Assembly: GCA_003602605.1 (NCBI GenBank) | Contig: QQRW01000048.1 | Span: 15,679-55,336, forward strand | From: Candidatus Poseidoniales archaeon | Lineage (GTDB): Archaea; Thermoplasmatota; Poseidoniia; Poseidoniales; Poseidoniaceae | Direction: 5' to 3' | DNA: 39,658 nucleotides | Part shown: piece by piece, positions 1-39,658 of the stretch | Layout of the letters: every line of letters begins with the position of its first letter | How positions within the stretch are numbered: the stretch's first letter is position 1 | Program-made: the position numbers and the translations under genes | The notes under the pieces: generated by a model | The model's input: only the letters and a program-made list of their open reading frames with translations | Told to the model about the DNA's origin: nothing | Database searches by the model: none

Positions 1-678
1 CCTTGGATCAAAGACGGAACACCCTCAAAAATTGGCGTTGAAACCTCTGGCCGTCAAGAACTCTGGGGAAGTCTCGAAGAAGTCCTCGAAGTGGTTAACC
101 ATGTCGAAGGAACCATCCCAGTTCTCAACATCGCTCACATACACGCCCGAGGCCACGGAAAGATGAGAACCTCGGAAGACTATGGCGAATTGTTTGATGA
201 AGTTCGAGAAACAATAGGTACGAAGGAATTCTACTGTCACTTCTCTGGTGTGGAACACCGCTCCGGAAATGCCATGCATTACACGCAAATCAAGAAGTCC
301 GACCTTAACTTTGAACCGCTTGCTGAATTCATCGTCGAAGATGGAGGATGGCTCGACATCACACTGATTTCGGATTCACCGCTCTTAGAACATGACGCAA
401 TGTACATGTTGCAAAACATCGAAAAATCACGTCATCGCCAACTTGAGCGCAAAGCTCGAGAAGACCGTCGACGAGCACTGTCGGCACAAGCTGGCTCTAC
501 GCCGGTTGCCTCGGCTGCTGGCGAACAACAGACAAAACCTGCTGAGTCAGAGAGCACTGTTGCAGAGCCTGAAAAGACGGAAGAAAAGAAGCCGGCGAAG
601 AAAGCGGCTCCAAAGAAGGCTATAGAGGAAGAGAGTGTTTTCGATCTTGATGAAGAAGATGATGACGACCTTTTCTGA
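1..678 (+). CDS. nfo: Endonuclease IV-like TIM-barrel AP endonuclease, C-terminal part
   Basis: The reading frame is open from the first base, so the gene starts outside the window and 225 codons are visible. The visible part matches the C-terminal half of archaeal deoxyribonuclease IV-like proteins (AP_endonuc_2 TIM barrel), which cut DNA at abasic sites in base excision repair. Landmarks are GVETSGR (about visible residue 12), AHIHARG (about 50), HFSGV (about 80) and SDSPLLEHDA (about 124). The barrel is followed by a tail of about 80 residues rich in Lys, Glu and Ala that ends in an acidic run, which is not part of the family core and is probably disordered. Two usual metal-ligand positions look altered (Asn in VLNIAH where Asp is typical, Asp in LISDSP where Glu is common), so catalysis is likely but not certain. 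The family call is fairly safe; the biochemical activity is inferred. Confidence 0.72.
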   Translation, partial: PWIKDGTPSKIGVETSGRQELWGSLEEVLEVVNHVEGTIPVLNIAHIHARGHGKMRTSEDYGELFDEVRETIGTKEFYCHFSGVEHRSGNAMHYTQIKKSDLNFEPLAEFIVEDGGWLDITLISDSPLLEHDAMYMLQNIEKSRHRQLERKAREDRRRALSAQAGSTPVASAAGEQQTKPAESESTVAEPEKTEEKKPAKKAAPKKAIEEESVFDLDEEDDDDLF

Positions 679-777
679 TGCGGTGCTGAACGGTTTTAGC
701 ATCCAAAACAGCAACATGCGACCGGATTATAGTGGCAACTAACATAAGTGAAGGGAGCGGCGTAGAGTTTGGTCTCT

Positions 778-1776
778 ATGGCACATATTGCGATTTTAGG
801 ATTAGGAAATTGGGGAACAGCCATCGCTCGGATGTGGTTGGCTGATAACCATCATGTCAAAGGATGGACCATTGAACAAGAAGTCTACGAATCCATTACG
901 ATGGATTCAGTCAACGCCAAATACCTACCTAAACATTCTCTCGACGGTTTAGAAGCAACCATGCACATAGAAGAGGCACTTGAAGGCGTAGAAATCGTCG
1001 TGCTTGCTGTTCCATCCTCAGTGATTTTGAAAGTTGTAGACCAAATTATTCCTTACCTGCGACCCGGGCATGTTTTGCTTGACTTAGCGAAAGGATTGGC
1101 ACCTGGAAACACACTTATTTCTGAAGCCATTCAAGAGAAACTCAATGCAGCTGGGAAAAACAACACATTGGCCGTTGTCACAGGCCCAACCATAGCGCCA
1201 GAAGCTGCCAGTGGTGTCATGACAACTGCACTCGTTGCCAGTGAAGACGTCTCAGTCGCTCAGCACCTTGCCACAACACTCACCACTCAAACATTCATAC
1301 TTCATCCGGCTGCTGACCCAGCAGGTGCAGAACTTTGGGGGGCGTTCAAAAACGTCGTAGCACTTGCCTGCGGACTCGTCGATGGACTGAAAAAAGTAGG
1401 TTCGCTGGGCGGTGATAACCTCAAAGCAGCGATTTTCATGGCCGGATTCAAAGAAGGATGTATTCTTCTTCCACAACTCGGGGCGCGTGCTGAGGTTGCT
1501 TTTGGACCGGCTGGACTTGGCGATCTGTATGTTACAGCGACCTCACCACATGGTCGAAATCGAACGATGGGCGAAAAACTTGGAACGGGCCTTACCGTCG
1601 AAGAAGCCTTAGAAGAAATGCACATGGTTGCTGAAGGCGTAAGAGCGACTCGAATGTTTGCAGAACGGGCTGAAGATGACGGGATTGATACACCTTTCAC
1701 CAAAGCGCTCAACACACTGTTAGACGGTTACATCGACGCAGAAGAATGTTGTCGAAGAATGGTCGCACTTGGTTGA
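778..1776 (+). CDS. gpsA: Glycerol-3-phosphate dehydrogenase [NAD(P)+], bacterial type
   Basis: A cytosolic enzyme that interconverts dihydroxyacetone phosphate and sn-glycerol-3-phosphate. The Rossmann motif GLGNWG lies at residues 8-13. The family landmarks DLAKGL (Lys105), GPTIAPEAASG (136-146), AFKNVVALACG (Lys191 is the expected catalytic lysine) and GPAGLGDL follow in the right order. Length (332 aa) is typical. I chose the ATG at 778 because the protein then begins MAHIAILG, as in the family; an in-frame TTG at 769 would add only three residues. An AT-rich GGATTATAG about 50 bases upstream could be the promoter. The gene stands alone between the nuclease and a small gene. It is notable in an archaeon, because archaeal lipids normally use the opposite stereoisomer, G1P. 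Confidence 0.93.
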   Translation: MAHIAILGLGNWGTAIARMWLADNHHVKGWTIEQEVYESITMDSVNAKYLPKHSLDGLEATMHIEEALEGVEIVVLAVPSSVILKVVDQIIPYLRPGHVLLDLAKGLAPGNTLISEAIQEKLNAAGKNNTLAVVTGPTIAPEAASGVMTTALVASEDVSVAQHLATTLTTQTFILHPAADPAGAELWGAFKNVVALACGLVDGLKKVGSLGGDNLKAAIFMAGFKEGCILLPQLGARAEVAFGPAGLGDLYVTATSPHGRNRTMGEKLGTGLTVEEALEEMHMVAEGVRATRMFAERAEDDGIDTPFTKALNTLLDGYIDAEECCRRMVALG

Positions 1777-1840
1777 ATGGGTGCTTTTTCACACCGTTTT
1801 TATCCGGTGCTGTTTTGAGTAATGTCGCATTGCGATATTC

Positions 1841-2056
1841 ATGGCCGAGGAATTAACCGAACTTGAAGCCCGAATCTTTGAGTGGATTCGACAATCTGAT
1901 TTTGAATCGGTTGCTTGGTCGACTTCCAAAGCTGCGAAGTCTTTCAAAGTAAAAGAAGACGAAGTTTACGAAGCAGTCGCAGCTTTGACGCGTAAAGTTC
2001 CGGACAGAATTCAAGTCTTTTACAAAGAAGGATCGTTGCACATCGCTGCAGAGTAA
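1841..2056 (+). CDS. Small winged-helix-like protein, 71 aa
   Basis: No named family is recognised. The 71 residues are mostly predicted helix followed by a short beta hairpin (RIQVFYKEGSLHI), an order that fits a small winged helix-turn-helix: helix 1 at about 5-18, helix-turn-helix at about 27-50, wing at about 56-69. The centre (SKAAKSFKVKEDEVYEAVAAL) reads like a recognition-helix segment. It could bind nucleic acid as a stand-alone regulator or ribosome-associated factor. The start at 1841 is the only good ATG, preceded by an AT-rich block (GTTTTTATCC) about 25-45 bases upstream that may be its TATA box. Its TAA stop abuts the stop of the convergent permease gene with no base between. 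Confidence 0.6.
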   Translation: MAEELTELEARIFEWIRQSDFESVAWSTSKAAKSFKVKEDEVYEAVAALTRKVPDRIQVFYKEGSLHIAAE

Positions 2057-2944
2057 TCAAGCAACATCGCCTGATTTACTTTTTTTCTTTCGAGCTTTAA
2101 GCAACATGTTCAACCAAGTCGGTTTGCGAACATCGCCCTCTTCATTGACAAAGGATCGAACTGCTAACGACAGCAAGTCGATCAGTACAACGACGATAAA
2201 GATAAGAATCAACAATGCGAAGACTTTGTCGTATTGAAGAAACTTCAGATACGTGTTGATGTAGTAACCAATTCCACCCGCACCAACGATTCCTATGACG
2301 GTTCCGTGGCGTACATTGTACTCGAACATGAACATGATTTGACTGAGCAGATGGTTGCTGTTCTCTGGTATGACGATGTTGAATACAATACTTGGGCGGC
2401 TCAAACCCATGGCTCGACCTGCTTCAAGCGGGTCGTTTGCCATACCTTCAAACACTTCATACTGCAATTTGCCAAGATATCCTATCGTGTAGAACGTCAT
2501 GGCGAGTACGCCAGAAAGCGGACCAAATCCAATCACAATTACAAACAGAATAGCCCAAATCAAACTCGGCAGACTGCGGACGGCTGAGAGGAAGATTCGA
2601 ACAGGGAGTGATATGTACAACGGCATCAAGTTTCGTGCAGCTAATGATGAAAGTGAAATTGCTCCTATGAAACCTAAAATCGTTGAAACAAATGCGATTT
2701 TAAGCGTCTCCATCATCCCGAGATATCCAACGGAACAGAAGAATTCGATCTCTTGTTCACACACCGGGTACGAGCGAGCTTCAAGAACACTCCAATTGGG
2801 TGGCCACATACTCTCTTCAAAGAACACTGCGAGGTTGGAAAGGCCACCCTCGAGGCGCCCCCAGTTGCCTTCAACAAGTCCATCGAGCGTCTGCCATGCC
2901 AGGAAGAAAAGGATGAAAATTATACCAAAGAGGCGATACTTCAT
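2057..2944 (-). CDS. phnE: ABC importer permease, PhnE family (candidate iron importer)
   Basis: An inner-membrane permease of 295 aa. It has an N-terminal membrane segment (about 5-22), a short outside loop with Cys residues, then about five membrane helices. The EAA loop that docks the ATPase is at about residue 178 (EAGRAMGLSRPSIVFNIVIP). The order of segments and GIVGAGGIGYY near the end match the PhnE branch of BPD_transp_1 permeases, which take up phosphonate, phosphite or phosphate. It is the last gene of a minus-strand operon and its start overlaps the ATPase gene by 4 bases, so the two are translationally coupled. Because the partner binding protein looks like a transferrin, the cargo may be Fe(III) and not an organophosphorus compound; that is inference. 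The stop abuts the stop of the convergent small gene. Confidence 0.88.
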   Translation of the reverse strand: MKYRLFGIIFILFFLAWQTLDGLVEGNWGRLEGGLSNLAVFFEESMWPPNWSVLEARSYPVCEQEIEFFCSVGYLGMMETLKIAFVSTILGFIGAISLSSLAARNLMPLYISLPVRIFLSAVRSLPSLIWAILFVIVIGFGPLSGVLAMTFYTIGYLGKLQYEVFEGMANDPLEAGRAMGLSRPSIVFNIVIPENSNHLLSQIMFMFEYNVRHGTVIGIVGAGGIGYYINTYLKFLQYDKVFALLILIFIVVVLIDLLSLAVRSFVNEEGDVRKPTWLNMLLKARKKKSKSGDVA

Positions 2945-3627
2945 TCCTCTTCCCCCGTCGCTTCATTAGACGTCCATTGCTCAATCGACATGTCAATGAA
3001 TTGTCCGTCTTTAATCTCCCAGATTCGGGTTGCAAATTCCTTCGCATTGTCTTCATGGTGTTCAACCATTATGACCGCAGTTCCGTTCTCGACCAATTCG
3101 TGAACTGCGCCAAGAACGATGTCGACGTTCGTTTGGTCAAGTTCGCCTAAGAATTCGTCGGCCAACATAAGTTGGGGACGTTGGGCCAGAGTGCGCGCTG
3201 TCGCAACTCTGCGTTGTTGCCCTCCGGATAACCGCCGCACTGGTTCAGAAACCTTTTCTTCTATACCGAGTGTTCGTATGGCTTCTAGCGTCCTCTCTTT
3301 ACGATCCTTGAACATAGTCTTTGACCAACCCACGCTCAAGCGAGCACCAAGCGAAACATTGTGAGCAACGGTAGCATGTCGAACAAGCCCCAACCTTTGA
3401 GGGATGTATCCAAGTCCACCACGTCGCTTGACGCGAAGGTCAAAATCTCCGTCAAGTGGTCGTACGAGCCCTGCAATGGTTCGAATCAGCGTGGTTTTCC
3501 CAATTCCAGAAGGCCCCAGGATAGCGATGATTTCCCCTTCTTGTACATCAAGAGTTATCGGACTCACCAGCGGTTGATCGTATCCGATGACCAAGCCGTT
3601 CAGAGACAGGATAGCATCTTCGCTCAT
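2941..3627 (-). CDS. phnC: ABC importer ATP-binding protein, PhnC family
   Basis: The cytosolic ATPase of the importer, 228 aa. It has Walker A GPSGIGKTT (about residues 38-46), a Q-loop (YIPQRLG), signature LSGGQQRR (about 133-140), Walker B LMLADEFLGELD, and an H-loop His in MVEHHED. The set is complete, so it should hydrolyse ATP. It is shorter than most PhnC proteins and ends in an acidic tail (EATGEEE). The ATG at 3627 is preceded by GAGGGG about 6-8 bases upstream. It also overlaps, by ATGA, the stop of a 32-codon leader ORF, so its translation may depend on that leader. It overlaps the permease gene downstream by 4 bases. The gap to the binding-protein gene is 193 bases and strongly structured. 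Confidence 0.92.
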   Translation of the reverse strand: MSEDAILSLNGLVIGYDQPLVSPITLDVQEGEIIAILGPSGIGKTTLIRTIAGLVRPLDGDFDLRVKRRGGLGYIPQRLGLVRHATVAHNVSLGARLSVGWSKTMFKDRKERTLEAIRTLGIEEKVSEPVRRLSGGQQRRVATARTLAQRPQLMLADEFLGELDQTNVDIVLGAVHELVENGTAVIMVEHHEDNAKEFATRIWEIKDGQFIDMSIEQWTSNEATGEEE

Positions 3628-3722
3628 AGCATCCCCTCAAGCAGCCCTACGGTCGGGGCTTTTTGAAACGGTTGGCTACAGCCGTTCGAACCTGTGTGGA
3701 AAAAACGAATGTAACTCTGCAT
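3624..3722 (-). CDS. Possible 32-aa leader ORF coupled to phnC
   Basis: A short open frame lies between the transferrin-like gene and the ATPase gene. It starts ATG at 3722, encodes MQSYIRFFHTGSNGCSQPFQ followed by 12 more residues ending EGML, and stops at a TGA that shares bases with the phnC start (ATGA). A GAGG lies 7 bases before its ATG, a suitable ribosome-binding distance. The same GAGG is inside a 7-base strand (TGAGGCG) that can pair with CGCCTCA upstream, so folding could hide or expose it. The product matches nothing I recognise, and it may act only through being translated. The reading frame and coupling are seen directly; a regulatory role is inference. Confidence 0.35.
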   Translation of the reverse strand: MQSYIRFFHTGSNGCSQPFQKAPTVGLLEGML

Positions 3723-3820
3723 GTGAACGCCTCAAAGATGCCGACGAAGCAACCCAACACGGTTGGGTGAGGCGACTGGGATGCTTCGCCGACGGTTTCA
3801 GTCAAGGAAGACTAACTGAA
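3628..3820 (-). promoter_or_regulatory. Structured leader RNA between binding-protein and ATPase genes
   Basis: This 193-base gap contains an unusual density of inverted repeats. ACCCAAC (3752-3758) pairs with GTTGGGT (3762-3768) around a 3-base loop. CGAAGCA (3745-3751) pairs with TGCTTCG (3782-3788). CGCCTCA (3728-3734) pairs with TGAGGCG (3768-3774). The last two helices cross, so they form either a pseudoknot or two alternative extended hairpins sharing the central stem. Further hairpins are TTCAGT/ACTGAA (3797-3820, directly after the binding-protein stop), AACGG/CCGTT (3667-3686) and AGCCC/GGGCT (3643-3660). It could be an attenuator, a processing or stability element that sets binding protein above transporter, or a riboswitch-like switch. 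The base pairing is seen in the sequence; the role is unknown. Confidence 0.5.
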
Positions 3821-5935
3821 TTACTCTGTAATCTCATACTTTGAATCAAAGTATGTTGAAATGCCTGGAATGGCACTTATGAGACTGCTGTAGCTGCCGA
3901 GATGTTCTTGCGAATTAACCTCGACCAAACCACCTGTGTTCAACACATTCGACAGGATTTGATCGCCACAAGCGGATTGCGGCGAAGTCGTGTCGACTTG
4001 GTGAGTTATCATCGAGTAGCATCCAGTGTAATTCTGTCCCTGCATAGGGTAATCTTCGACGTACATCTCATCGTTCAATGCCAACATTGCGTTGAGTATT
4101 GCAGTTCGAGTCTGCACATCAAGTGTTGCTGGGTTGTACATCACTGGGTGAGATGGTGCAGAACCGTAGGATGGCAGCAAGATGTATTCAGATTCAGGAA
4201 GACACCAGTCAGCATTCTCGCTTGCGTCATCCTTACCACAGTATGAAGCTACAGTGGAATCCTTAGCAAAAGCGACATCGCCGACTCCTTCTGTCAAGCA
4301 CTTCACTGCGCCAGAGTAGGAGTAGTAAGGAGTACCAGATTCTGGAATACTGGCATTTTCGTTGAAGAACGATGTAATGGTGTCACGTAGTGATTCAATA
4401 TCATCCTGTGGGCCAACGACTGGAGCATATCCTTGGGAGATGAGGTGGCCCATAGGTAGAAGCATGCCAGCAGATTTGAGCCAACCGGTGTGACACGAGG
4501 TCTTTCCTGCCATCATGGCAAACGGATCGGTCGAATCATCATTGTCCAAGTAGGCGTTCGCGATGTCTGAACCGTTGAGTACGACTGCATGTGCATCGTA
4601 GTGCGTGCGGCCGTCAGATTTGAGGTCTGCAGCCATAGCAGCAAGGCCGTATTCTTTCCAACCGACCCACGCTGCGCCACCGTCCATGAATGCGATGTCT
4701 GCATTACCAAAGCGAAGAGCTTCAATGATAGCACCTTCAGAAGCGACTGGGTAAAGCGTTACTGTCACGCCAGTTTGTTCGGCGATGAAATCTGCCAGAA
4801 CTTGTGGGTTCTCAGCAGGGTTTTCGTAATCGTCCTTCATCTCAAATGCGATTCGGATGTTGGAAATTGTTGGAGTCACTGAATCATTAATTTCGAACTT
4901 GGTGTCGTAGTATGCCGAAATTCCAGGTACATCTTCAATCAAGTTTCCATAGGATGCAAGGTGTTCTGTAGCAGTTGTTGCAGAAATTGCAGGAGTGTTG
5001 AGAACATCACTTAGAATAGATTGACCTTCAGTTGAATCCTTCATCGCAACGAGTACGTCTTGAACGAGTGTCATTGTATCTGCATCAGTGGTTGTCGGGT
5101 TGTACATTACCGGGTGCGAAGGTGCGTTTCCGTACGAAGGCAAAAGGATGTAATCAGATTCTGGCAAACACCATGCTTCGTTAGCAGTAGCATCATCGTT
5201 ACCACAGTATGAGGCGATGGTCGAATCCTTTGCAAAGGCAACATCACCGGCTCCTTCAGTCAGGCACTTCACTGCGCCGGAATACGAATAGTAAGGAGTC
5301 CCAGAATCAGGAATGCTTGAATCCTCACTGAAAAAGTTGGTAATGGTTGAACGCAAGGATTCAACATCGTTTGCGTCTCCGATGACGTTTGCATATCCAT
5401 TACCGATGAGGAAACCCATTGGTAGGAGCATGCCTGCCGACTTAAGCCATCCAGTGTGGCACGAAGTCTTTCCAGCCATCAACGAGAACGGGTCTGTTGA
5501 TGGGTCATCGTCAAGGTGGGCTGCAGCAATCTCTGAATCCTTGAGTACAACAGCGTGGGCGCTGTAGTATGTACGTCCATCGGATTTTTGATCTGCAGCA
5601 ATAGCTTCGAGACCGTATTGTTGCCAACCGACCCACGCTGCACCGCCGTCCATGAAGGCGATATCGGCGTTACCGAAGCGGAGAGCTTGGAGGGCGGCGC
5701 CTTCAGAATCGATAGGATACAATGAAACATCCATATTGAGTTCTTCACTCATGTAGTCTGCTAGACGTTGAGGGTTTTCGTCGACATTTGTATAGTCGTC
5801 TTTGATGCTGTAAGCAATGACAAATTCTTCTAAGTTGCTTTCTTCTTTCTCGTCATCGCTACCTAAACAGCCTGCTAGTGAAGCTGTGGCAATTAAGAAG
5901 ACAAGTATCGTTGATTTTAGGGTTCGCGTTTTCAT
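3821..5935 (-). CDS. Two-lobed transferrin-like binding lipoprotein (PhnD-like ABC substrate-binding fold)
   Basis: A 704-aa lipoprotein with an N-terminal signal and lipobox LAGC (Cys23). Two homologous type-II binding-protein lobes follow, about 36-350 and 357-704, identical over long runs. Routine annotation would say phosphonate-binding PhnD. Each lobe carries transferrin signatures: a GKTSCHTG block, YSGAVKCL followed by GDVAFAKDST, and APSHPV. The four Fe(III) ligands of human transferrin (Asp63, Tyr95, Tyr188, His249) align with Asp96, Tyr124, Tyr218, His274 in lobe 1 and Asp418, Tyr446, Tyr540, His596 in lobe 2. The carbonate-site Thr (161, 483) and the flanking Cys pair (159/224, 481/546) are kept; the anion-binding Arg is Lys (165, 487). 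Lobe 2 has an extra Cys-containing insert at about 615-650. I chose the ATG at 5935 because it gives a clean signal peptide. Iron binding is inferred from residue conservation. Confidence 0.85.
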   Translation of the reverse strand: MKTRTLKSTILVFLIATASLAGCLGSDDEKEESNLEEFVIAYSIKDDYTNVDENPQRLADYMSEELNMDVSLYPIDSEGAALQALRFGNADIAFMDGGAAWVGWQQYGLEAIAADQKSDGRTYYSAHAVVLKDSEIAAAHLDDDPSTDPFSLMAGKTSCHTGWLKSAGMLLPMGFLIGNGYANVIGDANDVESLRSTITNFFSEDSSIPDSGTPYYSYSGAVKCLTEGAGDVAFAKDSTIASYCGNDDATANEAWCLPESDYILLPSYGNAPSHPVMYNPTTTDADTMTLVQDVLVAMKDSTEGQSILSDVLNTPAISATTATEHLASYGNLIEDVPGISAYYDTKFEINDSVTPTISNIRIAFEMKDDYENPAENPQVLADFIAEQTGVTVTLYPVASEGAIIEALRFGNADIAFMDGGAAWVGWKEYGLAAMAADLKSDGRTHYDAHAVVLNGSDIANAYLDNDDSTDPFAMMAGKTSCHTGWLKSAGMLLPMGHLISQGYAPVVGPQDDIESLRDTITSFFNENASIPESGTPYYSYSGAVKCLTEGVGDVAFAKDSTVASYCGKDDASENADWCLPESEYILLPSYGSAPSHPVMYNPATLDVQTRTAILNAMLALNDEMYVEDYPMQGQNYTGCYSMITHQVDTTSPQSACGDQILSNVLNTGGLVEVNSQEHLGSYSSLISAIPGISTYFDSKYEITE

Positions 5936-5950
5936 GTTAAGACCTACCGG

Positions 5951-5966
5951 TTTAGGCCGCCCTAAA
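5951..5966. promoter_or_regulatory. Operator-like dyad 1 (TTTAGG-N4-CCTAAA)
   Basis: A perfect 6-base inverted repeat with a 4-base spacer, on the start-codon side of the TATA-like box of the transferrin-like gene and 15 bases from its ATG. It would overlap the expected transcription start, a classic repressor position. The half-sites TTAGG and CCTAA match the arms of DtxR/IdeR-family metal-repressor sites. The regulator is not in this window. Confidence 0.65.
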
Positions 5967-5971
5967 AACCG

Positions 5972-5984
5972 GATATACATAAAG
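5972..5984 (-). promoter_or_regulatory. TATA-like box of the importer operon
   Basis: On the minus strand the sequence reads CTTTATGTATATC, an AT-rich archaeal TATA-like element lying between two identical dyads. Counting about 25 bases downstream puts transcription start near 5953, inside dyad 1, giving a leader of roughly 18 bases before the ATG at 5935. This is predicted from position and composition only. Confidence 0.55.
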
Positions 5985-5985
5985 A

Positions 5986-6001
5986 TTTAGGCCGCCCTAA
6001 A
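5986..6001. promoter_or_regulatory. Operator-like dyad 2 (TTTAGG-N4-CCTAAA)
   Basis: An exact copy of dyad 1, 35 bases from it centre to centre, placed immediately upstream of the TATA-like box where the BRE would lie. The identity runs through the spacer and a flanking A-run (18 bases in all). Two identical sites straddling a core promoter suggest cooperative repressor binding that blocks TBP/TFB. Confidence 0.65.
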
Positions 6002-6044
6002 AAATGAATAACGCTTTTTCCATCGCTCCTAAAGAGGCTGCTGC

Positions 6045-6944
6045 TCACGAAGAGAGCCATTCTATTGCGTATGATTCTGCATAACGGTCCGAAGCCAAGC
6101 CGGGGTGGCCAATTGGTCTTACGACCACCAAAATCTCGAGGGTCCCTCCCCAAGAACTGGTTGCAATGCACAGAACCTCTCCTACCTTGAGACCCTCGTC
6201 TGATGATCCGATGGAAAGGCTTCGAAGTTCATACAACCGTACCAGAACAGATTCATCGACTCCTGCCGAAGTTGACGAGTAATGGTGTGTATCTTCTGCA
6301 AGCATTGGAACGAGCTTCATTTCGTCAACATCCAATCGGAATCCGGATAATTCTTGATCGAGGATTTCGATGGCTTGATTGAGGCGGCCCTGTTCCATGT
6401 TGAACAATGAAGCAAGTGTAAATGCGGAAGATTCTGCTCCTAACGGCCCGTACTGGTAGGGAAGACGTAAGGTCAAGGATTGAATGATTTCGACCTCAAA
6501 ACCACCTGATTCTGATAACATCAACCATGTGTATTGTTCGCCGGAGGGGTAAAATGGCGCATTTGGGTTTTCGGTTAACAAAGGCGTACCCCATTCAGAG
6601 GGTGCGACGGGATTGGAAACGGGTGAAAAGCCTCCAAGGAACAACATGACAACTAGACCAACGCAAACAACAATTCTTGGCTTGCGATACGATTCCCATG
6701 CAATTCGTCCCGCTGGACTGAGAATTGACAAGAGGAGAATCACTGGGCCAACTAACAAAAATCCTCCCGGGAGAATCCAAAGAAGAACAATGAAAGAAAT
6801 GAGGGCCTGAAAACCGTGTGGACCGTACATATCCTTCCATTCAAATCCTGCTTCATCAGAAGATTTTCGGTGCACTGCAAACACATGTACAGCAACAAAG
6901 AAGATGAGGAGAACCGACGGCATGAAATCACCAATCATCTTCAA
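6045..6944 (-). CDS. Unknown membrane protein with outside soluble domain
   Basis: No family is recognised. The 299 residues start with about four hydrophobic segments: about 8-25, 47-58, 61-76 and 89-106. A soluble region of about 190 residues follows, with no Cys pattern or repeat I recognise apart from GGFEVEIIQSLTLRLPYQYG and a C-terminal segment containing CIATSSWGGTLEILVVVRP. Topology suggests the soluble part is outside the cell or in the membrane-proximal space. Starts at 6944, 6938 and 6923 are all possible (Met1, Met3, Met8); I kept the longest. It lies upstream of the importer operon on the same strand, but the operator-flanked promoter separates them, so co-transcription is doubtful. 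It is divergent from the ABC exporter pair. Confidence 0.6.
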   Translation of the reverse strand: MKMIGDFMPSVLLIFFVAVHVFAVHRKSSDEAGFEWKDMYGPHGFQALISFIVLLWILPGGFLLVGPVILLLSILSPAGRIAWESYRKPRIVVCVGLVVMLFLGGFSPVSNPVAPSEWGTPLLTENPNAPFYPSGEQYTWLMLSESGGFEVEIIQSLTLRLPYQYGPLGAESSAFTLASLFNMEQGRLNQAIEILDQELSGFRLDVDEMKLVPMLAEDTHHYSSTSAGVDESVLVRLYELRSLSIGSSDEGLKVGEVLCIATSSWGGTLEILVVVRPIGHPGLASDRYAESYAIEWLSS

Positions 6945-7036
6945 CCCACTTGTGGAAAGTACCTTCCCAACATGAGCCTTGGGGTTTGAGCGGCATCAAA
7001 CGGTAGATTGTCAAACCTCGACCTCCACGCCGTACC

Positions 7037-8056
7037 ATGGAGGAAGGAGTTCTGCAGCTCAAAGGAGTGACATACAGACACTCAGTCTATGCACCTCTTC
7101 CATTGAAACCATGGCGTCGTATCAAAGGACCTGGTATCTTCGACACCAATTTAACTCTTCAAAAAGGAACGATACTCGGCCTTGTAGGTCCAAACGGTGC
7201 AGGTAAAACGACCCTTCTCCGGATCATGGCAGGAATCTTGCCGGTACACAGTGGCCGTGTTCACTCCGGAAACGGAGAAGTCATGCTTGATCGACAGCAA
7301 TTGCGTCAAAGAGTGGGGCACATGCCTGAACAAGTACGTTGGCAAGGTAGGAAGTCTGTTCGACAAGCACTGCTGGAACTTGGTGAAATGCGACATGCAA
7401 GCGAAAAACGAATTGATGGGATTCTCAAACTCGTCGGCCTCAATGGTCGAAAGGATTCGGCCCTAAGTGAATTGAGTCAAGGAATGCGCCAGCGGCTAAC
7501 CCTTGCGGTAGCTCTGCTGGGCTCACCAAAAATTCTCTTGCTGGACGAGCCGCTCAACGGCCTTGACCCCGTAGGTGCAGCAGCATTTATTTCCCTGCTC
7601 AAAACATTGTCTGAAAAAGGCGTTTCCATTGTACTATCATCGCATCAAGTCGAAGGCCTCTCTGAAATAATTGACCGATTAGCACTGATGCACAGAGGAC
7701 ATATTCTGGCGGAAGGTACACTGAGGGAAGTAGCGAAAGGTTTGCACCTTGACAGTAAGACCGAAATCAAAGGAACAGGTCAAGCACCTCACTTTAGCAA
7801 ATACGAAATTAAAGACGAGCATGTTGAAATCAAAATTCATGAAAACAGTTGGACTGCACGCCTCGAACAGGCACAACCGCGCTTACTTGCCAAATTAATC
7901 AACGATGGGGTTGAAATTACTGAGTGGAATATTCGTCAACCCAATGTCGTGGAGATGCTGTGTGCTGCGACTGGACAATCCATTGAAGATGTCGGCCTCG
8001 AAGTTGCGTCCACCGCATTTGTGCCGCTACGAACGTTTGGTGGTGAAGAAGAATGA
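7037..8056 (+). CDS. ABC-2 type transporter ATP-binding protein
   Basis: The cytosolic ATPase of an exporter, 339 aa. Motifs: Walker A GPNGAGKTT (about 55-63), Q-loop MPEQVRW, signature LSQGMRQRL (about 149-157), Walker B ILLLDEPLNGLDP, and H-loop SSHQ. After the ATPase core comes a domain of about 110 residues, common in exporters of the NatA/CcmA/NosF type. The N-terminus has an insert of about 15 residues (LPLKPWRRIKGPG) before the core strand. The ATG at 7037 is followed by the usual first strand (VLQLKGVTYRH). It overlaps the permease gene by ATGA, so the two form a coupled pair. Substrate cannot be told from sequence. Confidence 0.9.
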   Translation: MEEGVLQLKGVTYRHSVYAPLPLKPWRRIKGPGIFDTNLTLQKGTILGLVGPNGAGKTTLLRIMAGILPVHSGRVHSGNGEVMLDRQQLRQRVGHMPEQVRWQGRKSVRQALLELGEMRHASEKRIDGILKLVGLNGRKDSALSELSQGMRQRLTLAVALLGSPKILLLDEPLNGLDPVGAAAFISLLKTLSEKGVSIVLSSHQVEGLSEIIDRLALMHRGHILAEGTLREVAKGLHLDSKTEIKGTGQAPHFSKYEIKDEHVEIKIHENSWTARLEQAQPRLLAKLINDGVEITEWNIRQPNVVEMLCAATGQSIEDVGLEVASTAFVPLRTFGGEEE

Positions 8057-8883
8057 GCGATTTCACCCGTGTCATGAAATTGACGAAACGCCTCACGCTT
8101 GCACGAATGTTTTCAACTCGGATGTACATCATGCTACCTGTTTTGTTGCTGTTTATTCCGGGCATGGCTTGGGGTTTTTCCGATCCAAACATTGTCTTAC
8201 CTGGAGGTCATCAACCTGAAAGTGCGATGGAGGTCCTCTTCTATGCCAGCCTCGGAGTTGTATTCGGAGCGACGATGTGTGCAGTGTTGCTTTCCTATGA
8301 TGCAGTGAGCCGTGAACGCTCGAGCGGAGTGTTGGAACTCCGACTTTCACAACCCATGCCCAGAGCACATCAATCGTTGGCAATGATTCTTGGCTCATGG
8401 AAAGCGATTCTCATCCCAACATGGATTCTTCTCCTCATCTCGGTGTTCATCGTGAGGTATCGGATGGGCGAATGGATTTCATTTGCTGACTTCCTCGTCT
8501 ATTTTTCATCGACTGCACTCATTTTGTTGTGGTACATTCTCTTCACATTGTTAGCATCCTCATACACACGTGAACAGGGAACAGCGATTTCGTTTGGTGT
8601 TGGAATGTGGTTTCTTTTCACCTTCCTTTGGGCACTGATTACAACGATGGTAGCCTTTGCGTCAGGCGTTTCCATCGGTCAAGAGAACGATGCTTCGTGG
8701 ATTATGCTGGAAGGTGCTTTGGATTTGCTATCTCCAAACGGCGTGTACCACCACTTGCTTGAAACACGATTACCCCAAATCGACCGTGGTATTGCTTCCT
8801 GGCAAAGTTGGTCCATGGGCCTACTCTGGACAGTACTCCCTTCTTGGATTTTCATCCGCCGAATGGAGAAGATACTTCCTTGA
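8053..8883 (+). CDS. ABC-2 type transporter permease (NosY-like)
   Basis: A membrane permease of 276 aa with about six hydrophobic segments: about 25-40, 60-80, 110-130, 145-170, 180-205 and 250-268. The stretch SYDAVSRERSSGVLELRLSQP after the second helix is typical of ABC-2 permeases of the NosY/CcmB-like group. It pairs with the preceding ATPase gene, overlapping it by 4 bases. A gene for a secreted, membrane-anchored protein follows 68 bases downstream on the same strand and may be co-transcribed, so the exporter could serve that protein or another surface component. That link is context only. Confidence 0.82.
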   Translation: MSDFTRVMKLTKRLTLARMFSTRMYIMLPVLLLFIPGMAWGFSDPNIVLPGGHQPESAMEVLFYASLGVVFGATMCAVLLSYDAVSRERSSGVLELRLSQPMPRAHQSLAMILGSWKAILIPTWILLLISVFIVRYRMGEWISFADFLVYFSSTALILLWYILFTLLASSYTREQGTAISFGVGMWFLFTFLWALITTMVAFASGVSIGQENDASWIMLEGALDLLSPNGVYHHLLETRLPQIDRGIASWQSWSMGLLWTVLPSWIFIRRMEKILP

Positions 8884-8909
8884 GCGAAAGGCGGGTTTTG
8901 GAGGCACAC

Positions 8910-8948
8910 ATGAGCGAAAGCCTCTTTGAGGCATTAGGTCAACGTTAA
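8910..8948 (+). CDS. Possible 12-codon mini-ORF
   Basis: An ATG nine bases after a GGAGG opens a 12-codon frame, MSESLFEALGQR, ending TAA three bases before the start of the next gene. It may be a leader peptide or simply chance. Its placement, with a good ribosome-binding site that the large downstream gene lacks, is the only reason to list it. Confidence 0.2.
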   Translation: MSESLFEALGQR

Positions 8949-8951
8949 TCC

Positions 8952-10967
8952 ATGGCAGCACGCACGATGGTCGGCCCTTCCAATCCCCAGACTCAATTTT
9001 TCACCGCTTTCTTGCTGGTGCTTTTGATGCTCTTCATGGGAACATCTTCCCTTTACACCCCACAAGAAGCATTGTCAAACGAAGAAAGCGAAGCACCTGC
9101 GAACGGCCGCCAAGGCGGACTTTCCATCGAAGACGAATGTGAAGGACTGAAATTTGAAGATCTCTTCGATTATGATTTTGCCGATTTCAAGGTCTACATT
9201 GGGGACGATTGGGCGACAGCGGAAATGGATGCTGGTGCGTTTGTTAACGGTAGCAAATCCGCAGTTGTACGCGATAACCTCGATGGTTTGTTTGAGGGAC
9301 TTTCAGGAGGAGGCAACGATTACATCAGCACCGATGAAAGAGATGCAGTTCGGGCTATTGGTCCAAAGTGCATCGGGGCAATGGATACCCGAATCGGGAT
9401 GAAAGAAGGCAGTCCACACCGAGGTGCTCCTGATTGGAATAACCTCACCTTTGTAGAAGATGGAATCGGGTTAGAAGAAATTGACCTCGTACCTGCAAAC
9501 CATCCTCAAGAGCGTTCATGCCAAAACCTAGGCTCAGCAAACGGATGCAAAGAAGTTCCAGTGAGCATCACTGACGATCTTCAAATCATGATGTTCCTTG
9601 CAGAAGACCAATCGAACAATGTTCGGTTTGACAAACTTCCCAACGATGGGGATTCTAATTTCACACTTGCATTGAATGTCACCAACATGTCGTACGCTCA
9701 CCTCGAGTTGAATTTCCCGCTCAAGCAGGGGTTGCGAATGAGTAATTTTTCCATTCAAGATACCATCACCAATAGCGACGGAACGATGACCGTAACCGAA
9801 AACACTGAACTGTCCGCTCCAGAGGCACTTTACCTTCCCGACGGTCGACTTCGTGTCAACCAAGTGGTGACCTATGCTGCGAGTGAATATCCGATTCAGC
9901 GTGATTTATTCCTCGATTTCACGACCATGGCACCTGAAACTAATGAAGCACCAGAATGGTCTTCAAACGCTCCAGTGGACGGAACTGTCATCCCAATGTT
10001 GGATGGACAAAACGTCGTGGTTACAGGTGAAAAGACCGAGATGTGGGCCACTGATGACAGTGGATGGGGAATGGATTGCACATTCACCGAAAGTGGATGG
10101 AGTTCATCGCTTGATGGTGAAGGGAACTTTATCGTCGAAAACCAAAATTCCCAAGCCTCCTCCTCTGACGCAGAATGCTATGTGGTTGATCCATTCGGTG
10201 AAACTTCAATCGATTCACGAAACTGGACTTTTGGTAAAGTGTTTACTTCAACAGCTGTGCTTTCCGCAACTGGAGATAACATTGAGTTCACACTCTCTCC
10301 AACTGGTTTAGTAAATGAAATGTCAATCAATGCACATGCACACCAGTCGAACGCAATGGGACAAATGCGAACGACCACGCTGGCCTCTGATGATGCAGTT
10401 CTCACCCTTCCACTCGATGGTCTATCTCCTGGCATGGTCATGGTGATGGGTCAAGCACAAAGTTCGACCATGCTCGACCTTGACTTCATGTTGAACTTCG
10501 GGCTTGAGAAAGCAAGTCTTGCACCGCTCATTACCGTGTCAAAGAATCTAGACGGAATGAACGCAACATGGGAAGCCAATGGCCTTACATTCACGCTCAA
10601 AGGCGATGTGTTGGATCCTGATGGTGAGGACGTAACTCTCTCTCTTCTCCTGTGCGGATACTCCACTAATGATTTCTTACGCGAAGGAAGTGGATGGGAA
10701 ATCAACGTTAACATCGTGTCCTGCTCATCCCAAAACCCTCCAGTGACTGCTTATGATATCGTATTGACTGCTACCGATGAATCTGGAACGATGACGACAT
10801 ACACTGTGCATGTCCCAGACCCATATGCCTCGAACGACGATACATCAAACACCATTGACAGCGGAGAAGATACTGAAGAAGAAGGGTTACCAGCCTTATC
10901 AATGATGGCAACACTGAGCATCACGATGCTTGGTGCAGTGTTTGCCGGAAGACAACGAAGAGACTGA
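8952..10967 (+). CDS. Secreted membrane-anchored protein with Ig-like regions
   Basis: A 671-aa surface protein of unknown function. A hydrophobic signal segment at about 15-32 leads into a mature region that begins with low-complexity acidic sequence. A Cys-containing N-terminal domain (about 55-140) includes DNLDGLFEGLSGGGNDYIST, which resembles a calcium-binding loop. Beta-rich, Asp/Ser/Thr-rich regions follow (about 180-600), with several Asn-Xaa-Ser/Thr sites and paired Cys, consistent with Ig-like folds. The C-terminus has an acidic linker, then GLPALSMM, a hydrophobic helix and a GRQRRD end. That order (short motif, helix, basic tail) fits either a plain membrane anchor or an archaeosortase-type sorting signal. 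Its partner may be the ABC exporter just upstream. Confidence 0.7.
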   Translation: MAARTMVGPSNPQTQFFTAFLLVLLMLFMGTSSLYTPQEALSNEESEAPANGRQGGLSIEDECEGLKFEDLFDYDFADFKVYIGDDWATAEMDAGAFVNGSKSAVVRDNLDGLFEGLSGGGNDYISTDERDAVRAIGPKCIGAMDTRIGMKEGSPHRGAPDWNNLTFVEDGIGLEEIDLVPANHPQERSCQNLGSANGCKEVPVSITDDLQIMMFLAEDQSNNVRFDKLPNDGDSNFTLALNVTNMSYAHLELNFPLKQGLRMSNFSIQDTITNSDGTMTVTENTELSAPEALYLPDGRLRVNQVVTYAASEYPIQRDLFLDFTTMAPETNEAPEWSSNAPVDGTVIPMLDGQNVVVTGEKTEMWATDDSGWGMDCTFTESGWSSSLDGEGNFIVENQNSQASSSDAECYVVDPFGETSIDSRNWTFGKVFTSTAVLSATGDNIEFTLSPTGLVNEMSINAHAHQSNAMGQMRTTTLASDDAVLTLPLDGLSPGMVMVMGQAQSSTMLDLDFMLNFGLEKASLAPLITVSKNLDGMNATWEANGLTFTLKGDVLDPDGEDVTLSLLLCGYSTNDFLREGSGWEINVNIVSCSSQNPPVTAYDIVLTATDESGTMTTYTVHVPDPYASNDDTSNTIDSGEDTEEEGLPALSMMATLSITMLGAVFAGRQRRD

Positions 10968-11023
10968 TGGCTTGAACCGGCATCCTCAAAAGAGGGCGTT
11001 CAGCCCAATAAGCAGGGGAAGGT

Positions 11024-12394
11024 ATGTTTACGGGTGTAATTGAGTCCAAAAGCCACGAAGGTGGTTTTCTTGTTTCATTCACCGGTTCATCACCGGCCTT
11101 GGAATCAATAATAATCAACGCTGAGTCAGGGATTTACATCGGTAAAGTCGATGGAGTCCTAGGAAATACCAACGCTCCACTCGCGCATGTAGCCCACATC
11201 GACCGAAAACTGGACCTTGATACACTCATCGGAGTTGAAGTTGGAATTCGTCCGAAAAAACAACGTGAAGAGCGAAACCGTGGCTCCGATAGAGACGGTC
11301 GTAGAGACGAACGAAGAGGCAACGACCGAGGATACCAGAACAGAGACCGACAGGGTGGGCGATTCGATCGTAACGACCGTGGCAACAGAGGCGACAACCG
11401 TAACGGCGGCGACTGGGATTGTCCAAAGTGTCAAAATTCAAACTTCGCATTCCGTACCGAATGCAATCGGTGCGGAGAGCCTCGCAGCGGTGGAGGCCGT
11501 GGACGAAACGATGACCGCCGAGGCGGCCGAAACGACCGAGGATACCAGAGCAGAGACCGACAAGGTGGACGATTCGATCGGGGCAACAGAAACGACAACC
11601 GTAACGGTGGCGACTGGGATTGTCCAAAGTGTCAAAATTCAAACTTCGCATTCCGAACCGAATGTAACCGATGCGGTGAACCTCGTGGCGGCGGAAGCCG
11701 AGGACGAAACGATGACCGTCGAGGAGGCCGGAACGACCGTGGCAATCGAGGTGGACGAGGTGGTGAGATCTACAATGACAACGATTGGGATTGTCCAAAG
11801 TGTCAAAATTCAAACTTCGCATTCCGAACCGAATGCAATCGGTGTGGTGAGCCTCGCAGCGGTGGAAGCCGTGGCCGAGGCAACAGAGGCGGGGACCGTG
11901 GAGGATATCAGAACCGCGAGCGACAAGGTGGAAGATTTGATCGAAACGACCGAGGCAACAGAGGCGGTAACGAAGATCGACGCGATGGCGACTGGGATTG
12001 TCCAAAGTGTCAAAATTCAAACTTCGCATTCCGAACCGAATGCAACCGATGTGGTGCATCACGAGGTGGAGGAGGGGGCCGTGGAGCTCGTGGAGACTCC
12101 CGCGATAGCCCTCGGCGATACGACTCTGGAGGACGACCTCCCCGTAGAGATTCAGGAGAGCGCCCACCACGAAGAGAAGGCGAGCGACCACCAAGAAGGG
12201 ACGGTCGAGACCGACGTGCTGAACGTGAGTACCAAGGCCGTGGTCCATACAACCAAAATCGTTCTCAAGGCGACGAGCGTCAACCAGTACGCAAAACCCG
12301 AGAACCACGCACATTTCGCAAATCCCGAGGAAACGGACCTGGCCATGCCCACAACCGACCTCCGAAACCATTGACTCGTAACCGGGACGATTGA
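11024..12394 (+). CDS. gar1: Gar1-like H/ACA RNP protein fused to RGG tracts and four RanBP2-type zinc fingers
   Basis: A 456-aa protein. Residues 1 to about 85 match archaeal Gar1, the H/ACA pseudouridylation RNP subunit that binds Cbf5. The match covers GFLVSF, the core IGKVDGVLGNTNAPLAHV, and a basic end (RPKKQREER). The rest is Arg/Gly/Asp-rich and holds four zinc fingers of RanBP2 type, W-x-C-x2-C-x10-C-x2-C, starting at about residues 130, 197, 254 and 323. Each reads DWDCPKCQNSNFAFR then TECNRCG, with one minor variant. Typical archaeal Gar1 is little more than the first domain; eukaryotic Gar1 carries GAR (RGG) domains, so this resembles a eukaryote-like elaboration. RanBP2 fingers bind single-stranded RNA in known cases. 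The ATG at 11024 follows GGGGAAGG, a good ribosome-binding site. It is followed by a TPR gene 13 bases later. Confidence 0.82.
   Translation: MFTGVIESKSHEGGFLVSFTGSSPALESIIINAESGIYIGKVDGVLGNTNAPLAHVAHIDRKLDLDTLIGVEVGIRPKKQREERNRGSDRDGRRDERRGNDRGYQNRDRQGGRFDRNDRGNRGDNRNGGDWDCPKCQNSNFAFRTECNRCGEPRSGGGRGRNDDRRGGRNDRGYQSRDRQGGRFDRGNRNDNRNGGDWDCPKCQNSNFAFRTECNRCGEPRGGGSRGRNDDRRGGRNDRGNRGGRGGEIYNDNDWDCPKCQNSNFAFRTECNRCGEPRSGGSRGRGNRGGDRGGYQNRERQGGRFDRNDRGNRGGNEDRRDGDWDCPKCQNSNFAFRTECNRCGASRGGGGGRGARGDSRDSPRRYDSGGRPPRRDSGERPPRREGERPPRRDGRDRRAEREYQGRGPYNQNRSQGDERQPVRKTREPRTFRKSRGNGPGHAHNRPPKPLTRNRDD
11411..12054 (+). repeat. Four near-identical 65-bp zinc-finger repeats
   Basis: Copies at 11411-11475, 11612-11676, 11783-11847 and 11990-12054. 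The first two-thirds of each unit is identical apart from one synonymous base, with a few changes near the 3' end. Spacers are RGG-coding and variable. Such base-level identity points to recent duplication or gene conversion. Confidence 0.9.
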
Positions 12395-12407
12395 GCGGTG
12401 ATAGAGC

Positions 12408-13442
12408 ATGAGTGCTGAACATCACTACCTTAACGCCGTTGAAGCGTACGACGAAGGTAAGACAGAAGAGGCATATGAGGAAGCTCGTAAAGCCGTCAAA
12501 TTAGACCCTGAGCATATCGACGCATGGCAACTCTGTGCAGAGACCATTCTCCCCCCGAAAGGAGAGAAACCAACGTTAATTCAGGCAGCAAAATCTCTCG
12601 CTGCTGTACGCAAAATCATCGAGCTGGACCCAAACAGAACTGCAATGTGGATGCTTGGAGGTCGCCTACTTTCCGATGAACTCGGACTTCTCAGTGAAGG
12701 ACTGCAATGGTGGCAAGACCTCCGTCATCACTTGCCAAAAGAAGTAACCCCACTTGTTGAACAAGCTTCGCTTCTAGCAGATATGGGTCATTACCTGGAG
12801 GCAAAATACAGACTCGACACCATCATTGAGGAAAACATGGACGGAGGTCCAAGCCAAATAGCGAAAATTCATCAATTGCGAAATCAAGTGATTGCTGCTG
12901 CAAATCTTCAACCAAGTGAACACTTCAAACCGTGGGAGAAACATCACAATGGCTGGGGCGCAATTGAATCGAAGATGGGTAAAGGTCCTGTTTCCGAGAG
13001 TTTCCTTTTTTTGATTACAACGGTTCCGGTTTTGTTTGCAGTCGTTATTTTTTCAAGACAACTCGCAGGAGAAGGATGGGGGGCATTTTGTCTCACGAGT
13101 CTCATCGTTTTTGCAACCGTGCTGTTTGGAATGCGCACTTCAAAGAAGATGTTCCACAACATCAATCGACCAGCGTTCAACTTGCTTCGAGCTATGAACT
13201 TTGAAGCGAATACCGGATATTCAGTTATTCAAGAAGATATTCGGACTTCAACGCTGTACATGTACATCATGCAGAGAAAGCCCGTTGCTTGGCAAGAACG
13301 AATGATCAAAATTATTGAAGACAACTCCCCGCTACCTAAGAACTGGAAACCAAAATTCCCGGACTTCGATTCCCACCTTGATGATATGGGATTCATTGAG
13401 GATGGTGAGGAAGACACCTTTGAGCAGTTTGAAGAAGAGTGA
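12408..13442 (+). CDS. TPR protein with two membrane segments
   Basis: A 344-aa protein. The N-terminal 140 residues are helical TPR-type repeats: AVEAYDEGKTEEAYEEARKA then VKLDPEH, later IIELDPNR, and a third at about 120-145. A pair of hydrophobic segments follows at about 198-215 and 223-242 with a tight loop, so both the TPR domain and the C-terminal acidic tail (ending EEDTFEQFEEE) are probably cytosolic. It likely acts as a membrane-anchored protein-binding scaffold. It starts 13 bases after the Gar1-like gene and is probably co-transcribed. No specific partner can be named. The next gene, 78 bases on, has an unrelated function. Confidence 0.75.
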   Translation: MSAEHHYLNAVEAYDEGKTEEAYEEARKAVKLDPEHIDAWQLCAETILPPKGEKPTLIQAAKSLAAVRKIIELDPNRTAMWMLGGRLLSDELGLLSEGLQWWQDLRHHLPKEVTPLVEQASLLADMGHYLEAKYRLDTIIEENMDGGPSQIAKIHQLRNQVIAAANLQPSEHFKPWEKHHNGWGAIESKMGKGPVSESFLFLITTVPVLFAVVIFSRQLAGEGWGAFCLTSLIVFATVLFGMRTSKKMFHNINRPAFNLLRAMNFEANTGYSVIQEDIRTSTLYMYIMQRKPVAWQERMIKIIEDNSPLPKNWKPKFPDFDSHLDDMGFIEDGEEDTFEQFEEE

Positions 13443-13520
13443 AATTACTCGATACAAGATACTACCAAGTATCGTTCGAGTTACCGTTTGCATAATTAGA
13501 GACGGCGGTTTGTTTACTCC

Positions 13521-14471
13521 ATGGACCCGACAGACGAACAGGCTGGAGCATGGACTGAGGCATTTGATTCAGGGAAATTTATACGTAAATCCAGCGAATT
13601 TCGCGAACACATCGCAAAGGGTGAACTCTTTGATGTTGAAACCGGTAGATATCACCTCTACATCTCCTATGCATGCCCATGGGCGCATCGCACCCTCATT
13701 ACTCTAAAATTACTCGGACTTGAGAATCACATTTCAGTGGATGTCGTGGATTGGAGAATGAACAGTGATGGCTCGTGGTCGTTTAACCCAGAAGAAGAAG
13801 GGGCAACTGCGGACACAATTAACGGTGAAAGCAGTCTTGAAGGAGTGTATAACCGTGCTTTTTCTGGTTGGAACGAGAGCCGTCGAATTGGAACTGTCCC
13901 CGTCTTGTGGGATCGCCAGCACAATACCATCGTTAACAACGAAAGCCGTGAAATTATCAGAATGTTCGATACATTTGCTAATGCAGGAATGGGGAATGGA
14001 ACCTCGCTTTGCCCCATCGAACTACGCCATGAAATCGATGCTATGATTGACTCAAATTATGAATCCGTGAACAACGGTGTTTACAAATCCGGATTTGCGA
14101 GAACACAAGCAGCATACGATAAAGCTGTAACCGCACTCTTTGCTCGACTTGATGAATTGGAGCTTCACTTTGATGGGCGAGAATGGTTGGTCGGCGAAGG
14201 TCGCGGCCAACTTACTGAAGCCGATATATGTCTCTTCACTACTCTAGTTCGCTTTGATTTGGTCTATGTCGTTCACTTCAAGTGCAATCTTCGAAGAATC
14301 ATCGATTACCCAAACCTCCAATCTTTCGTCGAGCGAATGATCGATTTACCAGGTGTGAAGGAAACATGCCATTGGCACCATATCAAGGCTCATTACTTCT
14401 GGTCACATCAAAACCTCAACCCGTTCCGAATCATCCCTCTCGGGCCACTTGAAGGTGCTCACACGCACTGA
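13521..14471 (+). CDS. Glutathionyl-hydroquinone reductase (xi-class glutathione transferase)
   Basis: A cytosolic enzyme of 316 aa. The thioredoxin-fold domain has the xi-class active site YACPWAHRT with catalytic Cys52, followed by an all-helical domain with GEGRGQLTEADICLFTTLVRF (about 230-250) and a C-terminal HYFWSHQNLNPFRIIP, all marks of the YqjG/ECM4/PcpF family. These reduce glutathionyl-hydroquinones using glutathione. Length fits the family. The ATG at 13521 gives MDPTDEQAGA. It is unusual in archaea, most of which lack glutathione, so the thiol donor may differ. A small glutaredoxin gene lies elsewhere in the window. Regulation is not evident. Confidence 0.9.
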   Translation: MDPTDEQAGAWTEAFDSGKFIRKSSEFREHIAKGELFDVETGRYHLYISYACPWAHRTLITLKLLGLENHISVDVVDWRMNSDGSWSFNPEEEGATADTINGESSLEGVYNRAFSGWNESRRIGTVPVLWDRQHNTIVNNESREIIRMFDTFANAGMGNGTSLCPIELRHEIDAMIDSNYESVNNGVYKSGFARTQAAYDKAVTALFARLDELELHFDGREWLVGEGRGQLTEADICLFTTLVRFDLVYVVHFKCNLRRIIDYPNLQSFVERMIDLPGVKETCHWHHIKAHYFWSHQNLNPFRIIPLGPLEGAHTH

Positions 14472-14614
14472 GAGGTTTGTTCCGGCTTCCAAGTTATCAA
14501 TGCGAGTAATGCATCATTCGCGATTCACACTGCGCAAGGCACATCCCTACATGGGGAGTAAAAACCATTCAAGGCTCACGCTCAACATACTACGCTTCAG
14601 AAGGCATCTGAAGG
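14472..14614. terminator. Convergent gap with stem-loop
   Basis: A 143-base gap between convergent genes. A perfect 7-bp stem with a 5-base loop (CTTCAGA 14595-14601, TCTGAAG 14607-14613) sits directly after the stop of the giant gene and may help end or stabilise its message. I see nothing else here. Confidence 0.35.
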
Positions 14615-17600
14615 TCACTGTTGACTTTGCGCATACTGCATAGCATATTGCTGTGCATATGCTGCTGCAGTTTGGGCATCATATCCCTGCGCAGTAAATT
14701 GCTGGTAATACTGCTCGTAAACTGCTTGATCCATGGCAGGGGCTGCAGCTTGTGTAACAGCTGCCGGTGCAGCTGCAGCGGCTTGAGACGAGTATTGTTG
14801 TGCATAAGCACGTGCAGTTTCCTCTGGATAACCTTGGGCAATCAGTTGCTGGACATATTGTTCAGTTTGATCGACAACGCCACCAAAGCCGCTGTCGGTC
14901 ATTGCGAAGTTCTTGACATCATCTTCTCCGTTTCGGCCGAGGAAGAACATGGTTCCAACAATTACCAGCAACAACAAAGCGCCAATCATAATTGGTAGGC
15001 CAAGGCCATCAAGAGCACTTTCAGACGAATCTTCACCGCTGTTCGTTTGAGGTTCAGACCAGTTACCGTCAACGAATGTCCAGGCACCGGACCATTCACA
15101 CTCACCATCGATGAATACGAATTCGCCACCTGCTGCATCTGCTTCTGCAGGTGCTTCTAGGCCTTGACACGCTGCCAATTGGAATTCCTGCCATTTGACA
15201 ATCACGTGGCGCTCATCTGGAGCTTGTCCTTCATAGATTCGAATAAAGACACGCTGACTTAGAGATTTGTTGGTGTAGAGATCCTCAAGAGAGAGTGTGA
15301 GAGAGAAAGTATCTCCGTCACCCAAACCGGCCTCGGTCTTCGCCCAAGTTTCGTCGTTCTTCATGTTGAACTTCTCAATAGCGCTTGCAGAGAAGCTGTC
15401 TTCCATGAATGCAATCTCGACATAAACATCGTTCTGAGATTCTGCACCTGAAAGAACTGTACCAGAGACGGTAATTGTCGGTGTAGTAACTCGAGAATTG
15501 TTGAGGTCGAAGTTGATGTCAACATCCGGTTCATCATCACCGAAGTCGTTTGGAACAACGACGAAGTACATCCTGTGCTTTTCAGAGAATTTTTCTGCAC
15601 CGTCAAAGACGACAAGTTCAATTCGTATTTCCGTGTTTGATGCACCGGTTGCGTCGGTGGTTAAGTTGCGGAATGTGTAAGCAAATAACCCATCACTGGC
15701 TGCCGTTTGAATAAATTCATGGCCTTCGATATCAAAGTCATCATCGCCATATGGAGCGTCGAACAGAACCTTCCATTCGTAACGTTCAATGCCGTTTCCG
15801 TCGAGCGCATCCTCGTCCGAGGAATTACTCGCATCGAAATACACTGTGACTTCACCGTTGTTCTCGTTCAATCGGATTTGATGTACATCCCATTCTTTGG
15901 ATTGAATTGTGTTGGTTCCCAAGAATTCAATTTGTTCAGCATAATCATCTCGCATGTCGATCTCTGCATCTGCAGTTGGTCGGAACGCATCTGCATAGAC
16001 ATCGTTCGTTTCAACGGTAACACTGATGAAACGCGAATGGCCTTGGGCATCATGAAGAATGAGGGTTATGTCCCATTGTTCGCCTTGTGTGCATCCAGTA
16101 GCAGATGCGAGGTCGGTCTTACAGAACATCATCAATGGGTTGTTGTCAGTGGTGTGCGCAGTTCCGCTTGCCATCGAAGCACCGGTCCATGAGGTTGGGC
16201 CATCAATGATCCAGTCGGTGTTCAACGTTTCAGTCGTATCTGATACGAAGGAGAAGGTCAGTTCTGCATTGCTCTTGATGTAGTAGTCCTTGTATCCGCC
16301 TGTGCTTGGGTCATTATCGGGTGTTACACCGTTAATCTGCAAGTCAAGCCCGTCTCCTAGAACACCAAAGCCTGTTGGATAAGGAGTCACTTGGTAACTG
16401 AGCATGTTACCGAGAAGAGGTAGTGTTGCACTGTCTGCACGCTCGGAGTGAGTAGCAACGTCAATCGTCGAAACAATCAGTCCACCGGCTTGGTAACTGC
16501 AAACACCTAGGATGGTATCCTTTTGTTGTGCTTGGGTACCGTCTTGACGGATAATTCGTTGGAAAGTTCCGTCTCTCTTGGTTTCACTGTATCCGCCACA
16601 ACGTTCTGGAACGTTGTTCGCACTCTGAGAGTTCGTGTCTAGAACCGCCGTTGCGACAGTCGAAGAAGCATCGAATCCTTGGAACGCTGCCAAATCCACA
16701 TTTTCCATAAGTGGATGGTATGGATCTGCGAAGTTTGTTTCAGCATAGGTGATCGGGCTCTCGCCGAGATTCTTGCTCTGGATGTTCAGTCCAAACGGAA
16801 GACGACCGGTCAATCCTTGATCAAGACCGTAGACTTGACTGCCTTGAGGACCCAGGTGGGCCTGAACAGTACCACCGGCATACATGAAGCCTTCAAGGGT
16901 GTTCTTATTGGCTGTTGAACCCAACTTCTGGTAGTATCCTCGGCCGCCGTTTTCGATGTCTTTAGCGGCAATATCGGTTTGCCATGGCAAGACAATCTTA
17001 TCGTAGTGGGTAAACCAACCACTGAGGAAGTAAGTATCCCAATCGTTGATGTCAAATTGTGTATAAGTCATTCCAAGGATGTTCAAGTCTTCCTTGATTG
17101 CTGATGTACGAGGGGAAGTATCCGAAAGAATCGCCACATCTACCGAGTCAGCAAAGGTTGCGTGGAAGTAGCGAACGTTTCCGGATGGATTTCCGTTTGC
17201 GAGTTCCGCATCGAAACTGATGTTGTATTCATGTCCATCTTGCCATCCGTTCCACGGAGTGAAAGACACATCAATCAGCTGGTGCGATTCAAGAGACTGT
17301 GCAGGTCCAGCGGTTGTCGTGTGAGCTTGTGAACCAGCGGTCATATCGAAGATGTTCATGTTGAACACATAGTCTCCGGCCAGAACACCGTTGGTTGCCT
17401 TAACGGTCCAATCGTGAGTAAGTGCGCTGTCGATTGGCATAACACATTCGAGTGTTTGATCGTTTAGACAGTTCAAGGTGTTCGGCTTGCCTAGCGTAAT
17501 ATCCACTGACTCAACGTTGAAAATTACAGTTTCGCGGTTGTTCGAAACTGACAATTCGTTGTTGTTGAACCACGGCTTACCTACCGTTGTGTTGTCGAAA

Positions 17601-20600
17601 ATAGTCTCGACGTCAATTTTGTAAACGCCTGCAAAGAATTCGTGGCTTGCGATGAGATCGGTCGAGATCATGTCAGCGTCAATGTTTGTCTTGGAAATCG
17701 TGTAAGCGTTGTCTTCAACGAAGGTGAACTCTTGGAGAGATATATTGTTGAAAGCAACTCCCTTGAACCCGTCGTTGATTCCGTTTCGGCCGTCATCATC
17801 GGATTGGAATTCAAAGTTGATATCAACAGTAGCACCAGCCAACGACATACATTCAAATTCCCAGTCCACGGTGGATGCGGAAGAGGTATTGAGCGCATAC
17901 AGGTGCGTCAAGTCGATGCTTGTAGTAGCGACAAGGTCGTTTGTGTTGAAGAACACGTTGTAATTCGAACCGGAGCCATCTGTTGTTGCATCGTCACCGA
18001 TGTATGAAATCTCGGCGAAATCAATTGGTTCAGATTCGTTCACGATGTTATCGCCGTTTTCATCGACTTGACATGTCCCATCTTCGTTGTAATCGTTCCA
18101 TTGTCCCATGACGACACTGCTGTATGTCGCACCGTCGCGAAGGATGTCGAGAGTCATTGCGGCATAGTCATTGACATCAACGATGCTGGTTCCATCGGAA
18201 TCAATGCCGTAAAATGTATCTGCATAATACTCAAAGTTGAGAGAGACGAAGTCGCCGCTCATTGAAGTCAAATCAACACCAGGGATGGTTAGTGTTTCGT
18301 TTGCCCATGCGTCACCGTAGCCGTTCGACCCAGTATCACACGGATGACCAAACCAGTAACCGTGGTTGTTGAATATCTTCTCTTGACAATTGATTTCGTT
18401 GTAGACTGCACCTTGTGGGTTTTGACTCTCTTCGTATCGGTATCCGTCAGCGCCACCTTCGAAAGTCTCTTCACAGAGAGCGCTCGGTGTGCCACAGTAG
18501 ATGTCTGAAGGGGTTGCTGAGTAAACAGTGGCCTTAACATCATAGTCAACAGCGGTATTACCGTAGTTATTGGTTGCAACTTCAATGTCGAAAATTCCTT
18601 CAGCATACAATCCTCCAGGTTTGAAGTACTCAAGGCTATCGACCATAGGGTCGTAGAGGTTGAATGGAGTAATGTACCCGACAATTTCATCGTTCTGACT
18701 CTGCTCATCCCATGAATTTCCGGTCAACACTGCTGAGATACGATAGGTCGTATCGTTGAGGAGATCCGCTGAAATCGAGGTGGTGAAATCTTGGCCTGGT
18801 CCGAGGTTGTTCAGAGGGACATTGGCTTGTTGGACTTGTGGATTTGGTAGGAATGCTGTTGTTTGCTTCCAAATCGTGAGGTTGTCGACTGCATATCCAT
18901 CGCGTCCTGACCACTCAGAATCGTTGTCGCTGGAAATTGAGCCTTCAAATCCAGTTCGCAATCGGAACCGGATATCTACAGTCTCACCAGCCCAGGGGCT
19001 GAGATCGAATGCTCCAACGCCTTCTTCAGTGAAATTATTCCAACCGTAGTATGTTCCAAAAGAGTATACACCATAGTAGTAGATACCTTCGGGTGCACCA
19101 CCGATTGCTTGCTTGTACATGCGGTCCATATCGAATCCGCCCCACATAGATTCGCCAGATGCACATGCTCCGGCAAGTTGTGCGCTTTGTGGGCAGGAGA
19201 TTGTTGACCAACCAGTTTCAACGCTGCCGACTTCAATCATGGCAATGTCATCCCAAACATCACCAGCAAGGTAATTTCCGGATTGGTCTAGACTTCCAAG
19301 GACTCCGTGGCCCAAGTGTCGGAACAGTTCAAGACTCATGAAAGCACGGTCAGAGCCTGTCAAGTCGACATCCTCCAAGACCATTGCATCGTCCCAATTA
19401 CGGCCATATCCGGACCATGTATCTCCACTGGAATTGGTCTCATAGTATCCAGCCCACATGAAGTCGGTTGGATTGTTGTAGTTTGCCGAAACGTTTGGAT
19501 CATTGTTACCCGATGTGCCACCAACTGAATTGTTGGTTTCTTCGTGCCACATTGTAGCTTGATCGACGTATTCTTCGTAAGACCAAGTACATCCGCTGCA
19601 CGAAGCTTTGTTTTCCGGTGCATCCCAGTCCATCTCATAGACCGTCGTATTGGACGAATTAGCAGCGTCGACAATTTTGAGTTCGACATCAAGAGTGGCT
19701 TGCTGTCCATTTAGAACATCCATACCAGTGTTGGTTACTGTGACATTGATGTCGCGTGTTCCTTCGCCAACAATACCATAGAATTTGTCAACAGGTGAGA
19801 TCTCAATGGATGAAACGGACAAATCCTTGCTGTCCATTTCAATCACTGAAACGGTATCGTACTGACCTTCCCATCCGAAATTGTCTCTCCAGCCACCAAA
19901 ACGCCAGTTAGCGTGACCGATAACCAAGTCATCGGAAGAGCCACTGGAACCTGCAAGTTGGCCGACGTCAACAACGTTTGGTCTGCGACCTGCAGCGTAC
20001 GAAAGCGGGCTAAGATGGCCGCCGTTACCGTTTGAAAGGGTCACCTGAACAGTAGTTGGGAAGTTAAGGTAAAACGAGGAGGTTGAACCGCCTGCAGAAT
20101 CCGATGTGTTTTGTTGATAAGCGATTGTAGGATTGATGAAATCGGGCTCTTGGTCGCCGTTAAGGTCAGCGATTGCGACCGACCACGAGATGTAAGGGCC
20201 AAAGTAGGCTAGCGAAGGTGAAGACCAAGTTCCAACAGCAGAGGAGGTAGCATAGGTTACATTCTCGAGATTGCTGTCCATCATCACAATGGAATCAATA
20301 ACATTGTCGCCGTCCATATCTCCAATATCAAATTCTTGGGAAGTGACGGTGTTCATGTTAATGACGTGAGTGTTTGGTGGAGGGCTTGTCGCGCTGAATG
20401 TGTAGGTAGCAGGATAAGTGTTGGTTAGACAACTGAATTCAATGATGGTCATGTTATCGTCGTTTCCGGGGTTTGTGACCTGGCCAGTTCTGTAATCAAC
20501 ACCTTCTGCGCGCTGTAGCCACAAGTCGTCATCCGTACACGTACCTGTAAGGCCACCTGTTTCGGTTTCTCCCCAGTCGCCGACTTCCAAATTCTGGTAT

Positions 20601-21286
20601 CGGTCTGATGTTGAGGAACCAAGAGAAGTGATTGTGCCTTGTGTGTTGCTCGTGATTGGACCACGGTATGTGACTACACGTTGTGTGGCCAAGTCACCGA
20701 GCAGATCAAGGACAAAAATATCATCATTGCCGTCTTGGTCTGCGTCACCCACTGTCAAATCCCAAGCGTAGAAGTGAGTGAAGCGAGCGCCAATGCTCCA
20801 TGATTTTTCGTTGCAGCCACCGTTTTCAATGACGGTAACGTTACCGGGTTCACCTGCTGGTGCTCCATTGTCATCGGTCTTGAACGGATTGTTGCGCTGA
20901 TAGATGACAATGTCTGTTGCAGTGTCGCCGGTAAACTCACCAACTTCAATAAATTGAACGTTGGAAAATTCGTCCCATTCGGCGTTACGGCTGGTGTTCT
21001 TAGAGACCCAAACGTCTTGGCGCTCGCTAAAATCACCGTTTCCATCGTTCCATAGGATACTGATGGTGTGAGTCCCGTCGGTCGCCATTGCCAAATCATT
21101 GTGTCCATCGCAGTTGAAGTCGCCAATAGCAACATCTTGCGGGTCACGGTTTGTCGTGTATGAACGAGCCATGGACGCACTCGCTGTTGAAGCGATGGCA
21201 GCGGTGGTCGAAAGTAACATCAGCATGACAAGGAACATGCTTAGGGCGCGGCTCTTGAGGTGGTGGTTCTTGGGAATCATCAACAT
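14615..21286 (-). CDS. Giant surface protein: FG-GAP propeller, CARDB/PKD-like regions, membrane anchor, Gln/Tyr-rich tail
   Basis: About 2223 aa. A signal segment (about 13-38) leads into seven FG-GAP/VCBS-like units at about 50, 112, 176, 232, 318, 368 and 452, several with Asp-x-Asp/Asn-x-Asp calcium loops (GDFNCDGHND, GDADQDGNDD, GDMDGDNVID, ADLNGDQEPD). Seven fits a closed beta-propeller. Next come a CARDB-like segment, Cys-bearing jelly-roll-like regions (CSGCTW, YAVDNLTIW), a PKD-like region and further Ig-like segments. Near the C-terminus, after an acidic Ser-rich stretch, a membrane helix (LGLPIMIGALLLLVIVGTMF) precedes a cytosolic tail. The tail has two copies of a helical unit, one QQLIAQGYPEETARAYAQQY and one QQFTAQGYDAQTAAAYAQQY. 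I chose the ATG at 21286 because GGAGAAGG lies 6 bases upstream; a frame extension reaches 21355. It may mediate adhesion or glycan binding. Confidence 0.8.
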   Translation of the reverse strand: MLMIPKNHHLKSRALSMFLVMLMLLSTTAAIASTASASMARSYTTNRDPQDVAIGDFNCDGHNDLAMATDGTHTISILWNDGNGDFSERQDVWVSKNTSRNAEWDEFSNVQFIEVGEFTGDTATDIVIYQRNNPFKTDDNGAPAGEPGNVTVIENGGCNEKSWSIGARFTHFYAWDLTVGDADQDGNDDIFVLDLLGDLATQRVVTYRGPITSNTQGTITSLGSSTSDRYQNLEVGDWGETETGGLTGTCTDDDLWLQRAEGVDYRTGQVTNPGNDDNMTIIEFSCLTNTYPATYTFSATSPPPNTHVINMNTVTSQEFDIGDMDGDNVIDSIVMMDSNLENVTYATSSAVGTWSSPSLAYFGPYISWSVAIADLNGDQEPDFINPTIAYQQNTSDSAGGSTSSFYLNFPTTVQVTLSNGNGGHLSPLSYAAGRRPNVVDVGQLAGSSGSSDDLVIGHANWRFGGWRDNFGWEGQYDTVSVIEMDSKDLSVSSIEISPVDKFYGIVGEGTRDINVTVTNTGMDVLNGQQATLDVELKIVDAANSSNTTVYEMDWDAPENKASCSGCTWSYEEYVDQATMWHEETNNSVGGTSGNNDPNVSANYNNPTDFMWAGYYETNSSGDTWSGYGRNWDDAMVLEDVDLTGSDRAFMSLELFRHLGHGVLGSLDQSGNYLAGDVWDDIAMIEVGSVETGWSTISCPQSAQLAGACASGESMWGGFDMDRMYKQAIGGAPEGIYYYGVYSFGTYYGWNNFTEEGVGAFDLSPWAGETVDIRFRLRTGFEGSISSDNDSEWSGRDGYAVDNLTIWKQTTAFLPNPQVQQANVPLNNLGPGQDFTTSISADLLNDTTYRISAVLTGNSWDEQSQNDEIVGYITPFNLYDPMVDSLEYFKPGGLYAEGIFDIEVATNNYGNTAVDYDVKATVYSATPSDIYCGTPSALCEETFEGGADGYRYEESQNPQGAVYNEINCQEKIFNNHGYWFGHPCDTGSNGYGDAWANETLTIPGVDLTSMSGDFVSLNFEYYADTFYGIDSDGTSIVDVNDYAAMTLDILRDGATYSSVVMGQWNDYNEDGTCQVDENGDNIVNESEPIDFAEISYIGDDATTDGSGSNYNVFFNTNDLVATTSIDLTHLYALNTSSASTVDWEFECMSLAGATVDINFEFQSDDDGRNGINDGFKGVAFNNISLQEFTFVEDNAYTISKTNIDADMISTDLIASHEFFAGVYKIDVETIFDNTTVGKPWFNNNELSVSNNRETVIFNVESVDITLGKPNTLNCLNDQTLECVMPIDSALTHDWTVKATNGVLAGDYVFNMNIFDMTAGSQAHTTTAGPAQSLESHQLIDVSFTPWNGWQDGHEYNISFDAELANGNPSGNVRYFHATFADSVDVAILSDTSPRTSAIKEDLNILGMTYTQFDINDWDTYFLSGWFTHYDKIVLPWQTDIAAKDIENGGRGYYQKLGSTANKNTLEGFMYAGGTVQAHLGPQGSQVYGLDQGLTGRLPFGLNIQSKNLGESPITYAETNFADPYHPLMENVDLAAFQGFDASSTVATAVLDTNSQSANNVPERCGGYSETKRDGTFQRIIRQDGTQAQQKDTILGVCSYQAGGLIVSTIDVATHSERADSATLPLLGNMLSYQVTPYPTGFGVLGDGLDLQINGVTPDNDPSTGGYKDYYIKSNAELTFSFVSDTTETLNTDWIIDGPTSWTGASMASGTAHTTDNNPLMMFCKTDLASATGCTQGEQWDITLILHDAQGHSRFISVTVETNDVYADAFRPTADAEIDMRDDYAEQIEFLGTNTIQSKEWDVHQIRLNENNGEVTVYFDASNSSDEDALDGNGIERYEWKVLFDAPYGDDDFDIEGHEFIQTAASDGLFAYTFRNLTTDATGASNTEIRIELVVFDGAEKFSEKHRMYFVVVPNDFGDDEPDVDINFDLNNSRVTTPTITVSGTVLSGAESQNDVYVEIAFMEDSFSASAIEKFNMKNDETWAKTEAGLGDGDTFSLTLSLEDLYTNKSLSQRVFIRIYEGQAPDERHVIVKWQEFQLAACQGLEAPAEADAAGGEFVFIDGECEWSGAWTFVDGNWSEPQTNSGEDSSESALDGLGLPIMIGALLLLVIVGTMFFLGRNGEDDVKNFAMTDSGFGGVVDQTEQYVQQLIAQGYPEETARAYAQQYSSQAAAAAPAAVTQAAAPAMDQAVYEQYYQQFTAQGYDAQTAAAYAQQYAMQYAQSQQ

Positions 21287-21390
21287 CACTAACCTTCTCC
21301 AACCCCTGTTGCACTTTAATTCCTTTGCTTTCAAGTTCTCAAATGAAAACATCAAAAAGACTCGCAGTAGCCCGAATAGTGGATTGGAAA

Positions 21391-21420
21391 ACCAAAAGAA
21401 ATAATTTCGGGAAAACCGAA
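21391..21420 (-). terminator. Putative terminator after the 229-aa gene
   Basis: On the minus strand a TTCGG/CCGAA hairpin with a 5-base loop (21406-21420) is followed by ATTATTTCTTTTGG. It lies 17 bases after the stop of the upstream gene and before the giant gene, where a terminator is expected. U-rich ends are usual in archaeal termination. Confidence 0.4.
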
Positions 21421-21436
21421 GGCATTTCAGGCGGTT

Positions 21437-22126
21437 TCAACTGAATTTACCTGACAACCAACGAGGTGAAGGACCCCATCCGGTAGCATCTCCGCCGTGA
21501 ACTTTGACAAGCTTGCCTGCGGTGAAAAGGGATTCCAACCAAACTTCGAGTGTTGTGCCCTCACGATTACCGAGTCTTTTGCTTGCAATTTCTTCAATAT
21601 CTTCCGTCTTGAGAGCCGTGATGCCATAATCCCGCACCACAAGGCTGAGCAATTCTCGAAGCCACGCTTCCGCCATTGGGTCGACGCTCATTGCACCCTG
21701 AACAGGACGAGGAGGCTCCATTTCTTCTAATGCCTCCATCAATTCGATTGGATCAGGGCGTACAGGAGCTTCTAGGCCGAGTAAGTCCAGTTCCTCTTCT
21801 AGATTAAGCTGGCCAATGGGCCTGCGAACCACGGGGATTCTCGACGGATCGGGTGTTGGACCCATGTCTTTAGGCTTCTGAGGCATCGAGGGTGAGACTC
21901 CATCGTCGAAATTTTCATCGTCATAATCGGCGATATCGACGCCTGAGGTATTGGTGGGGCGCATTTCAGTTGCGATTGGCATGGTCCATCCCACGCCTTC
22001 AAGGCCCAAGTCGGAGACATGCTTCTTCACCCAAGACGCTTCGCCCTCTAAGACAACATGAACATCATGTTCATCCGCTCGGAAACGGTAGCGAACTTGA
22101 CCTCTTAATTCGACCATTATTCTCAT
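21437..22126 (-). CDS. Unknown 229-aa protein with C-terminal winged-helix-like domain
   Basis: No family is recognised. The first 60 residues look like a small beta-alpha domain (ELRGQVRYRFRADEHDVHVV, then a helix). A Pro/Asp/Glu-rich linker of about 80 residues follows. The last 80 residues are helical (AWLRELLSLVVRDYGITALK, DIEEIASKRLGNREGTTLEV) and end in a GKLVKVHGGDATGWGP hairpin, which fits a winged helix. There are no membrane segments and no Cys. Starts at 22126 or 22117 are both possible. It follows the aconitase gene by 38 bases on the same strand and is probably in its operon, but nothing ties it to aconitase function. Confidence 0.6.
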   Translation of the reverse strand: MRIMVELRGQVRYRFRADEHDVHVVLEGEASWVKKHVSDLGLEGVGWTMPIATEMRPTNTSGVDIADYDDENFDDGVSPSMPQKPKDMGPTPDPSRIPVVRRPIGQLNLEEELDLLGLEAPVRPDPIELMEALEEMEPPRPVQGAMSVDPMAEAWLRELLSLVVRDYGITALKTEDIEEIASKRLGNREGTTLEVWLESLFTAGKLVKVHGGDATGWGPSPRWLSGKFS

Positions 22127-22164
22127 TCCAGTGCGTCAAAGGTATTCAAGTTGATGTATCGGAC

Positions 22165-24834
22165 TCATTCTTGTTTTGCTAATTGCCTCAAAACGGTGTG
22201 CAGGATACCCCCGTTGCGATAGTATTCAACCTCAACAGGTGTATCCAATCGAACTTGAGCCTCAAAAGTAGAAACGGTGCCGTTAGGGTGCGAGGCAGTA
22301 ACGGTTAGCATTTGCAAGGGTTCGACATCATCCGTCACGGGTATAGAAAATGATTCAGTTCCATCTAGACCGAGTGAATCGTGAGATTCTCCTTCAACAA
22401 AAGTCATTGGCAAGACGCCCATTCCGACAAGATTAGAACGGTGAATTCGTTCAAAGGAAGTTGCAATAACCGCTGCGACACCGAGCAAGTATGTTCCTTT
22501 AGCAGCCCAGTCACGAGACGAACCCGTACCGTACTGGCTACCTGCGAGAACGATCTTTGGCCCGTCGTACGAATTAGCAGCATCGTAGACCGATGTGACT
22601 TCTCCAGTTGTGAAATCGGAAGCAAAGCCACCCTCCGTACCAGGAGCCATTTGGTTACGAATTCGTACGTTCGCAAACGTTCCACGCATCATGATTTCAT
22701 GATTGCCTCGACGGCTTCCAAACGAGTTGAAATCACCTTTTGCGATTCCACGCTCAATCAACCACTTACCGGCTGGCCCATCTTCAGGGAACGAACCTGC
22801 TGGAGATATGTGATCAGTCGTTATTGAATCGCCAAGTTTCAACAACACACGAGCATTGTCTATACTCGATATCGGCTGAGGTTCTGCGGAAAGGCCCGAG
22901 AAGAAGGTTGGCAACCTGATGTAGGTCGAATCTGCTTGCCACGGGTATAGAGGACTTGGTTCGGATGGAATACTGTCCCAGCGAGGTTCATTCATGGCAT
23001 CAGCATATCGCTGACGGAACATTTCCGGCGTAATCACATTCAACGCTTCTTGCAATTGTTCATCGCTGGGCCATACATCATGAAGCATGACCGGAGAACC
23101 GTCATGTGAGTATCCCAGAGGTTCTGTTGACAAATCGACTTCAAGTGAGCCTGCAAGTGCATATGCAACGACCAGTGGAGGGCTTGCTAAATAGGACGCC
23201 TTGACCTTACCATGAACCCGACCTTCGAAGTTTCTGTTGCCGGATATAACAGAACCAACTATGAGGTTTGCTTCATCGATAGCCGAATCAATGGCCTCGG
23301 GCAGTGGCCCTGAATTACCAATACATGTCGTGCATCCGTATCCAACTACATTGAAACCAAGAGCGTTCAAATCATCCTGAAGCCCCGATGCCTCATAATA
23401 TTCAGTAACAACACGGCTACCGGGAGCGAGCGATGTCTTGACCCACGGTTTGACTTCGAGTCCGTGTGCGCGAGCATTACGGGCAAGTAAGCCAGCAGCA
23501 AGCATGACTCCCGGGTTCGAGGTATTGGTACAAGAAGTGATGGCAGCGATGACGACATCGCCATGATTCAAGTCATATGTTTGGCCGTCTTTGGTGACAA
23601 TAGCGCCATTGGAAAGTTGGTCGTTTGAAAGGCCGTGACCATGGTGTCCAAGTTCTGCGGTGAGGGATTCAAGGAAATGAGATTTCATTGCAGAAAGGTC
23701 GACACGGTCTTGCGGACGCTTTGGACCTGCCAATGCTGGTTGAACTGTCGAGAGGTCGAGTTCCAGTGTCGCTGTGTACGATTTCTCAGCATCACCGGTC
23801 GAATACCACAGTCCCTGAGCTCGTGCATAGGCTTCAACACCTGCAATAGCATCGTCTTCGCGACCGCTCAAGCGCAAATATTCCAGCGTTCGTTCATCAA
23901 CGGGGAAGAAACCACACGTTGCGCCGTATTCAGGTGCCATGTTAGCGATTGTAGCTCGATCTGCGAGCGTTAATTCGACCATGCCTGGGCCGAAAAATTC
24001 TACAAACTTACCGACCACACCGTGTTCTCGAAGCATCTCAACAATTCTCAAGGTCATGTCTGTTGCTGTGACGCCAGGATTGAGAGTGCCTTTGAGACGC
24101 ATGCCTACCACATCCGGAGCCAACATGTAGATGGGTTGGCCCAACATCACTGCTTCTGCTTCAATCCCTCCAACGCCCCAACCAAGAACACCGAGTCCGT
24201 TGATCATGGTCGTGTGAGAGTCGGTTCCGACCAAGGTGTCTGCCAGCCAGACGCCGTTCTCTTGTCGGGCGACGCTCGCCAAATATTCGAGATTGACTTG
24301 ATGTACGATACCTCGAGATGGAGGCACTGCTTGGAAATTATCGAGGGATTGTTGACCCCACTTCAAGAATGTGTAGCGTTCCATATTGCGATGATATTCA
24401 ATGTCCAGATTCAATTGTAGAGCGTCGCTGTGACCTCCATCAATGTCTACTTGCACCGAATGATCAATGACCAAATCTACAGGAACTTGAGGGTTGACTT
24501 TTTCCGGGTCACCACCCATCTCAACCATTGCATCTCGTAAAGCAGCAAGATCTACGACGGCAGGTACGCCGGTGAAATCCTGTAGAATAACTCGAGAAGG
24601 TCGGAACGGGATTTCTCCGCGTTCGCCGTCTGGAGTCCAACTTGCAATGTTACGAATGTCTTCATCGCGAACCAAGAAACCATCGTTTCCTCGCAGGGCA
24701 CCCTCGAGAAGGATACGAATTGAGTAGGGCAGAGATGAGGTGTCAATGCCGTTTTCATCGAGGCCATCGAGCGCAAAATATTCTCCACCGACAGAGAGGC
24801 TTCGTCGCGCATTGTAGGGGTCAAGAGTCGTCAT
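22165..24834 (-). CDS. acnA: Aconitate hydratase, AcnA/IRP1 type
   Basis: An 889-aa cytosolic [4Fe-4S] enzyme that interconverts citrate and isocitrate through cis-aconitate in the TCA cycle. The three cluster cysteines are Cys435 (SCTNTSNP), Cys501 and Cys504 ([12 protein letters not shown]), at the same positions as in E. coli AcnA. The substrate loop [10 protein letters not shown] and the swivel-domain motif [12 protein letters not shown] are intact. Length matches the AcnA/IRP1 class and not AcnB or homoaconitase. The start is the ATG giving [11 protein letters not shown]. It follows the cyclophilin gene by 73 bases on the same strand and precedes the unknown 229-aa gene. Its need for iron makes it a natural consumer for the candidate importer in this window. 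Confidence 0.97.
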
Positions 24835-24907
24835 AACTCAACCCAAAAGGCCAATGTCTATGAAGAAAACCCCTCATGAAGTTCAACAGTCGCTAGGGAA
24901 TGCTGGA

Positions 24908-25987
24908 TTACCAGAACTGATACCACGGTGAACTTTCACCGCTAAACGAGGCACTGTTAAGGGAAACCGTATAGTTCGGAGTGCTTCCTGCACTTCCACC
25001 GGTCTCAACTGCATCGATTTTGTCGATGACATCTTGGCCTTCAATGACCTTTCCAAAGACGGTGTGAACGCCGTCAAGGTGCGAAGGCGAGGAGCCCGGG
25101 GATACGATGAAGAATTGAGATCCACCCGTGTGTGGCGCACTTGTTTTGGCCATCGAAAGCGCGTACGGTTCGTGGATGTAGCCGTTGTCTGCTTCATCGG
25201 GCAAGGTCCATTCCGAGATTCCGCAATCAGAGGAGGATGCAGAGGCTTGTCCGTTACAATAACCGGACCAAACTACAGCGTGGCCACCTGTTCCATCTGA
25301 ATTGGTGAAGTCACCTCCCTGAAGCATGAAACCAGCAATAATTCGGTGATAAATGGTATCGTCATAGTGGCCATCACTTACGAGTTGCTTGAAATTTTCA
25401 ACGTGATATGGAGCTGCATCTGGGTAAAGTTCAATGGTGACTTCACCGGTCTCTTGAACGCCGTTTGGATTGGTCCATGACATCTCAAAAATAACTTCAT
25501 CTCCGGCAGTAGAAGGGTTCGCAAGGAATCCTGCGCCAGCGAGAAGAAGAAGGAGACCTGCGCCGAATGCAAGGATTCCAGCGAATGTGGGCGTACCGTC
25601 GTTCAGCAACCTCGGCATTGTGCTTTGGCTGATTCCTTTTTCCTGCATTTCATTCAATAAATTGTTGTACGAGGAATTGGATTTCTTATCTTTAGGATTC
25701 ATCTTAACCGAATCACGCAGAAGTGAAGCCGCTTTGCGATATTCGGATTTTGAATTCTCTCGCTGAGCGATTTGGCGTGTGGCCTCACCCGCAAGACGGA
25801 GTGTCGTGGGATATGTTCCACTTGGGTCGACTTCTCGAAGAGCCAAAAGCGCTCCTTCAGCCTTACCTTGAGTGATGGATTTTTCTGCTTTAGCCCATGC
25901 CTTCTTACGAGCTTCTTCAGAATCGAAAGGACTGTTCTTGTCCACGATGTCTGTTTTCGATGCAGCCTTGTTCCGTTTGTCCGCCAT
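24908..25987 (-). CDS. Membrane-anchored cyclophilin-type peptidyl-prolyl isomerase
   Basis: 359 aa from the ATG at 25987, preferred because the 41-residue extension upstream looks non-coding and the protein then begins MADKRNKAA. Residues 20-115 are helical and TPR-like (KAWAKAEKSITQGKAEGALL, YRKAASLLRDSVKMNPKD). A membrane helix spans about 134-155. The cyclophilin domain occupies about 165-359, with the hallmark YHRIIAGFMLQGGDF (213-227; the Arg is catalytic), then GGSQFFIV and VFGKVIEGQDV. Topology implies an outside isomerase helping exported proteins fold, with a cytosolic helical domain. One Cys pair (WSGYC, SSDCG) may form a disulfide outside. It is divergent from korA. Confidence 0.9.
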   Translation of the reverse strand: MADKRNKAASKTDIVDKNSPFDSEEARKKAWAKAEKSITQGKAEGALLALREVDPSGTYPTTLRLAGEATRQIAQRENSKSEYRKAASLLRDSVKMNPKDKKSNSSYNNLLNEMQEKGISQSTMPRLLNDGTPTFAGILAFGAGLLLLLAGAGFLANPSTAGDEVIFEMSWTNPNGVQETGEVTIELYPDAAPYHVENFKQLVSDGHYDDTIYHRIIAGFMLQGGDFTNSDGTGGHAVVWSGYCNGQASASSSDCGISEWTLPDEADNGYIHEPYALSMAKTSAPHTGGSQFFIVSPGSSPSHLDGVHTVFGKVIEGQDVIDKIDAVETGGSAGSTPNYTVSLNSASFSGESSPWYQFW

Positions 25988-26163
25988 GAAGTCGCCAGTA
26001 TGGCAGAGGTTTTGAGCGTCGCGTAAAAAAGCGGTTTCAGAGAATATGCTTTTCTCGGTTTTGGCGGAGATGCGCATCAACATGTTCAAAGAGTGAATGC
26101 CAAACCCCACAATAAGAGAGGCCAGTGATTCATCACCGAACTACTCTCAGGGGAAAACACACA

Positions 26164-27951
26164 ATGGAAACCATTGCAAACGACTTCACCATCAACATCG
26201 CCACTGCCAACGGAACAGGTTCGCAATCTGCAAACCTCATTCTTCTCCAATCCCTCTTTGAAATGGGAGTTCCAGTAAGCGGCAAAAACATGTTCCCTTC
26301 AAACATATCTGGGCTACCTACATGGTACATTGTCCGACTTTCAGATAAGGGATATCAAGCCCCTGGCAATCGAACCCACATCCAAGTACTGCTTAACCCG
26401 GCAACTTGGGACGAAGATTTGGCGAGCCTCGAGCCGGGTTCCGTCGTCATTTGGAACGAGAATGCAAAAAAGGAAATGAACAGGGATGATGTTATTTCAT
26501 ATCCTGTGCCTATGTCCGCACTCGCTCGCAAAATCAATCCTAAAATTGCAAAGTTAGTGACCAACATCATCTATGTTGGCGTACTCGCCGAACTCCTTGG
26601 AATCGACCAGGAAGAACTTGAAGCTGCAGTTGCGAAACAATTCAAGGGCAAGGCTACTGCGATCGAACTGAACATCACAGCTCTCGGACTGGGCCGTGAT
26701 TATTTCAAAGAAAACCTCACCAAGAGTGACTCGTATGTAGTCGAAAAGCGAGTCATCGAAAAACCACAATTCTTCATTGAAGGAAATGAAGCTGCTGCTC
26801 TTGGATGTATCTTTGGCGGCGTTCAAATGCTCGCTTGGTACCCTATTACTCCTTCGTCTTCTCTCGCAGAGGGCATTATCAACTACATCCCACAATTACG
26901 TACTGATGATGATGGAAACGCCACATGTGCAGTCATCCAAGCCGAAGACGAGCTTGCTGCTGCGGGTATGGTTCTCGGCGCAGGCTGGGCCGGCGGCCGT
27001 GGAATGACCGCAACATCAGGCCCTGGTATTTCGCTCATGCAGGAATTTATTGGATTGGGATACTTCGCTGAAATCCCTTCAGTATTTTGGGACGTCAACC
27101 GTGTAGGCCCCTCAACTGGACTTCCTACGCGAACACAACAATCTGACATCACACTGTTGTACGAAGGCAGCCATGGCGACACACAACACATCGTCCTCAT
27201 CCCAGGAACCGTCGAAGAGTGTTTCGAATTCGGTTGGAGAGCATTCGACTATTCAGAACGCTATCAAACACCTGTCTTTGGATTGAGTGACCTGGACTTG
27301 GGAATGAACCGCTGGGCTTGTGAAGGGTTTGAATACCCTGACCAAGCCATGGACCGTGGGAAAGTAGTTCGTGAACGTGATATCTTTGAAGCGTTCGAAG
27401 AGTTCGGTCGCTACCTCGATGTGGACGGCGATGGCATCCCTTACCGCACACTACCTGGCTCCGGCATGGACCCTATTCTCTACCGTGGAACTGGGCACAA
27501 TCCGAAGGGTGTTTACTCTGAAAAGCCGGATGATTACTTTGAACTCATGCAACGCCTCAAGCGTAAAATCGACGGGGCACGCGACGATCTACCTGCTCCG
27601 ATTCTACGCGAAGAAGAAGAATGCGAAATTGGAATCATTTACTTAGGGAGCATGGAAAACACCATCCAAGAAATCGACGATATCCTTGAAGCCACTGGAA
27701 TCAAAGTGAGCCAGTGTCGAGTTCGAGCGCTTCCGTTGCACAGCGGCGTGGAAGAGTTCATTCGACGGCACGAGACAACGATTGTTCTCGAAATCAACCG
27801 CGATGGACAAATGTATGGTATTTTGCGAAAAGAATTGCCAAACGACCTCATCACAAAAGTTCGCTCTGTAGCGTACAGCGACGGCGTACCTCCACGTGCA
27901 GGAATCTATGCGAAACTTATTCTTGAAACCTTGAAGGAGGGAGACAATTGA
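26164..27951 (+). CDS. korA: 2-oxoacid:ferredoxin oxidoreductase, fused gamma-alpha subunit
   Basis: 595 aa. The N-terminal part (about 1-195) is the gamma domain (FTINIATANGTGSQSANLIL, then GVPVSGKN), fused to the pyrimidine-binding alpha domain (GNEAAALGCIFGGVQMLAWY, ATSGPGISLMQEFIGLGYFA, VNRVGPSTGLPTRTQQSD) and a C-terminal transketolase-like domain. Two-subunit enzymes of this kind oxidise 2-oxoglutarate or pyruvate to the acyl-CoA with ferredoxin as electron acceptor; the KorA-type signature favours 2-oxoglutarate but does not prove it. I chose the ATG at 26164 (METIANDFT); an earlier in-frame ATG adds 13 unlikely residues. It overlaps korB by TTGA. With aconitase nearby it supports a TCA-cycle role. 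Confidence 0.95.
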   Translation: METIANDFTINIATANGTGSQSANLILLQSLFEMGVPVSGKNMFPSNISGLPTWYIVRLSDKGYQAPGNRTHIQVLLNPATWDEDLASLEPGSVVIWNENAKKEMNRDDVISYPVPMSALARKINPKIAKLVTNIIYVGVLAELLGIDQEELEAAVAKQFKGKATAIELNITALGLGRDYFKENLTKSDSYVVEKRVIEKPQFFIEGNEAAALGCIFGGVQMLAWYPITPSSSLAEGIINYIPQLRTDDDGNATCAVIQAEDELAAAGMVLGAGWAGGRGMTATSGPGISLMQEFIGLGYFAEIPSVFWDVNRVGPSTGLPTRTQQSDITLLYEGSHGDTQHIVLIPGTVEECFEFGWRAFDYSERYQTPVFGLSDLDLGMNRWACEGFEYPDQAMDRGKVVRERDIFEAFEEFGRYLDVDGDGIPYRTLPGSGMDPILYRGTGHNPKGVYSEKPDDYFELMQRLKRKIDGARDDLPAPILREEEECEIGIIYLGSMENTIQEIDDILEATGIKVSQCRVRALPLHSGVEEFIRRHETTIVLEINRDGQMYGILRKELPNDLITKVRSVAYSDGVPPRAGIYAKLILETLKEGDN

Positions 27952-29003
27952 GCGACAAACCAGCACGACCAGCACGCGCAATTAAACTGAATGTTTTGAA
28001 TGAACCAAAGGACAGTTACACAGGCGGAAAATCTTCGCTGTGCCCAGGCTGCGGACACGACCAAATTTCCAATGTCATTATCTCGGCAGCATGGGAAAAC
28101 GGAATTGAACCACACCGTGTGGCTAAGATGTCTGGAATTGGTTGCTCTTCGAAAACACCAGCATACTATCTCGGTCAGTCGCATGGATTCAACACCGTTC
28201 ACGGCCGTATGCCATCCGTAACAACTGGTGCTTATGCCATCAACAAGGACCTGTTGTACATCGGTGTATCCGGTGATGGCGATTCAGCTTCAATCGGTAT
28301 TGGACAACTTATTCACGCCATCCGAAGGAACATGGACATGGTCTACATTGTCGAAAACAACGGTGTTTACGGCCTAACTAAGGGGCAGTACTCGGCTACC
28401 GCCGACATTGGTTCGAAGAAGAAGAAAGGTGAACCAAACAAGACCCAGCCAATTGACTTGTGCGCACTTGCAATCAATCTAGGATGTACTTTCGTTGCCC
28501 GTTCGTTCTCTGGCTCAAAGAAGCAACTCGGTTCGCTCCTCAAAGCAGCAATGTCTCACAAAGGCTTCGCTCTTATCGATGTCATCAGCCCCTGTGTTAC
28601 GTTCAACAACAACGATGAATCAATGCGTTCATATGGATATGTTAAGGAAAACGAAATCACATTGCACATGACCGATTATATCCCTCACTTCAATCCGGTT
28701 GAAGAGATTGAAGTCCCTGAAGGACACTTTAGAGACATCGAACTGCATGACGGATCAACAATCCGTCTCGAGACGATTTCCGCAGAGCACGACCCAGGAA
28801 ACGCAGTGGCCGCACTTACTGCACTTCACGAAGCTGAATCGAATCTAAAGCACGTCACTGGGTTGTTGTATTTTGATAACACCAAACCTTCACTGGCCGA
28901 AGACATGGGCCTCGTAGACATCCCTCTGGTCGATGTTCCGAATGAGGAGCTTCGACCGAACAGAGAAACTCTCGAAAAAATCAACGCCGCACTTCACAGT
29001 TGA
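27948..29003 (+). CDS. korB: 2-oxoacid:ferredoxin oxidoreductase, beta subunit
   Basis: 351 aa. It binds thiamine diphosphate and an iron-sulfur cluster. CPGCGHDQI (about 28-36) and GIGCSS (about 62-67) supply cluster cysteines. The diphosphate/Mg motif is GDGDSASIGIGQ followed by VENNGVYGLTKGQYSAT. The C-terminal region includes another Cys (SPCVTFNN), as expected for KorB-like beta subunits. The start is TTG at 27948, preceded by GGAGGG about 6 bases upstream, and it overlaps the korA stop (TTGA), so translation is coupled. Electron output goes to ferredoxin. No separate delta (ferredoxin-like) subunit is seen, consistent with the two-subunit type. Confidence 0.95.
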   Translation: MSDKPARPARAIKLNVLNEPKDSYTGGKSSLCPGCGHDQISNVIISAAWENGIEPHRVAKMSGIGCSSKTPAYYLGQSHGFNTVHGRMPSVTTGAYAINKDLLYIGVSGDGDSASIGIGQLIHAIRRNMDMVYIVENNGVYGLTKGQYSATADIGSKKKKGEPNKTQPIDLCALAINLGCTFVARSFSGSKKQLGSLLKAAMSHKGFALIDVISPCVTFNNNDESMRSYGYVKENEITLHMTDYIPHFNPVEEIEVPEGHFRDIELHDGSTIRLETISAEHDPGNAVAALTALHEAESNLKHVTGLLYFDNTKPSLAEDMGLVDIPLVDVPNEELRPNRETLEKINAALHS

Positions 29004-29027
29004 TTTCTTGTGAAGTGTTAAGGTGAG

Positions 29028-30098
29028 ATGATGACAATTGTACCGATAATCACAACGGTTGCTGTTGTCGGTGGGTTGAGTTACTACATCTTCCGCTCTC
29101 GAAAGAAGAAAAACATGTTGCTGAGTGCGGCTGCCCGAAGAGAGAAACACGCACCAAAAGAATCTCTGGCGCCGCGACGTATCAACTCGAAAGGCAAAGC
29201 GATCGAAGACGCTCAAGACGAACAATCAACAGAGAGATTGAGTGAGAGTCGTACAGTCGAGGAGCACGATTCGATAGAGAGTACGAACACAGAATCCTCA
29301 GAAGAAGACGCTCTTCCTATCTCCAATGAAAAGAACGCCATTACTGAATTGAGTGATTCAAGTCGCCAAATAGACGAACTGTCAAAAAAAGAACGAAAAG
29401 CATACGATAAAAGAGACCAAGAGCGAGACGAAAATCTGATGTCGTTGAGACTTTTGGTTGAAGACTTGTTTGATGATATTACAGCAAGTATCAAAACTGC
29501 GGAAGACACTGAAGAAACTGCGGAAAACGAAGTTAACGATGACGAATTTACGGACTCAACCATCGAACTTCGAACCACGTGGATTGAACAGAACGAGGAG
29601 CCTTTGAACCAACATGCTGCGTTGGTGGAAGCCGAAGAAATTGGTAGTGGAATCCAAGTCTTAGATTCGTCTTCTAGAATGAACGATGATATCGATGAAC
29701 GGCTTCTCCGTGAAGGTGGAAAGACTGGTGAGGTTCAGGTCTCACTGGCTTGGGACGATTACAATGATTTGGATTTACACATTTTCTGTCCTTCCGGTGA
29801 ACGAATTTATTTCAACAACAAAACAAGTGAATGTGGCGGAGAACTCGACGTTGACATGAATGTTCGACCGACGAGTAAGAACGCTGTTGAAAATGTAGTT
29901 TGGATTAAAGATGCGCCTATTGGGAAATACAAGGTTGGTGTACATTTTTACAAGCACCACAAGAAAGAGGATACGACCGATACATGTTTGTTTAGGGCGA
30001 GAATCACGATTCATGGGGCAGTTCGAGACTATTCAGGGCAAATCACTCACGGTCAAGCCATGCAGATGGTAACCAGTTTTACCTTGAAAGAGGCGTGA
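29028..30098 (+). CDS. Membrane protein with C-terminal DUF2135/YfaP-like beta domain
   Basis: 356 aa. A single N-terminal membrane helix (about 3-21) is followed by a basic RSRKKKN, so the bulk is probably cytosolic. Residues 30-235 are highly charged (Glu/Asp/Ser/Lys) and probably disordered or coiled. The last 120 residues form a beta domain beginning GEVQVSLAWDDYNDLDLHIF, with WIKDAPIGKYKVGVHFY, closely resembling DUF2135/YfaP-type domains, whose function is unclear. The AWDDYNDLDLH acidic cluster suggests metal binding. The ATG pair at 29028/29031 follows AGGTGAG. It lies 24 bases after korB. The gene converges on a glutaredoxin gene with a 7-base gap. Confidence 0.7.
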   Translation: MMTIVPIITTVAVVGGLSYYIFRSRKKKNMLLSAAARREKHAPKESLAPRRINSKGKAIEDAQDEQSTERLSESRTVEEHDSIESTNTESSEEDALPISNEKNAITELSDSSRQIDELSKKERKAYDKRDQERDENLMSLRLLVEDLFDDITASIKTAEDTEETAENEVNDDEFTDSTIELRTTWIEQNEEPLNQHAALVEAEEIGSGIQVLDSSSRMNDDIDERLLREGGKTGEVQVSLAWDDYNDLDLHIFCPSGERIYFNNKTSECGGELDVDMNVRPTSKNAVENVVWIKDAPIGKYKVGVHFYKHHKKEDTTDTCLFRARITIHGAVRDYSGQITHGQAMQMVTSFTLKEA

Positions 30099-30105
30099 TT
30101 CCAAC

Positions 30106-30426
30106 TCAATAGATTCTGCCCGTTAAACGGCGCATGATACGAGTGAAGAAGGAGACATTCGGACGTTCAGTCAAGCCTAAGCGCCAATCAAGTTCATCCG
30201 CTTTATCAAACTTAAGAAGCTCTTCAAACCCTCCAATCCATTCATCGTCAATGAAGATTTGTGGAATCGTTTTACTTCCATTGGTACGAACACGAAATTC
30301 TAAGTCGGTACGCCTTGAGGAACCCAGACGGATTTCATCGTATGCGACACCTTTCGAATCGAGTAGCCGCTTTGCATTTACGCATGCGCCACAGCCTCTG
30401 TTCGTGTACAATTCGACTTTGGCCAT
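30106..30426 (-). CDS. Glutaredoxin-like thiol oxidoreductase
   Basis: 106 aa, cytosolic. A thioredoxin fold with redox site CGAC (Cys12, Cys15), the cis-Pro in TIPQIFIDD, and the glutathione-site-like GGFEELLKF. The site differs from the usual CPYC. The last 25 residues are basic and extend past the usual 80-85-residue core. It reduces disulfides with a small-molecule or protein thiol donor. The tRNA-Gln gene lies 54 bases upstream on the same strand. Confidence 0.9.
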   Translation of the reverse strand: MAKVELYTNRGCGACVNAKRLLDSKGVAYDEIRLGSSRRTDLEFRVRTNGSKTIPQIFIDDEWIGGFEELLKFDKADELDWRLGLTERPNVSFFTRIMRRLTGRIY

Positions 30427-30479
30427 GAATATCGGTAATCACAGAGTGTTTCAAAACCTTTGATTCTTTGAGGCGGTGG

Positions 30480-30552
30480 TAGTCCCTCTCGGATTTGAAC
30501 CGAGGTCGGAGGAACCAGAATCCTCCATGATGGACCGCTACACTAAGGGACT
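30480..30552 (-). tRNA. tRNA-Gln (CTG anticodon)
   Basis: A 73-base cloverleaf on the minus strand. Acceptor stem AGTCCCT/AGGGACT, discriminator A, anticodon stem GAGGA/TCCTC, loop TTCTGGT with anticodon CTG, and T arm CTCGG/CCGAG with TTCAAAT. Bases 30477-30479 encode CCA directly after the discriminator. The acceptor sequence matches archaeal tRNA-Gln. Confidence 0.92.
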
Positions 30553-30655
30553 GTTCGTCTGTGCCAAGAACCATTCCTTCTTCAATTGAGCGGTGCTGCC
30601 AGGTAAAAAAAACGAGTGAAAGTTGCAATCGCTTCAATGAAAATGTTCACTGGTC

Positions 30656-30850
30656 TCAGAGAGTAACGAATCGGAAGAGAACTTTCGATACGGCGCTTAG
30701 CATGAGGACAATCATGAAAGAACCCAAAGCCCAACGGGCCCATGGTCGTTCATTCTTTTCAGGCGGCCACGGGTCGATGCCAAGAGCTTCAGCCTCGCGA
30801 ACGAGTGCAGCGAGTTCTTGCAACTCCTCTTCCATAGATTGTGCTGCCAT
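30656..30850 (-). CDS. Small single-pass membrane protein, 64 aa
   Basis: No family is recognised. A helical, acidic N-terminal half (MEEELQELAALVREAEALGI) is followed by WPPEKNERPWARW and one C-terminal membrane helix (about 42-58). It is tail-anchored with its soluble part probably in the cytosol. The ATG at 30850 has no obvious ribosome-binding site. It lies between the tRNA-Gln gene and the divergent Nudix fusion gene. Confidence 0.55.
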   Translation of the reverse strand: MAAQSMEEELQELAALVREAEALGIDPWPPEKNERPWARWALGSFMIVLMLSAVSKVLFRFVTL

Positions 30851-30941
30851 GCATTAACGCACCCGTAGGACCTACATGAGATTCACGCATTATCATCTCG
30901 ACGAAACAAAGACTTGAAGCCAATGGAGTAGAGCGAAATGC

Positions 30942-32459
30942 ATGAGTGAAGTACCTGAAGGCGTGTCATTCCAAGATATGGAACGTAAAGCACCCCGTCC
31001 TACTGCTACGATGACTATGACCCGGGACGGGCCAAATGGTGTCGAAGTTCTTCTCGGACTGCGCTCAGAAACCATGGTTGCCTTCCCCGGTTACTGGGCA
31101 TTCCCCGGCGGCGGGTTGTCGCGTGTAGACGCTGCTGCTGTAGAACAATTGGAAGGTTTCGACATCGACGAATCAAAAGCCGTTGCATGTATTCTTCGTG
31201 AAATGAGTGAAGAATTAGGATTAGCTCCTTCAAAGCAAGGTCTTGTTCAATTGCCTCTCGAAGCACGCAAAGAAATCATTGCCGACAAGAGCAGATATTT
31301 ATCTCTCGCACTCGAAGGGAAATTCCCCTATGAAACGTCTGCGATTCGAGTTCTAAGCCACAGAATCACCCCGCCTTTTGGGCCAATTCAATTTGACAAT
31401 GCGTTCATGCATGTTCACGCTGGTGCGATTGAAAATGTACCTGAAATTGACCTTGATCCGCAAACTGAGTTCACCGAGATAATGTGGGCGACACCCGTCG
31501 AGATACTCAGAAGGTGGGCAAACTACGAAATCAAGGTCGCGCCCCCAGTTGTCACCTTGATGATGGAAATCGAACGTACTCTTGAACGAAAAAACCGTGA
31601 CATTGGTCTTGCCGCTCACGACATCAGTGAACGATTACCTGCCCGTCAATCTATTCTGTTTGCATATGGAGTCGAAGTCGTGCCTGTGAAGACGGCCACG
31701 TTACCTCCTGCCGATCATACAAACTGTTACCTTGTCGGAGACCCAGAGGGCGAATTCATACTCGTCGATCCTGCATCACATCTACGAGAAGGCATGGAAG
31801 AGATGGCACAGGCTGTAGACCGGCACAAAGGTGAACTCATAGCAATGATGTTCACCCATTCCCATGGCGACCATGTAGGCGACATAGGGTTGCTAAGAGA
31901 AGCATTTGATGTTCCCATTTGGGGAAGTGAATACACTGCTCAAACCGTCAAATGTGATCGGATTCTAGAAGACGGAGAGATACTTGAACTCGGCAACCAA
32001 TCATGGGAGGTTCTCATTACACCCGGACATCACCCCGGCCACATTTGTCTCTTCAGTCAGGCAGGATTGATTGCGGGAGACATGGTCGCTGGAATTGGGA
32101 CAATACTGATTCCACCCCACACTGGAGACATGAATGTATATCTCGAACAACTTGAACGACTCAAGAACTTAGATCCCCACCTCCTGTTCCCGAGTCACGG
32201 ACCCGTAATTGCGTTGCCTAAACAGAAATTCGACCATTACATACGCCACAGAATGGCTCGGCATCAGGCTGTTTATGATGCAGTGGAATCGGGAATACAG
32301 ACCCTATCCGAGATATCGAAGCACGCATATGCTGACACACCAAACGCCCATCCAGGATTAGCGATGGACCAGACGCTTTCACATTTGCTTTCACACCAAC
32401 GGGCCGGTATATTGTCTGAAAAATCCTCGCAGTGGTCCGTGGTAAAGACCAAAGTTTAG
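30942..32459 (+). CDS. Nudix hydrolase fused to metallo-beta-lactamase-fold hydrolase
   Basis: 505 aa, cytosolic, two domains. Residues 15-205 are a Nudix domain: FPGGGL (54-59) and REMSEELGL (86-94), with about 20 extra residues inside the Nudix box, as in NUDT19-type enzymes. Residues 240-470 are a metallo-beta-lactamase domain with HSHGDH (306-311), PGHHPGH, AGDMVAG and PSHGP, which supply the two-metal site, closest in layout to LACTB2/glyoxalase II-like proteins. A helical C-terminus follows. Nudix domains cleave nucleoside diphosphate-X bonds (coenzyme A or nucleotide derivatives); LACTB2-type domains hydrolyse thioesters or RNA. The fusion suggests linked steps on one substrate, perhaps an acyl-CoA. 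The VAT1-like gene follows 24 bases on. Confidence 0.87.
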   Translation: MSEVPEGVSFQDMERKAPRPTATMTMTRDGPNGVEVLLGLRSETMVAFPGYWAFPGGGLSRVDAAAVEQLEGFDIDESKAVACILREMSEELGLAPSKQGLVQLPLEARKEIIADKSRYLSLALEGKFPYETSAIRVLSHRITPPFGPIQFDNAFMHVHAGAIENVPEIDLDPQTEFTEIMWATPVEILRRWANYEIKVAPPVVTLMMEIERTLERKNRDIGLAAHDISERLPARQSILFAYGVEVVPVKTATLPPADHTNCYLVGDPEGEFILVDPASHLREGMEEMAQAVDRHKGELIAMMFTHSHGDHVGDIGLLREAFDVPIWGSEYTAQTVKCDRILEDGEILELGNQSWEVLITPGHHPGHICLFSQAGLIAGDMVAGIGTILIPPHTGDMNVYLEQLERLKNLDPHLLFPSHGPVIALPKQKFDHYIRHRMARHQAVYDAVESGIQTLSEISKHAYADTPNAHPGLAMDQTLSHLLSHQRAGILSEKSSQWSVVKTKV

Positions 32460-32483
32460 AACACCTGAGTACGACGCCGACAT

Positions 32484-33503
32484 ATGGCTCGTAGAGTTGA
32501 ATTTACCAAGGCAGGTTCTCCAAGCACCATCCGAGTAACTGAAATGCCGATGCCAGAACCAAAACAAGGTCAAGTGCGGGTGAAAGTGGCCTTTGCTGGA
32601 ATCAACTTTGCAGACCTACTAATGCGACTCGGTTTCTACCAACCTCGCCCTCCATATCCATTTACACCAGGATATGAGGTCAGTGGAGTGATCGATGCTC
32701 TGGGTGACGATGAATCACAGTTTACCATTGGACAGCGTGTTGTCGCAGCGATGTCCACTGGTGGACAGTCAAGTCATGTCGTAGTTGATGCCCAACGAGT
32801 CTTACCGTTGCCGGAAGAGATCTCTTTAGAGACTGCAGCCGCAATGCCTGTAACATATCTCACAGCACATCACATGCTGCATCACCTCGGTCATCTTGAT
32901 GAAAACGAATCCGTACTCATCCACGGAGGTGCCGGAGGGGTAGGAACCGCAGCGTTGCAATTGTGCCAGTGGGCTGGAGTGAGTAAAGTGTGGGCAACTG
33001 CTTCAGGCTCAAAATCAGAAATCATCGAATCGTATGGTGGAAGAGCCATCGATCGACACAACCAAGATTTCGTATCAATCATCAAAAAAGAAACTGACAA
33101 TCAAGGCGTAGACCATATTCTTGACCCCATTGGAGGAGACAATCTTACTCGTTCTCTTTCGGTTCTAAAGGAAGGTGGCCGCCTCTACACATACGGTATG
33201 TCTGCTGTAGCACCAACCTCAAAACGTTCAATGCTTCGTTCGTTTTTGGCATGGAGAAAAACCCCGGCATTTGATCCGCTCAGACTCATGACACGTAACA
33301 GAGGAGTTTTTGGAGTCCACATGGGTACTTGGAAGAATGAAGCTGTCATGTTGAGACAATTGCAACGAATCATGGAAGGGGTTCTCGAAGGATCACTCAA
33401 ACCCGTTATCGATTCGATCTATGATGTCGAAGACGTAGCAAAGGCCCATCAGTACCTGCACGATGGAAAAAACATCGGTAAAGTCCTACTACGGTTTGAG
33501 TGA
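32484..33503 (+). CDS. NADPH quinone oxidoreductase-like MDR enzyme (VAT1-like)
   Basis: 339 aa, cytosolic. A GroES-like N-terminal domain with GINFADLLMRLGFYQ and TPGYEVSGV, then a Rossmann domain with HGGAGGVGTAALQL (about 151-164) binding NADPH, and DPIGGDN. No zinc-ligand cysteines are present, which sets it with the quinone oxidoreductase branch of the medium-chain dehydrogenases; the N-terminal motif is closest to VAT1. The C-terminus (VEDVAKAHQYLHDGKNIGKV) is standard for the family. It probably reduces quinones or enones. It shares a strand and a short gap with the Nudix fusion gene and is likely in the same operon. Confidence 0.9.
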   Translation: MARRVEFTKAGSPSTIRVTEMPMPEPKQGQVRVKVAFAGINFADLLMRLGFYQPRPPYPFTPGYEVSGVIDALGDDESQFTIGQRVVAAMSTGGQSSHVVVDAQRVLPLPEEISLETAAAMPVTYLTAHHMLHHLGHLDENESVLIHGGAGGVGTAALQLCQWAGVSKVWATASGSKSEIIESYGGRAIDRHNQDFVSIIKKETDNQGVDHILDPIGGDNLTRSLSVLKEGGRLYTYGMSAVAPTSKRSMLRSFLAWRKTPAFDPLRLMTRNRGVFGVHMGTWKNEAVMLRQLQRIMEGVLEGSLKPVIDSIYDVEDVAKAHQYLHDGKNIGKVLLRFE

Positions 33504-33546
33504 GTATTGAAGAAGCGTCGATGGCAGGTTGGTTTGAGGCGGGCGA

Positions 33547-35721
33547 ATGAAAGCAGCAATGTCTAGTTTCGACCTGCGCGCAGTGGCACGTGAAATGAAC
33601 GCGTTTTCAGGAGCGTATGTCAAAAAGGCATACATGCCACATTACGAGCAAATTGTATTGCGAATCAATCCTAAAGAAATGGATCAATTTGACCTCGTTT
33701 TGGTACGAGGCGCCCGTATTTACACCTCGAACCGAGATCGCCCGATGCCCATGACCCCGCCGCCGTTTGCGATGGTCTTGCGAAAGTACCTGAAAAATGC
33801 GCGAATGATCGCTGTACGACAGCTCGGATTTGACCGAGTCCTCTGCTTTGACTTCGATACGAAGTTTGGTAAGTACCACCTTTATGTTGAGGTTTTTCGA
33901 GATGGAAACATCATATTAACCGACGAAGAAGGCATCATTATTCAACCGCTTACACATGCTTCATACGCTGGAAGAACACTGAAAAAAGGCGTTACATACA
34001 TTCCGCCTCCTGCTGCAATGGACCCACATAGCATCAGTGAGCAAGAACTTTCTGACATGTTCAAATCGTCCGATAGAGACCTCGTATCAACACTTGGAGG
34101 CAAGGTAAACCTTGGAGGTACTCATGCAAATGCTGTCTGTTCTCTCGCAGGTTTTGAAGCAAACGTCGATACAAAGGGCGTTGATGCAGGGAAAATACAT
34201 GGCGCACTTCAGTCGTTGTTGAGCGATCTGGCCGAAACTCGAGTTGGCTACTTGTTGCTGAAAGCAGATGAAGAAACGTCTGCCTCTGAATTAGAAGAAA
34301 AAGCAAGAGGTTTTTCCCCTAATGGCGACAGAGATCGATTTTTTGAAAAATATGCAAGTGAAGCAACGCCTACTCTTTTGCCGAATCACGCAAAGGCTCC
34401 AAAGGCAACATTCTCTTCACTGTGCCAAGCAGTCGACGCTTGGAAAGGGGCACATGACGCGATGGCACTGGCTCGACGAGAGGCTGAAAAATTAGATATC
34501 GCTGCACCAGGGCGTGGGCACTCGACCGATGTTGAACGGTTGGAAAGACGAAAAGCACAACAAGAAAAGGCACTGGAAGGTTTTTCTGTCAAAATTGAGA
34601 AACAACAAATGCTCGGGCATACGATTCAAAACAACTGGACGCACATTGAGAGTTTACTGAGTCAAGTTTCTGCAGCGGTCGAGGAAAAGGGTTGGAGTCA
34701 AGTCAAAAAAGATGCAAAACAAGTCGATTGGATTGTTTCTCTCAACCCAGCAGAGCGAACGTTTGTGACCGTCCTGCCCGACGAAGACGGGAAACCGAAC
34801 GGCCCTCAAACGACGCTTTCTCTCGACCAAACCGTCCATCAAAATGCTCAACGGCATTTTGAGGCTGCTCGAAAGCAAAAGGACAAAACCTCTGGGGCAG
34901 TTCAAGCGTTGGAAGATACTGTGTTGCATCTACAACGGGCAATGAAGAAAGAGGCAAAACAGCAAGCGAGTGGAAAACTCAGCAAAGTGAAGCGAAGCAA
35001 GCGTTTGTGGTTTGAAAGCCACAAATGGAGTATGCTTTCTGGAGGGCATTTATTGGTTGGAGGCCGAGATGCAAAAGGCAACGATTCCATCGTCAAAAAG
35101 CATCTTTCAGGTGCCGACATGTACCTTCACGCAGACTTACACGGAGCACCAAGTTGTAGCCTTCGAGCAACTCAAGGGTTCGCTGTCGACCAACACAAAC
35201 CTGCGCACATACCCGACGATATTCCAGCCTTCCGACTTGTGGATAAACTCGGCGATGAGCGAATTACGACTGAAAAATTGGAGGAAGCTGCCACGCTCGC
35301 TCTATGCTGGAGCCGTGCTTGGGCAGGAGGGGGGGCTCACGGAACAGTGTATTCTGTAAAGCCCGCACAAGTATCAAAGACGGCACAGACGGGAGAGTAT
35401 GTTGGTAAAGGCTCGTTTATCGTTCGGGGGCAGCGCCAATGGTTCAAGGATTTAGATGTTCAAATGGGGATAGGAATCGTTGCGATAAATGGAGTGCCTC
35501 TGCTCATGGGTGGAATGCCGGAGACGATTCGAACAATCTGCCAACGGTTTGCGATCCTTCGTCCAGGCCTAACTAAAAAAGAGCAACTTGCCAATCGAAT
35601 TTACAAAAATACTGGCCTCATGACCGATGATGTGCTACCGGTTTTACCCGGTGCAGCTGAAATTATCGAAGATTACGGAATATTCAGTGCAGTGAAAATC
35701 AACAACTCAGAAGAAGAGTGA
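33547..35721 (+). CDS. NFACT-family ribosome quality control protein (Rqc2/NEMF/RqcH homologue)
   Basis: 724 aa. The N-terminal NFACT-N domain starts SSFDLRAVAREMNAF and contains the paired Asp96-Arg97 (GFDRVLCFDF) required for tailing in homologues. A helix-hairpin-helix and coiled-coil middle spans about 290-480. The NFACT-R (DUF814) domain begins at about 490 (WFESHKWSMLSGGHLLVGGR, then HADLHGAP). The length fits the archaeal type and exceeds most bacterial RqcH. Known homologues bind 60S/50S subunits with stuck peptidyl-tRNA and recruit tRNA-Ala to add C-terminal tails. An ATG at 33547 or four codons later could start it. Its stop is one base from the stop of the convergent helicase gene. 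Confidence 0.93.
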   Translation: MKAAMSSFDLRAVAREMNAFSGAYVKKAYMPHYEQIVLRINPKEMDQFDLVLVRGARIYTSNRDRPMPMTPPPFAMVLRKYLKNARMIAVRQLGFDRVLCFDFDTKFGKYHLYVEVFRDGNIILTDEEGIIIQPLTHASYAGRTLKKGVTYIPPPAAMDPHSISEQELSDMFKSSDRDLVSTLGGKVNLGGTHANAVCSLAGFEANVDTKGVDAGKIHGALQSLLSDLAETRVGYLLLKADEETSASELEEKARGFSPNGDRDRFFEKYASEATPTLLPNHAKAPKATFSSLCQAVDAWKGAHDAMALARREAEKLDIAAPGRGHSTDVERLERRKAQQEKALEGFSVKIEKQQMLGHTIQNNWTHIESLLSQVSAAVEEKGWSQVKKDAKQVDWIVSLNPAERTFVTVLPDEDGKPNGPQTTLSLDQTVHQNAQRHFEAARKQKDKTSGAVQALEDTVLHLQRAMKKEAKQQASGKLSKVKRSKRLWFESHKWSMLSGGHLLVGGRDAKGNDSIVKKHLSGADMYLHADLHGAPSCSLRATQGFAVDQHKPAHIPDDIPAFRLVDKLGDERITTEKLEEAATLALCWSRAWAGGGAHGTVYSVKPAQVSKTAQTGEYVGKGSFIVRGQRQWFKDLDVQMGIGIVAINGVPLLMGGMPETIRTICQRFAILRPGLTKKEQLANRIYKNTGLMTDDVLPVLPGAAEIIEDYGIFSAVKINNSEEE

Positions 35722-35722
35722 T

Positions 35723-37303
35723 TCAGTTCTTTTTTCCGCCACGGAAGCCGCCGCTTTTCTTGGCGTAACCGCCGGAAGGTTTCTTGCCACCTTGGTAGCC
35801 TTTGCTTGAACTCTTACTTGGTTTGTAATTTCGGCCACGAGATTCACCGCGGTAAGAATCGCCCTTTCCGTTGCCGCCGCTGCTACGACCACCGCCGCCT
35901 CGACCGCCGCCACCGCCACGGTATCCGCCGCCGCCTCGACCGCCACCGCCGCCACGGTATCCACCGCCGCCTCGACCGCCGCCACCGCCACGGTATCCGC
36001 CGCCGCCTCGACCGCCGCCACCGCCACGGTATCCACCGCCGCCTCGGCCGCCGCCACCGCCACGGTATCCGCCGCCGCCTCGACCGCCGCCGTTGCGTGA
36101 ACCGTAATGTCCACTGCGACCACCCGAATCGTTACGATTTGAACGCTGTCTGCGGTCTGCAGCAATGTATTCTACTTCAAATTCCGGAAGTACTGAAAAT
36201 TCCGGTGGTTCGAACTCGACACGGATTCCAACATCTCGTTGAATACGGCCGTATTGTTTCTTCTGAGGTCTTTGAACTAGGGAAATAACGATTCCAGTGC
36301 TTCCACCGCGAGCTGTACGCCCACTTCGGTGCTTGTACGCCTTCCCATTTTCCGGAGGGTCATAATGAATCACACAATTGACGCCCTCGACATCTATTCC
36401 ACGTGCTGCGACATCGGTCGCAATCAGAGCCATGCATTCGCCGTGTTGGAAACGTTTCATGGCACTGTCACGTTGGCGTTGTGAAAGTCCACCGTGAAGG
36501 GTTTCAATCGCCATGCCATCAAACTGCATTTCGTCCCCAACTCGGTCGACACCGTTCCTGGTTCGACAGAAAATGATGGTTCGTCCACATTTACGGATGA
36601 TTTCTGAAGAAATTGCAGATTTCTTCGAGTTTGGCATGAGCCAAAAGTAGTGCGTCATGCTTTCCATAGTCACTTCTTTAGGGCCAACCTCGATGGTGAC
36701 TGGATTTGTTTGATAATCGCGTACAAGGTCAGCAACTTCGTCATCCAAAGTCGCACTGAAAAGAATCGTTTGCCGGTCTTTCTTGCATCGGTCAAGAATC
36801 TTGCAGACAGGCTCCATGAATCCCATGTCCGCCATCCTGTCAGCCTCGTCAAGAACAACGATTCCCACGTCGTCCAATGAGACTGCCCCACGATCCATCA
36901 TGTCAATCAAGCGACCCGGGCAAGCAACTAGGACGTCAATGCCTCGCTCGAGGGCGCGAAACTGCTTGTTATAGGAAGTACCACCATACATGGCTTGAAC
37001 ATACAGTTGTAACTCGTATGCAAGAGGGTCGAGTACGTTGAAAATTTGCTCAGCCAGTTCTCGAGTTGGCGTGAGAATGAGTGAAGTTGGACGTTGTGGT
37101 TCTGCTTCCTCAGTCATAGCCAAAAGAGGCAGTCCAAAAGCGAGGGTTTTCCCTGAACCAGTAGGCGCTCGACAGCAAACATCCCTACCCAACATAGCAT
37201 CAGGAATCGATTCCCGTTGAACTTCAAAGGGCTCAAGAATGCCTTGTTGCTTGAGGGCCTCGACCAAAAGTGGCTCAATTCCAAGATCTGCAAACGATAC
37301 CAT
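35723..37303 (-). CDS. DEAD-box RNA helicase with glycine/arginine repeat tail
   Basis: 526 aa. Core motifs in order: FEVQRESIP (Q motif), APTGSGKT (46-53), PTREL, DEAD, SAT, TDVAARGID and HRSGRTAR, so an active ATP-dependent RNA helicase is expected. From about residue 405 the protein is RGG-rich, with five copies of a 12-residue unit (GGGGYRGGGGGR), then a basic Ser/Lys/Gly end. Such tails bind RNA and promote phase separation in known helicases. I chose the ATG at 37303 (MVSFADLGI, a common start in the family); an ATG nine codons upstream is possible. A weak TATA-like TATCAAATAG lies about 40 bases upstream. The stop is one base from the NFACT stop. Confidence 0.95.
   Translation of the reverse strand: MVSFADLGIEPLLVEALKQQGILEPFEVQRESIPDAMLGRDVCCRAPTGSGKTLAFGLPLLAMTEEAEPQRPTSLILTPTRELAEQIFNVLDPLAYELQLYVQAMYGGTSYNKQFRALERGIDVLVACPGRLIDMMDRGAVSLDDVGIVVLDEADRMADMGFMEPVCKILDRCKKDRQTILFSATLDDEVADLVRDYQTNPVTIEVGPKEVTMESMTHYFWLMPNSKKSAISSEIIRKCGRTIIFCRTRNGVDRVGDEMQFDGMAIETLHGGLSQRQRDSAMKRFQHGECMALIATDVAARGIDVEGVNCVIHYDPPENGKAYKHRSGRTARGGSTGIVISLVQRPQKKQYGRIQRDVGIRVEFEPPEFSVLPEFEVEYIAADRRQRSNRNDSGGRSGHYGSRNGGGRGGGGYRGGGGGRGGGGYRGGGGGRGGGGYRGGGGGRGGGGYRGGGGGRGGGGYRGGGGGRGGGGRSSGGNGKGDSYRGESRGRNYKPSKSSSKGYQGGKKPSGGYAKKSGGFRGGKKN
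35889..36089 (-). repeat. 36-bp tandem repeat coding the helicase RGG tail
   Basis: Five copies with an exact 36-base period; the marker CACGGTATCC on the plus strand recurs at 35917, 35953, 35989, 36025 and 36061. Each encodes a Gly-rich 12-residue unit with Tyr-Arg. Tandem repeats like this can change copy number. Confidence 0.9.
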
Positions 37304-37393
37304 CGGCTTACCCCATCTGTTGGCCGTCATCCGGCCCTATTTGATACCACCAGTCGGAAAAGCCGCTGTTTTGTGGACTCAAGAGTCGTAGGT

Positions 37394-38584
37394 TCAGCGC
37401 CGAATGAGCATGGCTACGGCGTTGCCACCACCTAAACACAACGTCACAATGCCTGATTTTGCATCGCAACGGCGCATAACGCCGAGCATCGTTATCAGAC
37501 ATCGGGTACCACTGGAGCCGAGAGGATGTCCGAGACTTACTGCGCCTCCATGGAGATTGAATCGGTCTTCTGGAATATTCAGTTCCTGTGCAACAGCACA
37601 AGAAGCGGAAGCAAATGCTTCGTTGTGCTCATAGATATCAACGTCCAAAACATCCAATTGGTTTCTCTCCAAGAGCATTTGAACTGCAGGGATTGGCGCA
37701 CTCATGACGCGCTCTGGCTCCACTCCGCTCGTACAATAGTCATCGATATAGGCAATAATTTCCCAGCCTTGTTCCTCTGCAAAATCTGCGTTGGCTAGAA
37801 CAACAGCGCTTGCGCCATCGTTCAGTGTACTGGCATTACCGGCTGTAACTTGACCGTCTTTTTGGAACACTGGCCGTAGACCTGAAAGAGACTCAACATT
37901 CGTTTGAGCCCGAATGCCTTCGTCGCTTGAGAACACAATTGAAGGACCTCGTCGCTGTGGAATCTCGACTGGGAAAAGTTCCCAATCAAACCATCCTTCA
38001 GTTTGTGCCTGGGATGCCAATCGATGACTGCGAGCAGCAAAAGTATCGGATTGAATCCGAGTGATTGAGCATTCTTTTGCCACCGTTTCACCGGTGTTGC
38101 CCATGTGAACATCATTGTAACCGTCCCATAGGCCGTCGTGAATCATTGAATCAACAAGGGTCGAATTTCCCATTTTTGCTCCTTTGCGATGGTTCATCAA
38201 AAGGTGTGGCGCGTTCGACATACTTTCCATTCCTCCAGCGACAATAACATTGTATTCTCCAGCACGGATGCTGTTTGCACCGATCATTGCAGCCTTGAGA
38301 GAACTACCGCAAACTTTGTTGATGGTTACGCATGGTGTTGTAACCGGCAATCCAGCCCCAAGGGCGACTTGGCGTGCAGGATTCTGACCGACACCTGCCT
38401 GCAAAACTTGTCCAAAGATGACCTCATCAATCACTCCCTGCGAAGGATCGATTCCGACCCTTTTGCAAACCTCTTCAACGGCAAGTACGCCCAAGTCAAC
38501 GGCCTTCATACCCGAAAGAGCACCCATGAATTTGCCGATTGGTGTGCGAGCCACGCCACAGATGGCGACTTTTGGTTTGCTCAT
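37394..38584 (-). CDS. Acetyl-CoA C-acetyltransferase (thiolase)
   Basis: 396 aa, cytosolic. The catalytic triad positions are clear: Cys92 (NKVCGSS) as nucleophile, His353 (SLGHPLG) and Cys383 (CLGGGNA), plus the NEAF motif. Full conservation and length point to a degradative/biosynthetic thiolase of the bacterial type (AtoB/PhaA-like), and not the archaeal SCP-x-like thiolase of isoprenoid synthesis. It interconverts two acetyl-CoA with acetoacetyl-CoA, or cleaves 3-ketoacyl-CoA. I chose the ATG at 38584 (MSKPKVAICG); longer starts add residues that look unlike the family. It is divergent from RNase PH, and the 96-base gap presumably holds both promoters. Confidence 0.95.
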   Translation of the reverse strand: MSKPKVAICGVARTPIGKFMGALSGMKAVDLGVLAVEEVCKRVGIDPSQGVIDEVIFGQVLQAGVGQNPARQVALGAGLPVTTPCVTINKVCGSSLKAAMIGANSIRAGEYNVIVAGGMESMSNAPHLLMNHRKGAKMGNSTLVDSMIHDGLWDGYNDVHMGNTGETVAKECSITRIQSDTFAARSHRLASQAQTEGWFDWELFPVEIPQRRGPSIVFSSDEGIRAQTNVESLSGLRPVFQKDGQVTAGNASTLNDGASAVVLANADFAEEQGWEIIAYIDDYCTSGVEPERVMSAPIPAVQMLLERNQLDVLDVDIYEHNEAFASASCAVAQELNIPEDRFNLHGGAVSLGHPLGSSGTRCLITMLGVMRRCDAKSGIVTLCLGGGNAVAMLIRR

Positions 38585-38680
38585 ACCATTCCGAATACAG
38601 TCGTATTCTTCAATGTGCGCGCCTTTGGGCATGGGATGTATCATGAGAAGACTTGATGAAGAGGAGGTGCTGGCAGTTGT

Positions 38681-39505
38681 ATGGCGAAATTCAAGACCGA
38701 GTTTAGTACCGAGCGAGAAGCAAACGAAATGCGACATGTAGAAGTTGAAATCGACTTCACACCAAATGCTCTAGCATCAATTCTTTACCGACAAGGTGAC
38801 ACTGTAGTTCTAGCGTGCTGTACCAAAGAAGCGCGGCTCCCTGGATGGTTTCCCCGTGATTCGACCAAAGGTTGGGTGCACGCAGAATATTCGCTTCTCC
38901 CTGGATCTACAGATTCTCGATTCCGTCGTGAACGCCGCGGTGCAAAAGGACGCACCCAGGAAATTGAACGGTTGATAGCTCGTTCACTTCGTGCTGCTGT
39001 TGACCTTGAGGCCCTTGGCCCAGTGGCGCTCAATGTCGATTGTGATGTCCTCAATGCTGATGGAGGCACCCGATGTGCTTCCATCACTGCAGCTAACATC
39101 GCTCTGCGACTTGCAGTACGACGATTGATTGCTCAAGGGCAATGCCTACCTCTTGATATGCGTCCGACGGAAGACCAACGAAAAGCCGGATGGACTCCTC
39201 CATCACTGTCCGAAACTGAACGTGAAAACCACGAAAACGCAGTAATTCCACACGATTTGGCTGCAATTTCGGTCGGACTTATCGACGGTGAAGTCTACCT
39301 CGATTTAGATTACATTCTGGATTCCAATGCTGATGTCGACATGAACGTCGTCAAAACTGCCGATGGGAAATACGTCGAGGTTCAAGGTACCGGCGAAGAG
39401 TCAACTTTCTCGGGAGACGAACTCATAGCACTTCTCGCACGAGCAGATGGCGGTATTGATGCTTTGTTTGAAGCTCAAAAGGCAATTCTCGACGGAATTG
39501 AATGA
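38681..39505 (+). CDS. rph: Ribonuclease PH, bacterial type
   Basis: 274 aa. A phosphorolytic 3'-5' exoribonuclease that trims tRNA 3' ends. Motifs: GWVHAEYSLLPGST, GRTQEIERLIARSLRAAVD (the Arg residues bind phosphate), VDCDVLNADGGTR, and DLDYILDSNADVDMNVV, which includes the catalytic aspartates. These match bacterial RNase PH more closely than the archaeal exosome subunit Rrp41, which lacks several of them. The N-terminal segment (MAKFKTEFSTEREANEMRHV) departs from the bacterial start. GAGGAGGT lies about 12-20 bases before the ATG at 38681. The tRNA-Phe gene follows by 73 bases; the tRNA lacks an encoded CCA. Confidence 0.9.
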   Translation: MAKFKTEFSTEREANEMRHVEVEIDFTPNALASILYRQGDTVVLACCTKEARLPGWFPRDSTKGWVHAEYSLLPGSTDSRFRRERRGAKGRTQEIERLIARSLRAAVDLEALGPVALNVDCDVLNADGGTRCASITAANIALRLAVRRLIAQGQCLPLDMRPTEDQRKAGWTPPSLSETERENHENAVIPHDLAAISVGLIDGEVYLDLDYILDSNADVDMNVVKTADGKYVEVQGTGEESTFSGDELIALLARADGGIDALFEAQKAILDGIE

Positions 39506-39578
39506 AGTTTTGCGGTTGAGTTGCCCAGCATTGTTTGGCGAAAGCCTTGATATGGCAGTGGTTCTCGCCGAACTGCAC

Positions 39579-39651
39579 GGGTCAGTAGCTTAGTTGGGAG
39601 AGCGCGGCACTGAAGATGCCGAGGTCGCTGGTTCAAGTCCGGCCTGACCCA
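39579..39651 (+). tRNA. tRNA-Phe (GAA anticodon)
   Basis: A 73-base cloverleaf. Acceptor stem GGGTCAG/CTGACCC, discriminator A, D arm GCT/AGC, anticodon stem CGGCA/TGCCG, loop CTGAAGA with anticodon GAA, and T arm GCTGG/CCGGC with TTCAAGT. The following bases are CCT, so CCA is not encoded and must be added by tRNA nucleotidyltransferase. Confidence 0.95.
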
Positions 39652-39658
39652 CCTCAAC

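Follow-up and report, generated by a model that had tools for sequence, protein, structure and literature searches.

Whether a lipoprotein that passes for a PhnD-type phosphonate-binding protein may instead be a transferrin is the question raised by a gene of a Candidatus Poseidoniales archaeon, which lies in the 39,658 nucleotides of contig QQRW01000048.1 analysed here as the window. Transferrin is a textbook animal protein, and iron limits growth across much of the surface ocean. A sequence-only reading of this DNA had claimed a two-lobed transferrin hiding under a PhnD-type annotation, which fits the printed record, as PMC6336850 gives phosphonate transport as a core genome trait of Marine Group II. 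The evidence assembled below makes it very probable that the gene encodes a prokaryotic transferrin-type Fe(III) receptor, i.e., an anchored two-lobed protein that would supply an adjacent ABC importer of the PhnC/PhnE type and be repressed by a DtxR/IdeR-type regulator.

The reading frame extends on the minus strand from an ATG at 5935 to a stop at 3821 and is accompanied by the features listed in Table 1. An alternative ATG of the same open frame is found at 5980; the start at 5935, which yields an N-terminus running from MKTRTLKSTIL to SLAGC, is preferred because the former ATG falls within the TATA-like element, between two operator-like palindromes. Lipid anchoring via Cys23 is predicted from the translation, and SLAGC is followed by a charged linker ahead of the two lobes (322 and 349 amino acids). 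The lobes are very similar and their alignment is ungapped from the lobe start until past the His ligand (His274/His596), for which reason the lobe-to-lobe period of 322 proposed previously is exact over this region; a 31-amino-acid insert follows in lobe 2, after the His-ligand region. The landmarks SCHTG, YSGAVKCL followed by GDVAFAKDST, and PSHPV, on which the transferrin assignment had been based, are each present in both lobes. The AlphaFold2 model of lobe 1 reaches a pLDDT of 92.5 and a pTM of 0.87.

Table 1. Coordinates of the transferrin-like gene, its parts and its surroundings in the window.
Feature	Position	Strand	Evidence
Putative lipoprotein of 704 aa with two transferrin-like lobes; substrate-binding component	3821..5935	minus	PF00405, PF12974, PDB sequence matches
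Lipobox-like LAGC with Cys23 as putative lipid anchor	5867..5878	minus	translation read directly
Lobe 1, residues 34-355: Asp96, Tyr124, Thr161, Lys165, Tyr218, His274, Cys159, Cys224, Cys244, Cys256	4871..5836	minus	alignments; AlphaFold2
Lobe 2, residues 356-704: Asp418, Tyr446, Thr483, Lys487, Tyr540, His596, Cys481, Cys546	3824..4870	minus	ungapped pairing with lobe 1 in ligand region; PF00405 77.1 bits alone
DtxR/IdeR-type box, upstream, TTTAGGGCGGCCTAAA (TTTAGGN4CCTAAA type)	5986..6001		exact match
DtxR/IdeR-type box, downstream, TTTAGGGCGGCCTAAA; 15 bp to ATG	5951..5966		exact match
TATA-like element TTTATGTATAT between the boxes	5973..5983	minus	sequence
PhnC-like ABC ATPase	2941..3627	minus	PF00005 95.9 bits; synteny
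PhnE-type ABC permease	2057..2944	minus	PF00528 60.8 bits; TIGR01097 PhnE 223.3 bits, cut-off 216.7 met; synteny

The two Pfam families whose scores had been suggested for comparison match the whole protein about equally, with 153 bits for Transferrin (PF00405; cut-off 20.3, E=1.5e-44) and 145.8 bits for Phosphonate-bd (PF12974; cut-off 27), and lobe 1 scanned separately still yields 82.8 bits against the former. On the other side, the protein remains below the cut-offs of both NCBIfam PhnD models, namely the equivalog TIGR03431 (70.4 vs. 261.1 bits) and the subfamily TIGR01098 (100.7 vs. 112.05 bits). No FbpA-type Pfam family is among its five Pfam matches at E<=1. A search of PDB sequences with the protein retrieved 102 sequences at E<=10, and all 60 matches listed belong to the animal transferrin family. 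With a profile of 28 archaeal lobes, 98 sequences were matched at E<=0.001, the best being bovine lactoferrin (3.1e-48), and the 60 matches listed were again all of the animal transferrin family, including saxiphilin and an inhibitor of carbonic anhydrase. Queried with E. coli PhnD, the PDB gave 17 sequences at E<=0.001, which are of the phosphonate, phosphite or ArrX/Aio type and comprise no transferrin. Resemblance by chance is ruled out by the E-values obtained with PF00405 and lactoferrin.

Scored against both Pfam models, the proteins form a graded series from the PhnD type to transferrin. E. coli PhnD obtains 267.7 bits for Phosphonate-bd and no match for Transferrin; the corresponding pairs are 156.8 and 16.6 for a PhnD-like protein of the phylum (L157), 121.4 and 68.8, 113.6 and 70.2, and 103.2 and 73.5 for the outlying relatives L020, L027 and L016, 83.3 and 82.8 for window lobe 1, 68.0 and 77.1 for window lobe 2, and finally 21.1 and 415.6 for a stretch of bovine lactoferrin. 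At the sequence level, both suggestions of the earlier reading find support, namely a prokaryotic counterpart of transferrin and a bridge between transferrins and PhnD-type binding proteins. The fold as sole arbiter of family was dropped, because PtxB and ovotransferrin tie in Z score; the lack of FbpA-type chains among the 50 structure matches listed excludes nothing.

PF00405 is matched over the cut-off in 73 of the 292 phylum genomes and in none of 14 control genomes. By family, the matches amount to 38/42 genomes in f1, 29/39 in f2, 3/6 in f3 and three elsewhere. Since the named records with relatives are mostly Marine Group II/III archaea, f1 to f3 are presumably the Poseidoniia families. 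Beyond these, relatives were found in a UBP7 bacterium (L056), a record titled Woesearchaeota (L076) and the haloarchaeon Natronococcus occultus. Two records, one labelled 'Deltaproteobacteria' (L081) and the other 'Flavobacteriaceae' (L104), appear to be contigs of marine archaea under a wrong label; both were kept within the counts over 81 loci given below and left out as bacterial examples. Among the relatives in genome_contigs, the best 80 of 224 were retained. Viral carriage was ruled out, as tblastn found no relative in the seven pattern-matched stretches of viral_contigs.

The residues named previously as iron ligands, anion site and disulfide partners (Asp96/418, Tyr124/446, Thr161/483, Cys159/481, Tyr218/540, Cys224/546 and His274/596) all occupy the positions claimed, each window lobe thereby carrying the full Asp, Tyr, Tyr, His set, and their correspondence to transferrin ligands holds in HMMER alignments, which set them opposite LDGG, YYAVAVV, SCHTG, GYSGAFKC and VPSH of animal proteins. 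A census was taken over 119 lobes from the window and 81 related loci (L034-L114). Therein, the Fe(III)-type ligands Asp96, Tyr124, Tyr218 and His274 are kept in 117, 118, 117 and 116 lobes, respectively, Thr161 of the anion site is Thr in 119/119 and Lys165 is Lys in 116/119, while Cys159 and Cys224 are Cys in 118 lobes, and Cys244 and Cys256 in all 119. Departures from the ligand census are confined to four lobes: lobe 2 of L107, through an unread residue; both lobes encoded by the second tandem gene of L071, where the ligands are lost; and the haloarchaeal piece L034, in which both members of the first Cys pair and the Lys are replaced and the Asp lies outside the covered part. Within the 28-lobe set, Glu takes the place of Asp in two C-lobes (L010 and L022), and the outlying L020 lacks Tyr218 as well as the Lys.

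A point passed over by the sequence-only reading is that Lys165 and Lys487 stand in the window lobes where vertebrates have the carbonate-site Arg, the position of Lys165 being that of Arg124 in human transferrin. This Arg was not regarded as defining PF00405, because the C-lobe of melanotransferrin has Ser there and Ala for the Thr. Likewise, Tyr124 cannot separate the transferrin and PhnD families, since E. coli PhnD and PtxB share this Tyr; Asp96, Tyr218 and His274 are not found in them. Judged from the alignments, the residues that tell the families apart are Asp96, Tyr218, His274, the Thr and the Cys pair. L124 and L125, PhnD-like proteins from two further families of the phylum, possess the two Tyr and the His and lack the Asp, the Thr and the Cys pair.

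The gene order seen in the window, with the transferrin-like gene followed by the genes for a PhnC-like ATPase and a PhnE-type permease, recurs in 74 of the 81 loci; in six of the remaining seven the sequence ends first. The PhnC-like gene has TIGR02315 (PhnC) as its top NCBIfam match, yet below the cut-off (129.2 vs. 266.1 bits). The same order is found in L016 and L027, and in L020 the PhnC- and PhnE-like frames precede the transferrin-like gene. The single true exception is the UBP7 bacterium, in which genes for FecCD, an ABC ATPase, Peripla_BP_2, PNPOx and haem oxygenase lead up to the transferrin-like gene and no PhnC/PhnE follows. In Natronococcus occultus, the copy lies between a gene for a 'metal-dependent transcriptional regulator' and ABC ATPase/phnE genes; it is absent from the gene table of the record and appears interrupted. 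The window's own assembly, which is 86% complete, has no PF12974 match apart from the transferrin-like gene. Throughout f1 to f3, inspection by eye of the phylum sample showed that PF12974 matches over the cut-off fall on the same frames as the PF00405 matches listed, apart from a degenerate relative for which a scan of the full protein exceeds both cut-offs (G039:C18, L155) and a relative truncated at a contig end with a box alongside (G130:C36, L159). The 'phosphonate transport' of Marine Group II probably rests on the transferrin-like operon, and the trait as such may be wrong.

Putative regulatory elements upstream of the gene, which the earlier reading did not mention, point in the direction of iron as well. 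The operator-like boxes are perfect palindromes, and in 100 shuffles of the window no box match arose. Two exact sites of the 14-bp sequence TTAGGNNNNCCTAA lie upstream of the transferrin-like ATG, and this is the consensus proposed for iron-dependent IdeR/DtxR regulators in PMC8464063. Near the transferrin-like gene, the 14-bp box occurs in 71 of the 81 loci. Over the 794 kb of these loci, 127 sites were counted, 123 of which fall within -200..+150 of the start of the transferrin-like open frame, the other four being located 2.2-4.6 kb further, at the starts of PhnC frames. Most box-to-box distances are 33-35 or 43-44 bp. Of 44 loci with two boxes, 43 have ATA, ATG or TTAA among the first 10 bases of the spacer and five among the last 10; a stricter TATA pattern fits only 12. 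The 16-bp form of the box has 193 sites in 79 of 98 genomes, against 23 sites in 20 genomes for the reversed pattern. Besides the two boxes before the transferrin-like gene, the own genome holds two more: one overlaps the start of the glutamyl-tRNA reductase frame, which is followed by porphobilinogen deaminase/HemD, and the other lies 12 bp ahead of a Cys-rich frame of 101 amino acids that has no Pfam match. At least six of the 81 loci (L034, L061, L065, L067, L089 and L094), a lower bound because a single haloarchaeal query was used, have a DtxR-like gene next to the transferrin-like one, as does L027; the five such neighbours scanned all contain Fe_dep_repress, Fe_dep_repr_C and FeoA over the cut-off. 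Fe_dep_repr_C is found in 94/98 genomes of the class, the own genome having one match, elsewhere (G000:C40). Taken at the level of sequence motifs, boxes and DtxR neighbours point to iron, and DtxR repression of the operon would be expected in the window species.

Two trees were computed, one of 27 sequences with IQ-TREE and one of 131 with FastTree, in which eukaryotes are represented solely by five lobes of three vertebrate proteins. The transferrin-like lobes group with animal transferrins, apart from PhnD/PtxB, the branch order of archaea and animals being weakly supported. In the former tree, PhnD/PtxB together with the PhnD-like L124/L125 are split from the rest at 99.7/100; in the latter, archaeal and animal lobes are united at 0.745, the archaeal set alone reaching only 0.203. 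Animal lobes form one clade in both (100/100 and 0.994, respectively). Single-lobed members branch deeper than two-lobed ones in the FastTree tree, and archaeal proteins with two lobes have their N- and C-lobes nested deep within a mostly single-lobed series of archaea, at a distance from the lobes of animals. Because these N- and C-lobes join within the archaeal series in both trees, lobe doubling appears to have taken place within these archaea, separately from that in animals, and shared ancestry does not seem to account for the two-lobed form.

Against this background, an ordinary importer of phosphonate, phosphite or phosphate of the PhnCDE/PtxABC type, the transferrin likeness of which would reflect a common ancestor only, is most improbable. 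The scores below both NCBIfam PhnD cut-offs, the replacement of the STSG-type stretch of PhnD by SCHTGWLKSAG and the almost invariant transferrin ligands speak against it, as do the iron-type boxes, the DtxR neighbours, the haem/iron gene context in L056, and the absence of a PhnJ (C-P lyase) match in all 98 class genomes, for which the control matched in 1/14 genomes (E. coli). It is unlikely, albeit somewhat less so, that metal is bound in a non-transferrin way, for instance Mn, Fe(III) together with an organic anion or phosphate, or chelated iron as the actual substrate. The exchange of Arg for Lys in the anion site, the coincidence of this site in the alignment with the stretch used by PhnD-type proteins themselves, the PtxB-like fold and the fact that DtxR relatives include Mn regulators would all be in line with such binding; opposed to it, the Asp-Tyr-Tyr-His set is that of transferrin for Fe(III) and is kept in 116-118 of 119 lobes, and one of the four boxes of the own genome lies at a haem-synthesis gene pair. 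Moreover, the box agrees with the iron-dependent IdeR consensus of PMC8464063.

Transfer of the gene from a eukaryote, animal or alga, to archaea, where it would later have been set before PhnC/PhnE, is likewise quite improbable. Transferrins are best known from animals, algae with phytotransferrins share the marine habitat, and the IQ-TREE tree places the animal lobes inside the archaeal series beside L020/L076, with weak support (68/34). However, archaeal lobes fall within the animal clade in neither tree, the deeper branches belong to single-lobed members, and five scanned archaeal lobes still score 68-121 bits with the PhnD-type model compared with 21 for the lactoferrin stretch. In addition, the outliers L016, L020 and L027, from three other families of the phylum, keep their PhnC- and PhnE-like neighbours, L027 together with a DtxR-like gene. 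The likeliest function is that of a putative Fe(III)-binding protein supplying an ABC importer.

In a transferrin-type receptor of this kind, each lobe would hold one ferric ion outside the cell by Asp, two Tyr and one His, along with a synergistic anion, probably carbonate, bound at the SCHTG helix via Thr and Lys. Having taken up Fe(III)-carbonate on the outside of the cell, the lobe would close and then reopen when docked on the PhnE-type permease, whereby iron would be handed from the lipoprotein to the neighbouring PhnC/PhnE-type ABC importer; two lobes per anchor might provide doubled capacity or avidity. Under ample iron, a DtxR/IdeR-type repressor would occupy both boxes, block the TATA-like element and switch the operon off. 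In animal transferrin, the helix following SCHTG has the carbonate at its start, and PhnD-type proteins bind their oxyanion at the equivalent stretch; the two stretches align with each other. On the simplest reading, an oxyanion site would have become the site of the synergistic anion, and side chains would have been gained to grip the ferric ion. Transferrin may have prokaryotic roots. A more far-reaching and tentative scenario, conceivable though not favoured, is that it is a prokaryotic invention, in which an archaeal PhnD-type protein converted its oxyanion site in this manner, acquired ferric ligands and came under DtxR control, the archaeal family being the surviving stem from which, or from a relative of which, eukaryotes took the protein. 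L124/L125 would then be in-between relics, and one of these PhnD-like proteins (L157) adjoins a DtxR-type gene.

With animal transferrins, the archaeal protein shares the Asp/Tyr/Tyr/His ligands, SCHTG, a Cys pair of the Cys118-Cys194 type, YSGA..C...GDVAF.K and VPSH, and structure alignment over most of a lobe gives identities of 24-29% to lobes of vertebrates and 18% to one from an insect. It differs from them in its putative lipid anchor, the neighbouring ABC importer, the operator-like boxes, the Lys for the anion-site Arg and a two-lobed state that would have arisen separately, and vertebrate lobes have more conserved Cys. Compared with PhnD/PtxB/HtxB (PF12974), identity is 13-17%, and PhnD and PtxB, unlike the archaeal protein, have no SCHTG, paired Cys, Asp, Tyr218 or His; boxes and gene context further set it apart by pointing towards iron. 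Ferric binding proteins of the FbpA type hand Fe(III) to an ABC importer, as the archaeal protein would, whereas the permease here is of the PhnE type and the Pfam matches include no FbpA-type family. The phytotransferrin ISIP2a of diatoms is likewise marine and serves carbonate-dependent Fe(III) uptake, as the archaeal protein would, but is eukaryotic and taken in by endocytosis, as described in the review PMC7676907.

The same review credits McQuaid 2018 with the finding that ISIP2a and transferrin share one origin among periplasmic proteins that bind phosphonate, and PF00405 is on a list of Pfam signatures of solute-binding proteins in PMC9602780. An archaeal transferrin is not named in the titles and abstracts that literature searches returned, and the tree of McQuaid 2018 may already include such sequences. 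As far as these searches go, the archaeal clade with its ligand set, its ABC operon, the iron-type boxes and the DtxR neighbours are new, and so are the bacterial copy in a haem locus, the separate doubling of lobes and the probable revision of what had been annotated as phosphonate transport. If the transferrin-type reading is true, the evolution of transferrin gains a prokaryotic branch that is open to expression and assay lobe by lobe. Furthermore, a core trait of major ocean archaea, among which FeoB_C has no match in 98 class genomes (control, 7/14 genomes), would be the uptake of ferric iron and not of phosphonate. Taken together, the findings suggest that marine archaea import iron in the manner of transferrin.

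FeoB_C was matched in none of the 98 genomes sampled from the class (0/98), and hence the common importer of ferrous iron is apparently missing from this archaeal class.

Among the two-lobed relatives of the transferrin-like protein, those of L071, which stands in tandem with an intact copy, and L155 have lost the Fe ligands in part or entirely, and have perhaps acquired a new substrate or act as partner proteins. The PhnD-like proteins L124 and L125, from two other families of the phylum, feature both Tyr and the His without the Asp or SCHTG, and possibly constitute an intermediate metal-binding family; their genes adjoin PhnC/PhnE-like frames in both loci (L157, L158), and in L157 also a divergent DtxR-type gene.

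In a UBP7 bacterium (L056), the transferrin-like gene follows FecCD, ATPase, binding protein, PNPOx and haem oxygenase genes in this order, while PhnC/PhnE are absent downstream of it. The operons of L081 and L104, titled Deltaproteobacteria and Flavobacteriaceae, are marine-archaeal-like and carry boxes, and L081 encompasses a frame resembling, by eye, glycerol-3-phosphate dehydrogenase, as also occurs near the window operon; hence, these labels may be wrong. The window further holds a 2246-aa open frame.

Locations of the features (G000, the window's own genome; C21 and C33, its contigs; L, loci)
Feature	Location	Strand	Remark
Ligand-loss relative	L071 6355-8472
Ligand-loss relative	L155 3-2075
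PhnD-like	L157 3136-4560
PhnD-like	L158 3629-5638
Transferrin-like gene run	L056 254-4965
Open frame	window 14615-21355	minus
Third box, DtxR-type	G000:C33:144186-144201 = L121 4987-5002		at start of hemA-like frame
Fourth box, 16 bp	G000:C21:53314-53329 = L120 5015-5030		12 bp ahead of Cys-rich frame
Small Cys-rich frame, 101 aa	L120 4697-5002	minus

In the window's own genome, the small frame behind the fourth box has no Pfam match and is possibly a new iron-responsive protein. Since the third box overlaps with the beginning of a hemA-like frame, with porphobilinogen deaminase/HemD downstream, the same iron regulon may take in haem synthesis.
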